In this document: one piece after another, positions 1 to 64,000 of the stretch
How positions within the stretch are numbered: the stretch's first letter is position 1
Layout: each line of letters begins with the position of its first letter
NCBI GenBank assembly: GCA_021736215.1
Contig: JAIPGI010000003.1
Span: forward strand, 1 to 64,000
DNA length: 64,000 nucleotides
Reading direction: 5' to 3'
Source: Candidatus Altimarinota bacterium
GTDB taxonomy: Bacteria; Patescibacteriota; Gracilibacteria; UBA4473
Notes under the pieces: generated by a model
Told to the model about the DNA's origin: nothing
Database searches by the model: none
What the model saw: the letters and a program-made list of their open reading frames with translations, nothing else
Position numbers and translations under genes: made by a program

Positions 1-70
1 GGGTTAGGGGAGGAGGTTCAGACTAGAGGACGCCCCTCTCCTCACTCCTCTCCCGCTAGGGGAGAGGAAG
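1..70. repeat. Palindromic repeat, family B
   Basis: GC-rich imperfect inverted repeat built of CCCCTCTCC and GGGGAGAGG arms around 31-70, preceded by a related G-rich stretch and cut by the window edge. The same style of element recurs at 9366, 12683, 19891, 20316, 42285 and 58921. It lies directly upstream of the nrdR promoter. Confidence 0.7.
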
Positions 71-93
71 TAATATCGTCTTTAAACAATCCA

Positions 94-102
94 TGATATA
101 AT
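94..102 (+). promoter_or_regulatory. nrdR extended -10 promoter
   Basis: A perfect TATAAT at 97-102 preceded by TG at 94-95 (extended -10). No good -35 is visible. The expected transcription start is near 109, only about 3 nt before the nrdR ATG, so the mRNA would be essentially leaderless. Confidence 0.6.
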
Positions 103-111
103 TCTCGCGAA

Positions 112-561
112 ATGAAATGCCCCAGTTGCGGCTTCGCGGATAGTAAAGTGATAGATTCACGAGTTTCTGATAATGGGAGTTCTATTCGTCGACGACGAGA
201 ATGTCCGAAATGCGAATTCCGATTCACCACTTTTGAGCGAATCGGGACGACTAATCTTATGGTTGAGAAAAAAGATGGGGTTCTTGAACCTTACGATCGA
301 GAAAAACTCGAACGAGGCATTCTGATTGCCTGCGGTAAGCGCCCTGTATCGCTCGAAAAAATTCGTGAAAAGTTATCAGAACTTGAAGAAAAATGGGCCG
401 TTGAAAAAGTTATTCCTTCTAAGCGCATTGGGGAAGACGTGGTCGAAATGCTCAAAGCCATTGATGAAATTGCTTATATCCGATTTGCTTCTGTTTACCG
501 ACGATTCAAAGACATGGAAACCTTCCAAAAAGAATTCGAGAAGTTGTTTAAGGAGAAATAG
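112..561 (+). CDS. nrdR: Transcriptional repressor NrdR
   Basis: NrdR is a zinc and nucleotide-sensing repressor of ribonucleotide reductase genes. The 149 residues match the family length. The N-terminal zinc ribbon shows all four ligands (C3, C6, C31, C34) followed by the RRRECPKC and FTTFER signatures. An ATP-cone domain fills roughly residues 47-137 (VEKKDGVLEPYDREKL onward). No ribosome binding site precedes the ATG, which sits about 3 nt after the predicted transcription start. No ribonucleotide reductase gene is in this window, so the target is elsewhere. The identification is firm from the ribbon plus ATP-cone architecture. Confidence 0.96.
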   Translation: MKCPSCGFADSKVIDSRVSDNGSSIRRRRECPKCEFRFTTFERIGTTNLMVEKKDGVLEPYDREKLERGILIACGKRPVSLEKIREKLSELEEKWAVEKVIPSKRIGEDVVEMLKAIDEIAYIRFASVYRRFKDMETFQKEFEKLFKEK

Positions 562-603
562 AGGGAAGTTTTCGAGCTTACGAGTCCACGAGATGACGAG
601 TTT

Positions 604-1026
604 TTACATCTCTAAAAACTTTAATCCAAATTCCTCATCCGTTTTCCGATAAAGAGGAGCATTTGTGATGTGAAGAAATATCTCACAAGTGACCGCCACT
701 GTCGCAGAACTGAGATGCCCCCCCAAGACCTGATGATCCGACCCAGCTATCGTAATGTGAAGGTGGGCAAAGGGGGTGTTATCAACAAGGGAGATATTTC
801 CAAGAAGGGATATCATCTCATATACTTCTTCGGAATAATTTTTCGGGACATATTTTTTACTTTTTATGTCATAGTATGAAATACAGACATCTTGTATTCC
901 TCCAATACCAGAAAGAGAACCTCCTGAGATTTTTTGCTCAATACAAAACTTCGTGAGAGTTTGAATAATTTCTTCTCCTTTTTCGAGACGCAGGATATAG
1001 GTATTTTCTATTTTTTTTGATTTCAT
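604..1026 (-). CDS. PPC/DUF296 domain DNA-binding-like protein
   Basis: A single 140-residue PPC (DUF296) domain, the fold found in plant AT-hook proteins and in stand-alone bacterial and archaeal proteins. Visible family marks are the start LEKGEEIIQTLTKFC, the glycine-rich SGIGGIQD turn, and a histidine-rich core (HLHITIAGSDHQVLGGHL) that in other members can bind metal. The bacterial role is poorly defined; DNA binding is suggested for the family. It is the second gene of a probable minus-strand pair, 6 nt after a small membrane protein gene at 1033-1383. Confidence 0.85.
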   Translation of the reverse strand: MKSKKIENTYILRLEKGEEIIQTLTKFCIEQKISGGSLSGIGGIQDVCISYYDIKSKKYVPKNYSEEVYEMISLLGNISLVDNTPFAHLHITIAGSDHQVLGGHLSSATVAVTCEIFLHITNAPLYRKTDEEFGLKFLEM

Positions 1027-1032
1027 TTTTTT

Positions 1033-1383
1033 TCAAAAAAGTACTGAAATAATTGCCCCCAAAACGCCTAAAATAAATCCAATAAGGGCTCCTGTTGTTG
1101 GGAGTTGATGAAAAAATGCCCATGCCAAAGTCGGTTCAATCACGAGAATAGAAGCCAAGGAAATCACGACAATAATCCAGATATTCTCAAAGCTTCGGAA
1201 TCCCCACATATATGCAAAAATAAGAAGCCCCCCCGAGAGAATGACAAGTATGAACATTTTTACAACAGTCTCCCATGAAAGAGAGCCGACCTGATGGGCT
1301 CCGAGCATTTCTGCATAAATAAAAAAACCTTCGCCCAGAACCATGGCAACAATTGTGCAAAATTTAATCCAAAAAGTATTCAT
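1033..1383 (-). CDS. Small four-helix membrane protein (SMR/EamA-like)
   Basis: A 116-residue protein with four hydrophobic segments at about residues 8-25, 40-60, 68-88 and 95-115, the size and topology of small multidrug-resistance or half-EamA transporters. An acidic residue (E18) lies in the first helix, where SMR proteins keep their essential glutamate, but the local sequence is not a clear SMR signature. It is followed 6 nt later by the PPC-domain gene. Transporter activity is an inference from topology; the substrate is unknown. Confidence 0.6.
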   Translation of the reverse strand: MNTFWIKFCTIVAMVLGEGFFIYAEMLGAHQVGSLSWETVVKMFILVILSGGLLIFAYMWGFRSFENIWIIVVISLASILVIEPTLAWAFFHQLPTTGALIGFILGVLGAIISVLF

Positions 1384-1536
1384 GCCTCGTGTATTATCGC
1401 GAGAAATGTATTTTTGGGAAAGAGGGTTTTGAGAAAATAGGTTATTTTTCCATTTGCAAAACCTTTCAATTTCCGCACAATTTAGATGAAATAATTATTG
1501 TTCTATTTATTCATCAACTCATAAACTTTTCTCACA

Positions 1537-2100
1537 ATGAATGATCTCATCCTCGTCGGTATCCAAGGGTCGGGAAAAGGGACACAAGCCAAGATTTTGG
1601 CCCAGAAGTTTGGTTATCAGATTTTCGAAACAGGAGGGGAACTGCGGGCCATAGCGAAAGAAAATTCGGATCTCGGACATAAAGTGAAGGCTATTACGGA
1701 GCGAGGCGATCTCGTCCCCAATGAAATTGTTATGGAAATCGTAGAACATTTTTTGGCAAACATGGACAACGATACCCCCATTATTTTTGATGGGATTCCT
1801 CGATCGGAAATTCAACGCGAAAGTCTTGAACAATTAATCCTGTCTCATGGACGAGAATTTGCAGTGCTTGAAATTAAGCTTTCCGATAAAGAAGCTATGA
1901 AACGCATGATGTACCGAGCCCAAACAGAAGGGCGAGCAGATGATACTCCAGAGGTGATGAAGAAACGTATTGCCAACTTTTATTCTTATACAGCTCCATT
2001 ACTAGATGTTTGGCGAAAGAAGGGAAGATTGATTTCTATAAATGGAGAACAGAATGTTGAAAGTGTTACGCAAGACATTCTTGATAACCTTCCTCAATGA
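1537..2100 (+). CDS. adk: Adenylate kinase
   Basis: Converts ATP and AMP to two ADP in the cytoplasm. The P-loop GIQGSGKGT is at residues 8-16, the NMP region reads TGGELR, DGIPRS replaces the usual DGFPR, and GRADDTPE matches the GRxDD motif. At 187 residues the long LID insertion with zinc cysteines is absent, so this is a short-LID form. It opens a three-gene operon (adk-HAD-map) coupled by ATGA overlaps. A TTGTTC at 1498, an 18 nt spacer and TAAACT at 1522 would start transcription about 3 nt before the ATG. In many bacteria adk and map follow secY in the spc operon; here secY is 15 kb away. Confidence 0.93.
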   Translation: MNDLILVGIQGSGKGTQAKILAQKFGYQIFETGGELRAIAKENSDLGHKVKAITERGDLVPNEIVMEIVEHFLANMDNDTPIIFDGIPRSEIQRESLEQLILSHGREFAVLEIKLSDKEAMKRMMYRAQTEGRADDTPEVMKKRIANFYSYTAPLLDVWRKKGRLISINGEQNVESVTQDILDNLPQ

Positions 2101-2738
2101 GTATCCGCGCAATTATTTTTGATATGGATGGAGTGCTGACAGACTCCGAGAAGTTTTGGAAAGCCAGTATTTATAACCTTGCACATCAGCAGATTCCGGA
2201 ATTTACTTCCGAACACCAAGTAATGATTACGGGAAAATCATTAAATGATATTTTTAAATTGTTGCAGCAACTTTTTCCAGAACGTATGAAGCAGGTGAAT
2301 AAGGGGGAATTTTTTGATCGCTATGAAAAACATGGATTAGATGAGGTGTATTCTCGTGCAAAAATGATACCGGGAGCACTAAATTTTTTGCATAAAGCAT
2401 CTGAAAAATTTCCAACAGCGCTCGCCACTTCTGCTATTGGTTCATGGGCATCGGAAACACTTCGGAGACACGATTTAAGAAAATATTTCTGTGCGATAGT
2501 AACGGGAGATGATGTTCAGCGAGCGAAACCTGACCCAGAGATTTTTCTCAGAGCAGCAGAAATGTTACAGATACCTCCTGCCGAATGCTTGGTTATTGAA
2601 GATTCTTATAATGGGGTTGAAGCGGGGAAAAAAGCAAGGATGACTGTGTGGGGATTTCGGAATGGATTTAATGATGAGCAGAATCTGAAATCAGCAGATG
2701 CAATTTTTTCAGATTTTACTACACTAAAATTACCATGA
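2097..2738 (+). CDS. HAD-superfamily hydrolase, beta-phosphoglucomutase-like
   Basis: Predicted phosphatase or phosphomutase of 213 residues. Motif I is FDMDGVL with nucleophile D9 and D11; motif II falls in ATSAIGS; the motif III lysine is in AKPDPEIF; motif IV is VIEDSYNGVEAG. The alpha-helical cap follows motif I, as in the beta-phosphoglucomutase/GS1 group. The start overlaps the adk stop by 4 nt (ATGA), and its own stop overlaps the map start in the same way, so translation is probably coupled. The substrate cannot be told from sequence. Confidence 0.9.
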   Translation: MSIRAIIFDMDGVLTDSEKFWKASIYNLAHQQIPEFTSEHQVMITGKSLNDIFKLLQQLFPERMKQVNKGEFFDRYEKHGLDEVYSRAKMIPGALNFLHKASEKFPTALATSAIGSWASETLRRHDLRKYFCAIVTGDDVQRAKPDPEIFLRAAEMLQIPPAECLVIEDSYNGVEAGKKARMTVWGFRNGFNDEQNLKSADAIFSDFTTLKLP

Positions 2739-3484
2739 ATGTGCACATTAAAACTTCCGAGGAAATTCAGGTCATGCGTGAAGGAGCAAAGATTCTTAAA
2801 TTAGCCCACGATGCGGTGCGGGGAGTGGCAAAAGAAGGAGTAAGTTTATTAGAGTTGGATAAAGTGGCAGAAAAAATAATTCGTTCTGCCGGAGCGGTTC
2901 CATCTTTCAAAGGGTTTCAAGGGTTTCCAGCGACGTTGTGCACGATGATAAATTCGGAAGTGGTACATGGGATTCCTGATCACAGGAAACTCAAAAAAGG
3001 AGATCTCTTATCGATAGATTGTGGGGTGAAATACAAAGGATTTCACACTGATGCGGCATTCTCTATTATTGTTGGGGGAGATGCTCAAAATCCCGTTCGA
3101 GCCAAGTTTTCTCGTTGTGTGAGGTCAGCACTTCTCGCGGGATGTCAGGCAGCACGTGCAGGAGCAACAATAGGGGATATCGGATATGCCATAGAGCAGG
3201 TTGTTCGAAAGGGAGGATATTCTATTTGCAAAGAATATACAGGGCATGGGTTTGGGAGAGAATTACACGAAGACCCCCATGTCTATAACTATGGTCGTAG
3301 GGGCGAAGGAGATAAACTTATTGCTGGAATGACCATTGCTATAGAGCCGATTGTTACGTCAGGAAGTCCACGCGTTCGGACTCTGGCTGACGGATGGACG
3401 GTAGTAACGCTCGATGGTCGAGATGCTTGTCAGTGGGAACACTGTGGAGTAGTTACCGAAGATGGATTTGAAATTTTTGTTTAA
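2735..3484 (+). CDS. map: Methionine aminopeptidase, type I
   Basis: Removes the initiator methionine from nascent proteins. This 249-residue protein shows the five metal ligands in order, D95 and D106 (SIDCGVKYKGFHTDAAF), H171 (GHGFGRELHE), E204 (IAIEPIV) and E235 (QWEHCGVV), together with H79. No type II insertion or N-terminal zinc finger is present. It is the last gene of the adk-HAD-map operon and converges with the eIF-2B-like gene, overlapping its stop by 4 nt. A second M24 protein, at 17969-18721, is of the Xaa-Pro type. Confidence 0.96.
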   Translation: MNVHIKTSEEIQVMREGAKILKLAHDAVRGVAKEGVSLLELDKVAEKIIRSAGAVPSFKGFQGFPATLCTMINSEVVHGIPDHRKLKKGDLLSIDCGVKYKGFHTDAAFSIIVGGDAQNPVRAKFSRCVRSALLAGCQAARAGATIGDIGYAIEQVVRKGGYSICKEYTGHGFGRELHEDPHVYNYGRRGEGDKLIAGMTIAIEPIVTSGSPRVRTLADGWTVVTLDGRDACQWEHCGVVTEDGFEIFV

Positions 3485-4431
3485 TTACAGCAATCGCACA
3501 AGCCGCTTTTTTCATATGCTTTGAGTTTTTTCTGAAACAATTTTTCTGTTTCCTCGGGGCTGAATATTCCCTCATTGGTAACAATTCGATAAAAAAGTTT
3601 TGCAGGGACTCTATCATGAGAATACTTTAAGCGTTCATATTCTATGGCTTTTGTGTGGTGGATACGTTTTTGTCGATGAAAGAATATCTCATGCTTTTTT
3701 TCGGATTTCCAAAGACTAAATTTCGTTGTATCAATGAATAAATAAACAGGGATATTCATGGTATGAAATTGTGACACGATGCCATAAGCACCAGGATCCA
3801 TAACGAAATCCATAGTGTCTTTGAGTGTGAGCGCTCCAAAAAATACCATATCGACACTATTATGGATATGGGAGAGCATGTAATCGGGAACAACCTGAAA
3901 TGGAATTTTTGCATCGTGGAGCACTTCTATATTCTGATGGGTTTTTTGGTAATCCTGTTCTGCAACAATTATTTTAAAATGATGCTTTCGAGTTCTATAT
4001 TTCTTGAGAAGATTGTGAACTGTGTGGCTGTGGTCATGGATAAGAATTGTTTTGTTCTCAATATCGATTCGTTCTCCAAAATCCAATATCAAGTCCCGAT
4101 TTTTATGTGTTTGATGTGCAATAGCATCTATTTTTTGGATAATTGATTTTTTACAGTCATGGGATTCGTGCTTGATATGCAGGCATTCATACATCAAAAG
4201 ATGTAAATAATAGTTCAGGATTCCGAATTTTGGCTTTGTCTGACTCATATCGAGAGCCAATTTTTTAAATTGTTCTCGAAACTCATCATTGTTTTTTACT
4301 TTTAGGGAACGAACCGCCTCTTTCAAAGAATAAAGAACCAACTCACAAAGATCACTCGTCCCCACATCGGCTTCTAGTTCTCGCAATAAATCAGATAACA
4401 ATTCTACCTTGGTATGATGCATGGGAATCAT
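3481..4431 (-). CDS. eIF-2B alpha/beta/delta-like (IF-2B family) protein
   Basis: A 316-residue protein of the IF-2B/ribose-1,5-bisphosphate isomerase superfamily. The C-terminal half has the Rossmann-like pattern of the family: KTILIHDHSHTV, then VVPDYMLSHI, DMVFFGALTL and DPGAYGIVSQF followed by IPVYLFIDTTKF. The N-terminal half is helical. The tail ends CDCC, possibly metal-binding. Family members include methylthioribose-1-phosphate isomerase, R15P isomerase and eIF-2B regulatory subunits. The expected VFxGAD motif reads FFGAL here, so enzymatic activity is uncertain. The start directly abuts the stop of the permease gene, so the two are probably co-transcribed. Confidence 0.75.
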   Translation of the reverse strand: MIPMHHTKVELLSDLLRELEADVGTSDLCELVLYSLKEAVRSLKVKNNDEFREQFKKLALDMSQTKPKFGILNYYLHLLMYECLHIKHESHDCKKSIIQKIDAIAHQTHKNRDLILDFGERIDIENKTILIHDHSHTVHNLLKKYRTRKHHFKIIVAEQDYQKTHQNIEVLHDAKIPFQVVPDYMLSHIHNSVDMVFFGALTLKDTMDFVMDPGAYGIVSQFHTMNIPVYLFIDTTKFSLWKSEKKHEIFFHRQKRIHHTKAIEYERLKYSHDRVPAKLFYRIVTNEGIFSPEETEKLFQKKLKAYEKSGLCDCCN

Positions 4432-5736
4432 TTAGGAAACGTAAAAATATAAATACACACTACAAATAACAAGCATACCAATCGTAATTGGGAAACTGAA
4501 TTTCGTATATTCCCAAAAACTAATGGAAATTCCCTGTTTTCGAGCAAGATTGACCGACACAACATTCGCAGAAGCTCCAATCAGGGTTCCATTTCCCCCT
4601 AAACATGCTCCCAAAGATAATGCCCACCATAAAATAGCAATATTCGTTCCCGCGAGTTCGGTCTGTATAGAGAAAATGACGGGAATCATAACAGTAACAA
4701 ATGGAATATTGTCCAAAATCATAGAAACGAATCCTGAAATCCAAAGCACCAAAAGGGCGAGATAAAAAATATTTCGCGTTGATCCTACAACCCATTGGCT
4801 AAGAGACTCCAAAATCCCAGTTTTTTCAACACCAGCAACCATAATAAAAAGTCCCGCAAAGAAGAAAAGAGTTGCCCATTCCACCGAACTAAAAGAATCA
4901 TGAATATCGATGTGTTTAGCGCAGATAATTGCCAAAGAAACAGCTCCGCAAAACGCCGATATAAAAGCAGGGATATGAATAACCTCTTGCAGGAAGAATC
5001 CCAAAATAGTGAGAAAAAGTACCGTCAATACTTTCACAATAAAATCTTTTTCAAGATTTGTTTTTATGAATTTATGTTTTATTTTTTCAATCAAGATATG
5101 GGCGATATGGAGATTTGTAAGGTTGTTAGAAATAGACTCGAACTTCTTTCTATTCGTCAGAAGAAAAACTGTTAACGTAAAGAAAATCACTCCTAATATG
5201 GGAATCCATAGGGCTTGGACAAAATCCAAAAAACTAAATCCAGTAGCCCCTCCAATGATGATATTTGGGGGATCTCCAATAAGCGTGAGTGCGCCACCGA
5301 TATTAGAAAGAATGATTTCGGAAAAAATATAAATTTTTGGATCTTTCCCCATCCCTTTAAGCAGTTCTATGGTCAACGGAACAATCAGAATAACCGTCGT
5401 AACATTGTCCAAAAATGCAGAGAAAAGAGCCGTAATAAGTGAAAATAATAAAAAAATCGCGAGGGGATTTCCTCGCGTGAGAGTTGCAATACGGACATTG
5501 AGCCAAGCGAGAATTCCGCTTTTGCTCGCCATATGAACGAGCATCATCATTCCTAGTAGTAAGAGTATGGTTTCAAACTTGATAGCGGCAATCGCTTCCT
5601 CGGGGGAAAGAATACCAAAAAGCACCATCAAAAGAGCTCCCAAAAGAGCAATTATAGATTTCTCATAGGGTTCAAAAGCGATTAATACAAAGGCCACCAA
5701 GAAGATTCCGAGAGCAAGGAGGGTCATAACAATCAA
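4432..5736 (-). CDS. ArsB/NhaD-family ion permease
   Basis: An integral membrane protein of 434 residues with about 11-12 hydrophobic helices. It belongs to the ion transporter superfamily that includes ArsB, NhaD, citrate permeases and the eukaryotic P protein. The signature is FLDNVTTVILIVPLTIELLK, then NIGGALTLIGDPPNII, mirrored in the second half by MILDNIPFVTVMIPV and GACLGGNGTLIGASANVV; these are the two inverted re-entrant repeats. A sodium/proton antiporter of the NhaD type or an anion permease are both possible. It is the first gene of a pair with the eIF-2B-like gene and is divergent from the methyltransferase gene. Confidence 0.9.
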   Translation of the reverse strand: MIVMTLLALGIFLVAFVLIAFEPYEKSIIALLGALLMVLFGILSPEEAIAAIKFETILLLLGMMMLVHMASKSGILAWLNVRIATLTRGNPLAIFLLFSLITALFSAFLDNVTTVILIVPLTIELLKGMGKDPKIYIFSEIILSNIGGALTLIGDPPNIIIGGATGFSFLDFVQALWIPILGVIFFTLTVFLLTNRKKFESISNNLTNLHIAHILIEKIKHKFIKTNLEKDFIVKVLTVLFLTILGFFLQEVIHIPAFISAFCGAVSLAIICAKHIDIHDSFSSVEWATLFFFAGLFIMVAGVEKTGILESLSQWVVGSTRNIFYLALLVLWISGFVSMILDNIPFVTVMIPVIFSIQTELAGTNIAILWWALSLGACLGGNGTLIGASANVVSVNLARKQGISISFWEYTKFSFPITIGMLVICSVYLYFYVS

Positions 5737-5831
5737 AAAAATTTTTTTGGCGAAACTGTAATACTCTCATGCGGAGATGTCGAGTTTTTACATCTTGTTT
5801 TTTGATGGGAGTTGGCGTATTTTTCGCATTG

Positions 5832-6452
5832 ATGAGTGAGTACGACCAATTTGCCAAAGACTTTTCTCGAACTCGTCAGGGTGATTGGCCAGAGTTTGAT
5901 TTAATTTTTCCCCATTTACACAAAGGCGATAGAATTTTAGATTTGGGGTGTGGGAACGGACGACTTCGAAAATTTCTATCTTCGGATATCATACCGCAAG
6001 GACAATACTTCGGACTTGATATATCAGAGGAACTGCTCCGTTTTGCTCGGACAGAATTTCCCAAAGACCATTTTTTTCGAGGAGATTTTGCAAAAAAACT
6101 ACCCTTTGGAACTGATAATTTCAATATGGTAATTTCTATTGCGGCATTTCACCATCTCCTTTCACAGGCAGATCAACTTTCGTTTTTGGGAGAGTGTCAT
6201 CGTATTCTCCGTTCTGGAGGTATTCTTTTTTTAACAACATGGAAACTTCCTCGAAAATATTTTTGGTCTAATTTTTTGGCAGGAAGATGGAAAAACTGGA
6301 TTATTCCTTTTGGAGTAGAGAAGCATTTTCGAACTTATAGAAAGGTGTCAGATTCAGAACTTCGAAAGTTATTAAAAAAATCAAAATTTAAAGTTATTTC
6401 AGCGGATCTCTTTCGAAACAAAAATTATGTGGCTATAGCGAAGAAAAAATAA
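5832..6452 (+). CDS. SAM-dependent methyltransferase, Trm9/ALKBH8-like
   Basis: A class I methyltransferase of 206 residues. The SAM-binding motif I is ILDLGCGNGRL (about residues 37-47), followed by GLDISEELLRFAR, the motif IV region MVISIAAFHHL, and HRILRSGGILFLTTW. The beginning, EYDQFAKDFSRTRQGDWPEF, resembles Trm9/ALKBH8 tRNA wobble-uridine methyltransferases (YDxIAxxFSxTRxxPWP), so tRNA is a plausible substrate. The start at 5832 is preferred because the family homology begins there; an upstream ATG at 5769 would add 21 residues of no clear relation. Confidence 0.8.
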   Translation: MSEYDQFAKDFSRTRQGDWPEFDLIFPHLHKGDRILDLGCGNGRLRKFLSSDIIPQGQYFGLDISEELLRFARTEFPKDHFFRGDFAKKLPFGTDNFNMVISIAAFHHLLSQADQLSFLGECHRILRSGGILFLTTWKLPRKYFWSNFLAGRWKNWIIPFGVEKHFRTYRKVSDSELRKLLKKSKFKVISADLFRNKNYVAIAKKK

Positions 6453-6472
6453 AAAAATCTTGTCAAAAAACG

Positions 6473-6498
6473 AAGGCGGGGTAACGTTACCCCGCCTT
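6473..6498. terminator. 26-bp perfect palindrome, possible terminator
   Basis: Arms AAGGCGGGGTAAC and GTTACCCCGCCTT form a perfect 26-bp palindrome between the methyltransferase stop and the csd start. Read on the minus strand it is followed by CGTTTTTTG, so it could end antisense transcription coming from the gene at 7548. On the plus strand it is preceded by an A-run, fitting a bidirectional terminator, but no T-run follows. It could also be an operator. Confidence 0.5.
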
Positions 6499-6510
6499 CC
6501 GAATGAGAAC

Positions 6511-7551
6511 ATGAGCATAAATTTGTATTTTGATTCTGCGGCAACAACTCCCCTCCATCCTGAAGTTTGGAAAGAGATGGAGGCTGTTCGTGATATATGG
6601 GGAAATGCGGGATCTCGGCACGTAGAAGGGTTTCGTGCGCGAAAGAAAATGGATGGATACCTGCAACGCATTGCCGATAGTCTGGGGGTGGCACGAGATC
6701 AACTCGTTCTCACCCATGGAGGGACGGATGCCAATCGAAAGGTTCTGTGGGCCATGCGCAAAAGAATCGGATCAGAAAACCTTTGGTGTTCCGCCCAAGA
6801 GCATTCTTCTATCAGTGACGAGGTTTTGGAGGATCACCAATTCAATGCGAGAACATTTGGAGGCCTCCCTAGAAATCCGCAATTCATTGCGATCATGCAA
6901 GCGAATAATGAAACAGGAGAACTATTTGATGTGGTGGCTTTGCGAAAGAAATATCCTAATGCCATTATTTTATCGGACTGGGTGCAGGGAGTGGGGAAAA
7001 TGCCGATAAATTTTTCAGAGATTGATTTTGTAACCATTTCGGCCCACAAGTTTTATGGTCCCAAAGGCGCAGGAATCCTCTATATCAGAAATCCAGAACA
7101 ATATCGGGACCTCAGCAAAGATACTCACACCAAGGATCTTATTACTCTTGCGGGCATGGCGAAGGCATTAGAACTTCTGAAATCAGAAAATGCAAGTATA
7201 TTGCAAAAACTCACGGAATCCATTGAGGGATTTATTCGTAAGAATATTCAAAACTATAAAATTCATGCTTCAGACAGAAAAAGGGTGCCTGGGATTATCA
7301 GCGTTGCTTTTAAAGGTATTCGAGGATCAGAGCTCATGGCAAAGCTTTCTGACGAAGAAGGTATTTGTATTTCGACAGGATCGGCTTGTACATCGGATAT
7401 TCTCGCTCCATCACGGATTATTCAACAAATCGAAAAAGATTCTAAATGGCAATATCCGATTCGAATCGGACTCCATACGCTCTTGACTGACACAGATATT
7501 CAACATTTTTGTGAATTATTAGCGCATTATGTGGGAGAGATGAGGGATTAA
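6511..7551 (+). CDS. Cysteine desulfurase, NifS/IscS-like
   Basis: A PLP enzyme that moves sulfur from cysteine to an acceptor for Fe-S clusters or tRNA thiolation; MnmA, a sulfur-using tRNA enzyme, is encoded at 42405. Landmarks in the 346 residues are YFDSAATTPLHP at the start, H98 (AQEHSS), D156 (LSDWVQG), the PLP lysine K180 (ISAHKFYGPKGAG) and the catalytic C293 (STGSACTSDILAPS). It is about 50 residues shorter than IscS. The ATG at 6511 begins the family homology; an upstream TTG would run through the palindrome. The stop overlaps the convergent gene by 4 nt. No iscU neighbour is seen. Confidence 0.93.
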   Translation: MSINLYFDSAATTPLHPEVWKEMEAVRDIWGNAGSRHVEGFRARKKMDGYLQRIADSLGVARDQLVLTHGGTDANRKVLWAMRKRIGSENLWCSAQEHSSISDEVLEDHQFNARTFGGLPRNPQFIAIMQANNETGELFDVVALRKKYPNAIILSDWVQGVGKMPINFSEIDFVTISAHKFYGPKGAGILYIRNPEQYRDLSKDTHTKDLITLAGMAKALELLKSENASILQKLTESIEGFIRKNIQNYKIHASDRKRVPGIISVAFKGIRGSELMAKLSDEEGICISTGSACTSDILAPSRIIQQIEKDSKWQYPIRIGLHTLLTDTDIQHFCELLAHYVGEMRD

Positions 7552-7973
7552 GAAACTTTCCGTATTCTAGGAAATCGTTTTTTTCGGGGAAGTTCGCGTT
7601 GATTAGACGTTCGGATCTTCCCCATTTTCTCCTGCCATTCCTTGACGATGCCCGTATCTTCAGCCAAAAATCCCAAAGACGCAGGGGGGTCATCAGCGTA
7701 TTCGACATCAGGACAATCCTTTTTATATGGTGTAAAAAGTGTTTCTAATTCTTGTAAAATACGACGTTGATAAATATAGTCGATATCGGGATCGCCAATC
7801 ACATTTATTACTTGGGATTGGATAGTTTCTATGGTCTTACAAATGAATTCTTTGGGAGATCTGTTTAGAATTTCAGAACATCGCTCTCGAATACTCCTCA
7901 ATAATATCTGGAAAGAGCTTTCTCCATTTATTTCTTCTAAATCACTTTTTTCCAAAACAGAAAATTTTGGCAT
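7548..7973 (-). CDS. Hypothetical protein
   Basis: A 141-residue soluble protein with no recognised family. It is charged and mostly helical, with a basic C-terminal tail (RELPRKKRFPRIRK). On the minus strand TATAAG at 7983-7988 would place the transcription start 2-3 nt before the ATG, the leaderless arrangement seen for several genes in this window, which supports both the start and the gene. Its 3' end overlaps the csd stop by 4 nt. No function is proposed. Confidence 0.6.
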   Translation of the reverse strand: MPKFSVLEKSDLEEINGESSFQILLRSIRERCSEILNRSPKEFICKTIETIQSQVINVIGDPDIDYIYQRRILQELETLFTPYKKDCPDVEYADDPPASLGFLAEDTGIVKEWQEKMGKIRTSNQRELPRKKRFPRIRKVS

Positions 7974-8054
7974 GAGATCTTTCTTATAAAATATTTTTAA
8001 TTTTTTGCAATATTTTTTTCGGCATTATTTCATATTTTCTTTAGAATAGGGAAG

Positions 8055-8855
8055 ATGAAAATCGCCTCTTGGAACGTGAATGGCATCCGTGCAATTGAAC
8101 GCAAAGGCGAACTGGACAGATTTTTAAAGGCCTATAAGCCCGATATATTGCTCTTGCAGGAGACCAAGGCGAAATCAGACCAACTCTCAGCAGAGCTAAC
8201 AGAACATCCAGAATACGAGCAGTTCTATCATTCCGCTGAGAAGCCAGGATATGCCGGGACAGCGATTTGGATCAAAAAGGAACTATTAATCCCGGGTTCA
8301 AAGAATTCCCAGAACCCGGGATTGGATTTTCAAACAGGAATGCCAAATTGTAACGATGACGAGGGAAGGATTTCCAAAATAGATATCGGAGCGTGGTCTG
8401 TTTTGGGCATATATTTCCCCAATGGAGGGAAGTCGCCTGAAGCATGGAAAGGAAAATTAGAATTCTATGAGCAGTTTTTATCGTATGTAAACATACTTCG
8501 TTCGGAAGGGAAAAAGGTCATTTGGGCAGGAGATGTAAATTGTGCCCATCAGGAAATAGATTTGGCACGACCTCGGGAAAATGATGGGAAAATAGGATTT
8601 CATCCGCGAGAGCGTGCATGGATGAATAAAGTCGTTGACAATGGTTGGGTGGATACTTTCCGAGCTCTCCACGGTGATGAGATAGTATACTCATGGTGGG
8701 ATGTCGTTACGCGATCACGAGAGCGCAATGTGGGCTGGAGAATTGATTATTTTTTTATCGACAAAGCACTTCTTTCTCACGTCAAAAATATCCAATACCT
8801 TACCAGCCAAATGGGATCGGATCACTGTCCCGTGATGATAGAAATTCAGAGTTAA
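8055..8855 (+). CDS. xth: Exodeoxyribonuclease III (AP endonuclease)
   Basis: A DNA repair nuclease cleaving at abasic sites. Active-site residues are visible across 266 residues: N8 (SWNVNGIR), E36 (LLQETK), D160 and N162 (WAGDVNCAH), and D256-H257 (GSDHCPV). Residues about 79-91 are encoded by a palindromic element (8288-8323) inserted in frame in a surface-loop region between the conserved GTA.W and the later core strands. A TAGAAT at 8042-8047 puts the expected transcription start at or next to the ATG. The stop overlaps the convergent 8852 gene. Confidence 0.95.
   Translation: MKIASWNVNGIRAIERKGELDRFLKAYKPDILLLQETKAKSDQLSAELTEHPEYEQFYHSAEKPGYAGTAIWIKKELLIPGSKNSQNPGLDFQTGMPNCNDDEGRISKIDIGAWSVLGIYFPNGGKSPEAWKGKLEFYEQFLSYVNILRSEGKKVIWAGDVNCAHQEIDLARPRENDGKIGFHPRERAWMNKVVDNGWVDTFRALHGDEIVYSWWDVVTRSRERNVGWRIDYFFIDKALLSHVKNIQYLTSQMGSDHCPVMIEIQS
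8288..8323. repeat. Palindromic element family A inside xth
   Basis: A 36-bp element with 12-bp perfect arms (AATCCCGGGTTC and GAACCCGGGATT) around a 12-nt loop. It lies in frame in the exonuclease III gene. A related copy with the same CCCGGGTTC core and a similar loop (GAATTCC versus GAAATTCC) is inside the M24 peptidase gene at 18537-18570. Confidence 0.85.
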
Positions 8856-9046
8856 TCGTCTGTTCCATCCCTGCCATATTCTATTGTCGTGATATAGCTC
8901 ATAAGACTCTGTTCGACTTTATTTGTGGTTATTTCCACAAGGGAATTTGGAAGATCAACTTTATTTTTTCTTGCTTCAGATACAAATGCCAGAAGGGCTT
9001 CATGAATAGAAGCGGAAGATTGATGGTCAGGGGTATTTTGTAACAT
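8852..9046 (-). CDS. Small hypothetical protein
   Basis: A 64-residue acidic protein with a helical pattern and no recognised domain. It starts 9 nt after the stop of the HAD-like gene on the same strand and so may be its operon partner. Its stop overlaps the xth stop. It is kept because the spacing and reading frame are clean, but it is short and unsupported by homology. Confidence 0.45.
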   Translation of the reverse strand: MLQNTPDHQSSASIHEALLAFVSEARKNKVDLPNSLVEITTNKVEQSLMSYITTIEYGRDGTDD

Positions 9047-9055
9047 GATATGAAA

Positions 9056-10246
9056 TTATTTTTTTGAGAGTTTTTTAGAAACAAACGCTTCTTTGGGTGA
9101 TTGTTCGAGGAACCACATTCGATTCAACATTGAAGGATTGAAATTATCATCCAATATTTGTTTTACCTTGTTTCTGAATTTCGAAATGACTTCTTCAATA
9201 TTTTTTTGAGGGTTATAAGTAACAATAAAAATTCCTTCATTTTCGAGCGCGGCTGCGCCCATGGGGCCGTCATTATTCACGGAATCACCAACAGCAATGC
9301 GAAATATTTTTTTCTCAGAAAGAGCACTTTGTTTCATTTTTTCGGCTTTTCGAGGTCCAAAAAGAGGCTCTCCTTTTATAACAGGAGAGGGGAACTGATT
9401 ATTTTTATCACGCAGAGTTTTTGTTGCAATGATGTCATTATTTCCATGAAAAATGTCAGAAAGGGCAGGAGAAGAAACAATAACTTGACGAACGAGTCTT
9501 TGAAGATTCGTTGTTACTATTTTTTGGGACGAATTTTTATTTTTCGTGAGTTCAGTAAGAACAGATACTATTGGTTCATTTAATTCTACGCCATGGTCCT
9601 GAATAATTTTTTTGGTAAATGAGGTAATCTTTTTTGGAGTATGTCCCGCTAAAAAACGTATACGAGAAAAAATAACATTCCCAAAAAATTCAGAAAAATA
9701 AGACTCCAGTTTGAGAATTGTCTGATCAAAAAGTTCCATTTTTTGGGCGAATTCATTTAATTCTTCTTCTGTTCTTTCGTTTTTGAGCTTTCCATACAAG
9801 GAAGATAATTCTTCATATAATGTCCACAAAATTTTAATTCCTTCGCTTTCAGGAGTGCGTTTCTCCCGTTTCAAATCAGGATTTTTTCCGTGAGCACCCT
9901 CTTTGACAATGCGATAATAAGAAAGATCGTCATCATCCTTTACTGGGTTTTTCGGCAGAAGAATATCTTGAAATTGTTCAGGCGTATAAAGTTTCCAAAA
10001 ACTTGAGTCTTGAATCTGTTCTCGAAAAAGTTTATTTCCCCAATCACCCAAGACCAATGTGTCGTCAAAATCGACTCCTGTGAGAGTATCATCCAAGAAC
10101 TTGTTTGTTAGATATTCCTCGAAAAGGTTCTTTAGGGGAACTGGGGTCTTCTTTAATTCGGAGAGTGCAGTTTCAAAAAAACGCCATCGTTTTTCTGTTT
10201 TTTCCTGGTCTGCGGCTGTATAAACTTTGATATCTTCCAATTGCAT
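9056..10246 (-). CDS. HAD-superfamily phosphatase-like protein with large insert
   Basis: A 396-residue protein with the four HAD motifs: D59 and D61 (VDFDDTLVLGD), T244/T245 (KIVTTNLQRL), a lysine near 299-302 (RKAEKMK), and GDSVNND at 319-325. The spacing between motifs I and II is about 180 residues, filled with a helical, charged cap domain of no known family; about 55 extra residues precede motif I. It is therefore a divergent phosphatase of unknown substrate. Residues 284-293 (FPSPVIKGEP) are encoded by a family B palindrome at 9366-9392. Confidence 0.75.
   Translation of the reverse strand: MQLEDIKVYTAADQEKTEKRWRFFETALSELKKTPVPLKNLFEEYLTNKFLDDTLTGVDFDDTLVLGDWGNKLFREQIQDSSFWKLYTPEQFQDILLPKNPVKDDDDLSYYRIVKEGAHGKNPDLKREKRTPESEGIKILWTLYEELSSLYGKLKNERTEEELNEFAQKMELFDQTILKLESYFSEFFGNVIFSRIRFLAGHTPKKITSFTKKIIQDHGVELNEPIVSVLTELTKNKNSSQKIVTTNLQRLVRQVIVSSPALSDIFHGNNDIIATKTLRDKNNQFPSPVIKGEPLFGPRKAEKMKQSALSEKKIFRIAVGDSVNNDGPMGAAALENEGIFIVTYNPQKNIEEVISKFRNKVKQILDDNFNPSMLNRMWFLEQSPKEAFVSKKLSKK
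9366..9392. repeat. Family B palindrome inside HAD-like gene
   Basis: CTCTCCTTTTATAACAGGAGAG forms a short inverted repeat within the coding sequence, between HAD motifs II and IV of the 9056-10246 gene. The flanks resemble the GGGGAG/CTCTCC elements found elsewhere in the window. The reading frame is kept. Confidence 0.55.
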
Positions 10247-10294
10247 AAGATTTGTTTGAAGTCATTCTTCATATATTTCATTAAAAGTCAATAT

Positions 10295-11389
10295 CTACAC
10301 GTTGAACCGAAAATGCATCACATCACCGTCTTGAACAACATATTCTTTCCCTTCAATACGAAGACGTCCTTTTTCTTTGGCACCTTGTTCGCCGTTGTAA
10401 GCAATATAATCGGCGTATGAAATGACCTCTGCCTTGATAAATCCTTTTTCGAAATCCGTATGGATTTCTCCAGCAGCTTGTGGAGCGGTTGAGTTTCGGC
10501 GAATAGTCCATGCACGAACCTCTTTGGGACCTGCTGTGAAATAACTTTCGAGTCCTAAAATATTGAAACTTTGGTGAATTAAGTTTTCAAGACCTGAGTG
10601 TTTGGCACCGAGTTCCGCCAAAAATTCATGAGCTTCTTCGAGAGAAAGAGTCGCGAGTTCTGCCTCGATTTTGGCACATACAGGAATAATCGGAATGGCA
10701 GAATTCGCTCCTATTTTGGCACGGAATTTTGCCTCATCAAATGTAGGAAAGTCGATTTCTGAGACATTGGCAACAATGATGAATTTTTTCATCGTGAGGA
10801 GTTGAAACCTTTTTGCTGCGGCAGATTCTTCTTCTGATAATTCGAGGGAAGAGGCAAGAATACCTTCCTCAAGCGATTTTTTTATTTTTTCGAGAACGGA
10901 AAGGTCTATTTTTGCCTCTTTATCTCCACTACGAGCTTTGCGTATAACGGAATCAATTTGTCGTTCTGCGCTCTGTAAATCTGCCAAAATAAGTTCCGTA
11001 ACAATAATCTCCCAGTCATTTCGAGGATCAATTTCTCCAGCAACATGATGAACATTTGTATCAGTGAAGTCTCGTAATACATGACAAATGGCATTACATT
11101 CCCTGATATGAGAAAGGAACTGGTTTCCGAGTCCTTCTCCCTGAGAGGCTCCCTTCACGAGTCCGGCGATATCAACGAATTCAACGATAGAGGGAACAAT
11201 TTTTTCTGGATGGACGATTTCCGCTAATTTTTTGAGCCGACTATCGGGTACTTCCACAATCCCGACATTAGGATCAATGGTGCAGAACGGAAAATTTGCT
11301 GCTGCGGCTTTACTAGAACGCGTTAAAGCGTTGAAAAGTGTTGATTTTCCAACATTTGGGAGACCGACAATTCCGATTTTGAGATTCAT
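10295..11389 (-). CDS. ychF: Ribosome-binding ATPase YchF/OLA1
   Basis: A universally conserved Obg-related P-loop protein of 364 residues that binds ribosomes and prefers ATP. G1 is GLPNVGKST near the N-terminus, G3 is DIAGLVKGASQGEGLGNQF, and the G4 position reads NVSE in place of NKxD, as expected for ATP preference. A coiled coil and a C-terminal TGS domain (AWTIRRNSTAPQAAGEIH) follow. The start at 11389 (MNLKIGIVG) is set by family alignment; longer readings would overlap dedA. It follows dedA by 5 nt. Confidence 0.95.
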   Translation of the reverse strand: MNLKIGIVGLPNVGKSTLFNALTRSSKAAAANFPFCTIDPNVGIVEVPDSRLKKLAEIVHPEKIVPSIVEFVDIAGLVKGASQGEGLGNQFLSHIRECNAICHVLRDFTDTNVHHVAGEIDPRNDWEIIVTELILADLQSAERQIDSVIRKARSGDKEAKIDLSVLEKIKKSLEEGILASSLELSEEESAAAKRFQLLTMKKFIIVANVSEIDFPTFDEAKFRAKIGANSAIPIIPVCAKIEAELATLSLEEAHEFLAELGAKHSGLENLIHQSFNILGLESYFTAGPKEVRAWTIRRNSTAPQAAGEIHTDFEKGFIKAEVISYADYIAYNGEQGAKEKGRLRIEGKEYVVQDGDVMHFRFNV

Positions 11390-11394
11390 GATTT

Positions 11395-12015
11395 TTAGAA
11401 AAAAGGAATATCTTTTACTATTTTTTTCTTCACTTTCAGGCGCAGTATATTCAAAAGTAAAACAATACAAACCACAACAATCATACTTCCCCACAAAGAC
11501 CATTTCCCAGCAGTTCGCCAAGCCTCTCCGAGGAAATATCCTAAACCAAGATGCGTAATAACCCAACTCACCCCTCCCAATACATTCCAAGTCCAAAAAT
11601 CTTTTTTATTCATATGAGACATTCCTGCGACATATGGAACAATCCCTCGTAGGGGAGCAATGAAGCGTCCGAGAAATAAGCTTATACCTCGATTTTCATG
11701 AACAAAATCATTTCCCTTTTGAAGGAGTGCTTGGGCTTTTTCATTTTTAAATCGATAGAAAAAAAATCTTTTTTCACCAATCCAAAAACTCAAAAAATCC
11801 CCCAAAAGAGAGCCTATACTTCCAAAGAAAACCATATCCCAAAAATAAATCTGTCCAGAAAAAGCGAGAAATCCAGCAAAAACAACAACAATACTTCCTG
11901 GAATAAGAAGTCCGACAAAAGGCAATGACTCCAATAAAACGATAAAAAGAATAATCCAATAATCTAAAATTCGAAATTTCTCCAAGAGGGGAAGAAGCCA
12001 GTCAAATAAATGCAT
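11395..12015 (-). CDS. DedA-family membrane protein
   Basis: A 206-residue inner-membrane protein of the DedA/SNARE-associated family, linked to lipid flipping and membrane homeostasis. Typical sequence is ESLPFVGLLIPGSIVVVFAGFLA, then GDFLSFWIG and FLGRFIAPLRGIVPYVAGMS, with the conserved arginines and glycines. About five hydrophobic segments are visible. It sits between a small membrane protein gene (8 nt upstream) and ychF (5 nt downstream), so the three probably form one operon. Confidence 0.93.
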   Translation of the reverse strand: MHLFDWLLPLLEKFRILDYWIILFIVLLESLPFVGLLIPGSIVVVFAGFLAFSGQIYFWDMVFFGSIGSLLGDFLSFWIGEKRFFFYRFKNEKAQALLQKGNDFVHENRGISLFLGRFIAPLRGIVPYVAGMSHMNKKDFWTWNVLGGVSWVITHLGLGYFLGEAWRTAGKWSLWGSMIVVVCIVLLLNILRLKVKKKIVKDIPFF

Positions 12016-12023
12016 AACAATGA

Positions 12024-12314
12024 TTATTTCTTATTTCTTCTAAATATTCGACCCCAAAGAGAGAGGTCCTCTTTTCCTGGTTCGTATCCTCCTAATTCAT
12101 GCAAAGATCCGTCAGGAAGGTACAAGAGCAAAAGTCCTAAAATCAAGGAGGTGAGATCGCTCAGGATTCTATTTTTTGGAAATAAATACATATCCAACAA
12201 ATCCCATAATCCTCGCCAAACACCCACTATACCAATGACAATAACCATGTTTCTCACGAAATCACCATCCCAACGGAGAGAGAGACCTTGGAATTTATTT
12301 TTCAGCTTTTTCAT
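12024..12314 (-). CDS. Hypothetical membrane protein
   Basis: A 96-residue protein with two hydrophobic segments (about residues 20-40 and 50-70) and a short soluble C-terminus rich in charged residues. The start MKKLKNKFQGL is chosen over a longer reading because it begins just before the first conserved-looking basic stretch. It lies 8 nt upstream of dedA on the same strand. No family is recognised. Confidence 0.6.
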   Translation of the reverse strand: MKKLKNKFQGLSLRWDGDFVRNMVIVIGIVGVWRGLWDLLDMYLFPKNRILSDLTSLILGLLLLYLPDGSLHELGGYEPGKEDLSLWGRIFRRNKK

Positions 12315-12460
12315 CGTGTGAAATTCTACAACTTCAACATAAATAAACAAGGAGGGAAAGCTATTTTTCTTGACCAAGAAATGTGTTCGGAATAAAAACG
12401 TAAATGACTGGAATGTACGTGTTCTTTTCTGAATCTTTTTCTCCTAATCAAAGATAAAAG

Positions 12461-12600
12461 GGACCGGAATCTATCTGCTCCGTGGAGTAGATACTATGGG
12501 ACCCACCTCGCCTTGCGAGGAAAAATCGACTCGGAGAAGCACGGCATGCCGGTGTCAAAACAAACAAAAGAAACCCCGCGAAAGCGGGGTTTTCTGTTTT
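12461..12600 (+). ncRNA. Candidate structured small RNA
   Basis: The stretch folds by eye into an RNA-like structure: a 10-bp hairpin at 12472-12493 (TATCTGCTCC paired with GGAGTAGATA), a 6-bp hairpin at 12506-12520 (CCTCGC/GCGAGG), a CGGCATGCCG palindrome at 12542, and a closing pairing of GGACCGG (12461) with CCGGTGTC (12549-12556). A strong Rho-independent terminator follows at 12572-12600. No protein gene follows on the plus strand, so it is not a leader or riboswitch. It does not show the core motifs of SRP RNA, RNase P RNA or tmRNA. The promoter is not clear (GATAAA at 12453 is possible). Confidence 0.5.
12572..12600 (+). terminator. Rho-independent terminator
   Basis: An 8-bp perfect stem AACCCCGC/GCGGGGTT closed by a GAAA tetraloop and followed by a T-rich tail (TTTCTGTTTTG). 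It ends the candidate RNA at 12461 and faces plus-strand transcription. Confidence 0.8.
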
Positions 12601-12682
12601 GTTTCATCATTCCCGTGACCCGTTTCTGCCCCACAGGTTATGCTGGGAAAGCAAAATAAAAAGAATGAGAGAGTGTCTGGCA

Positions 12683-12797
12683 GCCCTCCCCCTTTGAAAA
12701 AGGGGGAAGAGAAGGGGGATTTAAAACCCCTCCACCTCCCCTTTTCAAGGGGAGAGAAATCCACCCCAAACCCCTCCTTTGACAAAGGAGGAGAGGG
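12683..12797. repeat. Cluster of family B palindromes
   Basis: Three successive hairpins: CCCTCCCCC/GGGGGAAGAG, CTCCCCTTTTCAAGGGGAG, and CCCTCCTTTGACAAAGGAGG, joined by GGGGGATTTAAAACCCC. This is the same kind of compound element found inside comF (58921-59094). The short open frames across it encode only Pro/Lys-rich repeat translation and are not genes. Confidence 0.8.
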
Positions 12798-13052
12798 TAT
12801 TAAATGGAATTCCCTTTTCGTTTCTCTTCGCGAAACGTGCAGTACGCTTTTTATAAAAAAGAGAATACCTTCTGTACTCTCATTTTACAAAAAGCTCCCT
12901 TTCGTTTCGAACGCATCTGGCTCTGCCAAAAGGCAGAACGCGACCAGGAGGGGATTTACACAAGAGAGAACAATCTAAAAAAAATAAATTTTTCGAAACT
13001 CTTTTGCTTCTGTTTTGAATCCGAAGATCCAAAATACCCTTAGTGCCTCTAG
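12798..13052. other. Intergenic region 3' of 16S rRNA
   Basis: No gene is seen. On the RNA strand (minus) this is the 16S trailer. A small hairpin CTCTGCC/GGCAGA lies near 12920 and a T-run lies near 12978-12990. No tRNA, 23S or 5S sequence follows the 16S here. Confidence 0.6.
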
Positions 13053-14533
13053 AAAAGGCGATGATCCATCCGCACATTCCCGTACGGATACCTTGTTACG
13101 ACTTAAGCCCAGTCACTGGTTTCACCTTAGGCCACCATTTATTGGCAGACTTCGGGCGCCCCCAGCTCCCATGCCTTGACGGGCGGTGAGTACAAGACCC
13201 AGGAACATATTCAACGTACCATGACTGATATACGTTTACTAGCGATTCCGGCTTCATGAGGTCGAGTTGCAGACCTCAATCCGAACTGAGACAAGTTTTC
13301 TCCGATTGGCTCCCTGTTACCAGATTGCTTCGGTTTGTACTTGCCATTGTATCGTGGGTGTAGCCCCAGACATAAGGGCCATGCTGATTTGACGTCATCC
13401 TCACCTTCCTCCGGTTTATGACCGGCAGTCTCGTGTGAAAATACAACACACGATGAGGGTTGCGCTCGTTCACGGACTTAACCGAACACCTCAAGGCACG
13501 AGCTGACGGCAACCATGCAGCGCCTGTCACTAGTCCAGCCGAACTGACTTCTCTGTTTCCAGAAAATACGACTAGGATGTCAAGTCTGGGTAAGGTTACT
13601 CGCTTATTGACGAATTAAACCCCGCGATCCACCGCTTGTGTGGGTCCCCGTCTATTCCTTTGTGTTTTAATCTTGCGATCGTAGTACACAGGCGGCATGC
13701 TTAACGGGTTACCTTAGGCACTGATTCCAGGTCGAGGGAACCAACACCGAGCATGCATCGTTTACGGCGTGGACTACACGGGTATCTAATCCGTTTCGCT
13801 CCCCACGCTTTCGTCCCTGAGTGTCAGGAATGGGCCAGTATGCTGCCTTCGCTTTTGGTGTTCCTGTGCATATCTACGGATTTTACCCCTACTTGCACAA
13901 TTCCACATACCTCTCCCATCCTCTAGCGAGATAGTTTCCATCACAGCACCGATGTTAAGCACCAGTATTTAATGACAGACTTACCTCACCACCTGCGGAC
14001 GCTTTACGCCCAATAATTCCGGATAACGCTTGCCCCTTACGTATTACCGCGGCTGCTGGCACGTAATTAGCCGGGGCTTATTCCTGAGGTACCGTCAGAT
14101 TTTCGTCCCTCAGAAAAGGTGTTTACACTCCGAAAAGCTTCATCCACCACGCGGTGTCGCTCCGTCAGACTTTCGTCCATTGCGGAAGATTCTCTACTGC
14201 TGCCTCCCGTAGGAGTATGGGCCGTGTCTCAGTCCCATCGCGCCTGGTCATGCTCTCACACCAGGTACCCGTCATCGCCTTGGTAGGCCTTTACCCCACC
14301 AACAAGCTGATAGGCCACAAGCCTCTCCCGTACCGCCTGAGCTTTACTCTTGCGAGACCATCCGGTATTAGCTTCGCTTTCGCGAAGTTATCCCTGAGTA
14401 CGGGGTAAGTTCTTATGTATTACTCGCTCGTCCGCCACTTTCCACCCGAATAAATCCGAGTTTCACGTTCGACTTGCATGTATTAAACGCACCGCCAGCG
14501 TTCATCCTGAGCTAGGATCAAACTCTCTATAAA
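13053..14533 (-). rRNA. rrs: 16S ribosomal RNA
   Basis: Small-subunit rRNA read on the minus strand. Universal sites are present: AGAGTTTGATC (start side, 14516-14526), the CAGCAGCCGCGGTAATACG decoding-site region near 14040, and the GTAACAAGG and h45 region near 13090. The length is about 1481 nt, shorter than the 1542 nt of E. coli. The 3' end reads GGATCATCGCCTTTTCT in place of GGATCACCTCCTTTCT, so the anti-Shine-Dalgarno core is altered. The h45 stem itself is well paired. Ends are placed by analogy with E. coli. The gene is not followed by 23S. Confidence 0.95.
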
Positions 14534-15076
14534 GAAAAGAAGTCTTTACTAAACGACCGAAGTCGATTTCGAAACACTAGCAAGCCAGCGTTCACCCCGC
14601 GTTCGCGGGGTCAAACTTCTATAAAGAAAGTTTGAAAATAAATTTTCAAATAAATTCAAAGGAAAAAACAATTGTTTTTGTAAATGCGTTCGAAATGAAA
14701 AAGAGCTTTATCGTCGTCAGCGACTCCATTTCCTCATAATTTACTTCGTAAATAATTGAGAATACTTCATCGCTTCCTCCTCTCCCCATCCCATGCTTTG
14801 CATGCTCTGGGGGCCCCGTTTGGGCGCTTTCCAACTGAGAAAGCCGGCGGAGTGTATCAAATAATTTAGTGCTGTCAAATGATTTTTTGGAGTTTTTGCG
14901 AGGACTTACAAAAACAAAGGAAAAAAGAACTTCTAAACAATGTTTTGTTGTCTAAAAATTTCTATTCGTCAAACTCCTTCCTCTTCGTATTCCCACCCTT
15001 GAGTTGTTCCGTAAGAATCATGTATACAATTCTCCTTTTACTTGTCATTACTGGAGAGTTGCCAGTGTTTATTCCC
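14534..15076. other. 16S leader and upstream intergenic region
   Basis: No protein gene is seen. From the promoter at 14851-14878 a leader of about 310 nt runs to the 16S 5' end. It holds a GC hairpin ACCCCGC-GTTC-GCGGGGT at 14594-14611 and, next to it, a GTGAACGCTGGC copy resembling the 16S sequence ATGAACGCTGGC near its 5' end. Positions 14879-15076 hold only the 3' flank of the 15077 gene. Confidence 0.6.
14851..14878 (-). promoter_or_regulatory. 16S rRNA promoter
   Basis: On the minus strand a perfect -35 TTGACA (14873-14878), a 16-nt spacer and -10 TACACT (14851-14856). The start point is expected near 14844. The same -10 variant is seen before rpsP. Confidence 0.8.
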
Positions 15077-15403
15077 CTATTTGAAGGGATAGTTACCCTC
15101 AATTATTGTCACACCAGCAATAGTGAGAGACTTGAGATCCTTTGTCACCCATCCTTTCTCTACAAGACTTTGAACGAGTTCCGGATCTTCCTCCCCAATA
15201 GACATTTCTGGATTTTCATAAATTCTTTTCGCCAAATCAACTTCTGCGTTGGTAGAATTCATCAATACATTTCGCACAGCAGTTTTAAAGTAATGTTGAG
15301 TTCCATCGTATGTATCTTTTTTGTTGAAAATGTTTTTTACTTTCTCAACAATTCCAAGGCTTTGATCTTGATTCAGTCCGGTAGCAGTTTCATTGTTTTT
15401 CAT
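15077..15403 (-). CDS. Hypothetical protein with strong leaderless promoter
   Basis: A 108-residue soluble protein of unknown family, with a charged N-terminus (MKNNETATG) and a C-terminal part resembling a small helical domain. The start at 15403 is set by a perfect promoter, TTGACA (15433-15438), 17 nt, TATAAT (15410-15415), whose start point falls on the ATG itself. Longer readings would begin upstream of the promoter. The strength of the promoter suggests a highly expressed small protein. Confidence 0.75.
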   Translation of the reverse strand: MKNNETATGLNQDQSLGIVEKVKNIFNKKDTYDGTQHYFKTAVRNVLMNSTNAEVDLAKRIYENPEMSIGEEDPELVQSLVEKGWVTKDLKSLTIAGVTIIEGNYPFK

Positions 15404-15409
15404 ATCCCT

Positions 15410-15438
15410 ATTATACATTTTTTTACGCAGAATGTCAA
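15410..15438 (-). promoter_or_regulatory. Consensus promoter, leaderless
   Basis: TTGACA (15433-15438) and TATAAT (15410-15415) with a 17-nt spacer, both perfect matches to the vegetative consensus. Only 6 nt separate the -10 from the ATG of the 15077-15403 gene, so its mRNA should begin at or next to the start codon. Confidence 0.85.
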
Positions 15439-15475
15439 TGCGTGGAGATGAAGAATTGTCTTGGGGGAATGAGTG

Positions 15476-15504
15476 TTGACTTTCTTGTAACTTAATGTTA
15501 CAAT
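15476..15504 (+). promoter_or_regulatory. Promoter of 15523 gene
   Basis: TTGACT (15476-15481), a 17-nt spacer, TACAAT (15499-15504). The start point near 15511 gives a leader of about 12 nt. Confidence 0.8.
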
Positions 15505-15522
15505 AAAAGGTCATATATTCCC

Positions 15523-16497
15523 ATGCTTGAAACCCTCATTGCCGCACAAATAGCTCTTTCTAGTGCCTCTTCTAATATTCCCGTTCAGCCCCCACTCTCG
15601 AGTTCTGCCTATGAAGCATTTTTTGAAAAAACATCTGAATTTGTGGGAGAAAACACGCAAGAGTGTGCGAAATTCGTTAACCGAATGTTTTTGACTCGAT
15701 TTGGAAAACTTATGTTTGGAAATGCTTGGACGCTTCAATTGCTTCCGGAAAATAAAGAGTATCTCAATCTTGTTTGGCGACTCAAGGAAGACCAGTTTAA
15801 TAGAAAGGATCTTCTGTCTTTGGATCATTATGAAGATCGCGTAGAGCATTTCAAAGAACTCTATCAGGAGTTAGATTCAGAAGCCTATCCCATTGGGGTT
15901 ATTGGGTTCGTCTATCAATATTCTTTTCATCGAGAAGAGGTTGCTTCTCATCCCGAATGGCTTCCTCAAACTCATGTTGCCTTTATTGCGGGAAGAAAGT
16001 CATTTGTGGTTCAGAATAATTCCACCAAAACACAGACTCTTGAAGAAATCATCGAGGCAAAACACGGAGATATGCATCCATGGGAAAGGGAGTTTATTGC
16101 ATCAAGACTTCCACTCGAAACAGCGCTCCTACCAGGAGGACAATATGCATATAACGACTATCTTATCGAAGAACACTTTAGAAAACCTATGTCGGGAAGT
16201 TTGCTGGAACTCGTTCTTCGAAAACACCCCAATAATCGTATCACGTCACTTCTTCGACCAGTATCTTACTCTCAAATTTCAGCAGAACTCATAAAAGAGT
16301 TGCAAGCACAGGAAAAAACACTTCAGAATTTTGGGAAAATTGATTTCGTGCGCGGAATAGCATTTGAGGCTCTTCAATTCCCTCAAAAAGAGTTATGGAA
16401 AGAGTTTTTGGATAAAAAACTCGGCATTCGGTTTCCTCAGAATGCATTAATTGTACCAGTTCCCAAATCATCAGAAGTCGTCTTTTTGAGTAAATAA
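15523..16497 (+). CDS. Hypothetical protein, possible cysteine peptidase domain
   Basis: A 324-residue protein of no firm family. The first half has a TQECAKFVNRMF segment (C48) followed by LPQTHVAFIAG about 100 residues later; this Cys-then-His order recalls NlpC/P60 or CHAP peptidases, in which Cys opens a helix and His starts a strand. That is a weak analogy. A mildly hydrophobic N-terminus (MLETLIAAQIALSSASS) could be a signal. It has its own promoter and is followed by the secY promoter, so it is a single-gene unit. Confidence 0.55.
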   Translation: MLETLIAAQIALSSASSNIPVQPPLSSSAYEAFFEKTSEFVGENTQECAKFVNRMFLTRFGKLMFGNAWTLQLLPENKEYLNLVWRLKEDQFNRKDLLSLDHYEDRVEHFKELYQELDSEAYPIGVIGFVYQYSFHREEVASHPEWLPQTHVAFIAGRKSFVVQNNSTKTQTLEEIIEAKHGDMHPWEREFIASRLPLETALLPGGQYAYNDYLIEEHFRKPMSGSLLELVLRKHPNNRITSLLRPVSYSQISAELIKELQAQEKTLQNFGKIDFVRGIAFEALQFPQKELWKEFLDKKLGIRFPQNALIVPVPKSSEVVFLSK

Positions 16498-16499
16498 AC

Positions 16500-16527
16500 T
16501 TGCCAATTTTATAAAAGTTTGTACAGT
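16500..16527 (+). promoter_or_regulatory. secY promoter
   Basis: TTGCCA (16500-16505), a 16-nt spacer, TACAGT (16522-16527). The start point near 16534 falls inside a 6-bp hairpin, GCGTTT-TGTG-AAACGC (16532-16547), which ends 2 nt before the secY ATG. Confidence 0.65.
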
Positions 16528-16549
16528 TTACGCGTTTTGTGAAACGCCT

Positions 16550-17854
16550 ATGGATAAACTTTTTACGACACTCAAACAGATTTGGAATACGAAAGCACTT
16601 CGTGACCGAATTATTTTTACAATTGCCATCTTGGTTGTTTTTCGCCTTGTGGCACATATCACCATTCCAGGAGCGGATATAGAAAAAATTAAATTTATTC
16701 TAGAACAAGCAGGACAAGGTCAGGGATCGGCTTTGGCAGTATTATCACTTTTGACAGGGGGAGCGATGGAACGATTTTCGGTCGTATTGATGGGGCTTAC
16801 TCCGTACATAAACGCATCGATTATTATGCAACTTTTGGGGGTTATCGTCCCTTCTTTGGAGAATCTCAAGAAAGAAGGAGAGGCAGGGCAAAAGAAAATT
16901 AATCAGTACACGAGATTTCTTACCGTACCGCTCTCTTTTGTGCAGAGTTATGGAATGATTATGCTGATTAATAAGTTTTCTCCAGGGGGAGCAATCGTTG
17001 ATACTTCTGACTGGGGAGTTATGCTTCCAATCATGCTCACGGTCACTGCTGGAACGATTTTCTTGATGTGGATTGGAGAACTGATGAACGAAAAAGGAAT
17101 GGGAAATGGAATTTCTATTCTGATTTTTGCGGGAATTGTTGCAACCGTTCCTCGTCAAATTGCGGCAGCATTTCAGGCAGCAGAATTACCAGTGCTGATA
17201 GGACTTATTATTGCCACATTCTTGCTGACGTTGTTTGTTATTTACGTCTCAGAAGCGGATCGTCGAGTTCCGGTAATTTATGCGACTCGTCGCACGGGGG
17301 GACAGCAAAAATCATTTCTTCCTATGAAAATCAATCAGGCGGGAATGATCCCTATTATCTTTGCAGTATCTTTGGTGAGTTTGCCATCCATTTTGGCACA
17401 ATTTTTTTCTCAGGCCGCATCGCCAACTTTGCAAAAAATTGCCGATTTTTCACTCAAATACCTCAATCCTGGAAGTCCAACACTTTGGTATAATATTTTT
17501 TATGCAGGACTTATCTTTGCCTTTACGTATTTCTATGTATCCATAGTGTTTGAACCCAAAAAAGTAGCAGAAAATATTCAGAAACGAGGAGGATTTATTC
17601 CTGGGTACCGACCAGGAAGTGAAACAGAAAAGTTTTTGGAAACCACCAGTAACAGGCTTTGTTTCTGGGGGGGAGTATTCTTGGCTGCAGTTGCGGTTGT
17701 TCCATTGATGTTTCAGCGATGGTTATCCGGAGGAGCCAATGCTATTTCTCTCTTTATCTCTGGAGCTGGAATGATCATCGTGGTGGGAGTGGTACTCGAC
17801 ATCGTTCGACGCATCAATGCACAATTAGTGATGCATGACTATGACAAGCTCTAG
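16550..17854 (+). CDS. secY: Preprotein translocase subunit SecY
   Basis: The channel subunit of the Sec translocon in the cytoplasmic membrane. It has 434 residues and ten hydrophobic helices. Family sequence is clear: FRLVAHITIPG near the N-terminus, GLTPYINASIIMQLL in helix 2, the cytoplasmic loop RRVPVIYATRR, PLKINQAGMIP-like text (PMKINQAGMIPIIFA), and RPGSETEKFLE before the last helices. It is normally in the spc operon after rplO; here it is on its own with a dedicated promoter, about 7.4 kb from rplO and on the other strand. It is followed by a hairpin terminator. Confidence 0.97.
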   Translation: MDKLFTTLKQIWNTKALRDRIIFTIAILVVFRLVAHITIPGADIEKIKFILEQAGQGQGSALAVLSLLTGGAMERFSVVLMGLTPYINASIIMQLLGVIVPSLENLKKEGEAGQKKINQYTRFLTVPLSFVQSYGMIMLINKFSPGGAIVDTSDWGVMLPIMLTVTAGTIFLMWIGELMNEKGMGNGISILIFAGIVATVPRQIAAAFQAAELPVLIGLIIATFLLTLFVIYVSEADRRVPVIYATRRTGGQQKSFLPMKINQAGMIPIIFAVSLVSLPSILAQFFSQAASPTLQKIADFSLKYLNPGSPTLWYNIFYAGLIFAFTYFYVSIVFEPKKVAENIQKRGGFIPGYRPGSETEKFLETTSNRLCFWGGVFLAAVAVVPLMFQRWLSGGANAISLFISGAGMIIVVGVVLDIVRRINAQLVMHDYDKL

Positions 17855-17887
17855 CGCGAAAGACAAACCTACGGTTTTTCTCTCGCG
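17855..17887 (+). terminator. Hairpin after secY
   Basis: A 15-bp stem with two mismatches (CGCGAAAGACAAACC with GGTTTTTCTCTCGCG) around a 3-nt loop, starting immediately after the secY stop and followed by a moderately T-rich stretch. Probably a terminator or an mRNA-stabilising structure. Confidence 0.6.
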
Positions 17888-17968
17888 GACTCACTTTTCC
17901 TTTAAATATGAGTTTTTTTGTTTCAGCACGAGTCAAGACAGCCGAAACAAAAAAACAAATTTTATGAG

Positions 17969-18721
17969 ATGATAAAAACAAAATCCGAAATTGAAAAAAT
18001 ACGTATTGCCCAAAGCCATGTGGATAGTATTTTGGAAAATGATTTAAAAAATTGGTTGCGAGAAGGCGTTACGGAACAAGAAATTTCTGAAAAACTTGAG
18101 AAGGCTATTTTCGGTGATGGGGCATTTGAACTCGCCTTCCCTTCTATTATAGCCTTTGGCGAAGGAGCAGCAGAACCTCATCATGAACCAAATCAGAGAG
18201 GTTTGCGCCAAGGAGACCCCATTCTGATTGATTGTGGGGCAAAGTTTGAGGGATGGTGCAGTGATTGCACGAGAATGTTTTGCTTAGGACAACCATCTCT
18301 TGAATTTCGAGAAAAATACGAAAAAGTTTTAAAAATACACGAAGAGATTTTACTTCAATTTGTGGCAGGGGCTAAAGTCGCAAGTCTAGATGCTTGGGTT
18401 CGCGAGAGGCTTGGAGATGATGAACAATATTTTATCCATTCATTGGGACATGGTATCGGTCGAGAAGTGCACGAAGAACCGAGAATTACTTCAAAAAAAT
18501 CTCCTACTCAAATTCGAACTCATCAAATTCCTTCTCAAACCCGGGTTCTAGAAATTCCGAACCCGGGTTTAAAAGAACTACAAAAGGGCATGGTGGTCAC
18601 CTGTGAACCAGGATTATATTACAAAGATGCCTTTGGTATCCGCATTGAAGATTTGCTCGTTATTCGAGAAGGAAGGGCAGAAATCCTTACCCAAACTCCG
18701 CGAACATTAATTTTGCTTTAA
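17969..18721 (+). CDS. M24 family Xaa-Pro peptidase
   Basis: A 250-residue metallopeptidase of the M24B (Xaa-Pro dipeptidase/aminopeptidase) group without the usual N-terminal domain. Ligands are D88 and D99 (LIDCGAKFEGWCSDCTR), H161 (SLGHGIGREVHE), E213 (TCEPGLYY) and E227 (GIRIEDLL); FPSIIAFGEGAAEPHHEP is typical of prolidase-like members rather than methionine aminopeptidase. The start ATG at 17969 begins the homology. Residues about 190-202 come from an in-frame palindromic element (18537-18570), placed between the H161 segment and E213, and the preceding THQIPSQ stretch also looks extra. Confidence 0.88.
   Translation: MIKTKSEIEKIRIAQSHVDSILENDLKNWLREGVTEQEISEKLEKAIFGDGAFELAFPSIIAFGEGAAEPHHEPNQRGLRQGDPILIDCGAKFEGWCSDCTRMFCLGQPSLEFREKYEKVLKIHEEILLQFVAGAKVASLDAWVRERLGDDEQYFIHSLGHGIGREVHEEPRITSKKSPTQIRTHQIPSQTRVLEIPNPGLKELQKGMVVTCEPGLYYKDAFGIRIEDLLVIREGRAEILTQTPRTLILL
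18537..18570. repeat. Palindromic element family A inside M24 peptidase
   Basis: 34 bp with 12-bp perfect arms (AAACCCGGGTTC and GAACCCGGGTTT) and a 10-nt loop. The core and loop match the element in xth at 8288-8323. It is read in frame and encodes part of an added loop. Confidence 0.85.
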
Positions 18722-18765
18722 ATCGAAAGTTTGGAAATTTGAATTTCTAGAAATAATACGCATTG

Positions 18766-19878
18766 ATGAATACACACAAAGAAGACGAGAGAGCCTTTTT
18801 TTTGGGAGTACATCGGGCGATGAATATCACCATGATACGGTATAAGAAATTTCAAAAGTTTTTTGGAAATAATTGGAAACGCATTTTTAATGCATCGCTT
18901 CAGGATTTCCAAAAAGCAGATATTGATGGACGAGGTATCGAAACATTTTTTTCGAACCGCGATAAAGTCGATCCAGAAAAGGAATGGAAACTTCTCCAAC
19001 AGTGTCAGGCTCGGATTTTGATATATGGACAAGCGGGATATCCAATCTCCTTACAAAACATTCCGAGTCCTCCAGCAGTGCTCTTTGTGCGAGGAGAAAT
19101 AAAAAATTCAGATTTTCCCTCGATATCGGTCGTTGGGTCGCGCCGCATTTCTTCTTACGGTCGAAGAGTTGTAGAGCACATTGTCGGAGAAATAGCTCAA
19201 AGTGGAATAACCATTGTTTCGGGTTTGGCATTGGGAACTGATATGTTGGCACACCAAGAAGCTCTTCGAAACAATGCTCGCACCATAGGGATACTGGGAA
19301 GCGGGATTGATAGAATTACTCCAATTCAACACAGAAAATTCGCTGAAAAATTCCTTGATGAAGGACGGGGTGCAATAGTTTCAGAATATTTACCAGGAGT
19401 TGAACCAAGGCCAGAACATTTTCCTGTGAGAAACAGACTCATTGCGGGGATCTCTCGCGCAACGGTTGTTATAGAGGCGGCAGAGCGTTCGGGGAGTCTC
19501 ATTACGGCCAATTTAGCACTTGAACAGGGACGTGATACATTTGCTGTTCCTGGCGAGATTTTTTCGAAGAATTCAGCAGGGACCAATCAGCTCCTTTTGG
19601 AAGGAACAGCTTCGCCAGCTCTTTCTGGACTCCAAATTCTTCAACACCTCAATCTTGGGGATATTCCTTTTCAGAAAAAAATACAGAGAGATATTCAGCC
19701 AACGGGTATTGAGGCAGAAATTTTGGAACTTTTTGGCGCAGAGAATCGAATGCATATCAACGATCTCATGCAAAAGTCTTCTCTTCCCGCTTCCACAATC
19801 AGTTCCAATATAGCCCTTATGGAAATCAAAGGCATGATCCAAAATATTGGAAATCAAATTTATGTGAAAAATGTATAG
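18766..19878 (+). CDS. dprA: DNA processing protein DprA/Smf
   Basis: A cytoplasmic protein that loads RecA on incoming single-stranded DNA in natural transformation. The Rossmann-like DNA-binding core is clear: SVVGSRRISSYG, SGLALGTDMLAHQEAL, TIGILGSGIDRITP, IVSEYLPG, RNRLIAGISRATVVIEA and SGSLITANLALEQGRDTFAVPG. An N-terminal SAM-like helical region and a C-terminal winged helix (about residues 305-370) complete the usual layout; total 370 residues. With ComF (58797) it suggests a competence or DNA uptake route. The ATG at 18766 follows a TTG at 18763. Confidence 0.96.
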   Translation: MNTHKEDERAFFLGVHRAMNITMIRYKKFQKFFGNNWKRIFNASLQDFQKADIDGRGIETFFSNRDKVDPEKEWKLLQQCQARILIYGQAGYPISLQNIPSPPAVLFVRGEIKNSDFPSISVVGSRRISSYGRRVVEHIVGEIAQSGITIVSGLALGTDMLAHQEALRNNARTIGILGSGIDRITPIQHRKFAEKFLDEGRGAIVSEYLPGVEPRPEHFPVRNRLIAGISRATVVIEAAERSGSLITANLALEQGRDTFAVPGEIFSKNSAGTNQLLLEGTASPALSGLQILQHLNLGDIPFQKKIQRDIQPTGIEAEILELFGAENRMHINDLMQKSSLPASTISSNIALMEIKGMIQNIGNQIYVKNV

Positions 19879-19890
19879 GAATTTCCAATT

Positions 19891-19930
19891 GTCCTCCTCC
19901 CTTGGAAAGGGAGGGTGGGAGGGTTTAAAA
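19891..19930. repeat. Family B palindrome upstream of DUF559 gene
   Basis: CCTCCTCCCTTGGAAAGGGAGG with a GGGAGGGTTTAAAA tail, between the dprA stop and the DUF559 start. A partner in the opposite orientation ends the DUF559 gene at 20316-20346. Confidence 0.8.
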
Positions 19931-19938
19931 AAATAAAA

Positions 19939-20340
19939 ATGTCCTACACTTACTATCGTTCTGATCTCAAAAAAAAAGCACGAGAAAATCGACATTACAT
20001 GTCTGCTCCAGAAAAGAAAATGTGGGAAATTCTTTCTCAAAAAAATATGGGATATAGATTTTTGAGACAAAAACCAATTCACAACTTCATTGTAGACTTC
20101 TATTGCGCTTCACTAAAGCTCATCATTGAGGTTGATGGGAACAGTCATGGGGAGCAAGGAAAATATGACAGGGAAAGAACATTGTTTTTGAACGGTCTTG
20201 GTTTTGAAGTTGTTCGATATTGGAATAACGATGTAATGATGAAACTCGAAGGAGTATATGACGACCTATTCACAAAAATCGAACAAAGAAAAAAGAAATT
20301 ATTTAATATTCAGAAACCCCCTCCAACTCCCCCTTTGTAA
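19939..20340 (+). CDS. DUF559 endonuclease-like protein
   Basis: A 133-residue protein of the DUF559 family, related in fold to very short patch repair endonucleases. Family sequence is complete: LKKKARENRHYMSAPEKKMWEIL, GYRFLRQKPIHNFIVDFYC (catalytic D), LKLIIEVDGNSH (E and D) and GFEVVRYWNNDVM. The last residues, KPPPTPPL and the TAA stop, are encoded by a family B palindrome, so the gene now ends inside the repeat. Palindromes flank it on both sides. The start at 19939 begins the family homology. The biological role of DUF559 proteins is not settled. Confidence 0.88.
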   Translation: MSYTYYRSDLKKKARENRHYMSAPEKKMWEILSQKNMGYRFLRQKPIHNFIVDFYCASLKLIIEVDGNSHGEQGKYDRERTLFLNGLGFEVVRYWNNDVMMKLEGVYDDLFTKIEQRKKKLFNIQKPPPTPPL

Positions 20341-20346
20341 GGGGGA
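20316..20346. repeat. Family B palindrome ending DUF559 gene
   Basis: ACCCCCTCCAACTCCCCC followed by TTTGTAAGGGGGA. It supplies the C-terminal PPPTPPL tail and stop of the DUF559 protein and is inverted relative to the copy at 19891. Confidence 0.8.
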
Positions 20347-20365
20347 AAATAACGAAATAAAAAAC

Positions 20366-20821
20366 ATGATAGAAACTTTCCCATTTGCTTTTAAAGTAAA
20401 AATATCAGCACTCTTGGTGGGATCCCTTTTCGCAGGATTTTTCATCGGGAACATCTCTTCTTCTCCGGCGCCTGCTCAACCCATTGTTCGCAATATTCAA
20501 CCAGAAATATCAATCATTCGTTTCAAGAAGCTTGATGGGGATCTCCTAATTGGAGACATTTCTGGTCCCGTGAGAATTCTTTGGGGAGAAAAAAACCTGG
20601 CTGAGGGAGAAGGAGATTTTGAGATCCCATTGGGACAAATATCGAGTTTAGAAGATTTGAAATTTCAACAATTTCCTTACACGGGGAATGTCAAAACGAA
20701 GAAATTTTATCCCTCAGATTCATACTTCGCTCGGGGAGTAGAGATTCGGTACAGGCGATTTTTTGAAACCAAACAGGCTGCAATAAATGCGGGATTTGTA
20801 GCGAGCAAGGGAGTGAAATAA
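20366..20821 (+). CDS. Membrane-anchored hypothetical protein
   Basis: A 151-residue protein with one N-terminal hydrophobic segment (about residues 10-30, signal anchor) and an extracytoplasmic part containing a strand-rich region (LLIGDISGPVRILWGE). Its C-terminus, YPSDSYFARGVEIRYRRFFETKQAAINAGFVASK, resembles the metal-binding Ada-type module in layout but lacks the cysteines. The start at 20366 is taken because upstream codons come from the palindrome. Function unknown. Confidence 0.6.
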   Translation: MIETFPFAFKVKISALLVGSLFAGFFIGNISSSPAPAQPIVRNIQPEISIIRFKKLDGDLLIGDISGPVRILWGEKNLAEGEGDFEIPLGQISSLEDLKFQQFPYTGNVKTKKFYPSDSYFARGVEIRYRRFFETKQAAINAGFVASKGVK

Positions 20822-20883
20822 AACCCTCAACAAAAAAGTTCGTATGTTGAAATGCGGAAAGAGAGAAATACCCATTTGGGGAC

Positions 20884-20912
20884 TTGTTTTTTTATATGAA
20901 TTGTGGTACAAT
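20884..20912 (+). promoter_or_regulatory. Promoter of the coiled-coil pair
   Basis: TTGTTT (20884-20889), a 17-nt spacer, TACAAT (20907-20912). The start point near 20919 gives a leader of about 17 nt before the ATG at 20936. Confidence 0.75.
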
Positions 20913-20935
20913 GATAAGATTTATTGAAGAAAAAT

Positions 20936-23269
20936 ATGGCACAACTTCATGATTATGGTCACTTAGAAGGGATTATAAATCCTGATGATTTACAACTTTC
21001 TCAAGAACACGAAGAAAATCGTATTCAAAAACAGAGAGAGATTGCTCAATCAGAGGTGGATAGAATTGATAACCAAGGATTTGAGGCTTTTTTTGAACAA
21101 GAACTAGGGAATGGAAAAGAACGAGTGGGGAAATTAACAGGCAATGTTGTAGATAGGGTGAACGAGATTATACGAAGAAACGCAGATACATATCAGACTG
21201 TTTCAAATGGATCATCGGCCTCAATACTCGAAAGAAATGTATGGCAAAATCGTAAACAATCAGTTTTTAACAGGATTGGAAATATCGCACAGAATGCAGA
21301 GGTTTCCTTTTTGGTAGCAGATGGATATGAAAATTTTATAGGGGAAACCAAGGATAAAGTGTGGAAAGAATGGGAAATGGAGAAAACGAGACACCAAGAA
21401 ATATTAGAGAATCAGGGGAAATTTAAGAAATACGTAGCTCCGATTCTTTTAGGAGGACTTAGTTTTGGGCTCTCAAGAATTGGGTCCAAAAAAAGACGGT
21501 ATAAAAGATTTGAAGAGAAATTTGGAAAAAAAATGCAGGAACAGTTCTATCAAATGGATAAGAACATTCAAAGATTAAAAAAGGATGGAGAGGCCCATCG
21601 TCAATCAATGATGCGGTATATTCAGCGGAAAATGGATTCAACATTTGATCTTAATGATAAAGAGAATCTAAAAAATGAGATAACTACTGCCATTCGGGCG
21701 GGGGATCTGACTTTTTCTCTTACAAATTTTGGTCTTACAACAGATCAACAAAAAATTGATTTTCTAGAATCGATTCAGCAATTGGATTTTGTAAAAAAAG
21801 ATGTTTCTGCTCTTGGACAATCAAAAGAAAAAAATTCCGTGATGAGGGGTGCTGTCGATTCTGCTCAAGCGCAAGAAAGAGAATTGAAAAATCTCAATAA
21901 TATTAAATTTAAAGAAATAAGAGATTTAGGAACAATTAAAAATGTTCCAGCAGCAAAAGACGTTCCAAGCACGCTCAATTTAGTACAACATATCCGAGAT
22001 GATTTGCATTCACAAAATGTTTCCGTGGAGGACATTTTTTCAGATGGCATTAAAAAAGAAGATTTATTAACCGAATCAGTTAAATTAACGCTTTTGGTAA
22101 ACGCTATTGTTACGAATGCAGGGTGGGATAAGCATTTGTCTTTTGAGACGAAGCAAATGCTCGTTGCTTGGATCGAAGATTTCGATAAAAAAACTAGTGG
22201 AGGTCTTACATTGCGTACGTCCGCCGATGTAAAAAAGGTTCAAGATCAGATTGATGTACTCCAAAGCACAGGCACTGGTTCTATTTTGGAAAAAGGACGA
22301 ACTTGGTTCACTACGGCGAGGGCACTTGATATAACGAAAACCATTGTTGATTTTCAAGCATTAGAAACATCTGCACAGGAATTTTCTAAGGATATCTTCC
22401 TCAAGAAGCAAGAATTCGATGAGATAAAGAATGATTTTCCAGAAGCAGATAGATTGGATTTAGAAAAAGGTTGGGACGAGGTAGAAAAAGTAAGAAAATT
22501 CGTTCTCGATGTAGCGAAAAAATGGAAACAAGAGAGAGAAGAACACCAAAAATGGACAGCCAAAAAATTGATTTTAGAAAACAATCAAAAAAGTGCACAG
22601 TCTAATTTAGATGAGGAATTAAAAAATCCCGTTGAAACTGATAAAAATGCTGCAACAACACAAAGAACAACCCGCACAAATCTTCATGCAAAGTTAGAAA
22701 AAGCCCAAGATACCCTTCTTGAGTATTTATCAACAGAAAAGGGATTAACAAGTTTTGATTTTCCAGAATATATTGGGAAATTTGATGTATTAGAAAAAAA
22801 GAATTTTGAAAAAACAAAGAAAAACAAGGATTCAATAAAAGAGTTGAACGAGAGAATCCAACAAACATTAATCATAGAAAATTTCTCACAAGAGATTGAA
22901 AAGAAGTTTCTTGATAAGTTAGAAAAAAATGATCAATACTCCCTTCTCAAGGAGGTTTCAGAAGGAACTCGAGTGACTGTTGATTATAAAATTGTTTCGA
23001 GTCTCAATGAATTAAAATTTCCAGATGAAATTACGGGAACAACTCCAAAAACATTTCGAGTTTTCAAAAAGAATAAAAATGCAGTTATGCTCCAAGAAAT
23101 AGGAGGAACAAATAAAATACTCACAATTATGGGACCGGCGGTAAGTGGAGGAAAGGCATTTAGAAATGCCATTGAAAAAGAGAGTGTTGCGGGAACTCCT
23201 GATCCCACAAATCCAACAGTAGGAGGTGTTGGAACACAGGCAATTGCCTTTAATATGCTTATTCAATAA
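20936..23269 (+). CDS. Large coiled-coil hypothetical protein
   Basis: A 777-residue, highly charged, mostly helical protein of no recognised family. Long heptad-like stretches rich in K, E and Q lie at about residues 145-230 and 480-640. A short hydrophobic, glycine-containing segment (VAPILLGGLSFGLSRIGS, about residue 160) could insert in or touch a membrane. The C-terminal 120 residues switch to strand-rich sequence ending in a Pro/Gly/Thr-rich tail. It has its own promoter and is followed 2 nt later by a second helical gene, with which it surely forms an operon. A structural or surface role is only a guess. Confidence 0.7.
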   Translation: MAQLHDYGHLEGIINPDDLQLSQEHEENRIQKQREIAQSEVDRIDNQGFEAFFEQELGNGKERVGKLTGNVVDRVNEIIRRNADTYQTVSNGSSASILERNVWQNRKQSVFNRIGNIAQNAEVSFLVADGYENFIGETKDKVWKEWEMEKTRHQEILENQGKFKKYVAPILLGGLSFGLSRIGSKKRRYKRFEEKFGKKMQEQFYQMDKNIQRLKKDGEAHRQSMMRYIQRKMDSTFDLNDKENLKNEITTAIRAGDLTFSLTNFGLTTDQQKIDFLESIQQLDFVKKDVSALGQSKEKNSVMRGAVDSAQAQERELKNLNNIKFKEIRDLGTIKNVPAAKDVPSTLNLVQHIRDDLHSQNVSVEDIFSDGIKKEDLLTESVKLTLLVNAIVTNAGWDKHLSFETKQMLVAWIEDFDKKTSGGLTLRTSADVKKVQDQIDVLQSTGTGSILEKGRTWFTTARALDITKTIVDFQALETSAQEFSKDIFLKKQEFDEIKNDFPEADRLDLEKGWDEVEKVRKFVLDVAKKWKQEREEHQKWTAKKLILENNQKSAQSNLDEELKNPVETDKNAATTQRTTRTNLHAKLEKAQDTLLEYLSTEKGLTSFDFPEYIGKFDVLEKKNFEKTKKNKDSIKELNERIQQTLIIENFSQEIEKKFLDKLEKNDQYSLLKEVSEGTRVTVDYKIVSSLNELKFPDEITGTTPKTFRVFKKNKNAVMLQEIGGTNKILTIMGPAVSGGKAFRNAIEKESVAGTPDPTNPTVGGVGTQAIAFNMLIQ

Positions 23270-23271
23270 AT

Positions 23272-23694
23272 ATGGAAAATACATCAGTCGAACTCGAAAA
23301 CTTCTTGCTCTGGTTTGTTCAAGTAGAAGAAATCCCAATGGAATCTCGCAGAGATTTTCTTGGACACATTTTAAAAGTAGGGTCTCTTGATGAAAAAGCA
23401 GTACATTTCATTAAAGAAACATTAGAGTTCCTCGCTCAACATTCTGAAAAACAAGCGAAAGAACTTGAAAAACAATTTAATATTCTTTCTGCGCTCTTAA
23501 GCGATGAAAAGAATAAAGAATCTTCAATAAAAGAGAAGGTGGTTCGTGCCGCAGAAAAACGAATGATACAACTTGCTTTGGATTTCAAAGAAGATTTTAA
23601 GGCTTTTGAATTAGAAAAAAACACAAAAGCTGAGGTCATAGAAGAAGAATCGGCAGAAGCAGAAGTGGGAAACTTAAAGGCAAAACTCGCTTAA
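23272..23694 (+). CDS. Helical hypothetical protein, partner of 20936 gene
   Basis: A 140-residue, acidic, helical protein with heptad-like patterns around residues 40-80 and 90-125 (KEDFKAFELEKNTK). It starts 2 nt after the stop of the 777-residue coiled-coil gene, and its own stop abuts the convergent guaB stop. The two proteins are likely to act together, but no function can be given. Confidence 0.65.
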   Translation: MENTSVELENFLLWFVQVEEIPMESRRDFLGHILKVGSLDEKAVHFIKETLEFLAQHSEKQAKELEKQFNILSALLSDEKNKESSIKEKVVRAAEKRMIQLALDFKEDFKAFELEKNTKAEVIEEESAEAEVGNLKAKLA

Positions 23695-25155
23695 TTACCG
23701 ATAATTCGGTGCTTCTTTGAGAATAGATATATCGTGCGGATGGGATTCTTTGAGTCCGGATTCGGTGATGCGGACAAATTGAGCCTTTTTTTGGAATTCG
23801 GAAATATTTTTGGCTCCGTTATACCCCATAGAACTGCGGACGCCTCCACATAATTGGAATATCTCATGAGCGGCTTCTCCTTTGTAGAGGATTTTCCCTT
23901 CGATTCCCTCAGGGACAAGTTTATCATCGGCAACATTCGCTTGTGCATATCGTTCTTTCCCCCCTTTAGTCATGGCGGCGAGCGAACCCATGCCTCGGTA
24001 ATATTTATACGTCTTTCCGTCCATATAAATCACTTCTCCTGGCGCTTCACTCGTTCCCGCTAAGAGTGATCCAATCATGACAGAACTCGCTCCTCCTGCG
24101 AGAGATTTTGCAATATCTCCAGAATAACGGATTCCTCCATCAGCAATAACAGGGATTTTGTGTCGGTGTGCAGCCTGAGCAGTATCCATAATGGCGGAAA
24201 GCTGGGCGACCCCCACTCCAGCAATAATACGGGTTGTGCAAATGGATCCTGGACCGATCCCGACCTTGACGCCGTCGGCTCCAGCAGCAATGAGGTCTTC
24301 AGCTGCTTGTGGGGTAGCTATATTTCCAGCAACAACATCAATATGAGAGTAATTTCTTTTTATATATTTAATACAGTCAATCACGCCCTTGGAATGTCCA
24401 TGAGCGGTATCAACAATAAGGGCATCAACTCCAGCTTGTACAAGCGCAGATATCCGTTCATCTCGATTCGTAGCGGGACCAACTGCGGCAGCAACAACGA
24501 GACATTTGTTTTTATCCTTAGAAGCAAAAGGAAACTGTTCGTTCTTTTCGATATCTCTTCGAGTTACTAATGCATGAAGTGTTCCATCAGGATTAAGAAT
24601 AATGAGTTTCGAGTGTTTTGATTCTTCAAGAATATCGTTGGCTTCGCTCAGAGAAATCGGGTGTTTGGCAGTCAATAATTTACTAATCGGAGTCATACGT
24701 TCGGAAACGTCTTTTTCAGAATGTTTTGCAAAATAATCGCTTCGAGTAATAAGTCCGACAACTTTTGTTTCGAGAGTTCCGTCTTCGGTAACAGGGAGAG
24801 ACTTAAATCCATATTTCTCACGAATGGAGATGACATCAGAAACTTTTTGTTTGGGGGAGATGACTAACGGTTCTCGAATAAATCCATTTTCAAATCGTTT
24901 CACTCGTCGGACCATTTCTGCTTGTTCATCGGGGGTGCAATTTTTGTGAATAACTCCAATCCCTCCATGCAGAGCCATGGTAATAGCCATTTTTTCCTCG
25001 GTGACGGTATCCATAGCGGCGGAAACCAATGGAATATGAAGTTTAATATTTCGTGAAAAACGAGTTTCAAGACTTACTTCTTTTGGGAGTATTTCAGAGT
25101 ATTGAGGAACCAAAAGTACATCGTTGAAGGTAAGAGTGAGTGGAATATCTTTCAT
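23695..25155 (-). CDS. guaB: IMP dehydrogenase
   Basis: The first step of GMP synthesis (IMP to XMP with NAD). 486 residues: a TIM barrel interrupted by two CBS domains (about residues 95-205: [15 protein letters not shown] and [21 protein letters not shown]). The catalytic loop [17 protein letters not shown] holds the cysteine nucleophile; [21 protein letters not shown] and [10 protein letters not shown] are also conserved. The start at 25155 is set by family alignment. A promoter lies at 25184-25212. The convergent 23272 gene ends at the adjacent base. Confidence 0.97.
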
Positions 25156-25183
25156 GGAATAGAAAAAAGAAGAAGTTTGAGAG

Positions 25184-25212
25184 AAGGTATGAAAAATTAG
25201 AGCAAGTGTCAA
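25184..25212 (-). promoter_or_regulatory. guaB promoter
   Basis: TTGACA (25207-25212), a 17-nt spacer, TACCTT (25184-25189) on the minus strand. The start point near 25177 gives a leader of about 22 nt. It lies between rplO and guaB, so guaB need not depend on the ribosomal operon. Confidence 0.7.
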
Positions 25213-25247
25213 ATTTATTTTATCTTCTGTGCTTCTTCCCGCATGAT

Positions 25248-25685
25248 TTAAGCGACTGATCCGCCAGCTTTTTCTACTTTTTCTTTGGCGGATTTAGATA
25301 CTAAAAGACCAGAAATATCTAATTTCTTTGTTAGTTCTCCATCTCCCAAAAGTTTCACTTTGGAATTAGTTTGTCCGATAAGTTTTTTTGCAAGTAAAGA
25401 TTCAAAATGAACTTTTTCACCAGCCTTGAAATGTTCCTCTAATACAGCAACATTGATAACCTGCGTTTCGATACGATTTGGATTTTTGAATCCAGGACGC
25501 TTCGGCATACGCTGGATAAGGGGGGTCTGTCCTCCCTCAAATCCTTGTCTTACTCCGCCTCCTGCTCGAGCTTTTTGTCCTTTGCAACCTCTGCCAGAAA
25601 AGTTTCCTTTTCCAGCACTATTCCCTTGTCCGCGTCGAACGCGTGCTTTTTTTGCTATTTTGGGAGCCAGTTCATGTAATTTCAT
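25248..25685 (-). CDS. rplO: 50S ribosomal protein L15
   Basis: Large-subunit protein uL15, 145 residues, the usual length. The basic glycine-rich N-terminus (KKARVRRGQGNSAGKGNFSGRGCKGQKARAG) and QTPLIQRMPKRPGF are diagnostic. It is the last gene of the S10-spc block. In most bacteria rpmD (L30) precedes it and secY follows it; here rpmD is missing from the 33-nt gap to rpsE, and secY is elsewhere. Confidence 0.97.
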   Translation of the reverse strand: MKLHELAPKIAKKARVRRGQGNSAGKGNFSGRGCKGQKARAGGGVRQGFEGGQTPLIQRMPKRPGFKNPNRIETQVINVAVLEEHFKAGEKVHFESLLAKKLIGQTNSKVKLLGDGELTKKLDISGLLVSKSAKEKVEKAGGSVA

Positions 25686-25718
25686 AGGATTTTTCTTAAC
25701 GAATAAATCTCAGTTTCC

Positions 25719-26438
25719 TTATTTTTTTGAGGGTTTAGAGATTGGTTTCTTTGAAGTAGAAGATTTCTTAGATTTTGCTTCTTCATCTTTCTCTTGTTTT
25801 GGAGCTTCTGGAGTAAGTGTGGGCCCCTCCATTCCTTTTTTCTTTCGAGGAGCTTTGTCATGCAATAGTTGAAGAGCATTAATCGTAGCATTGGCCACAT
25901 TAATTTTATTGCGAGATCCATGAATTTTTGACAAAACGTCACGAATGCCAGCTAATTCCAAAATTTTTCGTACAGCACCTCCAGCAATGATTCCTTTTCC
26001 CTCTGGAGCGGGGAAGAGAAGAACATTGGATGCTTTGAAAGAAGCTCGTATTTCATGAGGGATTGTCCCGTCAAAAATAGGCACTTGAATTAATTGTTTT
26101 TTAGCTTGAGAAACAGCTTTTTGTACACCGAGCATTACTTCTGCGGCCTTTCCAATACCAAATCCTACACGACCTTTTTGATCACCAATAACAACGGAAA
26201 CTCGAAATCGTAATCGTCGACCTCCCGCTACAACTCGGGTTACTCGATCAATCTGCAAAATAGCTTCTTCAAATTCTTTTGGTTCACGAGGAGTTCGTTC
26301 ACGATTCCCTCGTCTTGGACGACGTTCGTGTCTCTCTTCCTTAGAAGAACTATTCCTTTCGGGAGATGGAGTCTCTCCAACGGACTTTGTTTCCGTGTTT
26401 TTAAGAGTTTCTGGAGTCTTGATTTCTTCTTTCTTCAT
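25719..26438 (-). CDS. rpsE: 30S ribosomal protein S5, extended
   Basis: Small-subunit protein uS5 involved in decoding fidelity. 239 residues against about 165 in E. coli. The core (about residues 55-205) has QIDRVTRVVAGGRRLRFRVSVVIGD, VGFGIGKAAEV and the C-terminal KIHGSRNKINV. A 52-residue N-terminal extension rich in E, R and T and a 35-residue Lys/Glu/Ser C-terminal tail are low complexity and probably disordered. Confidence 0.96.
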   Translation of the reverse strand: MKKEEIKTPETLKNTETKSVGETPSPERNSSSKEERHERRPRRGNRERTPREPKEFEEAILQIDRVTRVVAGGRRLRFRVSVVIGDQKGRVGFGIGKAAEVMLGVQKAVSQAKKQLIQVPIFDGTIPHEIRASFKASNVLLFPAPEGKGIIAGGAVRKILELAGIRDVLSKIHGSRNKINVANATINALQLLHDKAPRKKKGMEGPTLTPEAPKQEKDEEAKSKKSSTSKKPISKPSKK

Positions 26439-26452
26439 GAAAAGGGAAAAGA

Positions 26453-26794
26453 TTAAAATTTCAAACCGGCCGCTCGGGCAGCGTCTGCCAAAGCTTTAAT
26501 TTGTCCGTGATATTTGTATCCATTTCGATCAAACGTTACAGCACTTACTTTCTGTTTTTGAGCAAGCTGGGCAACCTGAGTTCCGACCTCTTCTGCGGCC
26601 TTCACCCCTGTTAACTTTGATTTGAGTCCAGAAGCTCCACATAAAACCTTTCCTGCAATATCATCTATAATTTGTGCGTAAACAGTTTTATTAGACCGGT
26701 AGACCACAAGTCTAGGATTGGAAGAGGATCGAGCTCGTGCATGCGTTCGGCGTGCGCGAGCAGATCGATTGGAATCTTTTGTATGAGTACTCAT
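26453..26794 (-). CDS. rplR: 50S ribosomal protein L18
   Basis: uL18, the 5S rRNA-binding protein, 113 residues. RSARARRTHARARSSSNPRLVVYRSNKTVYAQIIDD and AFDRNGYKYHG-like text (TFDRNGYKYHGQIKALADAARAAG) identify it. It lies 3 nt after rplF and 14 nt before rpsE. Confidence 0.97.
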   Translation of the reverse strand: MSTHTKDSNRSARARRTHARARSSSNPRLVVYRSNKTVYAQIIDDIAGKVLCGASGLKSKLTGVKAAEEVGTQVAQLAQKQKVSAVTFDRNGYKYHGQIKALADAARAAGLKF

Positions 26795-26797
26795 GAA

Positions 26798-27352
26798 TTA
26801 ACCTTTCTTAGAAACAGATTTACCAGCTTTTCGAGCAATAATTTCATCAGAATATTTAATTCCCTTCCCCTTATAAGGTTCAGGTTTTCTGAATGATCGA
26901 ATCTCTGCGGCGGTTTGTCCTACCAATTGTTTATCAATACCAGAAATAGTCAGGATATTCTGACTTTTTTCTTCGAATTTAACAGTAATATTCTCTGGGA
27001 TATTGTAACTAATCGGATGAGAGTATCCCAAGCTTAATTCTAAGACATTGCCCTTCAGAGCCCCTCTGTATCCAACACCTTTGATTTCAAGTGTTTTTGA
27101 AAAGCCCTCTGTTACACCGAGAACAAGATTTTGAGCGAGGTTTCGATATAAACCATGGCGAGCACGAGTTGTTTTTTCCTCATTCTTTCTATCAACAGTG
27201 AGAACCCCGTTTTCTAACTTCCATGAAATGAAAGCTGGTTCAAAAGGCATGGAAAGCTGTCCTTTCGCTCCTTTTACGGTTATAGAGTTGCTGCCGAGAG
27301 TGATCTCAACATCTTTGGGAACTGTGATTGGTAATTTTCCGATTCGTGACAT
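26798..27352 (-). CDS. rplF: 50S ribosomal protein L6
   Basis: uL6, 184 residues with two repeated alpha/beta domains; the C-terminal PEPYKGKGIKYSDEIIARKAGK motif contacts 23S rRNA. It begins 102 nt after the rpsH stop, an unusually wide gap for this cluster that holds an AGTATT-type direct-repeat tract (27360-27395). Confidence 0.97.
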   Translation of the reverse strand: MSRIGKLPITVPKDVEITLGSNSITVKGAKGQLSMPFEPAFISWKLENGVLTVDRKNEEKTTRARHGLYRNLAQNLVLGVTEGFSKTLEIKGVGYRGALKGNVLELSLGYSHPISYNIPENITVKFEEKSQNILTISGIDKQLVGQTAAEIRSFRKPEPYKGKGIKYSDEIIARKAGKSVSKKG

Positions 27353-27454
27353 GTTATTTAGTATTCAGTATCAAGTATTAAGTATTTTGTACAGAGGTCT
27401 TCGATGGTCGTATCGAAATTTTTACTTGTTAGCTTGTTGTCTTGTCATTTTTTA

Positions 27455-27829
27455 TTAACTGATTTCACATAAAAGTTCACCGCCAATATTGCGGCTACGG
27501 GCCTCGTAGCCAGTCATAACTCCATCAGAAGTAGACAGGACGGCAATTCCAAATCCATTGACTACCTTGCGAACATCCTTTGCGCCAATATAAATTCGTT
27601 GACCACATTTTGATACTCGCTTGAGATTCAATTTTTTTTCCGGTAATTCAACCTGCAAAACCTTCACTTTTCCAGTTTTTGCAGTATGAACAGCCTTGAG
27701 GAAATTATTTTTTTGCATTACTTGTGCGATTTGTTCCTTAATTATGGAATACGGAAGCTCCACACGATCTTGTCGCGCCATCTGAGCGTTTCGAATTCGA
27801 GTCAAGAAATCGGCAATAGGATCTATCAT
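27455..27829 (-). CDS. rpsH: 30S ribosomal protein S8
   Basis: uS8, 124 residues, a core 16S-binding assembly protein. DPIADFLTRIRNAQMAR at the start and the C-terminal GIAVLSTSDGVMTGYEARSRNIGGE are diagnostic. It is 3 nt downstream of rpsN. In E. coli S8 also represses its operon; no matching mRNA structure was looked for in detail here. Confidence 0.97.
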   Translation of the reverse strand: MIDPIADFLTRIRNAQMARQDRVELPYSIIKEQIAQVMQKNNFLKAVHTAKTGKVKVLQVELPEKKLNLKRVSKCGQRIYIGAKDVRKVVNGFGIAVLSTSDGVMTGYEARSRNIGGELLCEIS

Positions 27830-27832
27830 TTT

Positions 27833-28057
27833 TTACCAAGAAGATTTACGAACACCAGGAATAAGACCTTTTTCGGCATGTTCTCGAAAACAACATCGAC
27901 AAATACCAAAATCTCTCATGTAAGCATGTGGACGACCACAAAGTTCACATCGATTGTAGGCACGAGTCGACAAAGGCACAGAACGTCCCTCCTTCTTTGC
28001 AAGGAGACACCGTTCCATGAATTTTTGAGACTTGTGAACAATTGCTTTGCGTGCCAT
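27833..28057 (-). CDS. rpsN: 30S ribosomal protein S14, zinc-binding type
   Basis: uS14 of the short zinc-binding form. 74 residues with two CxxC pairs (C37/C40 and C53/C56) and the C-terminal [18 protein letters not shown]. It is slightly longer at the N-terminus than the 61-residue type found in Bacillus. It lies 11 nt after rplE. Confidence 0.96.
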
Positions 28058-28068
28058 AGAAATAAAAA

Positions 28069-28632
28069 TTAAATTTTCTTTTTAAAAGGGAAATCGAGCA
28101 TATCGAGGAGAGTTTCTGCATGTTTTGCATTATCCGTACTCGTAACAATGGTAATCTGAAGTCCGTGAATTTTCCGAGAATCTTCGGCGAGAACTCCTTC
28201 AGGGAAGACTGTATGATCATTTAGCCCAATAGAGCAATTTCCTTCTTTATCAAATATATCTCGACTAACTCCACGAAAATCACGAACACGTGGATACACA
28301 ACGTGGATAAGCTTGTCAATAAAATTGTATGCCATATGTCCACGGAGGGTGACCGATATACCAACAGGCTGTCCCTCTCGAAGTTTAAAATTAGAGACGG
28401 ATCTTTTAGACTTTCGCACAACAGGTTTTTGTCCAGCAATTCGAGTCAAGTTCTCTTCTACAAATGAATAGTCCTTCGCATTCAGTCTTTGCAGGTAAGA
28501 CCCCATTCCAATATTAAGACACACCTTCTTAATCGCTGGAATTTGCATGGGATTTTTAATCTTCAATTCCTTTGCAAGAGCAGGAAGAATCTCTTTTTTG
28601 TATCGTTCGTAGAGCAAGGACTTTACTTTCAT
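28069..28632 (-). CDS. rplE: 50S ribosomal protein L5
   Basis: uL5, 187 residues, which binds 5S rRNA and the P-site tRNA region. [37 protein letters not shown] and [20 protein letters not shown] identify it. 3 nt after rplX. Confidence 0.97.
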
Positions 28633-28635
28633 GGT

Positions 28636-29004
28636 TTATTCAGAAGTTTTTGAAGATTTTTTAGAAGAAGTTTTTGTTGGTTTTTTCTTCGCTTTCCCAG
28701 CCACGATGACTTCTCCTGATTTCTTGGCAATACGGATTTTTTGATTTCCCTCATATATATATCCGATACGCGTTGCTTTTCCTGTCTTTGGATCAGATAT
28801 AGCGACGTTGGAGACGTGAATCGGAGCGTCAAATTCAACACGTTCTCCGGGTTGCCCTTCGCGACCCCGTACGTGTTTGACGCGCCGGTTTACACCTTCA
28901 ATAACAATCCTTTGTTCCTTTTGGAGGACTTTGGTGACTGAACCAGTTTTTCCCTTATCCTTTCCGGTAAGAACTATGACGAAATCGTTCAATCTAATTT
29001 TCAT
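28636..29004 (-). CDS. rplX: 50S ribosomal protein L24
   Basis: uL24, an assembly initiator, 122 residues. The KOW motif [22 protein letters not shown] opens the protein; [14 protein letters not shown] follows. A basic Ser/Thr/Lys tail ([18 protein letters not shown]) extends the C-terminus. The start overlaps the rplN stop by 4 nt (ATGA). Confidence 0.97.
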
Positions 29005-29369
29005 AATACTTCCGGGGCAAGAGAAATAATTTTTTGAAACCCTTGTGAACGCAATTCTCGAGCGATAGGGCCGAAAACACGAGTTCCTTTTGGTTGGTTA
29101 TCTTGATTTACAATAACAACAGAATTTTCATCAAATCGAAGAACTGATCCGTCAGATCGACAAATAGGAGCCATTTGACGGACAACAACTGCTCGTTGCA
29201 CACTTTTCTTTTTAACGACTCCTTTTGGAGTAGCTTCTTTTACTGACACAACAATAATATCTCCGACTCGAGCATAACGCCTTTTCGATCCTCCCAATAC
29301 TTTCACACACATCACAGATTTTGCACCTGTGTTATCAGCAACGTTTAATCGGGTCATATGTTGAATCAT
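29001..29369 (-). CDS. rplN: 50S ribosomal protein L14
   Basis: uL14, 122 residues, in the usual size. [28 protein letters not shown] and the C-terminal [18 protein letters not shown] are conserved. The ATG at 29369 overlaps the rpsQ stop by 4 nt; an upstream start would lie inside rpsQ and adds no homologous sequence. Confidence 0.97.
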
Positions 29370-29605
29370 TGTTGTGCTTCTTTTGAAGAGGAAAGTTTCC
29401 AAGATTTGCTTTTAGAAATTGATCGGCAAGGAACAATAACTACCGGATCACCAATTTTTGCAACACCTTTTTCATCGTGGACAAGAAAACATTTCGTAAT
29501 TCGGTATCGTTTTTGATATTTCGGATGAGAACCGTAGTCATTAACCTCGACTTTCACGGTCTTTTGTCCAGAAATACTCACAACAGTTCCTTTTTTAGTA
29601 ATCAT
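29366..29605 (-). CDS. rpsQ: 30S ribosomal protein S17
   Basis: uS17, 79 residues, an OB-fold 16S-binding protein. [17 protein letters not shown] and [30 protein letters not shown] are diagnostic. Its ATG overlaps the rpmC stop by 4 nt. Confidence 0.96.
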
Positions 29606-29817
29606 TTGACTTGAATGGGATTAGTTTCCTTTCGGGGTTGCTCGCCCAAGAGAGTCTTTACACGAGCCACTGTCTTTTTTAGTTTTTTAATGTGGGCAAT
29701 ATTCTGATTTTGTCCGGTTTTTACATGAAATCGCGTTGCGGCAAGACTACGTACAGCCGTCGAGAGCTCTTCACGAAGCTTTTTTTGAGTGAGCTGACGA
29801 AGTTCTTGGATTTTCAT
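29602..29817 (-). CDS. rpmC: 50S ribosomal protein L29
   Basis: uL29, 71 residues, at the exit tunnel rim. Two helices: MKIQELRQLTQKKLREELSTAV and the TARHKIAR-like region HIKKLKKTVARVKTLL. One nucleotide separates it from rplP. Confidence 0.95.
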   Translation of the reverse strand: MKIQELRQLTQKKLREELSTAVRSLAATRFHVKTGQNQNIAHIKKLKKTVARVKTLLGEQPRKETNPIQVK

Positions 29818-29818
29818 A

Positions 29819-30235
29819 TTAAATTTCGTTGGAAATGATCTTGCATTTTACTGGTAATTTATAGATTGCCAGTTTAAGGGCCTCTCGCATTAGGGATTCT
29901 TCTTCCCCGGCCATCTCAAAAAGAATTTTTCCTGGTTTTATCTGCACAACCCACTTATCAGGGGCGCCTTTTCCAGATCCCATTGGAACCTCTGCTCCTT
30001 TAGCGGTTAAAACCTTATCAGGGAAAACGCGAATCCATGTTTTTCCTCCACGTTTTACAGCACGTGCAATCGCTCGGCGGGCAGCCTCAATTTGTCGAGC
30101 AGTAAGTTCCCCTGCGCTCACGGCTTTAATTGCCATCTCTCCGAAGGCAATGGTGCTCCCTCTCGTCGCAATCCCTTTGGATTGAGATCTGAGCCTGTGG
30201 AGACGACGGAACTTAGTTCTCTTAGGTTGTAACAT
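29819..30235 (-). CDS. rplP: 50S ribosomal protein L16
   Basis: uL16, 138 residues, near the A-site t[46 protein letters not shown] and [25 protein letters not shown] identify it. It now heads its own transcription unit, because plus-strand genes separate it from rpsC. A good promoter lies at 30254-30281. Confidence 0.97.
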
Positions 30236-30253
30236 GGTTTCAAAAGCCGCCGG

Positions 30254-30281
30254 ATTGTATGGATAAAAACCACATTGTCAA
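30254..30281 (-). promoter_or_regulatory. rplP promoter
   Basis: On the minus strand TTGACA (30276-30281), a 16-nt spacer, TACAAT (30254-30259). The leader to the rplP ATG is about 12 nt. It restores expression of the downstream half of the split ribosomal cluster. Confidence 0.85.
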
Positions 30282-30348
30282 GGATTTTTTTCTTCATAAT
30301 TTTCGCTCTATAAAAGAGACGGAAGAACTTCGTTTTTAGAAACCGAAC

Positions 30349-30377
30349 TCGACAAAGTGAGAAGAGGATTTTAGAAT
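30349..30377 (+). promoter_or_regulatory. Promoter of VirB2-like gene, leaderless
   Basis: TCGACA (30349-30354), a 17-nt spacer, TAGAAT (30372-30377). The start point falls on or next to the ATG at 30385. It is divergent from the rplP promoter. Confidence 0.7.
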
Positions 30378-30384
30378 AGAGCCA

Positions 30385-30807
30385 ATGAAGAAGATTTATG
30401 CGCTCGTGTTAACCCTTGTGGTTCGCGTTTTCTTTGAAGGAAATGTATTTGCGCAAACAACTCCGAGTCCATCAGATTCTGAATTTGGCGGGGTTATACC
30501 CAAGTCTGGTACGGGGCAAACAGGCGAATTGGGAGAGCGTATCGCCAGTGGGAATGTTTCACTGCAGGATATGTCATTAGTTATAATTTATCTTATTGAT
30601 CTAGTAACGAAGCTTGCTGGAACGGTAGCAGTTGTATTTATTCTTTATGCAGGATTTCAATTGATTTCGAGTGGACTTAATGAAAGCGCTCGAGAAGAGG
30701 CAAAAAATACACTTCAATACGCCGTTATAGGACTAGTGGTTTGTTTGTTGGCTTGGGTCATTGTGAATGTTGTTCAAATGCAATTAACAACAGCAACGGC
30801 AGTATAA
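30385..30807 (+). CDS. TrbC/VirB2-like membrane protein
   Basis: A 140-residue protein with an N-terminal signal-like segment ending FAQ (about residue 24), a short Ser/Pro/Gly linker, and two hydrophobic helices (about 65-95 and 110-130) separated by a short charged loop (NESAREEAKNTLQ). This is the layout of VirB2/TrbC pilins and of the similar small proteins common in CPR genomes. A relative without a signal peptide is encoded at 59612. It stands on the opposite strand inside the S10-spc cluster. A pilus or secretion role is an inference from topology. Confidence 0.65.
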   Translation: MKKIYALVLTLVVRVFFEGNVFAQTTPSPSDSEFGGVIPKSGTGQTGELGERIASGNVSLQDMSLVIIYLIDLVTKLAGTVAVVFILYAGFQLISSGLNESAREEAKNTLQYAVIGLVVCLLAWVIVNVVQMQLTTATAV

Positions 30808-30815
30808 AAAAATTC

Positions 30816-30821
30816 TATAAT
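30816..30821 (+). promoter_or_regulatory. -10 box of the 30830 pseudogene
   Basis: A perfect TATAAT with a start point expected near 30828, about 2 nt before the ATG at 30830. No clear -35. Confidence 0.5.
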
Positions 30822-30829
30822 GCAAAAGA

Positions 30830-31399
30830 ATGTCTAGTGATTATGAAATAATCGAAAAAATAAGACCAATCTATGGATAGCTATTGGGATATGTAAACCA
30901 ATGGAAAGAATATCAGGGAGAAATCCATGATGTAGATGTGTAGACACCCTTCAATAAGCTTATCGACAAATTAGTAACAATAGATTCCGTCGAAACAAAT
31001 GAATATCAAGAATTTAAAATAACTCCTCGAATTTCATCTCGTTATAACGAAGGAGGATGTTATGTTCATAGTAATGATTTCAAAACCAAACTTTCTGGAT
31101 TGATTGGTAAAATTTATTATCAATATCTTTTAGAGGAAGAACCAAATTCTTTTGATAAACATAAAAGTACTACATCTATACATAACACTAATAGTCAAAC
31201 TCAAACACAAAGCCAAACTCAATTTCAAAATCAAAAAAAAGAAGTTATTTCTAATCTGGAAAAGTTGATTCAAGAAAAAAATAATCCCAAGGAAAAGAAA
31301 TTTTTAGAATCAGTAAAAAGCACAATAACTACTGCTTCAGATTTAAATGGGACAATTTCCCCTTTACTAGAATTAGCTAAGAGTTTCTTTGTGGGATAA
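30830..31399 (+). pseudogene. Hypothetical gene with two in-frame TAG codons
   Basis: Reading from the ATG at 30830 gives 189 codons to a TAA, broken only by TAG at codon 17 (30878) and codon 38 (30941). The text before, between and after the TAGs stays protein-like (SSDYEIIEKIRPIYG, LLGYVNQWKEYQGEIHDVDV, TPFNKLIDKLVTIDSVE), and a TATAAT stands at the right place for this start. The central part has a Gln/Thr/Ser-rich linker. Glutamine (CAG to TAG) would fit both sites. TAG is an ordinary stop in this genome (secY, dprA, gdhA, rpmH), so recent decay is the simplest reading; a shorter protein could start at a TTG near 31100. No family recognised. Confidence 0.6.
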
Positions 31400-31405
31400 A
31401 AAAAA

Positions 31406-31472
31406 TCATTCCGGCTTGTCCGGAATCCGGTACAGGATATATCTGATCCTCGACAAGCGAGGATGACGGGAA
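31406..31472. repeat. Family D palindromes (GCTTGTC type)
   Basis: Two hairpins in a row, ATTCCGGCTTGTCCGGAAT and ATCCTCGACAAGCGAGGAT, the second followed by GACGGG. They lie just downstream of the rpsC stop (31476), where they could also end minus-strand transcription. Similar elements are at 49232 and 49336. Confidence 0.8.
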
Positions 31473-31475
31473 AGA

Positions 31476-32129
31476 TTATCCTAAAAACTCGTTCATCGAT
31501 TCGTTTTTGAAAACGAGTCCATGATATACCCACACCTTTACTCCGATAATTCCAAAGGTAGTCCATGCCTTTACGACAGCATAGTCAATATTTGCACGAA
31601 GAGTATGAAGGGGAACGGTTCCGTAAGAATATGTTTCTTTTCTCGCGATATCTACTCCATTTAAACGTCCAGCAACAGATATCTTTATCCCTTTTACTCC
31701 CGCATCTTTGGCTCGTTCAAGAGACATTTTTGATACTCGTCGATAAGGAAATCGGCGAGTGATTTGTTCGGCTATCGATTGTGCAATGAGTTGCGCATTG
31801 GCATCAGGTTTTCGGACTTCCTGTACGGATACATCAAAAATATCATTAAATTTCTTTCGTAGATCTTTTGACAACTCTTCAATAGCCTCACCACCTCGTC
31901 CAATGATAATCCCAGGTTTTGCGGCATGAACAATAACGGTTACTTTTGCAGCACTTCGGTGGATTTCTGTTCGAGCAACTCCAGCCTTTTGAAGCTTTTC
32001 ATTTATATATTTCCGAATAGCAATATCTTGTAAGAATTTCTGCTTAAAATCACGCTTAGCATACCACTTAGATTCCCATGTGCGGGTGATACCGATACGA
32101 AGCGAAAGTGGTGAAACTTTTTTTCCCAT
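31476..32129 (-). CDS. rpsC: 30S ribosomal protein S3
   Basis: uS3, 217 residues, lining the mRNA entry channel. The KH domain shows GIIIGRGGEAIEELSKDLRKKF and the C-terminal half has RRFPYRRVSKMSLERAKDAGVKGIKISVAGRLNG. It is the last gene of the upstream half of the split cluster; palindromes and plus-strand genes follow where rplP would be expected. Confidence 0.97.
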   Translation of the reverse strand: MGKKVSPLSLRIGITRTWESKWYAKRDFKQKFLQDIAIRKYINEKLQKAGVARTEIHRSAAKVTVIVHAAKPGIIIGRGGEAIEELSKDLRKKFNDIFDVSVQEVRKPDANAQLIAQSIAEQITRRFPYRRVSKMSLERAKDAGVKGIKISVAGRLNGVDIARKETYSYGTVPLHTLRANIDYAVVKAWTTFGIIGVKVWVYHGLVFKNESMNEFLG

Positions 32130-32135
32130 GAATGA

Positions 32136-32513
32136 TTATGATTTTTTAGGATTGAGAGGCTTCTTTTTGTCGAAATGACTAAGAGTCGTATTTTTTTCGA
32201 GTATTACAGAAATATGAGTTGTTGGTTTTTGAAGGGGAAGAGCTCTTCCTCGAGTAGAAGGAAGAAATCGTTTAAGGACAAGTCCTTTGTTGACGATAAT
32301 TTCTTTCACCAAAAGATCTTCTCGTTTTTGACTGTCATTATTTTCAGCATTGCTTACGGCAGAGTGGAGAACTTTATACAAATATTGAGCTGCTTTTTTG
32401 GGAGTAAATTTCAAAATATTCAAAGCCTCAATGACACTTTTTCCTCGGACCAATCCGGCAACAACATTTGTCTTTTTTGGTGAAATACGAATCTGTTTGA
32501 GATGTGCTTTCAT
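32136..32513 (-). CDS. rplV: 50S ribosomal protein L22
   Basis: uL22, 125 residues, whose beta hairpin reaches into the exit tunnel. MKAHLKQIRISPKKTNVVAGLVRGK at the start and PSTRGRALPLQKPTTHISVILE at the end are conserved. 3 nt after rpsS and 6 nt before rpsC. Confidence 0.97.
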   Translation of the reverse strand: MKAHLKQIRISPKKTNVVAGLVRGKSVIEALNILKFTPKKAAQYLYKVLHSAVSNAENNDSQKREDLLVKEIIVNKGLVLKRFLPSTRGRALPLQKPTTHISVILEKNTTLSHFDKKKPLNPKKS

Positions 32514-32516
32514 TTA

Positions 32517-32792
32517 TTATGCGGTTTTAGCAAGTTTTCCACCGTGCCCACGGAATTTTCTTGTTGGAGAAAATTCACCAAGCTTGTGCCCGACCATAGC
32601 TTCCGTACAAAAAACAGGAATAAATTCTTTTCCATTGTGAACACCAAACGTATGTCCCACAAATTCAGGAGAAATGGTGCAATCGCGTGACCAAGTTTTC
32701 ATAATTCTTTTTTCCCCAGAGGCATTCATAAGCTGAACTCTCTTGAGAATTCTTGGAGAAACAAACGGGCCTTTTTTTGCAGATCGAGTCAT
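32517..32792 (-). CDS. rpsS: 30S ribosomal protein S19
   Basis: uS19, 91 residues. [45 protein letters not shown] and [16 protein letters not shown] are diagnostic. It sits between rplB (29-nt gap) and rplV. Confidence 0.97.
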
Positions 32793-32821
32793 GATTTAGA
32801 ATTTATTCATTATGAGGGGAA

Positions 32822-33661
32822 TCATTTTTTCGCTCGGTGTCGTGAGCGAACAATATACTTGTTAGTGGTCTTGTTTTTTCGAGTTTTTACTCCCAAAGCA
32901 GGAGCTCCCCAAGGAGTTTTTGGGTGTTTCATTCCAATAGAAGTATTTCCCTCACCTCCTCCATGTGGGTGATCACAAGGATTCATAGCTTTTCCTCGGA
33001 CTTGTGGACGACGTCCCATGTGTCGTACACGACCCGCTTTCCCTATCTTCATTAAAGAAAGTTCTTCATTTGAGAGAACGCCAATCGTAGCAAAATTTGT
33101 TTTTGTCACATATCGAATTTCTCCAGAAGGTAATTCTACCTGAGCCATATCTCCATCAAGAGAGACGAGTTTAGCACTTTGTCCGGCAGAGCGAACAATC
33201 TGCCCACCTTTCCCTTGGGTAATTTCAATATTAAAAAGGGAAAACCCTACAGGAATATTTTTCAACTGCATGCGGTTTCCATCTTTTGCTTTTGCTTTTA
33301 CATCAGTAACAACTTCATCCCCAACCTTTGCGGTTTTGTGAGCTAATTGATATCGTTTTTCGCCATCAACAAAAGTAATCAAAGCGATAAGTGCGGTTCG
33401 ATTGGGATCATATTCAATAGCAGTAATGTGCCCAGGAATACCAAGTTTTCCTGTTCCATCAAAATCAACGAGTCGATAATGACTTCGGGTTCCTCCTCCA
33501 CGATGGCGGATACTAATAGTTCCATTGGAACGACCAGTGACCTTCGCCTTAGGAACAAGAAGGGATTTTACGCTAGGTTTTTTTGCTGTAATTTGCTCAT
33601 TCGTGAGACGATCCATCCCTCGTTGTGCGTTTGTTACCGGTTTTAAATTCCTAATAGCCAT
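32822..33661 (-). CDS. rplB: 50S ribosomal protein L2
   Basis: uL2, 279 residues, near the peptidyl transferase centre. HRGGGTRSHYRLVDF, GEIRYVTKTNFATIGVLSNEE and the invariant GKAMNPCDHPHGGGEGN with the conserved histidines are present, followed by a basic tail. It directly abuts rplW. Confidence 0.98.
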   Translation of the reverse strand: MAIRNLKPVTNAQRGMDRLTNEQITAKKPSVKSLLVPKAKVTGRSNGTISIRHRGGGTRSHYRLVDFDGTGKLGIPGHITAIEYDPNRTALIALITFVDGEKRYQLAHKTAKVGDEVVTDVKAKAKDGNRMQLKNIPVGFSLFNIEITQGKGGQIVRSAGQSAKLVSLDGDMAQVELPSGEIRYVTKTNFATIGVLSNEELSLMKIGKAGRVRHMGRRPQVRGKAMNPCDHPHGGGEGNTSIGMKHPKTPWGAPALGVKTRKNKTTNKYIVRSRHRAKK

Positions 33662-33949
33662 TTATTTGAAAGCATTAAAATCAAGGCTCGTTCCAGGCAG
33701 AAGTGTTATTATAGCTTTCTTGGTTTCCGCTCGTTTTTTGAGAGAGCGTCCCCGCCCCATAACTCGAGATTTTTCTGGAAGCACAGAAATATGAACAGTA
33801 ATAGGGCTAATCCCATAAAATTCCTTTAGAGCATTCCGTACATCGTTTTTTGTTGCACTTGAATGAATAATAAAAGTGAATTTATCTTTCATAGCAACAG
33901 TTTTTTCTGTTACCACAGGTCGAACCAAAACCGATTCGAGAGCTATCAT
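33662..33949 (-). CDS. rplW: 50S ribosomal protein L23
   Basis: uL23, 95 residues, at the tunnel exit where trigger factor and SRP dock. LVRPVVTEKTVAMKDKFTFIIHSSATKNDVRNALKEFYGI identifies it. The start MIALESV at 33949 overlaps the rplD stop by 4 nt; longer readings enter rplD. Confidence 0.96.
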   Translation of the reverse strand: MIALESVLVRPVVTEKTVAMKDKFTFIIHSSATKNDVRNALKEFYGISPITVHISVLPEKSRVMGRGRSLKKRAETKKAIITLLPGTSLDFNAFK

Positions 33950-34584
33950 TTTTTCATTGTCGTAAGGAATGTGTCTTCTAACGTTTTGAGTGCTTCGGAA
34001 AAAAAGCAAATCTTTTCATTATTTAATACATCATATGGATTCAAATAATTTGCTAATACAACCTGAACAAAAGGGACATTTGATGCTGATTTCTCAAATA
34101 TTTCATTTTTAGCAGGCAAAACAAATAAATATTTTTTTGCCTGAGGAAGTTTCTTGAGCAATTCCACGAATGTCTTTGTTTGAGGAACAGAAGATTCAAA
34201 TGATTCTAATGCAAAGATGTCATTCTCTTTAGTTTTCGAGCTCAAGCTTGAAAAAAGAGCGGCTCGCCTTTCTTTGCGAGGCATGCTTTTTGTAAAATTT
34301 TGGATATTTCGTGGACCATGGGTTACTCCTCCGCCTCGGAGAAGACTTGTTGATTTAGCACCACGACGAGCACGACCAGTTCCTTTTTGTTTAAAGGCTT
34401 TTGCCGTAGTCATGTTTACCTCTCCACGAGTAAGCGAATGAGCAATAGGATTTCGTGCATTAGAAAGTCTCATAACAACTGCCCGATGCATTAAATCAGT
34501 ATTGATTGGGGCATTAAAGATAGGAGTGCTTAACTCAACACTTCCTTTTTTAACACCCTTGCTATCATATAAATCGATTTTCAT
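33946..34584 (-). CDS. rplD: 50S ribosomal protein L4
   Basis: uL4, 212 residues. The long internal loop reads NPIAHSLTRGEVNMTTAKAFKQKGTGRARRGAKSTS and reaches the exit tunnel. The start overlaps the rplC stop by 4 nt and the stop overlaps rplW, so the three are translationally coupled. L4 autoregulates the S10 operon in E. coli; not tested here. Confidence 0.97.
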   Translation of the reverse strand: MKIDLYDSKGVKKGSVELSTPIFNAPINTDLMHRAVVMRLSNARNPIAHSLTRGEVNMTTAKAFKQKGTGRARRGAKSTSLLRGGGVTHGPRNIQNFTKSMPRKERRAALFSSLSSKTKENDIFALESFESSVPQTKTFVELLKKLPQAKKYLFVLPAKNEIFEKSASNVPFVQVVLANYLNPYDVLNNEKICFFSEALKTLEDTFLTTMKK

Positions 34585-35171
34585 GCGACAGAGAGGAATA
34601 CGAAATTATTTTTGCTACCTGGAACAGGTCCCTTGATAGCGATAAGATTATTTTCTAGATCAATATGAATAACTTTCACAGATCGAATAGTTTTCTGAAC
34701 ATTTCCATAGTGTCCTGGCATTCGTTTCCCTCGCAGGATTCGACCAGGTTTCGCACACATTCCAACAGAACCTGGTTCTCGATGGTGATGTGAACCATGT
34801 GTTTCGCGACCACGTTGAAAATTATGTCGCTTAATAACTCCTGCGAAACCACGTCCCTTAGAAATTGCAGAAATGGTAACGCTTTCAACTCCTTGCAAAG
34901 ATTCTAATGAAATAGAGTCTCCTTCTTTTATTTCAGTTCCATCTTCCAAACGAAGTTCTTTTGAGAATTTATAGTTCTGATTTTTATTTTTCTTTTTAGA
35001 ACTTCGCTCAAAAGCTCCTAAAACAATAGCAGAATAACCATCTTTCCCAGATGTTTTTACCTGCAAAACAGAATTCTTTGGAGCTTCCAGTACGGTTACA
35101 GGAGACATTTCTCCTGTCTCAGGGGAAATAAAACGTGTCATACCGATTTTTCGAGCGAGGATTCCTTTCAT
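34581..35171 (-). CDS. rplC: 50S ribosomal protein L3
   Basis: uL3, 196 residues, of the usual size. GILARKIGMTRFISPETGEMSPVTVLE and the loop VIKRHNFQRGRETHGSHHHREPGSVGMCAKPGRILRGKRMPGHYG are diagnostic. 2 nt after rpsJ. Confidence 0.97.
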   Translation of the reverse strand: MKGILARKIGMTRFISPETGEMSPVTVLEAPKNSVLQVKTSGKDGYSAIVLGAFERSSKKKNKNQNYKFSKELRLEDGTEIKEGDSISLESLQGVESVTISAISKGRGFAGVIKRHNFQRGRETHGSHHHREPGSVGMCAKPGRILRGKRMPGHYGNVQKTIRSVKVIHIDLENNLIAIKGPVPGSKNNFVFLSVA

Positions 35172-35173
35172 GA

Positions 35174-35569
35174 TTACATCATTTTAATTTCTACGTCGAC
35201 TCCTGCAGGGAGGGTCAAATTTTGAAGTGACTCAATGGTCTGCGTTGTGGGCTCTTTAATATCAATTAATCGTTTGTGAGTACGAATCTCATACTGATCT
35301 CGTGCATCTTTGTGAACAAAGAAGGATCGATTCACTGTGTATCGTTTGATTTTTGTAGGTAATGGTACTGGACCACTTACCAATGATCCTCCGCGTTCAG
35401 CGGTCTCAACAATAGATTTTGCAGCCTCGTCGATTACTGTGTAATCGAATGAGCGTACAATGATACGAACCCTTGTCGCGGTGACTACCTGCGTCTTTTT
35501 TGGAGCAGGAGTTTTTACGACAGTTTTCTTCACATCCTTCTTTGAAGCCGTTGATTTGGTTGTTGCCAT
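35174..35569 (-). CDS. rpsJ: 30S ribosomal protein S10, extended
   Basis: uS10 (also NusE), 131 residues against about 103. The core begins near residue 32 (RVRIIVRSFDYTVIDEAAKSIVETAERGG) and ends LPAGVDVEIKMM. The first 31 residues are a Lys/Thr/Ala-rich, likely disordered extension. It is the first gene of the S10 half-operon, with a promoter at 35597-35624 and a leader of about 21 nt, much shorter than the regulated S10 leader of E. coli. Confidence 0.96.
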   Translation of the reverse strand: MATTKSTASKKDVKKTVVKTPAPKKTQVVTATRVRIIVRSFDYTVIDEAAKSIVETAERGGSLVSGPVPLPTKIKRYTVNRSFFVHKDARDQYEIRTHKRLIDIKEPTTQTIESLQNLTLPAGVDVEIKMM

Positions 35570-35596
35570 GCGCTTTTACTTCAAAAGAGCTCGCGG

Positions 35597-35624
35597 AGTT
35601 TATAAAAAATTCCATTCCTGTCAA
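35597..35624 (-). promoter_or_regulatory. S10 operon promoter
   Basis: On the minus strand TTGACA (35619-35624), a 16-nt spacer, TAAACT (35597-35602). Start point near 35590. Confidence 0.7.
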
Positions 35625-35701
35625 ATATTTTTTCGATTTCCTCTTGAGCATTGGGTTTTTGCACGATTTTTTGTGTCTTGACAAAGAACAGGAAAAAAAG
35701 T

Positions 35702-35730
35702 TTGACAATCTTTTTCCTTGTGGGTAAAGT
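35702..35730 (+). promoter_or_regulatory. Promoter upstream of sigma4/HARE gene
   Basis: TTGACA (35702-35707), a 17-nt spacer, TAAAGT (35725-35730). The leader would be about 50 nt, longer than others here. It is divergent from the S10 promoter, about 80 bp away. Confidence 0.6.
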
Positions 35731-35787
35731 TCATTGTGAGGTTTATTTTTTTTGACGGGTTTTTTCATCTTCTTTTCTTACATAAAC

Positions 35788-36873
35788 ATGAACACCATCA
35801 CTCCGAAGCAGATTAATTTCCCGGAATTGATGAATCGACTATTGGGACTTTTGACAGAAAAGGAACAAAATATTATCGAGCGTCGGTTTTCTCTTGGAAA
35901 CTGTCCTCGGGAGACGTTAGATAAAATCGGAAGAAGTTATTCGATTACACGAGAACGAGTGCGCCAAATTGAGGCAGTGGCCATTAAAAAGTTAGCACGC
36001 ATTTCTATGGATCCGTCTATGAGATATATCCATGATTTGGGATATTCTGTTCTAGTGGATCATGGGAAAGTTATGTCAGAAAACTTACTAGTTTCTGAGA
36101 TGTTGAAGCATTTTCAAACCAACAAAAGCATAGATCCAAATGCTATGAAATTGGCCATGAGGGTTTCTGATAAACTCATAAAACAAGAGAAGAATCAATT
36201 TTTCTGCCCTTTTTGGAGAACAAAAGATATTTCTTTTGGGGAAGTAAAAAATGTAATTAAAGACATTGAAAAAACGATGAAGAAATTGGGAGATGTATTA
36301 GTTTTATCGGATATTCAGGGATCTCTGAAGCAGTATGATCCTGCCATGATAGCCTCACTATTGCATGTGAGTTGGGGATTTATGGAAACGGATCATGGCT
36401 GGGGATTGAAGCAGTGGCGTTTTATTAACCCTCGATCCATCAAAGACAAAATTCTTATTTCACTTAAAGAGATTGGAAAACCACTTCATTTCACAGATAT
36501 CATAAAGCATGTTCTGAATGATTTTCGTTCGAAAAAGAAAGTTACTCCTCAGGCTATTCACAATGAACTTATTCGTCATGGGGAATTTGTACTTGTCGGA
36601 CGAGGTCTCTATGGACTCAGGGAGTGGGGGTTAGCTTCTGGTACTGTTTGTGACGTTATTAGATCCGTTCTCAAAGAGAACGGAGTTCCAATGAAACGAC
36701 AGGAAATTATAGATGCTGTTTCGAAAAAAAGAGATATTCGTCTTGGAACGATTTCCCTCAATCTTCAAAAATATCCGTTTTTCAAACGTGTTGGGCGAGC
36801 AGTATATGAATATGACACGATGCTTGACAATCAACCACGCGGAAAACGTGGACGCAAACCCAAGCAGGCTTAG
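35788..36873 (+). CDS. Sigma-70 region 4 / HARE-HTH regulator
   Basis: A 361-residue DNA-binding protein. Residues about 10-60 are a sigma-70 region 4 helix-turn-helix (LTEKEQNIIERRFSL, TLDKIGRSYSITRERVRQIEAVAIKKL) with no region 2 or 3, so it is not a sigma factor. A helical middle is followed by a HARE-type winged helix near residues 215-285 (HFTDIIKHVLND, AIHNELIRHGEFVLVGRGLYGLREWG) and a further HTH-like unit (VPMKRQEIIDAV). The tail RGKRGRKPKQA looks like an AT-hook. A regulator that touches RNA polymerase and promoter DNA is the likely role. It is divergent from the S10 operon. Confidence 0.82.
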   Translation: MNTITPKQINFPELMNRLLGLLTEKEQNIIERRFSLGNCPRETLDKIGRSYSITRERVRQIEAVAIKKLARISMDPSMRYIHDLGYSVLVDHGKVMSENLLVSEMLKHFQTNKSIDPNAMKLAMRVSDKLIKQEKNQFFCPFWRTKDISFGEVKNVIKDIEKTMKKLGDVLVLSDIQGSLKQYDPAMIASLLHVSWGFMETDHGWGLKQWRFINPRSIKDKILISLKEIGKPLHFTDIIKHVLNDFRSKKKVTPQAIHNELIRHGEFVLVGRGLYGLREWGLASGTVCDVIRSVLKENGVPMKRQEIIDAVSKKRDIRLGTISLNLQKYPFFKRVGRAVYEYDTMLDNQPRGKRGRKPKQA

Positions 36874-36913
36874 TCTTATTGTAGAGAGATTAGTGGATCA
36901 AAAAGGATTTTGA

Positions 36914-37594
36914 TTAGAAAAGTTTTTTTTGTGTTTTATCAAAACGAAACCCATTTTCTATCTGAGTAACTTCTCCGTTATCTCCCAGTAAATAATCATC
37001 GACTGATTCATTCGCTTTAGTTTTGTGTACGATTTTCAGGAGTTTTCGGACAAGTTCTTTTGGGTCAGAAGAAAATACCATTCGATTGGTTACTCGTCTG
37101 TGACAAAATCTCAAAATGGTTTTGATATGATCGGCAATACCTCCATGTCCAGTGAGAATACCTATTGGTTTCCCTTCGTCGTATGCAACAGTAAATTCGT
37201 TCAAGGTTCCTGTTCCTCCTGGTAAGATAATAACTCCATCAGAAGACCGAATATTGATAATATCTCGCATCATGAGACCTAACCCAGTGAAGAGATAAGA
37301 ATCATAATGTTTTGTTGGTGATTTATATTTTTTGAGATGAGATTCGATGGAAATAGCAGGAGATACCCCGAATGTTTTTCCGCCGGCTTCTTTGGCTCCT
37401 CGAGCTGCCTCGTCTGGCAATCCTGGACAAGCCCCATTGGCGAGCAAACACTTATTAAGTGCTATCTGCCGTCCAACCTCTCTCGCATCTGCTATAAGCT
37501 TCTCATTGCGCATGAGGTGTCCAGATGCGGATCCCATAACACCAATAGTTGCAGTATAATCAGGAATGATGTCGAAAATATTTTTTGTTTCCAT
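36914..37594 (-). CDS. LOG family protein (Rossmann fold)
   Basis: A 226-residue member of the LOG/TIGR00725-like family. The signature PGGTGTLNEF is present, preceded by ATIGVMGSASG and GACPGLPDEAARGAKEAGG. Plant LOG proteins release cytokinin from its nucleotide; bacterial ones cleave nucleoside monophosphates or are uncharacterised. The R and E of the active-site region (MRDI, PGGTGTLNE) are kept. It lies 18 nt after the PrsW gene on the same strand. Confidence 0.88.
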   Translation of the reverse strand: METKNIFDIIPDYTATIGVMGSASGHLMRNEKLIADAREVGRQIALNKCLLANGACPGLPDEAARGAKEAGGKTFGVSPAISIESHLKKYKSPTKHYDSYLFTGLGLMMRDIINIRSSDGVIILPGGTGTLNEFTVAYDEGKPIGILTGHGGIADHIKTILRFCHRRVTNRMVFSSDPKELVRKLLKIVHKTKANESVDDYLLGDNGEVTQIENGFRFDKTQKKLF

Positions 37595-37612
37595 GTGTAT
37601 CTATAAAAAATA

Positions 37613-38683
37613 TTATAAAGGATGATAGAGAAGATTCCCGGTTTGGAGATGTACTTTTTTTCTGTGGAAAAGATTCAGTACCAGAAAGAAAAGAATAAGT
37701 AAGAATGGAATGAGCAATGATACCCTTCCGAATTCCAAGAATGAATTGAAAACGGCATGAGCAACCATAGCCAGAAGCATTCCTTCCATCATTTTTTCGT
37801 CATGAAAAAGAACAGACCCCCTCAGGTGAATAATGCGATGTATCCAGTGGATGAGGGGGTGTCTATGTTGCAAAACTTCTTCTTGATAAATTGTTTCTGA
37901 GAATCGAGCAACTCCATAGAAGTAACCCAAAATAGCAGAAAAGCAAACATGAGCCATTACAGAAACAGTTGATCTGAGAAAGAAAAATATTGTTAATTGT
38001 TGAAAGCTAGAACCGGTATTTTGTGTGAAATTATGGAAATAGAGAATATTTTCAATAAATGCAAAACCTAAAGCAATGATAATCGCATAAGAAAGAGCGT
38101 CATCAACGGAATTGATTTTTTCTTCATCAGAAAAACGAAGCACCAAGTGCTTTATAAATTCCTCCAACATTCCCACAACAACGAAAAACCAAATTTTTTC
38201 ATTTACGGAGAAAGAAAATCCATATGCTACTAAACCACAAATAATACCAACGGTAATAAAAAATAATGGACTTTCTGTGGCTTTTTGAATCTTTTTTTTG
38301 AAAATATTCAAGGTGTTATCTCCCGTGAAAATCTCCAATACAAACATTAAAACCATGGTAAAAATAAAAAGTCCCACCCCCACGATTCCATTTACAATGA
38401 CGTATGAAATAAATTTCGAAAATTCTGGTATATGAACTAGGTCAGAAAGGTATTCAAATAAATTGATATGTTCAAAGTAAAGAATGGCTGTATTCCAATA
38501 TTTTTCATAAAGTTTAATTGGAACAACCGAAAGCATTCCCGCTACAAATGTCAGTATGACAAAAGAACGTTTTTCGTAGTTTTTTTTCTGGAAAAAATAA
38601 ATCCATCCTAAAATAGGAATCAGGCTCATAGCGACGTACCAAAAGAAATTTGAGTTTGTTACCAAATCTATAAGATGTTGCAT
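37613..38683 (-). CDS. PrsW-family intramembrane metalloprotease
   Basis: A polytopic membrane protein of 356 residues with about 8-9 helices. The PrsW motifs are present in order: EEFIKH (EExxK type), FAFIENILYF, HVCFSAILGYFYG and AHAVFNSFLE; the Glu and His residues are the expected zinc ligands. In Bacillus, PrsW starts the proteolytic release of an ECF sigma factor, but no anti-sigma gene lies nearby. A promoter is at 38707-38735. Confidence 0.9.
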   Translation of the reverse strand: MQHLIDLVTNSNFFWYVAMSLIPILGWIYFFQKKNYEKRSFVILTFVAGMLSVVPIKLYEKYWNTAILYFEHINLFEYLSDLVHIPEFSKFISYVIVNGIVGVGLFIFTMVLMFVLEIFTGDNTLNIFKKKIQKATESPLFFITVGIICGLVAYGFSFSVNEKIWFFVVVGMLEEFIKHLVLRFSDEEKINSVDDALSYAIIIALGFAFIENILYFHNFTQNTGSSFQQLTIFFFLRSTVSVMAHVCFSAILGYFYGVARFSETIYQEEVLQHRHPLIHWIHRIIHLRGSVLFHDEKMMEGMLLAMVAHAVFNSFLEFGRVSLLIPFLLILFFLVLNLFHRKKVHLQTGNLLYHPL

Positions 38684-38706
38684 AAGGAAAGTGAATACTT
38701 CTCCTT

Positions 38707-38735
38707 ATTATAACATAAATAATGAGAAAATACAA
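38707..38735 (-). promoter_or_regulatory. PrsW gene promoter
   Basis: On the minus strand TTGTAT (38730-38735), a 17-nt spacer, perfect TATAAT (38707-38712). Leader about 17 nt. Confidence 0.8.
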
Positions 38736-38806
38736 GAGCTAAAAGGGTTACAAAAAGAAGATGGGCAAACGGTTCCCCACATCTAGAGAAGGCATTAGAA
38801 GAATAT

Positions 38807-40054
38807 TTAAACCTCTTTTCTCGTTACCTGTGGTTGATCCAATTGCCAGTTCACATATTTCTGCTGAGCAATTCCAAAAAGCGTAGAAGTAAGCCAATAA
38901 ATTCCTACTCCTGCGGGGAAACTCGTGGTGAAAAATCCAATCATTACAGGCATCACCCAAAGCATAATAGTGTTCATTTGTTGCATCTGGTTTGGGACAA
39001 TGGGTTTATCGCCCTCATGCTTGGCCTGTTTTTTCTTGGCAGAAATAAGAGAGAGTTTTACTGCTCCCCATTGGGTAAGTCCCACGAGTACGGCAAGATA
39101 AATCGGACCCTTGATACTTAGGTCAAGTCCATAAAAATCATTATTCACAAGGGATAAATCGACGCTTTGTTGAAATGAATAAAGGAGATAACTCAAACTC
39201 GGAGACAGTCCATCTCGTACAATATAATAGACACCAATCAAAAATGGCATCTGTAAAAGCATCGGTAAGCAAGAACTGAAGGGACTGATCTTATGAGTCT
39301 TGTAGAGCTCCATCGTTTTCATGGCAACCATTTGTTGGTTTTTCCCGTGTTGTTTCTTAATCTCCTCCATTTTTGGTTGAAGTTTTTGCATTTCTCGTTG
39401 AGAACGCATGGCCTTTTGATTGGGAATAAAAAGAGCTAACCGTACGAGTAAAGTCATAATTACAATAGACCAACCCAAAGGGTGGCCAGGAAGTGTATCT
39501 GCTAAAAAAACCAAAAGATTGAAAAGAGGTTTCGAAACAATGGTTCGAAATAAACGACGGAAAGATCCTGCTGTTTGGAGTTCTACCTCTGGAGCAGTAG
39601 TGGTAACAATGTTTTCTCCTTCAGAGAATTTCATTTCTAATCCGTATTTTCCAGCTTCCATAAAGAGCTCATGATTGAAATCATTCAACGAAAAATAGGT
39701 AGAACTTTCTGGTTGTAATCGAAACGAGAGAATAGATTCAGGCGCACAATCCTGCAATACAGGAGAAGAAATATCAAGATTCTGGTCATTGACTACCCGA
39801 GAAACAACCATCGTCCCTGGGGTTTCACAGGGAGAAGAAAACACGATTTCATCAGCAAGGTGGTTTGTGATTTTCCATTGGACGAGGTTCCCAATGACGA
39901 CAGAATTTTTTACGGGTTGAATCAATACTTCCTCCTTTCCCTGGGGAGTGGGTTGGTTTTTCTTCCCCCAGAAATATTCATATCCTGCTAAAATTGCGTA
40001 GAAAACTAAAAACCAGATTAAAAAACTTTTAAGAAAATCTTTGAATTTATTCAT
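38807..40054 (-). CDS. yidC: Membrane protein insertase YidC/Oxa1
   Basis: Inserts and folds inner-membrane proteins alone or with SecY. 415 residues: an N-terminal helix (about 8-28), an extracytoplasmic beta domain (about 30-150) shorter than that of E. coli, then the five-helix core with HPLGWSIVIMTLLVRLALFIPNQKAMRSQREMQKLQPKM, LPMLLQMPFLIGVYYIV and FPAGVGIYWLTSTLFGIAQQ. R in LLVRLALF fits the hydrophilic groove. The ATG overlaps the rnpA stop by 8 nt, the classic rpmH-rnpA-yidC order. Confidence 0.95.
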   Translation of the reverse strand: MNKFKDFLKSFLIWFLVFYAILAGYEYFWGKKNQPTPQGKEEVLIQPVKNSVVIGNLVQWKITNHLADEIVFSSPCETPGTMVVSRVVNDQNLDISSPVLQDCAPESILSFRLQPESSTYFSLNDFNHELFMEAGKYGLEMKFSEGENIVTTTAPEVELQTAGSFRRLFRTIVSKPLFNLLVFLADTLPGHPLGWSIVIMTLLVRLALFIPNQKAMRSQREMQKLQPKMEEIKKQHGKNQQMVAMKTMELYKTHKISPFSSCLPMLLQMPFLIGVYYIVRDGLSPSLSYLLYSFQQSVDLSLVNNDFYGLDLSIKGPIYLAVLVGLTQWGAVKLSLISAKKKQAKHEGDKPIVPNQMQQMNTIMLWVMPVMIGFFTTSFPAGVGIYWLTSTLFGIAQQKYVNWQLDQPQVTRKEV

Positions 40055-40394
40055 GAGAGTTTTTTCGAGGAAATAATTTTTGAAGAAGTCTTTGAATTAC
40101 GCTTTTGAATTCCGCTCCATTCTGCAGTTTTTCAGGCCCTTTGTAAAGACAGATAATATTCTTGTTTTTTATTTTTGGAGCAAGATCTGTACGAAGAATT
40201 TCATACATTTGACGACGAAGTCGATTGCGGGTTACAGCAGATTTGCTGATTTTTTTTCCAACAACAACACTCATATGAGAAGTACGTGAATCGTCAGATA
40301 CCAGAAAAGAAAACATCCCCATTCCAATTCGTTGGGAACGTCGGAATGCCTTGTCAAAAAGGCGAGTGGTGAAACGAAGTCTTTTGGGAATCAT
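40047..40394 (-). CDS. rnpA: Ribonuclease P protein component
   Basis: The protein subunit of RNase P, which trims tRNA 5' ends. 115 residues, basic; the signature RNR motif is in VGKKISKSAVTRNRLRRQMYEILR. The start MIPKRLRFTTRLFDKAFRRSQ begins the family homology. It follows rpmH by about 110 nt and overlaps yidC. Confidence 0.94.
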   Translation of the reverse strand: MIPKRLRFTTRLFDKAFRRSQRIGMGMFSFLVSDDSRTSHMSVVVGKKISKSAVTRNRLRRQMYEILRTDLAPKIKNKNIICLYKGPEKLQNGAEFKSVIQRLLQKLFPRKNSHE

Positions 40395-40503
40395 CTTTAT
40401 AATTATCAGTGAACAAAGAGGAATGAACAATAAAAAAACGACGTTTGTTCGCTTGTGTAATTTTTAAAATCGAAAATCAACATTCGAAAATTGGGAATGC
40501 CTA

Positions 40504-40656
40504 CTAACTCCAAGGAGTCTCTTTGGGAGCAACCGTCAAAGCTTTTCGTCCTTTGGCTCGCCTGCTCGATAATACTCGTCGACCGGTGCTTGTACTCATG
40601 CGAGCACGGAACCCGTGTGTTCGAAGTCGTTTTCGCCATCGTCGTTTTGCAAGCAT
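40504..40656 (-). CDS. rpmH: 50S ribosomal protein L34
   Basis: bL34, 50 residues, very basic. It reads [15 protein letters not shown], then [23 protein letters not shown], ending TPWS before TAG. The core RxHGFxxRMxTxxGRxVLxxRRxKGRKxL is fully conserved, although the first residues differ from the usual MKRTYQPS. The gene is easily missed because of its size. It opens the rpmH-rnpA-yidC unit behind a strong promoter. Confidence 0.95.
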
Positions 40657-40683
40657 TGGGATTTCTCAAAAAATTGCTCGCGA

Positions 40684-40712
40684 AATGTAGAGAGAGTTAA
40701 ATTGTTTGTCAA
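40684..40712 (-). promoter_or_regulatory. rpmH promoter
   Basis: On the minus strand TTGACA (40707-40712), a 17-nt spacer, TACATT (40684-40689). Leader about 21 nt. Confidence 0.8.
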
Positions 40713-40954
40713 ATAAAACTCCAAAAATAAGAAAATGAAAAAAAGTGAAAAATTGTTTTTCAGGGGAGTTTCTGAACACTTCCTTTTACTAAAAATCGCT
40801 TTCGAGAGCGAGAAAAACAGAAAATATGCTCCATAAAAAGAGTGCAAAAACAAGAACGCAAACGACACTCATTTTGTGTTTTGGGCGACAATGGAGATTT
40901 GATTTTTCTTTTGAAAACAGCAGAATTCAGGAGATTTCTTTAACCCATCACCCA

Positions 40955-42253
40955 ATGGCTACGATAAAAAAACCATATGAGAATTTTCTCAAAAACCTTC
41001 GAAAAGCGGCGAAAACAATTGACCTTTCCTCTCAAGCGTTGAAAAAATTAGAGGAACCAGAGCATATTCACACGTTTGATGTTTCATTCAAAACTGATGA
41101 TGGGAAAACCATGACTGTTCCTGGGTACAGAGTGCAGCATAATTCTGCTCGTGGTCCCTATAAAGGGGGAATACGATACCATCATGAAGCGGATTTGGAA
41201 GAAGTAAAGGCACTGGCTTCGTTGATGTCTCTCAAATGTGGAGTTGTTAATATTCCTATGGGAGGAGGAAAGGGCGGAATCACGGTTGATCCTAAAAAAC
41301 TCTCTCGCAATGAGCTTGAACGAATGAGTCGAGCGTACTTTCGTCTCGGTACAGAAAAAGGAATTTTTGGTGTTCACAAGGATGTCCCTGCTCCAGACGT
41401 ATATACCAATCCTCAAATTATGGCCTGGATGTTGGATGAACACGAAAAAGTACTAGGATACAAATCTCCAGGAGTCATTACGGGAAAGCCTTTGGAACTT
41501 GGAGGATCATTGGGGCGGAGTTACTCGACGAGTCAGGGAGGATTTTATGTCTTGCTTAAATACTTGGAATCTATTGGAAAAAAACCATCAGACACCACCA
41601 TTGCGCTTCAGGGATTTGGAAATGCTGGAGCATATTTTGCAGAGATTGCACACAAAGCTGGTATGAAGATTGTTGCTGCTTCTGATTCCAAAGGAGGGAT
41701 TATGCGTGCCAAGGGATACTTTGAAGCCAAAAAACTCAATGAATTCAAAAAAACCACCGGATCTTTGCGTGGGAATTTTTGTGAAGGGGATACTTGTGAT
41801 TTGGAAAAAATGAAACGAGAAGAGGTACGAGAAGTATCGAATGAAGATATTCTGGAATTGGAAGTGGATGTATTGGTATTAGCAGCGTTAGATGGAGTTG
41901 TCCATGCAGAAAATGCCAAAAATATCAAAGCCAAAGCAATTCTTGAACTTGCCAATGGTCCAGTAACCTTGGAGGCTGATGAAATCTTAGAGAAGCGTGG
42001 TATTGATATCCTGCCAGACATTCTTTCGAATGCAGGAGGAGTGACGGTTTCGTATTTTGAATGGGTACAGAACAGGTCGGGTGATGTTTGGGAAGAGGAT
42101 TACGTTATCGCCAAGCTCAAAAAAATCATGGAAAATTCCTTTGAAGATTTGATGCAAATCAAGAATAAATACCAAGTTTCTTATCGTGAGGCGGCTTTTA
42201 TTCTCGGGATGGAACGAATTGTGAGAGCGATGGAACTACGTGGCACCATCTAG
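40955..42253 (+). CDS. gdhA: Glutamate dehydrogenase (Glu/Leu/Phe/Val family)
   Basis: Interconverts glutamate and 2-oxoglutarate plus ammonia. 432 residues. GPYKGGIRYHHEADLEEVKALASLMSLKC and MGGGKGG (substrate and catalytic lysines), PAPDVYTNPQIMAWM (catalytic Asp), and the NAD(P) Rossmann motif GFGNAGAYFA are present. Length and sequence fit the hexameric type II enzymes. The start at 40955 is chosen because it begins the family homology; upstream codons to 40826 do not. The cofactor preference is not evident. Confidence 0.93.
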   Translation: MATIKKPYENFLKNLRKAAKTIDLSSQALKKLEEPEHIHTFDVSFKTDDGKTMTVPGYRVQHNSARGPYKGGIRYHHEADLEEVKALASLMSLKCGVVNIPMGGGKGGITVDPKKLSRNELERMSRAYFRLGTEKGIFGVHKDVPAPDVYTNPQIMAWMLDEHEKVLGYKSPGVITGKPLELGGSLGRSYSTSQGGFYVLLKYLESIGKKPSDTTIALQGFGNAGAYFAEIAHKAGMKIVAASDSKGGIMRAKGYFEAKKLNEFKKTTGSLRGNFCEGDTCDLEKMKREEVREVSNEDILELEVDVLVLAALDGVVHAENAKNIKAKAILELANGPVTLEADEILEKRGIDILPDILSNAGGVTVSYFEWVQNRSGDVWEEDYVIAKLKKIMENSFEDLMQIKNKYQVSYREAAFILGMERIVRAMELRGTI

Positions 42254-42254
42254 T

Positions 42255-42412
42255 CAGAGAACAGAGAGCAAAGATCAGATATAAAGAAAATCCCCCCTCC
42301 TTCCCCGCCTTGGCGGAAAATTTCCTCCCTCTTTGACAAAGGGGGAATAAAAAGGGGGATTTTTTTGAAAATATTGATATTTGTTCTCTGTTCTCTGATC
42401 TTTGTTATCTGA
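42255..42412. repeat. Compound inverted repeat around a family B element
   Basis: Outer arms AGAACAGAGAGCAAAGATCAG (42258-42278) and TCTCTGTTCTCTGATCTTTG (42385-42404) are imperfect inverted copies, enclosing a family B cluster (CCCCTCC, CCGCCTTGGCGG, CCCTCTTTGACAAAGGGGG). The right edge provides the TTATCTGA that forms the mnmA stop. Related GATCAGAG text occurs at 45453-45560. Confidence 0.7.
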
Positions 42413-43478
42413 TTTCCCCCCCTCCCAAGCATACATCACCGTCATAAAACACGACTGATTGACCAGGTGAAATTGCACGAACGGGAGAGTGGAATTTCAC
42501 ATGTGCAATATCATTTTTGGTAGAGACGTAGCATGCTACGTCCCTACTGCGATATCGGATTCGCGCTGTACACTCAAACTTTTCACTCGGGGCGTTGCCA
42601 CTAATCCAAGTGAGCTTATGCGCGGTTAATTCTATTCCATCTAGTTTGCTCTCGTCTTGAGAAACGATAATTTGGTTGTCTTTAAAATTTTTCGCAATTA
42701 TAAACCACGGTTTTTCTTCGAACCCGCGAATTCCTCCGATTTGTAAATTTTTACGCTGACCAATGGTATAGAAACTCAAACCAGAATGAGTTCCAACTAC
42801 TTTTTCACTATCAGCATCAATGAAATCGCCAGGTGTTTTCTTTAAATATTTCTGAAGAAAATCGTAGTAATTCCGCTCGCCGATAAAACAAATTCCAGTG
42901 GAATCTTTTTTATCCGCGGTGACAAATCCTTCTTTCTTTGCAATTTTTCGTACCTCAGCTTTCTGCAAATCCTGCAAGGGAAAAATGGCTTGAGCGAGTT
43001 GTTCTTGAGAAATCGCATGGAGAAAATAGGTTTGGTCTTTCTCTTTATCTGTAGGAATGTGAAGTTCATAGAGATTTGTTTTCTCATTCCAGACCTTCTT
43101 GGCATAGTGTCCCGTAGCGATAAAGTCTACTCCCAGTTTTTTTGCTTCGGTCAAAAATGCTCCAAACTTAATATATTTATTGCACAAGATATCAGGATTT
43201 GGAGTTCTTCCGGCTTTATTCTCACTTAGAAAATACTCAAATACATCATTCCAATACTCCTTGGTGAAGTTTGCCGTGTGAAAGGGGATATGAAGATGTT
43301 TGGCTACCTTCTCTGCCATGGCGGCATCTTCAGAAGCGGTACATTCAGGACCATTCTCGTCCCAGTTTTTCATGAAAACACCCAACACCTCATATCCTTG
43401 ATCGATAAGAAGTTTCGCAGCAACAGAACTATCCACGCCACCGGATAAGCCGACGACGATTTTTTTCTTTTTCATCAT
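42405..43478 (-). CDS. mnmA: tRNA-specific 2-thiouridylase MnmA
   Basis: Thiolates U34 of Lys, Glu and Gln tRNAs with sulfur from a desulfurase. 357 residues: PP-loop SGGVDSS (12-18), the catalytic pair C99 (NPDILCNKYIKF) and C197 (STGICFIGER), and GHYAKK. In the C-terminal beta-barrel, residues about 311-320 are encoded by a palindromic repeat (42520-42547) in place of the usual variable loop before VKFHSPVRAISPGQSVVFYDGD. Two ATGs are adjacent (43478 and 43475). It probably follows grpE and a 29-codon gene, with repeats in the gap. Confidence 0.95.
   Translation of the reverse strand: MMKKKKIVVGLSGGVDSSVAAKLLIDQGYEVLGVFMKNWDENGPECTASEDAAMAEKVAKHLHIPFHTANFTKEYWNDVFEYFLSENKAGRTPNPDILCNKYIKFGAFLTEAKKLGVDFIATGHYAKKVWNEKTNLYELHIPTDKEKDQTYFLHAISQEQLAQAIFPLQDLQKAEVRKIAKKEGFVTADKKDSTGICFIGERNYYDFLQKYLKKTPGDFIDADSEKVVGTHSGLSFYTIGQRKNLQIGGIRGFEEKPWFIIAKNFKDNQIIVSQDESKLDGIELTAHKLTWISGNAPSEKFECTARIRYRSRDVACYVSTKNDIAHVKFHSPVRAISPGQSVVFYDGDVCLGGGEIR
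42520..42547. repeat. Palindromic element family C inside mnmA
   Basis: A 28-bp near-perfect palindrome with the core GACGTAGCATGCTACGTC and arms GTAGAG/CCCTAC (one wobble mismatch). It is read in frame in the C-terminal domain of MnmA. Confidence 0.85.
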
Positions 43479-43492
43479 TTTAGCTCTTTGTT

Positions 43493-43564
43493 ATGCTGAA
43501 CTCGTTTCAGCATCTCATCGTTAAGTGTCAAATCTGCAGGGCGATCCTGAAATAAATTCAGGAT
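43493..43564. repeat. Family D palindromes between mnmA and small ORF
   Basis: Two hairpins, ATGCTGAA...TTTCAGCAT (43493-43513) and ATCCTGAA...TTCAGGAT (43544-43564), the latter followed by GAC. They lie in the 100-nt gap upstream of mnmA. Confidence 0.75.
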
Positions 43565-43578
43565 GACAAATTAAAAAT

Positions 43579-43668
43579 TTATACGAGAAAAGGTAATATG
43601 GCGCTTGCAATCATTGCAACGACCACAATCCAGATAGCAATACGAAGGCCGAGAGATTTTTTTGCCAT
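43579..43668 (-). CDS. 29-residue single-helix membrane peptide
   Basis: Reads MAKKSLGLRIAIWIVV then VAMIASAILPFLV and TAA. A basic start followed by one hydrophobic helix resembles the very small DUF4044-type peptides (MAKK...VWIM...S). It begins 3 nt after the grpE stop on the same strand, the tight spacing of an operon partner. It is very short, so chance cannot be excluded. Confidence 0.6.
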   Translation of the reverse strand: MAKKSLGLRIAIWIVVVAMIASAILPFLV

Positions 43669-43671
43669 AAT

Positions 43672-44136
43672 TTATGAGTGTTGAGCGCCAGAAATCTTTG
43701 CTGGGCGCAAAATAATACTTTGAAATTTCCAACCAGGTTCAAGTACTCGTACGACTGTGCCAGGAGTTCCTTCTTCTGCCATAAGAACTTCATGAATTTG
43801 AGGATCAATGATATCTCCCACAGAAGGGACGAGTGTTTCAAGACCTTGTTTTTCGAGCTCAGAAAAAAAGCGTTCTACGGTTTTTTGTATATCTTTGTCT
43901 GCAGAATGCTCTGATCCAAGTTTTAGTTCCAAGAATTTTGGGAGCATGTTTTTCAAAAATTCAGCAATGCCTACTTCGACCCAACTCATTTTATTTTGAG
44001 CTTCGCGTCTTTGAAAATTTTGTAAATCTGCCAAGACTCGCATCCGTGCGCTCTGTGCCTCAGATAATTCATCTTTTGCTTTTATGAGTTCTGCCTCAAG
44101 GGCTTCGATTTTTTTCTCAAGTGGGTTGCTTTTCAT
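43672..44136 (-). CDS. grpE: Nucleotide exchange factor GrpE
   Basis: Exchange factor for DnaK. 154 residues: a long N-terminal coiled coil (LEKKIEALEAELIKAKDELSEAQSARMRVLADLQNFQRREAQN) and a beta domain with INPQIHEVL-like IDPQIHEVLMAEEGTPGTVVRVLEPGWKFQSIILRPAKI. The start at 44136 avoids the hydrophobic, unrelated upstream codons. No dnaK or dnaJ in the window. It is divergent from efp. Confidence 0.94.
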   Translation of the reverse strand: MKSNPLEKKIEALEAELIKAKDELSEAQSARMRVLADLQNFQRREAQNKMSWVEVGIAEFLKNMLPKFLELKLGSEHSADKDIQKTVERFFSELEKQGLETLVPSVGDIIDPQIHEVLMAEEGTPGTVVRVLEPGWKFQSIILRPAKISGAQHS

Positions 44137-44198
44137 CGGGGGCGATTTTGACAAAAATCTCCAAAAATGCAATATTTCCGCGACCCTAATAAATTCTC

Positions 44199-44759
44199 AT
44201 GCTTGGAATAACAGATCTCAAAGTCGGCGCAACAGTTCAAATTGATGATGAACCCTACATTATTACGTGGAATCAATTCTCCAAAACCGCTCGACAGGGA
44301 GGAGTTATGAAAACAAAATTACGAAACTTATTGTCAGGACGAGTAATGGAAAAAACATTTCAGGGAAGTGATAGGATTGAGGAGGCGGACGTAAATTTTC
44401 GTCGAGCCCAGTTTCTCTACACATCAGGAGATGATTATGAATTCATGGATCAAGAAACTTTTGAAACAGTAACCCTCAATAAGGAGTCCATTGGAGACCT
44501 CGTAAATTTTATGTTGGATGGAATGGATTGTGATTTACAATATTTCAATGGAAATCCGATCAATATAAAACTTCCACCGAAAATGACGTTTAAAATTACT
44601 CAAACGGAACCTGGCGTGCAAGGGGATCGTGCCCAAGGGGGAACGAAGTCTGCCACACTTGAAACGGGTTATGTTATTCGAGTGCCACTTTTTGTGAATC
44701 AAGGCGACAAAGTTGTCATGAACACGGATACTGGAGAGTATGTAGAACGAGCGAAATAA
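44199..44759 (+). CDS. efp: Translation elongation factor P
   Basis: Relieves ribosome stalling at polyproline. 186 residues in three beta domains. The loop where a modified residue contacts the P-site reads KTARQGGVMKTKLRNLLSGRVMEKTF; the tip residue is in ARQGG, with R or Q in place of the lysine of E. coli (usual PGKGxA). The C-terminal GYVIRVPLFVNQGDKVVMNTDTGEYVERA is conserved. Arg or another residue could be used without epmAB-type modification. Confidence 0.92.
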   Translation: MLGITDLKVGATVQIDDEPYIITWNQFSKTARQGGVMKTKLRNLLSGRVMEKTFQGSDRIEEADVNFRRAQFLYTSGDDYEFMDQETFETVTLNKESIGDLVNFMLDGMDCDLQYFNGNPINIKLPPKMTFKITQTEPGVQGDRAQGGTKSATLETGYVIRVPLFVNQGDKVVMNTDTGEYVERAK

Positions 44760-44760
44760 A

Positions 44761-44892
44761 GCAATGAATAATAATTAATGAGTAATCAAAAATAGTGATA
44801 GTTTGTTTCATAAATATAAAACTGATATTCTTTTCGATAGATGAAAAAGAAAAATATTATTCATTATTCATTCTTCATTACCCATTAAAATA
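44761..44892. repeat. AT-rich inverted repeat tract
   Basis: AATGAATAATAATTAATGAG near 44763 and ATTATTCATTATTCATTCTT near 44855 form imperfect inverted copies across the efp downstream gap. No gene is seen; it may act as a weak terminator. Confidence 0.5.
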
Positions 44893-45453
44893 ATGGAAGT
44901 CGCTTTGACATGGAATTTGGTGATATTGGCCGTCTTTGTGATGCTTTTTGCATACAACTTTTTACTTGGTCAAAATGCGACACTCAAACTGATTCTTTCC
45001 ATTTATATTGCGGTATTAACATCAGATGGAGTTGCTAAAATTCTAAAGGAATTCATTATCGATCCTTCGCCTGGGATTCAGTCTTTACTTGAAGGAAGTG
45101 GAAATCAATTTTTTACTGGGTTAAGACTCATTCTCTTTCTTACGGCAATGGTGTTTTTTGCCGTAAAAGGAGCTTTTCATATTTCTGTACAAAAACATGA
45201 TCATTGGGCGCTCAGAACTGCCATTCACGCAGTTTTTGCCATTCTCTCTTCGACGTTATTTCTCTCGACAGTACTGATCTATCTTTCAGGGAATTCATTT
45301 GTCGAAGGAATGATGTTCGCTAAAGAAATAGATATTTATCGGGAATCACTTCTGGCGCAGATTCTTATCGACTATTACCAATTTTGGTTTTCCCTTCCCG
45401 CTATTGGATTTTTGGTAACGAGCTTCCTTTTTGAAGGAAAAGAGAAGGACTAG
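44893..45453 (+). CDS. Hypothetical membrane protein
   Basis: A 186-residue protein with about four to five hydrophobic segments (residues 8-25, 32-48, 75-95, 112-130 and 160-180). The layout is CvpA-like in its small multi-helix form, but no diagnostic motif is seen. It follows efp across a repeat tract and has its own frame from the ATG at 44893. Function unknown. Confidence 0.65.
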   Translation: MEVALTWNLVILAVFVMLFAYNFLLGQNATLKLILSIYIAVLTSDGVAKILKEFIIDPSPGIQSLLEGSGNQFFTGLRLILFLTAMVFFAVKGAFHISVQKHDHWALRTAIHAVFAILSSTLFLSTVLIYLSGNSFVEGMMFAKEIDIYRESLLAQILIDYYQFWFSLPAIGFLVTSFLFEGKEKD

Positions 45454-45560
45454 GGATCAAAGATCAGATATCAAAGATCAGAGAGCAGAGAAGAAATATC
45501 AGGGAAGAGGGAATATCAAAAAATAATTCTTCTTTCTTCTCTATTTTTCTCTTCTCTGAT
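45453..45560. repeat. GATCAGAG-type repeat tract
   Basis: GATCAAAGATCAGATATCAA and similar text, then an opposite AGAAG/CTTCTCTATTTTTCTCTTCTC stretch. Imperfect inverted copies between two convergent genes. The same wording appears at 42255-42412 and near 60880. Confidence 0.55.
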
Positions 45561-45567
45561 ATTGGTT

Positions 45568-46479
45568 TTACATTACTCGTTTCTTTTTGAGGTAGAAAAG
45601 TAGCGCGCCGAGTCCAAAAGAAAATATAATAAAAAGGGCTATGGCAATGCCCCATATTGCGGAGGGATCTTGTTCCATATGGTTTCGGATATTCATTCCA
45701 TAGAAGCCCACAATAACTGCTAAAATCCCTAAAACGCCAGTCGCTGCCGTGAGAATCAAATCAAATTTAATAATTATGTTTCGCAAATTATTCATCTTGA
45801 GCGTTAAAACCTCCTGAGTATCGTCAATATTTTCATCCAGTTCTTCAACTCGGTGAGTGATATCTTCTATTTGTTCGAGTGCATTTTCCAAAACGGATTC
45901 AGCATCTTCGGTATCGGTTGGTTTTTTCATTCCTAAATAAAAATCTAACAATTCATCATCGTCTTCCACTAATTCCTCGAGTGCATCTTCTATGTCATGC
46001 ACTTTGGTGGAAAGTTTGGAAAGACGTTTTTTGAGATGCAAAAGTTGCTCGAAAGTTTGATCGTCAATCTGTTCTTTTTTTAATTTTCCAAAAATCTGAT
46101 CGGAAGCTCTCTCTATTTCATCAAATCGACGTTCCATTTTTTCCACAATATAAGCGAGAGCAATTTCTATAACGAGGTGTTCAAATCGTATTTTTTCAGC
46201 GGGGGATTTTATTTTCTCGAGTAAAAAAGGAAGGAAATAATCAGTAACTTTTTTATTTTCTAAATCAAAAACATAGACAACATGTTTTCCTACTACGAGT
46301 TTTACGGAATGGAAATTAACAATGATACAATCTCCTCGCGGAGCAATCGTAATTGCCTGATTTTTTGCAAAAACAGGACGGAGGTCTCGTGTATGCACGT
46401 CAAACTCGCGTGTTAATTCTTTACGAGAAATATCTACCTGCTTATTTTTTCCGTTTTTATCAATAAAGAGAGTAATCAT
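45568..46479 (-). CDS. corA: CorA/Mrs2-type Mg2+ transporter
   Basis: A magnesium channel of 303 residues. The long cytoplasmic helical domain (about residues 90-235, heptad-like, very acidic, ending in the DDTQEVLTLKMNNLRN stalk helix) is followed by two C-terminal membrane helices with the invariant YGMN motif between them. The N-terminal HTRDLRPVF resembles the RDLR of Mrs2. It is 12 nt after the DUF2797 gene, probably in one operon. Confidence 0.92.
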   Translation of the reverse strand: MITLFIDKNGKNKQVDISRKELTREFDVHTRDLRPVFAKNQAITIAPRGDCIIVNFHSVKLVVGKHVVYVFDLENKKVTDYFLPFLLEKIKSPAEKIRFEHLVIEIALAYIVEKMERRFDEIERASDQIFGKLKKEQIDDQTFEQLLHLKKRLSKLSTKVHDIEDALEELVEDDDELLDFYLGMKKPTDTEDAESVLENALEQIEDITHRVEELDENIDDTQEVLTLKMNNLRNIIIKFDLILTAATGVLGILAVIVGFYGMNIRNHMEQDPSAIWGIAIALFIIFSFGLGALLFYLKKKRVM

Positions 46480-46491
46480 AATTTGAAAATT

Positions 46492-47388
46492 TTAAAAAAG
46501 ACTGTTTTGTAAGGCCGTATGAACACTAAGCCCTGGCGCGCGAGTGCCGAAATCAATTTCGTGTCCTATTAAATCTTTGGCACAGAGAGCCACGAGTTCA
46601 TCGGGAGTTTCAACAACAAGAAAGGGTCCTTTTATAGCTAGGATTGTCCCTGCCACAGATTCCCCATTCTTGAGTTGGACGGAGTGAAAGGACTTCGGAT
46701 TTTTTCCAATATCCTTCGTGTTATATATTGATTCCCAAGAACGGAATTCTGGATTTTTTAGAAGAAAATCTTGCAGATGAGGATATTCATCAAGAGCTTT
46801 TCTGTGTTTTGCAAAGACATCAAGAAGAATTTTTTCTCCCTCTATTTCCGTAAGAGCGGGGCAAAGAAAGTCCTTTTTTTGAGAAGAAGTAATTTTATCC
46901 ACTAATCCATCTTTTCGAATAAGTGTTTCTATTTGTCGGGCAGAAATTCCATCAGGAGTTTGCGCAACAAAAAGTGTGAAATGAGAACCCTGTTCAATCT
47001 GTCGTAAAATTTTTCGGGAAACTTGCGTAACACCAATTTTCAAAAGGTTGGTATCAAAAAGTACCAAATAGACAACATGGGATCCAGATATTTGTTCTAA
47101 ATCAAGTTCAGTAACATTGCTTCGATCAAACCCATCAAAAGCCGTAAAAATAAAATTTCTTTCTCGCATTTTACAGATATCGCATTTCGCTTTCCCCTTT
47201 GTTTTATTAGGACAAGGGCTCCAAATATCATCTATCCGACTCCCAACACACATCACATCACTACAAATCTCAAGGGATAAAGAATCTCCGATTTTTAACG
47301 CTTTTCTCCCAAATTTATTTTCAGTACTTGCTTGGAACTCGGTCGTTCTTTCATCGATCCAGCGAAAATCATATACAAGCACTTTCAT
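46492..47388 (-). CDS. DUF2797 family protein
   Basis: A 298-residue member of DUF2797. A zinc-like cluster is visible (C61 area: CPNKTKGKAKCDICKMRE), followed by a GIY-YIG-like segment (HVVYLVLFDTNLLKIGVTQVSRKILRQIEQGSHF), as in other members. The biochemical role is unknown. It heads an operon with corA and is divergent from recJ. Confidence 0.82.
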   Translation of the reverse strand: MKVLVYDFRWIDERTTEFQASTENKFGRKALKIGDSLSLEICSDVMCVGSRIDDIWSPCPNKTKGKAKCDICKMRERNFIFTAFDGFDRSNVTELDLEQISGSHVVYLVLFDTNLLKIGVTQVSRKILRQIEQGSHFTLFVAQTPDGISARQIETLIRKDGLVDKITSSQKKDFLCPALTEIEGEKILLDVFAKHRKALDEYPHLQDFLLKNPEFRSWESIYNTKDIGKNPKSFHSVQLKNGESVAGTILAIKGPFLVVETPDELVALCAKDLIGHEIDFGTRAPGLSVHTALQNSLF

Positions 47389-47521
47389 AAGTTCAGTTAG
47401 GGCGAGGAATTTTTAATAGGTTTGGGCACAAAAAGCAAGGAAAAGTAATTTTCGATTTTGCTCATGACAGGATAGGTTTTTAATTTCCAATTTCTCGTTT
47501 TCCATTTAAGCTTTGTCTCGC

Positions 47522-49210
47522 ATGGAAAAACTCTCATGGAGCGGTAAGCGTTGGGCAGATGCTCCCGTAGCCGAACGATTAGAAGAAATACAAAAAATAT
47601 TACTACAGGAGCGGTCACTCACTGAGCACGATGCGATTCAATCATTTCTCCACCCAACACTTCAGAATTTACACAGTCCTTGGAATATTTTTGGAATGGA
47701 GAAAGCAGTTCAGCGAATTATAAAAGCCCTAAAAAAGAAGGAAAGAATTATTATTTTTGGTGATTTTGATGCTGATGGAATTACGTCTACGGTGATTTTA
47801 GTCCAAGCACTCAAAGATTGTGGAGCGGAAGTTTCTTATCGCATTCCCACACGGAATATCGAGTCTCATGGACTCAAAAAAACGCATATTGATGAATTAT
47901 TACATCGGAAAGTGAGCCTTTTAATTACCTGCGATTGCGGGATTAATGACGATAAAGCTGTTCACTACGCACACGAACAAGGAATGGATGTAATTGTTAC
48001 AGATCATCATGAGTCAAAAAAATCATCCTTTCCTTCAAGTGCTGTAGCAGTACTCAATCCAAAACTTCCTCAGTGTATGTATCCCGAAAAAAACCTCTCT
48101 GGTGCAGGAATTGCCCTCAAACTTGTTATGGCTCTTGCTGAAAAATATTTTGAAACCCCAGAAAAAATAATTCCATTTTTGGATAAATTCTTTGAGATTT
48201 GTGCGATTGGACTTATTGCAGATTGTGTGGATTTAGTGGGAGAAAATAGAATTTTGGCAAAATTCGGTCTCGAAAAGATGAGCCATACCGATTGGAAGGG
48301 GTTAGCGCAATTATTGCACCACTGTCATATAGATCCGCGAAATATTGATGAACAAACTATTGGATTTACCATTGCTCCGAGACTCAATGCGGCTTCACGG
48401 ATTGGAGACGTCTTGGTAGCGGCACAGCTGTTCTTGGGCGAATCGGATATGCATGCGAGTCGCATCACGAAACTTGACCACCTTAATGATCAACGGAAAC
48501 AAACAACGCAACGAGTATATAGAGAAAGCCTTTCTCAAATTCATCCAGGGGCAGCGATGCAATGTTTCTTTCGGGAAAGTTGGAATCCCGGAATCCTAGG
48601 ATTACTTGCGGGAAGGCATGTAGAAGAACTGGACGTTCCAACTGTAGCCTGCTCTCTTCGTGAAGATGGGCTTCTAACCGCATCATGTAGGGCCCCTTTG
48701 GGGTATAAAATGGTAGAATCCTTGCAGGAACACAGCAATCTTTTTGAACAATTTGGAGGACATAATGGAGCAGCTGGGTTTACGGCAAAACCCGAAAAAC
48801 GTGAACAAATTCATCGGATGTTGGAAGCCCACTTTGCTCGTTTGGGGAGAGAAAAACCGGCTATCCCTGTAAGTGCGTATCTTTCTTGCGATATTATTGA
48901 TTTGCGGTTATCAGAATTCCTCAAGTATTTTTCACCTTTTGGAAATGGGAACAAGGAATCAATTTTCGGATTACGAGAAGTGGAGATTTTGGATTTCCAA
49001 ATCATGGGAAAAGAAAAAAATCACTTACGGATTGTTGGACTATGTGGGGAGAGACAGCTTGATTTTACGGCTTTTTTTGCCGATAAGTTTTTGAAAAAAA
49101 TAAAAGTAGGACAAGTGGTTGATGTGCTTTTTACCGTGAGCGAAAATATATGGCAGGAACAGCGGCGATTACAATTGCGGGTGGTTGATGTTGCAATGAG
49201 TAGTAAGTAA
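47522..49210 (+). CDS. recJ: Single-stranded-DNA-specific exonuclease RecJ
   Basis: A 5'-3' exonuclease used in recombination and repair. 562 residues. The DHH domain holds FGDFDADGITS, ITCDCGINDDKAV, VTDHHESKK and GLIADCVDLVGENR; the DHHA1 domain has GGHNGAAGFT; an OB domain closes the protein. The start at 47522 begins the conserved KRWADAP region. It is followed by a gap of repeats and tRNA-Lys. Confidence 0.95.
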   Translation: MEKLSWSGKRWADAPVAERLEEIQKILLQERSLTEHDAIQSFLHPTLQNLHSPWNIFGMEKAVQRIIKALKKKERIIIFGDFDADGITSTVILVQALKDCGAEVSYRIPTRNIESHGLKKTHIDELLHRKVSLLITCDCGINDDKAVHYAHEQGMDVIVTDHHESKKSSFPSSAVAVLNPKLPQCMYPEKNLSGAGIALKLVMALAEKYFETPEKIIPFLDKFFEICAIGLIADCVDLVGENRILAKFGLEKMSHTDWKGLAQLLHHCHIDPRNIDEQTIGFTIAPRLNAASRIGDVLVAAQLFLGESDMHASRITKLDHLNDQRKQTTQRVYRESLSQIHPGAAMQCFFRESWNPGILGLLAGRHVEELDVPTVACSLREDGLLTASCRAPLGYKMVESLQEHSNLFEQFGGHNGAAGFTAKPEKREQIHRMLEAHFARLGREKPAIPVSAYLSCDIIDLRLSEFLKYFSPFGNGNKESIFGLREVEILDFQIMGKEKNHLRIVGLCGERQLDFTAFFADKFLKKIKVGQVVDVLFTVSENIWQEQRRLQLRVVDVAMSSK

Positions 49211-49573
49211 TGAACAGTTTTAAATGGCATTGTCATCCTGGCTTGTCCAGGATCAGAAGCGTTGTTATGGTTTTTATTATAAATGCTCTTATACAAATTT
49301 TCGTGCCACTCTGCATTTTATTTCTGTACGCACAGGATTCCGGACAAGCCGGAATGACGGGAAGGTGCTCATTCTCCCTCAATGAAAAGGGAATTCTCAA
49401 TGTAATCGGGACGGCGGGAATTATTGACAAAACTCATCTCAAACATACAATTCCCCCGTTCTTTTGAGGAGGGAAAACTTAGTGATGAGAGTAGTTCGGC
49501 TTTAGCAGAGTTGGTCGAAGAAAGAATCCCATAAAAGATAGTTCTTATAACAAATAAAAATTACCACTTAAAT
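49211..49573. other. Intergenic region with two family D palindromes
   Basis: No gene is supported. The stretch holds ATCCTGGCTTGTCCAGGAT (49235-49253) and ATTCCGGACAAGCCGGAAT (49338-49356), oriented oppositely and about 85 bp apart, with GACGGG next to the second. The open frames across it are translations of these repeats. Confidence 0.75.
49235..49356. repeat. Pair of GCTTGTC-type palindromes
   Basis: Two 19-bp palindromes with 7-bp arms and CTTGT/ACAAG loops in inverted orientation. They match the hairpins at 31406-31472 and flank about 85 bp of unique sequence. Confidence 0.75.
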
Positions 49574-49648
49574 GGGTGAGTAGCTCAGTGGTAGAGCAGT
49601 TGACTCTTAATCAATTGGCCGCGGGTTCGACCCCCGCCTCACCCACCA
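49574..49648 (+). tRNA. tRNA-Lys (CTT)
   Basis: A 75-nt cloverleaf including an encoded CCA. Acceptor GGGTGAG/CTCACCC, D arm AGCTCAGTGGTAGAGC, anticodon arm GTTGA-CTCTTAA-TCAAT with anticodon CTT, T arm GCGGG-TTCGACC-CCCGC. Confidence 0.97.
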
Positions 49649-49673
49649 CTTTTTCCTCCTTTATGAAGGAGGA

Positions 49674-50069
49674 TTATATATTCATTCCCATAATTGTTAA
49701 TTGCAATATTGTTGCAAAACTAACCCAAGCGAGATAAGGAATTTGCGCGTAGATAACCCACCGATAATAGGGACAGACTGCCTTCATCATCCAAAAGATA
49801 GTTCCGAGTAGGAGAAGGATATCAAGTGAAGCCAAAAGAAGATTCTGTAACCCAAATTGAAGCGGCGTGAAAGAGAAGTTAAAAATGAGATTCAGAACGA
49901 ATGGAAGGGCTACAGAAAACGGTAGTTTTTTCTGAATTACTTTCCAAAAAACAAACCCAAAACTAAGGAAGATGATAAGGTATAAAATACTCCACACCGG
50001 ACCAAATATCCATGCAGGCGGAGCAAAAAATGGCTTTTCTAGAGTTTGGTACCAAGTGTAAGTATCCAT
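49674..50069 (-). CDS. tspO: TspO/MBR family protein
   Basis: A 131-residue five-helix membrane protein of the TspO/peripheral benzodiazepine receptor family, which binds porphyrins and cholesterol-like ligands. WYQTLEKPFFAPPAWIFGPVWSILYLII and NLIFNFSFTPLQFGLQN fit the family PPxWxFGPVW and NxxWxxxFF patterns. It is last in the gyrA-aroB-tspO unit (3-nt gap). Confidence 0.92.
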   Translation of the reverse strand: MDTYTWYQTLEKPFFAPPAWIFGPVWSILYLIIFLSFGFVFWKVIQKKLPFSVALPFVLNLIFNFSFTPLQFGLQNLLLASLDILLLLGTIFWMMKAVCPYYRWVIYAQIPYLAWVSFATILQLTIMGMNI

Positions 50070-50072
50070 GGA

Positions 50073-51107
50073 TTAAACGCTGTGAACTTCCACCACCCCA
50101 ATTTTCCTCGGCAAAATTAATCGTATGCGTCCATCGAAACACTTTTTATCATGCTTCATGGCTTCCCAAATCTTTTTTTCACCAATATCACAGGTGGTAT
50201 CAATCTCGAATTGATTCAAAATATTTTCAATTCTATCTGCCGTTTCTTCACCACAAAGTTTATTTTTCAAAGCATAATTAGTTGCCATCAACATTCCTAT
50301 GGCAACAGCTCGTCCATGAGGAATAGTAAAGCCTGATAACAATTCAATGGCATGGCCAAATGTATGACCAAAATTCAATTGCATACGAATATCTTTTCCA
50401 CGCTCATCTCGCTCAACAATACGAGACTTGATTTCTATTGAGTCTCGAATCAGAGGAATAAGTTGTGGCAAGACTCCTTTGAGTCCTCCTTTTTTGTGCG
50501 AGAGGAGAGCGAGTTTCTCCAAATCTTTAAAATGTCGAGGGGAAGTAATTATGCCGTGCTTAATCATTTCACATAAGCCGTTTTTGAGTTCTGATTCAGG
50601 AAGAGTGGTAAGAAATTCTTCACAGGCAAAAACTTTTTCTGGATGATGAATAGTACCGATAAGGTTTTTCCCATACTGGCAATCAATACCTGTTTTTCCT
50701 CCGAGAGAAGAATCAACCATCCCTAGTAAAGTTGTGGGGATATGAATAACAGGAGTTCCCCGCATATAGAGTGATGCCGCCAATCCTGTAACATCTCCGA
50801 CAACCCCTCCTCCTACAGAAATTAAGAGAGAATGTCGGTCAAAACGTTTTCGGAAACAAGTGTCTAATATCTTCTCGGTTGTTTTCCATGTTTTTTCTTT
50901 TTCTCCTACAGGAAGAATGAGAAGCTCGTTTTTGGAGAATCGCTGAATAAACGGACAAAACTTTACTACATTTTTGTCAGTTACTACCAAGAATTTTCGG
51001 CTTCCAACAGAAAAACGGAGGAGCTTTTCGAGGGCATCAAAACTCCTTGGAAATTCTATTTCGCAAAACGTTGTTGGCGGGTCAATGCGGATAGTAATAG
51101 GTCGCAT
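50073..51107 (-). CDS. aroB: 3-dehydroquinate synthase
   Basis: The second step of the shikimate pathway, using NAD and zinc. 344 residues. GGGVVGDVTGLAASLYMRGTPVIHIPTTLLGMVDSSLGGKTGID is the NAD and substrate core; the zinc ligands are in E of CEMIKHGI, H of NFGHTFGHAIE and H of GRAVAIGM region. 3 nt after gyrA and 3 nt before tspO. Other shikimate genes are not in the window. Confidence 0.94.
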   Translation of the reverse strand: MRPITIRIDPPTTFCEIEFPRSFDALEKLLRFSVGSRKFLVVTDKNVVKFCPFIQRFSKNELLILPVGEKEKTWKTTEKILDTCFRKRFDRHSLLISVGGGVVGDVTGLAASLYMRGTPVIHIPTTLLGMVDSSLGGKTGIDCQYGKNLIGTIHHPEKVFACEEFLTTLPESELKNGLCEMIKHGIITSPRHFKDLEKLALLSHKKGGLKGVLPQLIPLIRDSIEIKSRIVERDERGKDIRMQLNFGHTFGHAIELLSGFTIPHGRAVAIGMLMATNYALKNKLCGEETADRIENILNQFEIDTTCDIGEKKIWEAMKHDKKCFDGRIRLILPRKIGVVEVHSV

Positions 51108-51110
51108 AGA

Positions 51111-53789
51111 TTATTTTTCCAAAAGAGTTTTTTGACCGTTGGATTCCGTATCTTCAATGAGGGAAATAGAAGAAATTATATCTTTTTTGTTTCTCATAAG
51201 AATAACTCCTTGTGTCGATCTTCCTGCAGTTTTGACAGCGTCGAGAGGGGTACGGAGTGTTTGTCCTTGTTTCGTCACAATCAAGAGGTCGGCCTTGTTT
51301 CCGTTTTCAATAACCCTTGCTCCAGCTACCTTTCCTGTTTTGGAGGTAATATTGGCAACTTTTATACCACTTCCTCCTCGTCCTTGGGTTCGATATTGTT
51401 TGACGGGAGACATTTTTCCAAGACCGTTTTCCATGACGACAAGAAGCTTGGCATCATCTTCGCGAAGGAGATCCATTTCTACAACAGCATCATTTTTACC
51501 GAGTCGGATACCGCGTACTCCTGCGGCAGATCGCCCCATAGGACGAACATCTTTCTCGTGGAAACGAATAGATTTCCCTTCACGGGTAACAATGAATATA
51601 TCGTCTTCTCCAGAAGAAACTTTTGTCCACTGGAGTGTTTCTCCTTCCTTGAGCCCACAGGCAATGAGCCCTGATCGACGGACATTTTTAAATTGTTCGA
51701 GTTCTGTTTTTTTCACGGTTCCTCCAGTCGAACACATGAATATGTATTCTCCTTGAGAAATACTGAGGTTCAAAATTTCCATTACTTTTTCCTCTGGTTG
51801 AAGTTGGAGAAGATTGATAATGGGCGTTCCCTTTGCCGTTCGGGAAGCTTCGGGAATTTCATACATTGGAAGAGCGAATACGCGGCCTTTATCCGTAAAG
51901 AACAACAAATCATTATGATTACTTCCGTATTGGGATTTAACAATGACATCTTCTTCTTTGGTAGTGACTCCGATAACGCCAACACCTCCTCGTTTTTGAG
52001 ATCTGAAAACAGATGGATTCATGCGCTTGACGTAATTTTGTTCCGTAAGCACCACAATCATTTCTTCATCAGGAATAGTGTCTTTAGCACTAAATTCTCC
52101 AAGAGCATTTTTGTGAACTTTCGTTTTTCGAGCATCTCCAAATCGTGTTTTGGCATCAGTTAATTCATTGGCAATAATATCAGATTGTTTTTCTCGACTT
52201 GCCAGAATGCCTTCAAGTTCAGTAATAAGTCTCATCTTTTCTGCTAACTCATCTTCGATTTTCTTGCGTTCAAGTCCCGCAAGTGTTTGAAGCTTCATTT
52301 CGAGAATTGCTTTTGCTTGAATTTCAGAAAGTCCGAATTTCTTTTGCAGGGCTTCTCCAGCGATTTCTTTGGTTTCTGATTTTCGGATAGTCGCAATAAC
52401 TTCGTCGATATGATCAAGGGCAATTTTGAGTCCTTCGAGGATATGAGCACGCGCTTTTGCAATGCGGAGTTCATATTCAGTTCGTCGACGAACGACTATA
52501 AATCTATGATCCAAAAAGTATTGTAATACTTCTTTCACATTCAAAAGTCTTGGGTGGATTCCATCCACTAAGGCAATCATATTGAGATTAAAAGATTTTT
52601 GTAGAGTAGTGAACTTGAAGAGTTTATTGAGCGTTTTTTGTGGATAGGCATCGCGCTTGAGTTCGATCACGATACGGATTCCTTCTCGATTTGATTCGTC
52701 CCGAAGATCAGAAATACCAATAATCTTTTTCTCGTGAACGAGGTCGGCAATTTTTATAATAAGATCAGCTTTGTTCACCTGATAGGGGATTTCTGTCACA
52801 ATGATGGCATTTTTTCCTCCCTTGAGTTCTTCGATTTGAGCCTTGGCTCGCATAATAACTCCACCTCGACCAGTCGAATACATTTCCTTGAGGCATCCTC
52901 CGTCATAAATTTCAGCACCAGTAGGAAAATCGGGCCCTTTGATAAATTTGAGCAAATCATCGATAGTGGCTTCTGGATTTTTTAACAGATGAACCGTGGC
53001 ATCAATCGTTTCTCCAAAATTATGAGGAGGGATATTCGTCGCCATTCCCACGGCAATTCCCATGGTTCCATTGAGCAAGAGTTGGGGAACTGAACTTGGC
53101 AAAACGGTAGGTTCCTCTGCGGTTGAATCGTAGTTTGGACGAAAATCAACGGTATCTTTTTCGATATCAGCGAGCATGAGTTCGGCAACCTTCCCCATGC
53201 GAGCTTCTGTATAACGCATGGCGGCAGGATTGTCTCCATCAATTGAACCGAAGTTTCCCTGTCCATCAACGAGCATATAGCGCAGAGAAAACTCCTGTGC
53301 CATACGAACCATAGACATATAAACAGCGCTGTCTCCATGAGGATGATATTTTCCCAAAACAGCACCTACGACATTGGCAGATTTACGATATTTAGCTCCA
53401 GGACGAAGCCCATTCTCATGCATAGCATAAAGGATTCGCCGATGTACGGGTTTGAGTCCATCTCGAACATCTGGCAAAGCACGGGAGACGATGACGCTCA
53501 TTGCATAAGAGAGATAAGATTCCTCCATGTCTCTCGTGATTTCCCTCGAAATAAGGCTTCGGGCACAGCCCGTAGCGTCATATACAGTAATAGAATCGGT
53601 TAATGGTTTTTCTTCTGGAGAAGACGTTGTTTCAGGGATATCCTCCTCTGACAAGGAAGATTCATCAAGAGAATCTTCATCAGAAGATTTTAAAGGTTTT
53701 GAAGTGAATCCAGCCTCCTCTTTGTGAGGAGTTTCTGGCTTTTCGTTTTCGTTTTCGTTGTCGAGGGGAAGCTTGTTTTCTTCGGTCAT
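51111..53789 (-). CDS. gyrA: DNA gyrase subunit A
   Basis: The breakage-reunion subunit of gyrase. 892 residues. The catalytic tyrosine is Y193 ([10 protein letters not shown]). The quinolone region reads [10 protein letters not shown]: Ser154 is kept, but Met158 stands where E. coli has Asp87. The GyrA box of the C-terminal wrapping domain reads QKRGGVG instead of QRRGGKG. An acidic, disordered-looking N-terminal extension of about 70 residues precedes the core. ParC is the alternative identity; the GyrA box favours gyrase. A TACAAT-like -10 is at 53815-53820. Confidence 0.93.
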
Positions 53790-53814
53790 GTGGATTACTC
53801 AAAAATTCCCATAG

Positions 53815-53820
53815 ATTGTA
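53815..53820 (-). promoter_or_regulatory. gyrA -10 box
   Basis: TACAAT on the minus strand with a weak TTTGAA -35 at 53838-53843 (17-nt spacer). Leader about 19 nt. Confidence 0.55.
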
Positions 53821-53883
53821 GAGAAATAAGCGAAAATTTCAAAGGGAAAAGAAGGGATTTTTAACCTTTCTCCTGTAGAAATA

Positions 53884-53889
53884 TTGACA
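53884..53889 (+). promoter_or_regulatory. gpsA -35 box
   Basis: TTGACA 29 nt before the gpsA ATG, followed by an all-AT stretch with TATTAT and TATAAG. Whatever -10 is used, little or no leader fits. Confidence 0.5.
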
Positions 53890-53918
53890 AAATATGTATA
53901 AATATTATTTATAAGATA

Positions 53919-55037
53919 ATGATTGAGAAAGAAAGTGCAGAAATTGTGAAAGTAAGCAAAGTTGGAGTCATTGGAGATGGTCGTTTTGCGGAAGCTATAG
54001 CTTATTTGGTAGCCAAAGTGAACAAGGATGTAGAGGTGGTACTATGGACCTATAAAGAAGAATATGTACGAATGGTTCACGAAACTGGAAATTTTCGTCA
54101 CGCCGAAGATAAAAAACTTCCTTCAAATTTAAAGATAACGCACTCTCCCAAAGAGGTTGTCGAGGGATCAGAAGCAATTTTTTCTATTTTATCTGCACAA
54201 AAAACAAGAGCAGTCGTAGAAGATTATTTTCAACAACTCATAAAGGAAAACTGGGACAAGATAGAAGTCATTATCAGCGGAACAAAAGGGATGGAGGAAG
54301 AAACGGATATGCTTATGTCTGAAGTATGGGAAGATATTTTTGCTGATGAGAATTTAGATGTATTAGAAAAATATGGCGTTATTACGGGATTAAATTTTGC
54401 ATCAGAAGTCATACATGATTCGCCAATGGTGACGAGTTTTGCTGCCAAAAGGAAAGAAGAGCAAAAGCTCGGAAGGGAACTCTTGAATGATGAGGGAAGT
54501 TTTTATGTTATCCCTTCAAGTGACATCAGGGGACTTGAAATTGTCGGTGCCGCCAAAAATGTTATCTCTATAGCATCAGGGGCAGCAAGTACTCTCTATG
54601 GAGACAGTGCAGCACAAGCTATTATTTCCGCAGGAACAGTAGAAGTGTATAATTTGGCAATGGCCCTTGGGGCTCAAAAAAGCACCTTTGATTCATGGGG
54701 GCCTCCAATAGGAGACTTGCAAGGATCAGCAAAATCAAATGAAAGTCGAAACTTTCAAGAAGGGGTTGCGAGGGCAAAAGGACAAAAAAGAGCGGATACT
54801 GGAATTGCGGAAGGAGTGTCTACCGTGAAAGCAATTATGCAAATGGCGGAACAAAAACGCATCAAAATGCCAGTTTGTAATGCTGTTCTTGAAATTACAA
54901 AAGGGGAAGAACCTATTGAGAAAATCGTTCAAAACCTCCTTGAAGAAATTGGACGGTACACAGGAAGAGTAGCTCGTGCCTCTTGGATGAATAACAAAAA
55001 TGGTAATCCAGACAACACCTCTTTCTTGCTGAAATAG
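53919..55037 (+). CDS. gpsA: NAD(P)-dependent glycerol-3-phosphate dehydrogenase-like protein
   Basis: Makes sn-glycerol-3-phosphate for phospholipids. 372 residues, about 35 more than E. coli GpsA. The Rossmann motif is VGVIGDGRFAEAIAY (GxGxxA), ISGTKGMEEE covers the KG substrate motif, and DIRGLEIVGAAKNVISIASG carries the catalytic lysine. The C-terminal helical domain has GLGDL-like text (GPPIGDLQGSAKSNESRNFQEG). It stands alone, followed by the YceI gene. Confidence 0.9.
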   Translation: MIEKESAEIVKVSKVGVIGDGRFAEAIAYLVAKVNKDVEVVLWTYKEEYVRMVHETGNFRHAEDKKLPSNLKITHSPKEVVEGSEAIFSILSAQKTRAVVEDYFQQLIKENWDKIEVIISGTKGMEEETDMLMSEVWEDIFADENLDVLEKYGVITGLNFASEVIHDSPMVTSFAAKRKEEQKLGRELLNDEGSFYVIPSSDIRGLEIVGAAKNVISIASGAASTLYGDSAAQAIISAGTVEVYNLAMALGAQKSTFDSWGPPIGDLQGSAKSNESRNFQEGVARAKGQKRADTGIAEGVSTVKAIMQMAEQKRIKMPVCNAVLEITKGEEPIEKIVQNLLEEIGRYTGRVARASWMNNKNGNPDNTSFLLK

Positions 55038-55078
55038 GGGATAATGCGGCTACAATAGAAAAAATAAATTCTTTCTTC

Positions 55079-55753
55079 ATGAATCGTCTTTTCCTTTTAC
55101 TTCCAATTATTTCTTTTGTGTTCACGGGATGCGAGTCTGTGGAGGAGATTTCTACTCCTGAGACTTCCGTGCAGGATGTATCTCAACAAACACCAAGGCA
55201 GACGACTTCCACTCTGGAACAAAAACAGACAATATCTGGAATTTATCAGATACTTTCTGAGCAGAGCAAAATGTACTGGTCTGCAAGCAAGGTTACAGGG
55301 ACCCATGAAGGAGTTATTCGCGTTCCGACGGGATTATTAACGCTTGAGGATGGGGCTATTGTTGGGGGAAATTTCGAGGTAAACATGGATACAATTCAGA
55401 CCACAGACGCTGCTGGAGCAGGATTGGATCCGCATTTAAAGGGCGAGAATTTCTTTGATGCGACCAATTATCCACTTTCTACATTTGTTGTTACGTCCGC
55501 CACCAAAGAAGGGAACATAAATCATGTGACGGGAAATCTCACAATAAAAGATATTACGAATCCCATCACCTTTGACGCAACGATAAAATATTTAGCGGAT
55601 GGGAAAATATCTACTACTGCAGAATTTACTATTGATCGAACACTCTGGGGGATAAAATTTGGCTCTGGAAAATTTTTCCAAGGTTTAGGAGACAAGATGA
55701 TTTATGACGAAATAGGTTTCAGATTGGATTTGGTTTTTACAAAAGCGAGTTAG
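55079..55753 (+). CDS. YceI-family lipoprotein
   Basis: A 224-residue secreted lipoprotein: signal peptide to residue 17, lipobox FTGC with the lipidated Cys at 18, then a Thr/Gln-rich linker to about 55. The YceI lipocalin-like beta-barrel fills residues 60-222 (SKMYWSASKVTGTHEGVI, LDPHLKGENFFDATNYPLSTF, ITFDATI). YceI proteins bind isoprenoid-type lipids. The lipobox implies Lgt and LspA in this cell. Confidence 0.92.
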   Translation: MNRLFLLLPIISFVFTGCESVEEISTPETSVQDVSQQTPRQTTSTLEQKQTISGIYQILSEQSKMYWSASKVTGTHEGVIRVPTGLLTLEDGAIVGGNFEVNMDTIQTTDAAGAGLDPHLKGENFFDATNYPLSTFVVTSATKEGNINHVTGNLTIKDITNPITFDATIKYLADGKISTTAEFTIDRTLWGIKFGSGKFFQGLGDKMIYDEIGFRLDLVFTKAS

Positions 55754-55803
55754 CTAAAAGTTGACTTTTACTCACAGAAAAATACACTGCCCGCGTTCTT
55801 TGC

Positions 55804-55888
55804 GGGTCGGTAGCGAAGCGGTCAAACGCGGCAGACTGTAAATCTGTTACCTCTGGTTTCGCAGGTTCGAATCCTGCCCGGCCCACCA
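55804..55888 (+). tRNA. tRNA-Tyr (GTA)
   Basis: An 85-nt class II tRNA with encoded CCA. Acceptor GGGTCGG/CCGGCCC (one G-U), anticodon arm CAGA-CTGTAAA-TCTG with anticodon GTA, a long variable arm (TTACCTCTGGTTTC region), T arm GCAGG-TTCGAAT-CCTGC. Its last 18 nt are repeated at 56044-56061. Confidence 0.96.
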
Positions 55889-56230
55889 TGAAAACACCAA
55901 TACATCTTTGTAAATGAGATGTTGTTTCACTTTGTATAAATACAAAAGGATGAGAACCTCGGTTCGACGCGAAAAATGAGAAGCGTAATGCGACGATTAT
56001 TTGAGCGCTTGAGTAGACGAGTGAAATGAGTCGTTACGAGAGTATCCTGCCCGGCCCACCACATCAAGCAAGACTTCATTACTTTCTTCCACTCTGGCAG
56101 TACTTTGTTTATTTTGTATTGTTTCCCTTTCGTTCACACAGAGGTCTTCGTCTTCATTTACGAGATTTTTTACGATACTCAAAATTTCTATTCATCCTCA
56201 ACTATCCTGTGCTTACACATTCACTAAAAA
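55889..56230. other. Region 3' of tRNA-Tyr with repeated tRNA end
   Basis: No gene is supported. A short minus-strand open frame of 61 codons spans it, but half of it lies over the duplicated tRNA end and it has no homology. The stretch is bounded on the right by the trmH gene. Confidence 0.6.
56044..56061 (+). repeat. Direct repeat of the tRNA-Tyr 3' end
   Basis: ATCCTGCCCGGCCCACCA, identical to 55871-55888 of tRNA-Tyr, 173 bp downstream in the same orientation. This is the layout of att sites left by tRNA-targeting integration. Confidence 0.85.
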
Positions 56231-56689
56231 CTATTTCGTCTTTCTTCCAATCTCATACATTGCCACTCCTGCAGCGATAGAGACATTGAGGGAGTTCTTT
56301 TTTCCGTTCATTGGAATTTCTAGGTGTCTATCACACATACTCAGAACTTCCGGAGTAACCCCTTCCACTTCATTTCCTACAATAAGGGCGATATTTTTTT
56401 TAAGAAATTCTGCTTCAAATAAATTTTTAGATTGAGAAGTCTGCTCCAGAGCAATTATTTCGAATTTCTTTTTTTGCAAATCCTGAAGAACTTCTAAAAC
56501 TGATGCTTGTTTTTCCCAATCAAGAAATTCTTCAGCACCAAGCGAGACCTTTTCAATACGGCGATCAGGAGGACACCCTGTATAACCACATAAATAAATC
56601 TTATTCCAACCGGCTCCATCGGCCGTCCGCAAAATAGATCCAACATTATGGAGAGATCTAATATTTTCAAGAATCACGACTTTCTTCAT
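56231..56689 (-). CDS. SpoU/TrmH-family RNA methyltransferase
   Basis: A 152-residue SPOUT-fold 2'-O-ribose methyltransferase with only the catalytic domain. The three family motifs are NIRSLHNVGSILRTADGAG, ALIVGNEVEGVTPEVL and IPMNGKKNSLNVSIAAGVAMYE. It lacks an N-terminal rRNA-binding domain, like TrmL. The substrate may be tRNA or rRNA. It follows rpmB closely and is probably in one operon with it. Confidence 0.93.
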   Translation of the reverse strand: MKKVVILENIRSLHNVGSILRTADGAGWNKIYLCGYTGCPPDRRIEKVSLGAEEFLDWEKQASVLEVLQDLQKKKFEIIALEQTSQSKNLFEAEFLKKNIALIVGNEVEGVTPEVLSMCDRHLEIPMNGKKNSLNVSIAAGVAMYEIGRKTK

Positions 56690-56695
56690 CGTGAG

Positions 56696-57148
56696 TTATT
56701 TTGCTTTCTTTTCTCCCTTTTTGGAAACAGATTTTTTTTCTGCCTTCATTTCTTTTTTAGCGGATTCCATTTCTTTTACGATTTCAGGTTTTGCTTCTTC
56801 AACTTTCTCTATAGTTTTCTGTGCTTCCAATTCTTTCTTCTGTTTTGGAGTCAATTTTGTTTTGTGTACACGTCCTTTGAGTTCATTTGTTGTATGTTTG
56901 GCATTTTCAGAAACCAACTTTGCTTGTTTCGCTTCTTCGGTCAACATACCTCGTTCACTCATCCATTTTTTGATAGTTTTGAGACCTTTTGCGGAAACAC
57001 GTATACGCTCAACTTTATTCGTCAAAGGATTCCAAATCTTTTTGACAAACAGGTTTGGACGAAACGTCCGTCTTGTTGCTTTCAATGAGAAAGGACGATT
57101 ATTTCCCGTAGAAGGTTTTTTTCCGGTGATTTGGCAAGTTCGTGACAT
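56696..57148 (-). CDS. rpmB: 50S ribosomal protein L28, extended
   Basis: bL28, 150 residues against about 78. The core is MSRTCQITGKKPSTGNNRPFSLKATRRTFRPNL to RIRVSAKGLKTIKKW (about residues 1-66). The remaining part is Lys/Glu-rich and probably helical or disordered (TPKQKKELEAQKTIEKVEEAKPEIVKEMESAKKEMKAEKK). The promoter is at 57171-57198. Confidence 0.95.
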   Translation of the reverse strand: MSRTCQITGKKPSTGNNRPFSLKATRRTFRPNLFVKKIWNPLTNKVERIRVSAKGLKTIKKWMSERGMLTEEAKQAKLVSENAKHTTNELKGRVHKTKLTPKQKKELEAQKTIEKVEEAKPEIVKEMESAKKEMKAEKKSVSKKGEKKAK

Positions 57149-57170
57149 GATTTTCCCAAAATGCTGCGCG

Positions 57171-57198
57171 ATTGTATGGAAAAGTAACGCTCCGTCAA
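57171..57198 (-). promoter_or_regulatory. rpmB promoter
   Basis: On the minus strand TTGACG (57193-57198), a 16-nt spacer, TACAAT (57171-57176). Leader about 16 nt. Confidence 0.75.
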
Positions 57199-57248
57199 GT
57201 TTTTATGAGAGTTAAAAAGTTGAGAAATTAAAAATAAGCAATTGAAAA

Positions 57249-58733
57249 TTACTCAATCGGACTCCACTCTCCGCCCAATAAACTTCGAGAAAGCTCATTG
57301 ACCTCACTCGAAAGGTGCCAAGTTTTGTCTTTTTTAATTTCAAAAATATCTCCAGGTGTCGGGATGAAAATATCAGACTTCATAATATTTTTTTGTTTTC
57401 CCAATTCTTCTCGAAATACATGGAGAGATTCATCCTCTCCGTGTACCAAAAAGAGAGCCTTTGGCTTTCCTGACTTATTGGCAAAATCTAAAAGACCCGT
57501 CTGATCGGCATGAGCAGAGAATGCATTATAAATCTCAACCTGAGCATTGAGCTCATGTGGTTCTCCAAAAATATTAACTGGATTTTCTTTCTCAACAATT
57601 TTTCGTCCAAGTGTATTCTCGGCCATAAATCCAACAATTAAAATTAGATTTTTTTCATCTTCAATATTGTTTGCGAGATGGTGTCTGATGCGTCCAGCTT
57701 CACACATTCCACTCGCAGAAATAACCATCATAGGGGCTGGGAATTGGTTAAGTGCTTTAGATTCCTCAACATCACGGATATATTGAACATCTGCACAATC
57801 AGAACAAAAAGGATCAAGTCCCTTCTTCATCATTTTTTGCAGATCCTCATCAAAACATTCTGGATGTAATGCAAAAATCTCGGTTGCTGAAGTTGAAAGT
57901 GGAGAGTCTACAAAAATCGGAAACGGTTTAATTTTCTTTTGTTCCTGTAGCTGGCGGAGGATGTACAAAATTTCTTGAGTTCTTCCAACAGAAAAAGCAG
58001 GAACAAATATTTTTCCATCTCGAGCAACCGCGGCATTTATGTCTTTGGCGAGTTTTGCGGCAACGTTTTCGATTTCATCGTGAAGACGATTTCCATAAGT
58101 GGATTCCGTAATCAAAATATCTAGATTCTCCAGTTGTACTGGGTCGCGAAGGATTGGAAGACATTTACGTCCCAAATCTCCCGTGAATCCTAAGCGTATA
58201 GTTTTTCCAATGTCTTTATCTTCAATCTCCCACTCTTCAACGGCTGAACCCAAGATATGTCCTGCATCGTGGAAACAAACCCTAACTCCCGAAGCAGGGG
58301 AGAACCATTGTTTGTATTCTACAGAACGGAAAAGGGTCATAGCTTTTTCAGCGTCTTCTACTGTGTAGAGAGGTTCAGCTTTTGGATCTTTGAGTTTTTT
58401 TCGAATCCATTCAGCATCTTTTTCCTGGATATATGCGGCATCCTTGAGCATAATGGAACACAAATCTCGTGTGGCATGAGTACAATAAATCGGTCCCTGA
58501 AATCCTCGTTTTACCAAAAGAGGAATAGCTCCAGAATGATCAATATGAGCATGAGAGAGTATGAGTGCATCGATTTCGGTCACGTCAAAAGGAAATATAA
58601 GATTTGCTTCAATAGAATCTCGACGACGTCCTTGAAAAAGACCACAATCGAGCAAGATTTTGTGTTCGTTCACATGTAATAAATGTTTTGAACCTGTCAC
58701 ATTGCGCGCCGCACCAGAGAATTCAATTTTCAT
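57249..58733 (-). CDS. MBL-fold/beta-CASP ribonuclease
   Basis: A 494-residue metallo-beta-lactamase nuclease of the beta-CASP (CPSF-73-like) family, likely acting on RNA. LSHAHIDHSG is the HxHxDH metal motif, followed by GHILGSA and FTGDLGR; the beta-CASP part has ESTYGNRLH, PAFSVGRTQEIL, ISASGMCEAGRIRHHL and FSAHADQTGLLDF. It lacks the RNase J C-terminal domain and is closer to the archaeal/cyanobacterial CPSF-like group. It stands alone. Confidence 0.93.
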   Translation of the reverse strand: MKIEFSGAARNVTGSKHLLHVNEHKILLDCGLFQGRRRDSIEANLIFPFDVTEIDALILSHAHIDHSGAIPLLVKRGFQGPIYCTHATRDLCSIMLKDAAYIQEKDAEWIRKKLKDPKAEPLYTVEDAEKAMTLFRSVEYKQWFSPASGVRVCFHDAGHILGSAVEEWEIEDKDIGKTIRLGFTGDLGRKCLPILRDPVQLENLDILITESTYGNRLHDEIENVAAKLAKDINAAVARDGKIFVPAFSVGRTQEILYILRQLQEQKKIKPFPIFVDSPLSTSATEIFALHPECFDEDLQKMMKKGLDPFCSDCADVQYIRDVEESKALNQFPAPMMVISASGMCEAGRIRHHLANNIEDEKNLILIVGFMAENTLGRKIVEKENPVNIFGEPHELNAQVEIYNAFSAHADQTGLLDFANKSGKPKALFLVHGEDESLHVFREELGKQKNIMKSDIFIPTPGDIFEIKKDKTWHLSSEVNELSRSLLGGEWSPIE

Positions 58734-58796
58734 GTGTTTTTTTGTTTCTCGTATCTTCTCCTGATTATACCATAAAAAACAAGAAAAATCGAGTTT

Positions 58797-59603
58797 TTAT
58801 TTCCCTCCCCTCGCAAAAACAACGGCATCCACCCGAGAAACTCCACACTGTTTAAGAACTTTGGCGGCTGCATTAAGGGTGGCGCCGCTGGCGACAACAT
58901 CATCAATGAGGATGTATCGCCCCTCCCTCTTTAATAAAGAGGGAGATGGTCCTCGACTCTGAGGTGAGCTTCGCTCGGACTCGAAGAGAGGGAGATTTTT
59001 ATTTCTCTCCCCTTGAAAAGGAGAGTTGGAGGGGTTTAAATCCCCCTGTCCGCCTAAGGCGGACTTTCCCTCGCTTTTACCAAAGGGGGAGGAGAACGAA
59101 AATGCATCTCGGATATTTTGGAGTCTCGCTTCACGAGATAATTTGGCTTGTTGAAAGGTGCGTTTATGACGCTTGAGAAGGTGTTGGATTTGGGCTTCAG
59201 GAATGCGTTTTTGAAGAGCCTGAGCGATTAAATCTGCTTGGTTGAACCCCCGCCAAAATTTTCTCGTCCAATGGAGAGGAATAGGAACAAGAATGGAATT
59301 CATAAAAAAATCCTTTCCTACCCGCAGAATAATTTCTTCTGCCATGATATCTGCAAGTTGGGTGAATCCTCGAAATTTAAAAAGCTCTACGAGCTTCTCT
59401 GTCGTAGGGTCATAGTATTTCACAGCGGCATGAATATTTTCCAAGTATTCAAAGGATGCCTCGTTTGGAGGAGCGGGCGAAAATTTTCGATGCTGCGGGC
59501 AAAGCCATGCCCCTTCTTGTTTGCAAATGATGCATTTGGGCGGGAAAAGGGCATCCAAAAACCACGACCAAGCACGGTGGATGCTTTGTACAACCTTTTT
59601 CAT
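58797..59603 (-). CDS. comF: ComF-like phosphoribosyltransferase with repeat insert
   Basis: Competence-associated protein of the ComF/GntX family. 268 residues: zinc-type cluster C24, C27, C35 with H38 (PPKCIICKQEGAWLCPQH), then the PRTase core and the PRPP loop ILIDDVVASGATLNAA. Residues 171-228 are a 58-residue insertion encoded by palindromic repeats (58921-59094), placed between RLQNIRDAFS and RYILIDDVV; the flanking domain reads normally. The start at 59603 is taken because it begins the family N-terminus. Together with dprA it suggests DNA uptake. Last gene of the rpsP-khpA-VirB2-like-comF unit. Confidence 0.9.
   Translation of the reverse strand: MKKVVQSIHRAWSWFLDALFPPKCIICKQEGAWLCPQHRKFSPAPPNEASFEYLENIHAAVKYYDPTTEKLVELFKFRGFTQLADIMAEEIILRVGKDFFMNSILVPIPLHWTRKFWRGFNQADLIAQALQKRIPEAQIQHLLKRHKRTFQQAKLSREARLQNIRDAFSFSSPFGKSEGKSALGGQGDLNPSNSPFQGERNKNLPLFESERSSPQSRGPSPSLLKREGRYILIDDVVASGATLNAAAKVLKQCGVSRVDAVVFARGGK
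58921..59094. repeat. Family B palindromes inserted in comF
   Basis: About 174 bp of compound palindromes: CCCTCCCTCTTTAATAAAGAGGG, CTCCCCTTGAAAAGGAG, CCGCCTAAGGCGG and flanks with GGGGGAG. Read in frame they give residues 171-228 of ComF. The same building blocks occur at 12683-12797 and 42285-42370. Confidence 0.85.
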
Positions 59604-59611
59604 TGGGGAAA

Positions 59612-60079
59612 CTATTGTCTCAATCGAAGAGATTGACAAGAATTATCACTCGGAGCTTCTCCAAACTGAACAAGCCTGTTAATAGAGCATTTAATCTGAT
59701 CGTATGAAACATAATCGATAAGATTCAAGCCGAAAATACGACCTACAATCATAATGAAGGTAAAACTCAAAATGGTTACAATGAGTCCGACGATAGAATA
59801 GCGGATAGTGTTGACGGCACTTTTTATTTTTTCATCATTTCCCCCAGAGAGAATAAAAGAAACCCCTCCTACAAAGATGAATACAGCGGACAGTGCTCCA
59901 GCAATAATGAACGCATAAACAATAAACATTTGAACCAATTCCATTACTGAAAAATTATTGACAGTTTGAAGTGCTCCACCAAATGCATTGCTTACCCCAC
60001 TCCCGAGTGGACTTGTAGTTATAGCACCAGGCGTTTCGTAGTATACAGGAGGGACAACGGCCGTTGGATCAGAATTCAT
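59612..60079 (-). CDS. TrbC/VirB2-like membrane protein
   Basis: A 155-residue protein with two or three hydrophobic segments (about residues 45-80 and 95-120) and a soluble N-terminus rich in Pro, Thr and Gly without a signal peptide. The loop GGNDEKIKSAVNTIRY between the helices resembles the pilin-like 30385 protein (NESAREEAKNTLQYA). The C-terminal soluble tail holds two cysteines (about 133 and 149). It sits between khpA and comF with gaps of 7 and 8 nt. A role in a pilus or DNA-uptake channel is inferred from topology and from the comF neighbour. Confidence 0.65.
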   Translation of the reverse strand: MNSDPTAVVPPVYYETPGAITTSPLGSGVSNAFGGALQTVNNFSVMELVQMFIVYAFIIAGALSAVFIFVGGVSFILSGGNDEKIKSAVNTIRYSIVGLIVTILSFTFIMIVGRIFGLNLIDYVSYDQIKCSINRLVQFGEAPSDNSCQSLRLRQ

Positions 60080-60086
60080 GGTTTTA

Positions 60087-60344
60087 TTATGCTAGAGGTT
60101 CAAGAACTTTCAAATTTATCTTTTGTCCATTTCGAGCTCCCATAGCTCTTACAAGAAGTCGCAAAGCGGAAATTGTTTGACCATTTTTTCCAATAAGCTT
60201 CCCCATGTCTTCTTCGTTTACCTTGATAGAGAGAAGTGTCCCAAGACTGTCTTCCGTCTGTTCAATGGTAATATCAGACTTATAGGTACAAATTTGTTCC
60301 AACACATATCGGGCAAATCCGAGAACGGTTTCTTTTTCTGCCAT
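60087..60344 (-). CDS. khpA: KH-domain RNA-binding protein KhpA
   Basis: A single KH domain of 85 residues, with the GxxG loop in GKLIGKNGQTISAL. KhpA is usually encoded beside rpsP, as it is here (36 nt after rpsP). It binds RNAs, often with KhpB/EloR, and acts on ribosome or cell-wall gene control in other bacteria. Confidence 0.94.
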   Translation of the reverse strand: MAEKETVLGFARYVLEQICTYKSDITIEQTEDSLGTLLSIKVNEEDMGKLIGKNGQTISALRLLVRAMGARNGQKINLKVLEPLA

Positions 60345-60380
60345 GAGAGAATTGTACTACAGAAAGAGTTATGTCAAAAG

Positions 60381-60764
60381 CTATTCTGATTTTTCCTCGG
60401 TAGTTTCTGTTGCAGGAGTGGATATTTCTTCAGATGGAGCCTGGGGCGCTACAGGGGCTTCTGTTGGGGCAGGTGTTTTTTTTGGTTTTGAACTCCTCTC
60501 TGTTACAAATTTTCCCGCTTCTTTGATACCATGTTTTGTGAGAAGTCGTGCAGCGGTCTCAGACATCTGTGCTCCATGTGAGAGATAATGTTTTACACGA
60601 TCTTCCACAACGACGAGTTCCCCTTTTCCTTTTTCGAAATGAGGATTATAGTATCCAAGCTTCTCAATATGCTTTTTTTGAACAGCTTTAGATTTCTCTG
60701 CTGCCACCAAGTGAAAGAAAGCTTGATTTTTGCGTCCGACACGAACAAATCGAATAATAACCAT
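60381..60764 (-). CDS. rpsP: 30S ribosomal protein S16, extended
   Basis: bS16, 127 residues against about 82. The core, MVIIRFVRVGRKNQAFFHLVAAEKSKAVQKKHIEKLGYYNPHF, is conserved. A Pro/Ala/Glu-rich tail (KKTPAPTEAPVAPQAPSEEI) extends the C-terminus. First gene of the unit ending with comF. The promoter is at 60793-60820. Confidence 0.95.
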   Translation of the reverse strand: MVIIRFVRVGRKNQAFFHLVAAEKSKAVQKKHIEKLGYYNPHFEKGKGELVVVEDRVKHYLSHGAQMSETAARLLTKHGIKEAGKFVTERSSKPKKTPAPTEAPVAPQAPSEEISTPATETTEEKSE

Positions 60765-60792
60765 GTAAAATATTTTCTAAAATGCGTGCGCG

Positions 60793-60820
60793 AGTGTATT
60801 TTAAAGCAGCATTTTGTCAA
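60793..60820 (-). promoter_or_regulatory. rpsP promoter
   Basis: On the minus strand TTGACA (60815-60820), a 16-nt spacer, TACACT (60793-60798). Leader about 22 nt. Confidence 0.8.
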
Positions 60821-60881
60821 ATGATTTTAGAAAGAGCTTACAAGTTTACAAGCGAACAAGTCTACGATTTTTTAAATTCTA

Positions 60882-60910
60882 TTGCTCATTGTTCTCTGTT
60901 CATTGATAAT
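60882..60910 (+). promoter_or_regulatory. glmS promoter, leaderless
   Basis: TTGCTC (60882-60887), a 17-nt spacer, GATAAT (60905-60910). The start point near 60917 is about 2 nt before the ATG. The -35 side is formed by GTTCTCTGTTC-type repeat text also seen near 42385. Confidence 0.65.
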
Positions 60911-60918
60911 TAAATTAC

Positions 60919-62667
60919 ATGTGTGGCATTTTTGCGATTTCAGGAGATTCCCCCAAAGCAGGGGCATCAGTGCTCAAGGGGCTCAAGAAACTTGAATATC
61001 GAGGTTATGACTCATGGGGAGTTTGTGTACGCGAGTCCAAAGATGGAACCGTTTTTATCGATAAAGAAATCGGGAAAATTTCCACAGTGCGTCGGAATTT
61101 CCCTGATGGATGTGAAGCCATAGGGCACTCTCGGTGGGCGACCCACGGAGGAGTTACGAAAGCTAATGCACACCCGCATCAGGTCGGAAAAGTAACATTG
61201 GTTCACAATGGGATTTTTGAAAACTACATAACGCACAAAAAAACACTCAAAACATATAAGTTTTTGTCCGAAACGGACACAGAAGTTATTGCTGCTATGA
61301 TTGATAACTTCCTTCACCAAGGAAGTACTCCAGATCAGGCCATTCGGAAGGCTGCCACACAAATTGAGGGAAGGTTCGCAATCCTTGTTATGGTCGAAGG
61401 AATTTCCGGAATTTATGCGGCCCGCCGAGGTTCTCCACTTATTGTCGGGAGAGGATCTAATCAAACATTTGTTGCTTCTGATATCCCAGCATTTTTGGAA
61501 CAAACCAATGTAGTAAATTACTTGGACGACAATGAAATGGTTTATGTTTGCGGCAAGAATGCACAGTTTTCTGATTTGCGAACAGGCGATCCTGTGCAAA
61601 AAAGAAACATCGAAGTCCCTTGGAAAATAGAAGAAGCCGAAAAAGGGGAGTGGTCGCACTTTATGATTAAAGAAATTTTTGAACAAAAAGAAACAATTGC
61701 TCGTGTTTTAAAACAAGAAGATGAGAAACTGCTACAAGCCATGAAACTTTTACAAGAATCGAATGGTGCTTACTTTATTGCTTGTGGGACGGCGCACAAA
61801 GCTGCCATGGCAGCAGAATATTTTTTTGCGGATATTTCTGGGCGTAAAATAAATGTAGTCCCTGCATCAGAAATGCCTTCGTTTGAACGATTTGTAAATC
61901 CAAAAACAGCTATTATTGCTGTTTCCCAATCAGGAGAAACAGCGGATGTACTAGAAATTTTGGAACGATCCAAGAAAAAAGGAGCCAAAATAATAGGACT
62001 GACCAACGTTCTCAGCTCTTCTATTGCTCGAATGGCTCACGTGCATTTATCTATCAATGCGGGACCAGAAAAAGCCGTTGCTTCAACTAAAGCTGCGACC
62101 GCACAGATGGCCTTGCTTTTCCTCTTGGCATTTACAGATGTAAATAAAATTAATATCGGTCGACAGATTCTGTGGGCGACAGCTTCTAGTATCAACGATA
62201 TGCTGAATCCTCGTTACGAAAGTTGGATTCGTTCTGTGGCAGAACGAATCGTAGATCATCCAAATCTTTTTATCATTGGACGAAAAAGTCTCTATCCGAT
62301 GGCCCTCGAATCAGCGATAAAAATTCAGGAAGTTTCTTACATCCATGCCCAGGGATTTGCGGCAGGGGAACTGAAACACGGTCCCATTGCCCTTATTGAG
62401 AAAGGAACTCCTTGTATTGTCCTTGGTGACGATCAGGAAACCGTTTCCAATGCCACCGAGCTCAAAAGCCGAGGAGCAAAAATCATTGGAGTATCAGCCA
62501 CGAAACAAGATGTTTTTGATGAGTGGTTGCGCGTACCTGATTGCAATGGCGCTCAAGCGATTGCCTCAATTATCCCTGTACAGATTTTGGCATACCATCT
62601 AGCTCTTTTAAAAGGACTTGATCCTGATATGCCAAGAAACTTGGCCAAAAGTGTCACGGTGAAATAA
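60919..62667 (+). CDS. glmS: Glucosamine-fructose-6-phosphate aminotransferase
   Basis: Makes glucosamine-6-phosphate, the entry to peptidoglycan and amino-sugar synthesis. 582 residues. The N-terminal glutaminase has the nucleophile C2 (MCGIFAISG), GHSRWATHGG and SETDTEVIAAMI; two SIS domains follow (SQSGETADVLE, AGPEKAVASTKA, FAAGELKHGPIALIE). It ends in the conserved LAKSVTVK. E. coli GlmS has 609 residues. A glmS ribozyme would lie upstream, but no room exists behind this promoter. Confidence 0.97.
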   Translation: MCGIFAISGDSPKAGASVLKGLKKLEYRGYDSWGVCVRESKDGTVFIDKEIGKISTVRRNFPDGCEAIGHSRWATHGGVTKANAHPHQVGKVTLVHNGIFENYITHKKTLKTYKFLSETDTEVIAAMIDNFLHQGSTPDQAIRKAATQIEGRFAILVMVEGISGIYAARRGSPLIVGRGSNQTFVASDIPAFLEQTNVVNYLDDNEMVYVCGKNAQFSDLRTGDPVQKRNIEVPWKIEEAEKGEWSHFMIKEIFEQKETIARVLKQEDEKLLQAMKLLQESNGAYFIACGTAHKAAMAAEYFFADISGRKINVVPASEMPSFERFVNPKTAIIAVSQSGETADVLEILERSKKKGAKIIGLTNVLSSSIARMAHVHLSINAGPEKAVASTKAATAQMALLFLLAFTDVNKINIGRQILWATASSINDMLNPRYESWIRSVAERIVDHPNLFIIGRKSLYPMALESAIKIQEVSYIHAQGFAAGELKHGPIALIEKGTPCIVLGDDQETVSNATELKSRGAKIIGVSATKQDVFDEWLRVPDCNGAQAIASIIPVQILAYHLALLKGLDPDMPRNLAKSVTVK

Positions 62668-63604
62668 CGATAGCGGGTTCCATTTTGTTACAAGATCCCA
62701 TTAATTCACTGTATGAATATTTCGTGAGTAATTGTTGAAATACAGGGAACAAAAGTCGTTGAGATTCCCAAAATTTCATATTTTTTTCACATACCATTTT
62801 TTGCATTTCTTGAAATTTTTCTTTTATCCATTCCCGATTTTTGTCTGTATCAATTTCTTCAAGAATCTCATCCATTGTCTTTTTCCCTTCTTCGAAATCC
62901 ACACACAATCTTATTATTTGAGGTATTTCGTGTCCCGTTTGTTTAGCAATTTCAAATATTATGCCTTCCCCTTCCGCTTCTATTACTCCAAATTCTAGTC
63001 TGAGTTGAGCAGCTTTCTGTAATAGCTTATTCCCTCCGGCTGCTTTTATAAAATCCCGCTCTAAATCTCTTGCTCTTTGATATTCAGATCCTTGCTTAAG
63101 AACTTCAATAGCGTCCAAGAGTTCTTTTATCAACTCTAAATTTTCAGCATTAATATTCATATTTATATCAGATATCCTGTTTATTTCTCGCCCACTTGTA
63201 ATTTCTTCTTCTATGACTTTTGCAACAGCTTGATGAACTTTCTCGCTATTATATTTCTTCTCTTTTATAAAAATCTTTATCTGATCTAAATTTATTTCAG
63301 GAAGGACTAAATTCTCAATATATCGCTTATATGACTCAATAAGTACAGATGGGGAATTGCCATGGGGATATTCTGGATTTCTTTGATAAAAATTATCCAT
63401 AATCCTGTCGTCCACTTTCCCATTCCCTTTTTCTACAACTTCTTTCTCAAAATATTCTTCGTAACTAGCATAGCCCAAAATTCTCTTCACTACATCAATA
63501 ATTGTTTCTTCATCCTTTAAAAAAGGAAAAGAATTTTCACTTCCGTGTATTTCTTCTAGCGTCTCAAAGGATGGAATTTCCATTTTTTCTAAGATTTCAT
63601 CCAT
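62654..63604 (-). CDS. Hypothetical protein
   Basis: A 316-residue acidic, helical protein of no recognised family. Its last 14 nt overlap the end of glmS on the other strand. A TTGACT (63652-63657), 17 nt, TAAAAG (63629-63634) promoter gives a leader of about 18 nt. The amphipathic pattern and lack of a signal suggest a cytoplasmic protein. No function is proposed. Confidence 0.65.
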   Translation of the reverse strand: MDEILEKMEIPSFETLEEIHGSENSFPFLKDEETIIDVVKRILGYASYEEYFEKEVVEKGNGKVDDRIMDNFYQRNPEYPHGNSPSVLIESYKRYIENLVLPEINLDQIKIFIKEKKYNSEKVHQAVAKVIEEEITSGREINRISDINMNINAENLELIKELLDAIEVLKQGSEYQRARDLERDFIKAAGGNKLLQKAAQLRLEFGVIEAEGEGIIFEIAKQTGHEIPQIIRLCVDFEEGKKTMDEILEEIDTDKNREWIKEKFQEMQKMVCEKNMKFWESQRLLFPVFQQLLTKYSYSELMGSCNKMEPAIVISP

Positions 63605-63736
63605 AAATTCGAAAAGTATTCAAAGTATCTTTTATGAATAAATAAAAAAAAAGTCAAATATTATCGTAAGGTGATTATCCCTTAATCACAAGTGAGTGAT
63701 GGAAGAAGGAAGAACTTATTATGAAGGAATAGTTGT

Positions 63737-64000
63737 CTATCGCAATTTAATCCTTACGCTCGCACTTTCTGAATCACGAATATCTTGTTGAACTGCAGTC
63801 ACTTCCTTGAGTTGATTAGTTTCATCGCGGATTTGTTGCTCCAGTCTTCTTTTGACTCGTTGTTCTATCTCGGCTACTTCTTCGGGAGTAAGAGAAGGAA
63901 GGTTTTCTATAGGAACATACAAGCGTGAAAATTTTCCAGTTTCAGGAGCGGCAGTAGGAAGGGGGAGACATGTTCCTTGAAAAAGATTAAGGGTATTTGC
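63737..64000 (-). CDS. Hypothetical protein, 5' end beyond window
   Basis: An open frame runs from the window edge to a TAA at 63737, giving the last 87 residues of a longer protein. The visible part has a Pro-rich start (CLPLPTAAPETGKFSRLYVP) and a charged helical stretch with E/Q/R repeats (EEVAEIEQRVKRRLEQQIRDE), possibly a coiled coil. No family recognised. Confidence 0.5.
   Translation of the reverse strand, partial: ANTLNLFQGTCLPLPTAAPETGKFSRLYVPIENLPSLTPEEVAEIEQRVKRRLEQQIRDETNQLKEVTAVQQDIRDSESASVRIKLR

Follow-up and report, generated by a model that had tools for sequence, protein, structure and literature searches.

Messenger RNAs that begin at, or within a few nucleotides of, their start codon are very probably a main mode of translation initiation in this tiny uncultured bacterium, with Shine-Dalgarno (SD) pairing unused and the constraint on the 16S rRNA tail relaxed. 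Sigma70-type promoters stand directly before many start codons, SD motifs are not enriched, the anti-SD core of the 16S rRNA is altered, and promoter placement is conserved gene by gene between related species.

A sequence-only reading of the window, the 64,000-nt stretch of DNA analysed here, had pointed to a consensus promoter whose start point falls on an ATG. The arrangement it described, TTGACA, 17 nt, TATAAT and 6 nt before the ATG, is borne out and lies on the minus strand, which had been left unstated. Both boxes of the minus-strand element (CGCATTGACATTCTGCGTAAAAAAATGTATAATAGGGATATGAAAAAC) are perfect, with TTGACA at 15438-15433, TATAAT at 15415-15410, then AGGGAT and the ATG at 15403, so that the whole spans 15438 down to 15401. 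A search of the 64 kb for TTGACA-N15..19-TATAAT gave no second copy besides that at 15438-15410. At this gap of 6 nt the A of the ATG, at offset 7, is the predicted start purine, and the mixture model described below assigns the gene a leaderless posterior of 1.00. The 108-residue open reading frame (ORF) that begins at this predicted start point (15077-15403, minus strand; coding score 19.8) is probably, though not certainly, a gene. It has no match in Pfam or NCBIfam, and no relative among 19 family genomes or in genome_contigs. As the ORF is an orphan, the promoter is a weak example by itself and the case must rest on the whole genome, where the pattern is strong.

The genome, from a UBA4473-like member of Ca. 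Gracilibacteria, comprises 1,010,508 bases in 17 contigs, is 93% complete and has 40% GC. From codon statistics alone, with the upstream signal unused, 783 genes were called, and the 487 operon-first genes that start with ATG were fitted with a mixture model in which the boxes were E. coli-like and the distance distribution was left free. In 31% of them (bootstrap 26-37%), the gap between the end of a sigma70-type -10 box and the ATG is 6-11 nt, most often 8 nt. Gaps of 18-29 nt account for 21%, those of 12-17 nt for 6%, and those of 0-5 nt for ~0-3%. The crude gene finder overlooks small genes and some genes called first are not truly first, so the leaderless share is underestimated. Divergent genes alone give 43% at gaps of 6-11 nt, and the 134 starts that lack a nearby alternative start codon again give 31%. 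In contrast, the same gaps are found for 1.9% of intergenic non-start ATGs, 0.1% of ATGs within genes and ~0.1% of shuffled upstream DNA. The raw sequence displays the same feature in operon-first genes, as TA-N3-T boxes reach a maximum 7-8 nt before the ATG (39-41 per position vs. ~12-15) and TTG has its maximum at the corresponding -35 place. Boxes re-estimated from the data read TTGAC and TANAAT with a spacer of 16-17 nt. The distances are not random but sharply bimodal; the pattern is unchanged on unambiguous starts and missing from control ATGs and several sister lineages. The proposed coexistence of two start modes, leaderless and leadered, is upheld by the two main gap classes.

The position of the transcription start can be predicted from the purine content downstream of the -10 box. 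This is maximal 7-8 nt past the end of the box in leadered genes, and in the leaderless class a purine stands at the same distance whatever the gap, following the -10 box and not the ATG. G occupies -1 in 71% of genes with a gap of 7 nt and in 53% with a gap of 8 nt, and -4 in 64% with a gap of 10 nt. The actual 5′ ends that we infer from these positions would give leaders of 0 nt at gap 6 (as at 15403), 0-2 nt at gaps 7-9 and 3-5 nt at gaps 10-11, while the leadered mode is predicted to have short leaders of ~11-25 nt. The commonest geometry is a gap of 7-8 nt with G at -1, predicting (G)AUG. The earlier claim of leaderless mRNA with its start point on the ATG is supported, with one minor refinement: only a gap of 6 nt reaches the A of the ATG, and the commoner gaps predict very short leaders. 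Given the purine position, the accurate wording is "leaderless or near-leaderless".

Each of the other promoters listed for the window is there, and their gaps are 6-10 nt. On the plus strand, nrdR has TATAAT at 97-102 (gap 9 to the ATG at 112), xth has TAGAAT at 8042-8047 (gap 7 to the ATG at 8055; leaderless posterior 0.96), the 30385 gene has TAGAAT at 30372-30377 (gap 7), the 30830 ORF has TATAAT at 30816-30821 (gap 8) and glmS has GATAAT at 60905-60910 (gap 8). The adk box, TAAACT at 1522-1527 (plus strand, gap 9 to the ATG at 1537), is weak, with a leaderless posterior of only 0.27. On the minus strand, the 7973 gene has TATAAG at 7984-7989 (gap 10; posterior 0.96). Protein chemistry independently fixes where glmS and nrdR start: GlmS begins MCGI, set by the catalytic Cys2, and NrdR begins MKCP, the N-terminal Zn ribbon, with a PF22811 match from residue 1. 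GlmS is 66-80% identical to records for Ca. Gracilibacteria, UBA4473 and DOLZORAL124_38_8, and its gap of 8 nt is found in three species, including the relatives at loci L194 and L195. The 30385 gene (30385-30807), which has a leaderless promoter and resembles type IV secretion pilin genes (PF18895), lies within the S10/spc ribosomal gene region and has the same geometry in its orthologue in G012, a genome of the same genus.

Ribosomal and secretion genes had been described as leadered, and this stands as a tendency only. S15, L27, S16 and SecG are leadered, as are purF and guaB among 20 sampled leadered genes; S2, however, has a leaderless posterior of 0.91. A sample of 20 leaderless genes contains, among others, pyrB, priA, fmt, truB, leuS, recG and xth, and no ribosomal protein gene. 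Within the window, grpE (43672-44136, minus strand) exemplifies the leaderless mode with a posterior of 0.98 and rpsP, encoding S16 (60381-60764, minus strand), the leadered mode with a posterior of 1.00.

The mode of individual genes is conserved between species. Orthologues with aligned starts were taken from the relatives G012, G002, G007 and G018, leaving out pairs that lack a clear promoter on one side. Of the pairs, 15 are leaderless in both genomes, 17 are leadered in both and 4 switch (2 + 2; Fisher p 5e-6). The leaderless share (gaps 6-11) was also estimated in 10 genomes of the class, which are few and phylogenetically non-independent. In the window's own family it is 31% in the window's genome (G000), 27% in G002, 33% in G018, 34% in G007 and 13% in G012, the last from only 65 genes (CI 4-22). 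Raw counts had suggested that leaderless promoters are absent from G012, which is partly due to sample size; the EM estimate is the 13% given here and the orthologues agree with G000. Other families differ widely, with 34% in f16 (G212), 7% in f2 (G020), 4% in f3 (G022), and 1% in each of f26 (G286) and f6 (G134). As the shares differ among genomes, the leaderless mode belongs to certain lineages of a class that uses SD little or not at all. The samples from G022 and G134 (loci L154-L163 and L184-L193) contain frames that stay open only when TGA encodes a residue (code 25), which fits the UGA=Gly reassignment known in Absconditabacteria/BD1-5. Genes of G134 were called with code 25 and splitting at masked N runs; the standard code applies in the window's genome.

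SD cores are not enriched upstream of genes in the window's genome (32 seen vs. 41 expected), and none of the 10 sampled genomes of the class displays clear enrichment, with G012 as a possible exception (19 vs. 10.8; loci L109-L116, a small sample in which the leaderless share is also below that of the other family members). Operon-internal genes are depleted of G from -13 to -4 and carry A at -3 in 49% of cases. The 16S rRNA gene lies in the window itself (13054-14533, minus strand; RF00177), and the sequence-only reading had overlooked a matching change in it. The tail reads GGATCATCGCC vs. the expected GGATCACCTCC, with TCGCC in place of CCTCC at the anti-SD core (13057-13061, minus strand), so that CCUCC has become UCGCC in the rRNA. 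SD-like pairing with the altered tail was considered and rejected, as no purine motif is enriched at gaps of 4-11 nt. Loss of IF3 or bS1 as a cause was likewise rejected, as both IF3 and a four-domain bS1 are found in the genome; bS21 gave only a weak match.

Family members carry CGCC or TGCC at this core, and CCTCC is retained solely in genus g3. In all of them, the anti-SD segment forms the 5′ strand of a hairpin with a 5-bp stem (GCCTY...RAGGC), which in the window corresponds to GCCTT-TTCTA-GAGGC (13045-13059, minus strand) and covaries within the family, as GCCA/TGGC in L061, TCCTC/GAGGA in L067 and GCCTT/AAGGC in L060. When the window's short tail is folded as a single strand to minimum energy, a competing pairing with bases of h45 is favoured; the hairpin in the window's own sequence is therefore read from its conservation in relatives. 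It could equally be retained on the mature 16S rRNA, whose 3′ end is here a prediction, or serve as a processing signal. Across the class, a pattern search read the 16S end in 186 of 353 genomes and found CCTCC in place in 73, a few of which possibly lie outside 16S, and the full GGATCACCTCC in 41. Families f5 and f6 read GGACTATCTC. Relatives in the class with an intact or nearly intact anti-SD have leadered promoters and are 1-7% leaderless. However, G002 is leaderless although it retains CCTCC (inside the hairpin), and f6 is leadered despite having no CCTCC. The coupling between anti-SD loss and leaderlessness is therefore loose rather than strict.

An unbiased k-mer scan upstream of ATGs found a further element, TTAAC (also TTAAT), whose end lies 10-11 nt from the ATG. 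TTAAC itself occurs 18 times at gaps of 9-12 nt in the window's genome vs. 2.5 expected; G002, G007, G020, G134 and G286 also have an excess, whereas G212 has none. The element is found in 12 of 101 operon-internal genes (2 expected) and in 22 of 195 first genes without a nearby promoter (7 expected), and is scarce in both promoter classes (leaderless 3/134, leadered 3/94). Examples of TTAAC/TTAAT include the tufA, L11, L12 and rpoA loci. A mis-scored -10 box was rejected on this distribution, the element being rare in both promoter classes and commoner in genes lacking a promoter. Complementarity to the 16S tail was also rejected, as GTTAA occurs only at ~820 and 1042 of the 16S and not near its 3′ end. 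As a guess, TTAAC is a candidate SD-free element for recruiting ribosomes.

The following mechanism would account for these data. In roughly a third of operon-first genes, and in ~40% of those that are clearly divergent, a sigma70-type promoter (TTGAC-N16/17-TANAAT) would set the transcription start 0-2 nt, and at most ~5 nt, before the ATG. The 30S or 70S ribosome would accept the 5′-terminal (G)AUG with initiator tRNA and no SD pairing. The remaining first genes would have short leaders of ~11-25 nt or no recognisable promoter close by, with leadered and operon-internal genes lacking SD and a subset carrying TTAAC 10-11 nt before the ATG. In the likely order of events, class-wide loss of SD use would have relaxed the constraint on the 16S tail, and in this family the CCUCC core would have been replaced and made into a hairpin arm. 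A more specific version is doubtful, having perhaps one chance in a few: that in this Gracilibacteria order the anti-SD is locked in a 3′-terminal 16S hairpin kept on the mature 30S subunit, which would use two SD-free routes, the 5′-terminal (G)AUG and UUAAC ~11 nt before the AUG of leadered and internal genes.

An alternative explanation is that starts are misannotated, with the real start codons downstream of ordinary leaders and the promoter-proximal ATG incidental. Codon-based calling is wrong for some genes, and the start of the orphan at 15403 is uncheckable by homology. However, starts without close alternatives give an undiminished share, active-site chemistry fixes the starts of glmS and nrdR, orthologues align from the N-terminus with identical geometry, and non-start ATGs reach only 2%. 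Gaps of 0-5 nt are also nearly empty, as would be predicted only where the ATG has to be part of the transcript. These observations make misannotation very unlikely. That -10-like boxes arise by chance is less probable still, to the point of being negligible. At 40% GC, TATAAT occurs >30 times in the window, mainly within genes, but the controls refute this reading: neither shuffled DNA nor ATGs that are not starts show the peak, nor do several sister genomes, and the peak is accompanied by a -35 box and a start purine.

It is somewhat less improbable, although still unlikely, that the proximal promoters are real but minor and that the main mRNAs derive from upstream promoters or read-through and have longer leaders. 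Genes are densely packed, only ~30-45% of first genes have such a promoter, and processing or additional distal promoters could lengthen 5′ ends. Conversely, the share is highest in divergent genes (43%), where read-through from a neighbour is impossible, and the promoters are conserved across species despite diverged upstream DNA. This upstream DNA also lacks SD or any other signal, TTAAY being found in 3 of 134 leaderless genes.

The leaderless or near-leaderless arrangement favoured here resembles that of Mycobacterium tuberculosis and Deinococcus deserti (the GeneMarkS-2 leaderless type), with a -10 box few nucleotides from many starts and leaderless and leadered genes coexisting. Mycobacterial leadered genes, by contrast, rely on SD, and their ribosomes retain the anti-SD; here, SD is missing from leadered and internal genes, and the ribosome has lost the anti-SD core. 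Two relatives within or near the window's class are Absconditabacteria SR1 and Ca. Peribacter riflensis. For both, one study already lists loss of CCUCC and scarce SD (PMC10783764), which agrees with the absence of CCUCC and SD enrichment here; in the parts consulted, its CPR members of this category are not linked to leaderless promoters, and neither a 16S-tail hairpin nor a two-mode promoter geometry is described. Bacteroidota such as Flavobacterium johnsoniae, with a Kozak-like A-3, share mRNAs without SD and A-rich sequence before internal starts. However, F. johnsoniae keeps its anti-SD and 87% of its leaders exceed 10 nt, with a mean of 33 nt (PMC6847099), whereas here the anti-SD is not intact and, by promoter geometry only, mRNAs are not mostly leadered. 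Leaderless transcription has been predicted in 21.6% of bacterial species, making up to 40% of transcripts (PMC9581028). A literature search of partial coverage found no paper on leaderless mRNA in CPR or Patescibacteria. Leaderless translation and anti-SD loss are each already known in bacteria; the link between the two in this order, the hairpin and TTAAC appear to be undescribed, and the per-gene conservation of mode is also among the new parts.

Some close relatives among the Gracilibacteria have leaderless promoters and others do not, and their anti-SD may be intact, drifting or replaced, with little or no SD use in the sampled genomes. The class forms a natural series for studying the order of loss of SD use, the anti-SD and leaders, and what takes their place. 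Gene finders that presuppose SD will call wrong starts here, and a changed sensitivity to kasugamycin-type inhibitors is predicted from leaderless translation. Two minor observations concern other features of these genomes. In the family members G003, G005, G011 and G013 (loci L069-L078; in G003 also elsewhere), 16S matches split near model positions 873/874, suggesting intervening sequences, introns or contig breaks. In two families, a CIRCE-like inverted repeat (TTAGCACTC-N9-GAGTGC) lies beside the -10 box of a putative chaperonin gene, on contig C6 of the window's genome (~69548) and in the G020 sample (32884).

Follow-up and report, generated by a model that had tools for sequence, protein, structure and literature searches.

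A REP-like palindrome in frame within genes of unrelated enzymes in a Gracilibacteria genome, and its probable cognate RAYT

A 34-bp palindrome lies in frame in the gene of an M24 peptidase in a Candidatus Altimarinota bacterium (Gracilibacteria), and a related palindrome lies within xth of the same stretch of DNA. How did one repeat come to be part of two unrelated enzymes? The stretch analyzed (the window) makes up the opening 64 kb of contig 4 in a 1.01-Mb genome (G000). The window features concerned are as follows.

17969 to 18721, plus strand: M24 family Xaa-Pro dipeptidase/aminopeptidase-like gene (Pfam Peptidase_M24, E 6.8e-55)
18537 to 18570, no strand assigned: palindromic element, M24 copy (34 bp; arms, 12 bp; loop, 10 nt)
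8055 to 8855, plus strand: xth, exodeoxyribonuclease III, host of the second copy (TIGR00633, E 7.9e-76; Pfam Exo_endo_phos)
8288 to 8323, no strand assigned: palindromic element, xth copy (36 bp; arms, 12 bp; loop, 12 nt)

The M24 copy (AAACCCGGGTTC-TAGAAATTCC-GAACCCGGGTTT; hairpin energy, −20.3 kcal/mol) is perfectly paired along its arms and encodes, in frame, (Q)TRVLEIPNPG(L), within a protein loop bounded by HEEPRI and LQKGMVVTCEPG. The gene is a table 11 open reading frame (ORF) open from position 17918, with ATG 17969 as the likely start. The xth copy (AATCCCGGGTTC-AAAGAATTCCCA-GAACCCGGGATT) encodes, in frame, LIPGSKNSQNPGL. TGA does not serve as a common sense codon here: table 11 leaves the long ORFs intact, and TGA terminates 4 of the 35 long ORFs in the window. 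An earlier note on this DNA had described the M24 palindrome and its second copy in xth, sharing both the arm core and the type of loop. The perfect in-frame palindrome, its xth partner, and the common arm core (same family) all stand; the loops resemble each other only loosely. The copies belong to two subfamilies (AAA..TTT with loop 10 in M24; AAT..ATT with loop 12 in xth). As also described there, the first arm is read in different frames (x-Arg-Val in M24, Pro-Gly-Ser in xth), and the second encodes Asn-Pro-Gly-Leu (NPGL) in both.

A general repeat search of the 64-kb window did not bring out the family, because the window holds two copies only. Across the genome, the pattern CCCGGGTTC-N(4-14)-GAACCCGGG had 49 exact copies (reversed-pattern control, 0), and a search with relaxed arms found 55; 200 shuffles of the window gave 0 copies, and together with the reversed control this ruled out a chance origin. 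Stretches around the matches yielded 61 copies when small arm changes were allowed, and 2 further copies with GATC arms bring the total to approximately 61 to 63. The exact pattern occurred once among the 19 other genomes of the family. Most elements have arms that are self-complementary, or nearly so, around a CCCGGG core, and conservation extends to the arm sequence itself (the word), beyond the pairing. Loops are 10 nt (n = 18), 11 nt (n = 18), or 12 nt (n = 20) long, with a few shorter. In the flanks of the 61 copies, the consensus TTYYCAA[T/A] (TTYYCAAW) stands on both sides with an invariant A, and a GTAG (GT[AG]G) or CGTC tag at the hairpin foot was absent from both sides. Neighboring copies share loop sequences (permutation p 0.009), which is consistent with spread over a short range. 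Two subfamilies were observed. In one, the outer bases are AAT..ATT, the loop is 12 nt long, and most copies lie outside genes; in the other, they are AAA..TTT, the loop is 10 nt long, and most copies are intragenic. Loops of 12 nt are underrepresented in genes (3/27 versus 17/34 outside, p 0.002), and AAA..TTT outer bases are associated with the 10-nt loop (p 0.0005). One possibility is that the two subfamilies differ in age.

The M24 gene has orthologues in 18 of the 19 family relatives. The comparison that the earlier note had proposed showed a short loop at the element position in orthologues from other genera (G006, G007, G013, G016, and G017; five genomes, four genera), so the sequence is not ancestral in all relatives, the finding that would have spoken against insertion. 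The nearest solved structures are Xaa-Pro dipeptidases; in the alignment with one of these (PDB 1wn1), residues 174 to 203 are unmatched (7 residues versus 30 here). In the sister species of the same genus (G012), the loop is also enlarged and holds one arm of another word, AAGACCGGTCTT, so permissiveness of the M24 loop either preceded the present copy or was independent of it. No target-site duplication was identified: the M24 orthologues are too diverged, and selection restricts net inserts in genes to multiples of three, from which duplications are not readable. In-frame elements come in lengths of 34, 35, and 36 bp, and no fixed target-site duplication was established.

In-frame placement of the element is common. 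Out of 61 copies, 27 lie in frame within ORFs, nearly all of which have Pfam matches or orthologues (at least 26 in real genes), and 34 were not placed in genes. The hosts are as follows.

Two copies each: LigA, UvrD, KsgA, RibD
Other enzymes: RibE, RibF, IleRS, ValRS, TruB, CarA, xth, M24
Further hosts: an M23 peptidase, a GATase_5 protein, an SLH protein (3), the RAYT (REP-associated Y1-type transposase) itself, and a few less well-characterized proteins

Codon alignments located shorter, unoccupied versions of several sites. The cleanest is UvrD site 2, empty in four relatives (31 to 32 residues versus 43 here); loops in relatives measure 29 residues versus 42 at KsgA site 1, 27 versus 42 at KsgA site 2, 30 to 31 versus 43 in CarA (three genera), and 32 to 33 versus 42 in IleRS (three genera). 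In the 26 intragenic copies, CCCGGG is read as Pro-Gly in 49 of 52 arms. Equally likely stop-free frames would give 11.0 copies with both arms so read; the observed number is 23 of 26, which 0 of 200,000 simulations reached, and the M24 copy is one of the three exceptions. That arms are kept almost only in Pro-Gly frames helps explain the NPGL ending shared by M24 and xth; stop codons alone were rejected as its source, since the bias remains when only open frames are counted. On its simplest reading, the bias suggests selection for a turn-forming, uncharged insert.

A candidate for the enzyme that moves the element is found in the same genome.

Contig 13, 34734 to 35678, minus strand: RAYT ORF (positions 1335 to 2279 of locus L031, which is contig 13:33400 to 37100), directly upstream of recF

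The ORF matches Pfam Y1_Tnp (E 2.1e-7) and NCBIfam REP_Tyr_transpos (E 8.9e-15, under that model's cut-off), and a PDB profile search with the RAYT alignment returned Escherichia coli TnpA-REP (4er8, E 6.2e-7) as the only significant relative. In the alignment, NHFH (the HUH motif) is invariant, as are Y131 and N135, the latter followed by P or A (G in one sequence); further motifs are PVFEGRF (FE) and a Tyr motif of the form YIEYNP/YILQNA. Copies of the element lie in frame within this gene between the HUH and Tyr motifs, more, partly decayed, follow the Tyr motif, and approximately four lie upstream, while the ORF stays open. Positions 1335 to 2501 of L031 (the gene and its upstream region) contain approximately ten intact-to-decayed CCCGGG palindromes, and much of the ORF is repeat derived. 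The earlier note had preferred mobile insertion to chance, given two unrelated enzymes with one repeat; the copy number, the near-absence of the exact pattern in 19 relatives, the short M24 loops, and a RAYT accompanied by the same element all bear this out.

CCCGGG is absent from the vicinity of two other RAYT-like genes (L047 and L048) and of an IS200 gene (L046), and these were rejected as mobilisers for that reason. The L047 REP-type transposase gene contains GAAGGCGGGATTGGCCAATCCCGCCTTC in frame, which is related to a 28-bp perfect palindrome (GAAGGCGGGGTAACGTTACCCCGCCTTC, window 6472 to 6499) at the start of an aminotransferase-V ORF; L047 and this palindrome may be a second REP/RAYT pair in the genome. 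The RAYT ORF of L048 (contig 3; ORF 1447 to 2004, minus strand) is of the WQ type and holds an in-frame GTAGGGACAATCCTAGGATTGTCCCTAC, resembling the GTAG "double foot" REP of subclass 2.4 genes; the two are probably a third pair. Hairpins of the type TTCCGGACAAGCCGGAA occur in inverted orientation at window positions 31406 to 31431 and 49332 to 49357, and the motif stands twice more beside the IS200-type transposase gene (L046). Repeats of the type CCCCCTTT..AAAGGGGG were seen at 12685 to 12793, 20315 to 20349, and 58922 to 59047, and similar sequences encode PPFSKGE-like stretches in proteins of this genome and its relatives (e.g., a protein in locus L046 and KsgA of G012). A near-perfect, GTAG REP-like palindrome in mnmA (GTAGAGACGTAGCATGCTACGTCCCTAC, window 42520 to 42547) was first taken as an insertion; it encodes RYRSRDVACYV, which we take to be a native MnmA motif, and is probably not one.

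RAYT orthologues in seven relatives likewise adjoin two-arm palindromes, some of which interrupt the gene in frame (G012 and G003), and the words are mostly other than that of G000. The RAYT-adjacent words are as follows.

G012: GGATTCGTATCC
G006: GAACCCGGGATC
G007: GAACCCGGGTTC
G002: CATCCCGGGATG
G008: GAGTTCGAACTC
G003: GAGACCGGTCTC
G004: GAGTTCGAACT

An independent scan of GTDB genomes collected nine Gracilibacteria-like RAYT loci (L127 to L135), several of them from the same genomes. All 26 palindromes with arms of at least 11 bp in these loci lay within 350 bp of the RAYT match, and the rest of each locus had none. Of these palindromes, 23 were of the word type, and three were terminator-like. 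Genome-wide word counts track the local RAYT word, and the match is good, not exclusive. CCCGGG-type copies number 55 in G000, 8 in G007, and 7 in G006, while GATTCGNATC occurs 16 times in G012 and 0 times elsewhere. Pairs of AGTTCGAACT occur 29 times in G008, 12 in G003, 5 in G004, and 5 in G017; pairs of AGACCGGTCT, 10 times in G012 and 7 in G003. The mismatches are G003, which has its AGTTCGAACT pairs though its RAYT word is GAGACCGGTCTC; G012, which has its AGACCGGTCT pairs though its RAYT word is GGATTCGTATCC; and G017, which has its AGTTCGAACT pairs and no RAYT match.

The words also turn over at the same protein loops. When aligned with G000, the sister species G012 shows exact palindromes of other words in the corresponding place at UvrD site 1, KsgA site 1, both RibD sites, IleRS, and RibF, and imperfect ones at both LigA sites and in M24. 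Approximately 0.05 exact copies would be expected by chance (rough arithmetic from 19 sites of ~100 nt and ~26 exact copies per Mb). Apparent decayed CCCGGGTTC copies remain in its CarA and RibE. RibF of G000 carries GAACCCGGGTTC-TGCA-GAACCCGGGTTC, the outer frame of a copy with a 4-nt loop, and at the same codons the sister species carries AAGACCGGTCTT-TACA-AAGACCGGTCTT; an unusually short loop common to both (TGCA/TACA) between different arms suggests, in this one case, rewriting in place.

An element in and around a RAYT, its word repeated genome-wide, and palindromes of other words in the same loops of a sister species point to a RAYT/REP system with intragenic insertions. As judged from sequence, the palindrome is very probably a REP-like nonautonomous mobile hairpin, likely multiplied by the cognate Y1 (HUH) RAYT/TnpA-REP of the same genome. 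The hairpin would form in single-stranded DNA at the replication fork or during repair, where the RAYT would recognize the stem, cut the hairpin, and insert it at other single-stranded sites, frequently close to the donor. Gene-breaking insertions would be lost; survivors would sit in a tolerant surface loop, be stop free, and add a multiple of three bases, giving an insert of 11 to 13 residues, mostly with one Pro-Gly pair per arm. Each species' RAYT would have its own arm word; when the word changed, old copies would decay, and copies of the new word would settle in the same permissive loops. With no GTAG or CGTC foot, and FE in place of WQ, recognition by this RAYT would have to differ from the canonical mode.

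Nearly self-complementary 10- to 12-mers with a CCCGGG core, scattered across the genome, look like paired dyad sites, and the copies could be binding sites (operator, nucleoid, or repair) of a dyad-recognizing protein, kept by selection, with the RAYT association incidental. Such sites would not be expected to cluster in and around the RAYT both here and, mostly with another word, in seven relatives, nor to lie in frame in unrelated enzymes, with word and sites turning over between sister species; we consider this explanation very unlikely. Multiplication by selection for an RNA function (mRNA hairpins, terminators, or processing sites) rather than by transposition would suit the RNA folding energy of each window copy (approximately −20 kcal/mol) and the 34 copies not placed in genes, but 27 of 61 lie within ORFs, where a terminator would harm, and both the arms conserved as a word, not just in pairing, and the RAYT association leave it highly improbable. 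Least credible of all is a relative of the Rickettsia palindromic elements (RPE) arrived by transfer, which behave alike in standing in frame in housekeeping genes (as far as cited in PMC3733652) but differ in sequence and in the CGTC tag absent here (a comparison of descriptions); the words are largely private to each Gracilibacteria species, and a local RAYT suffices without transfer.

The mobile-hairpin reading is best placed against published REP systems. GTAG/CGTC REP/RAYT systems share with the present one 20- to 40-bp palindromes, many per genome, near Y1 transposases and with some in ORFs (Di Nocera et al. 2013, PMC3733652); here, by contrast, the foot tag is absent (TTYYCAAW flanks), the arms are mostly nearly self-complementary, 27 of 61 copies lie in genes, and the word differs in most related species examined. 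REPs within genes are known from DNA repair genes, DNA ligase, UvrD/Rep helicase, tRNA synthetases, and TruB, and two Xanthomonas species have different REPs at about the same recB site (PMC3733652). TnpA-REP subclass 2.4 (Quentin et al. 2018, PMC6006769) resembles the present system in its low-copy RAYT flanked by REPs and in the in-frame REPs that separate the HUH motif of the RAYT gene from its Tyr motif. The present RAYT differs in having FE (PVFEGRF) instead of WQ, YIEYNP or YxxQNA instead of YIxNNP, and no GT[AG]G foot; given FE for WQ and the missing GTAG foot, we did not assign the system to subclass 2.4. Its FE comes closest to FQ, the motif of subclass 2.1, in which the same survey detected no REPs. 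REPINs (Bertels and Rainey 2011, PMC3116915) are likewise dispersed by a RAYT and combine two inverted REP units in one hairpin, whereas the unit here is the 12-bp arm alone, often itself palindromic, with a 2- to 12-nt loop. RPE, to the extent that PMC3733652 cites them, are likewise palindromes tolerated and translated in frame in functional proteins; by the same account they have other sequences, RPE-4 and RPE-6 are of the CGTC type, and some (RPE-1) are longer. In a literature search of incomplete coverage, no relevant paper on REPs of Patescibacteria or Gracilibacteria came up. Both intragenic REPs and REPs within RAYT genes are already in the literature; this lineage has its own variant, in which nearly every related species uses another word.

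The finding links palindromes that encode protein, which in Rickettsia and a few other bacteria have long been regarded as orphan selfish DNA, with one particular transposase resident in the genome. The host lineage has a tiny genome in which intergenic spaces are few. The species-by-species pairs of transposase and word form a natural series for how a RAYT recognizes its hairpin, and re-occupation of the same loops presents a mobile element reshaping surface loops of essential enzymes. More speculatively, and rather improbably in our view, Gracilibacteria might have a distinct RAYT/REP class, with a short self-complementary arm as unit and no GTAG guide, in which the arm word changes along with the RAYT and old copies are in part rewritten where they stand, RibF being the candidate case. 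If so, surface loops of core enzymes would be repeatedly re-occupied, and through the RAYT the proteome would keep acquiring Pro-Gly loop insertions.
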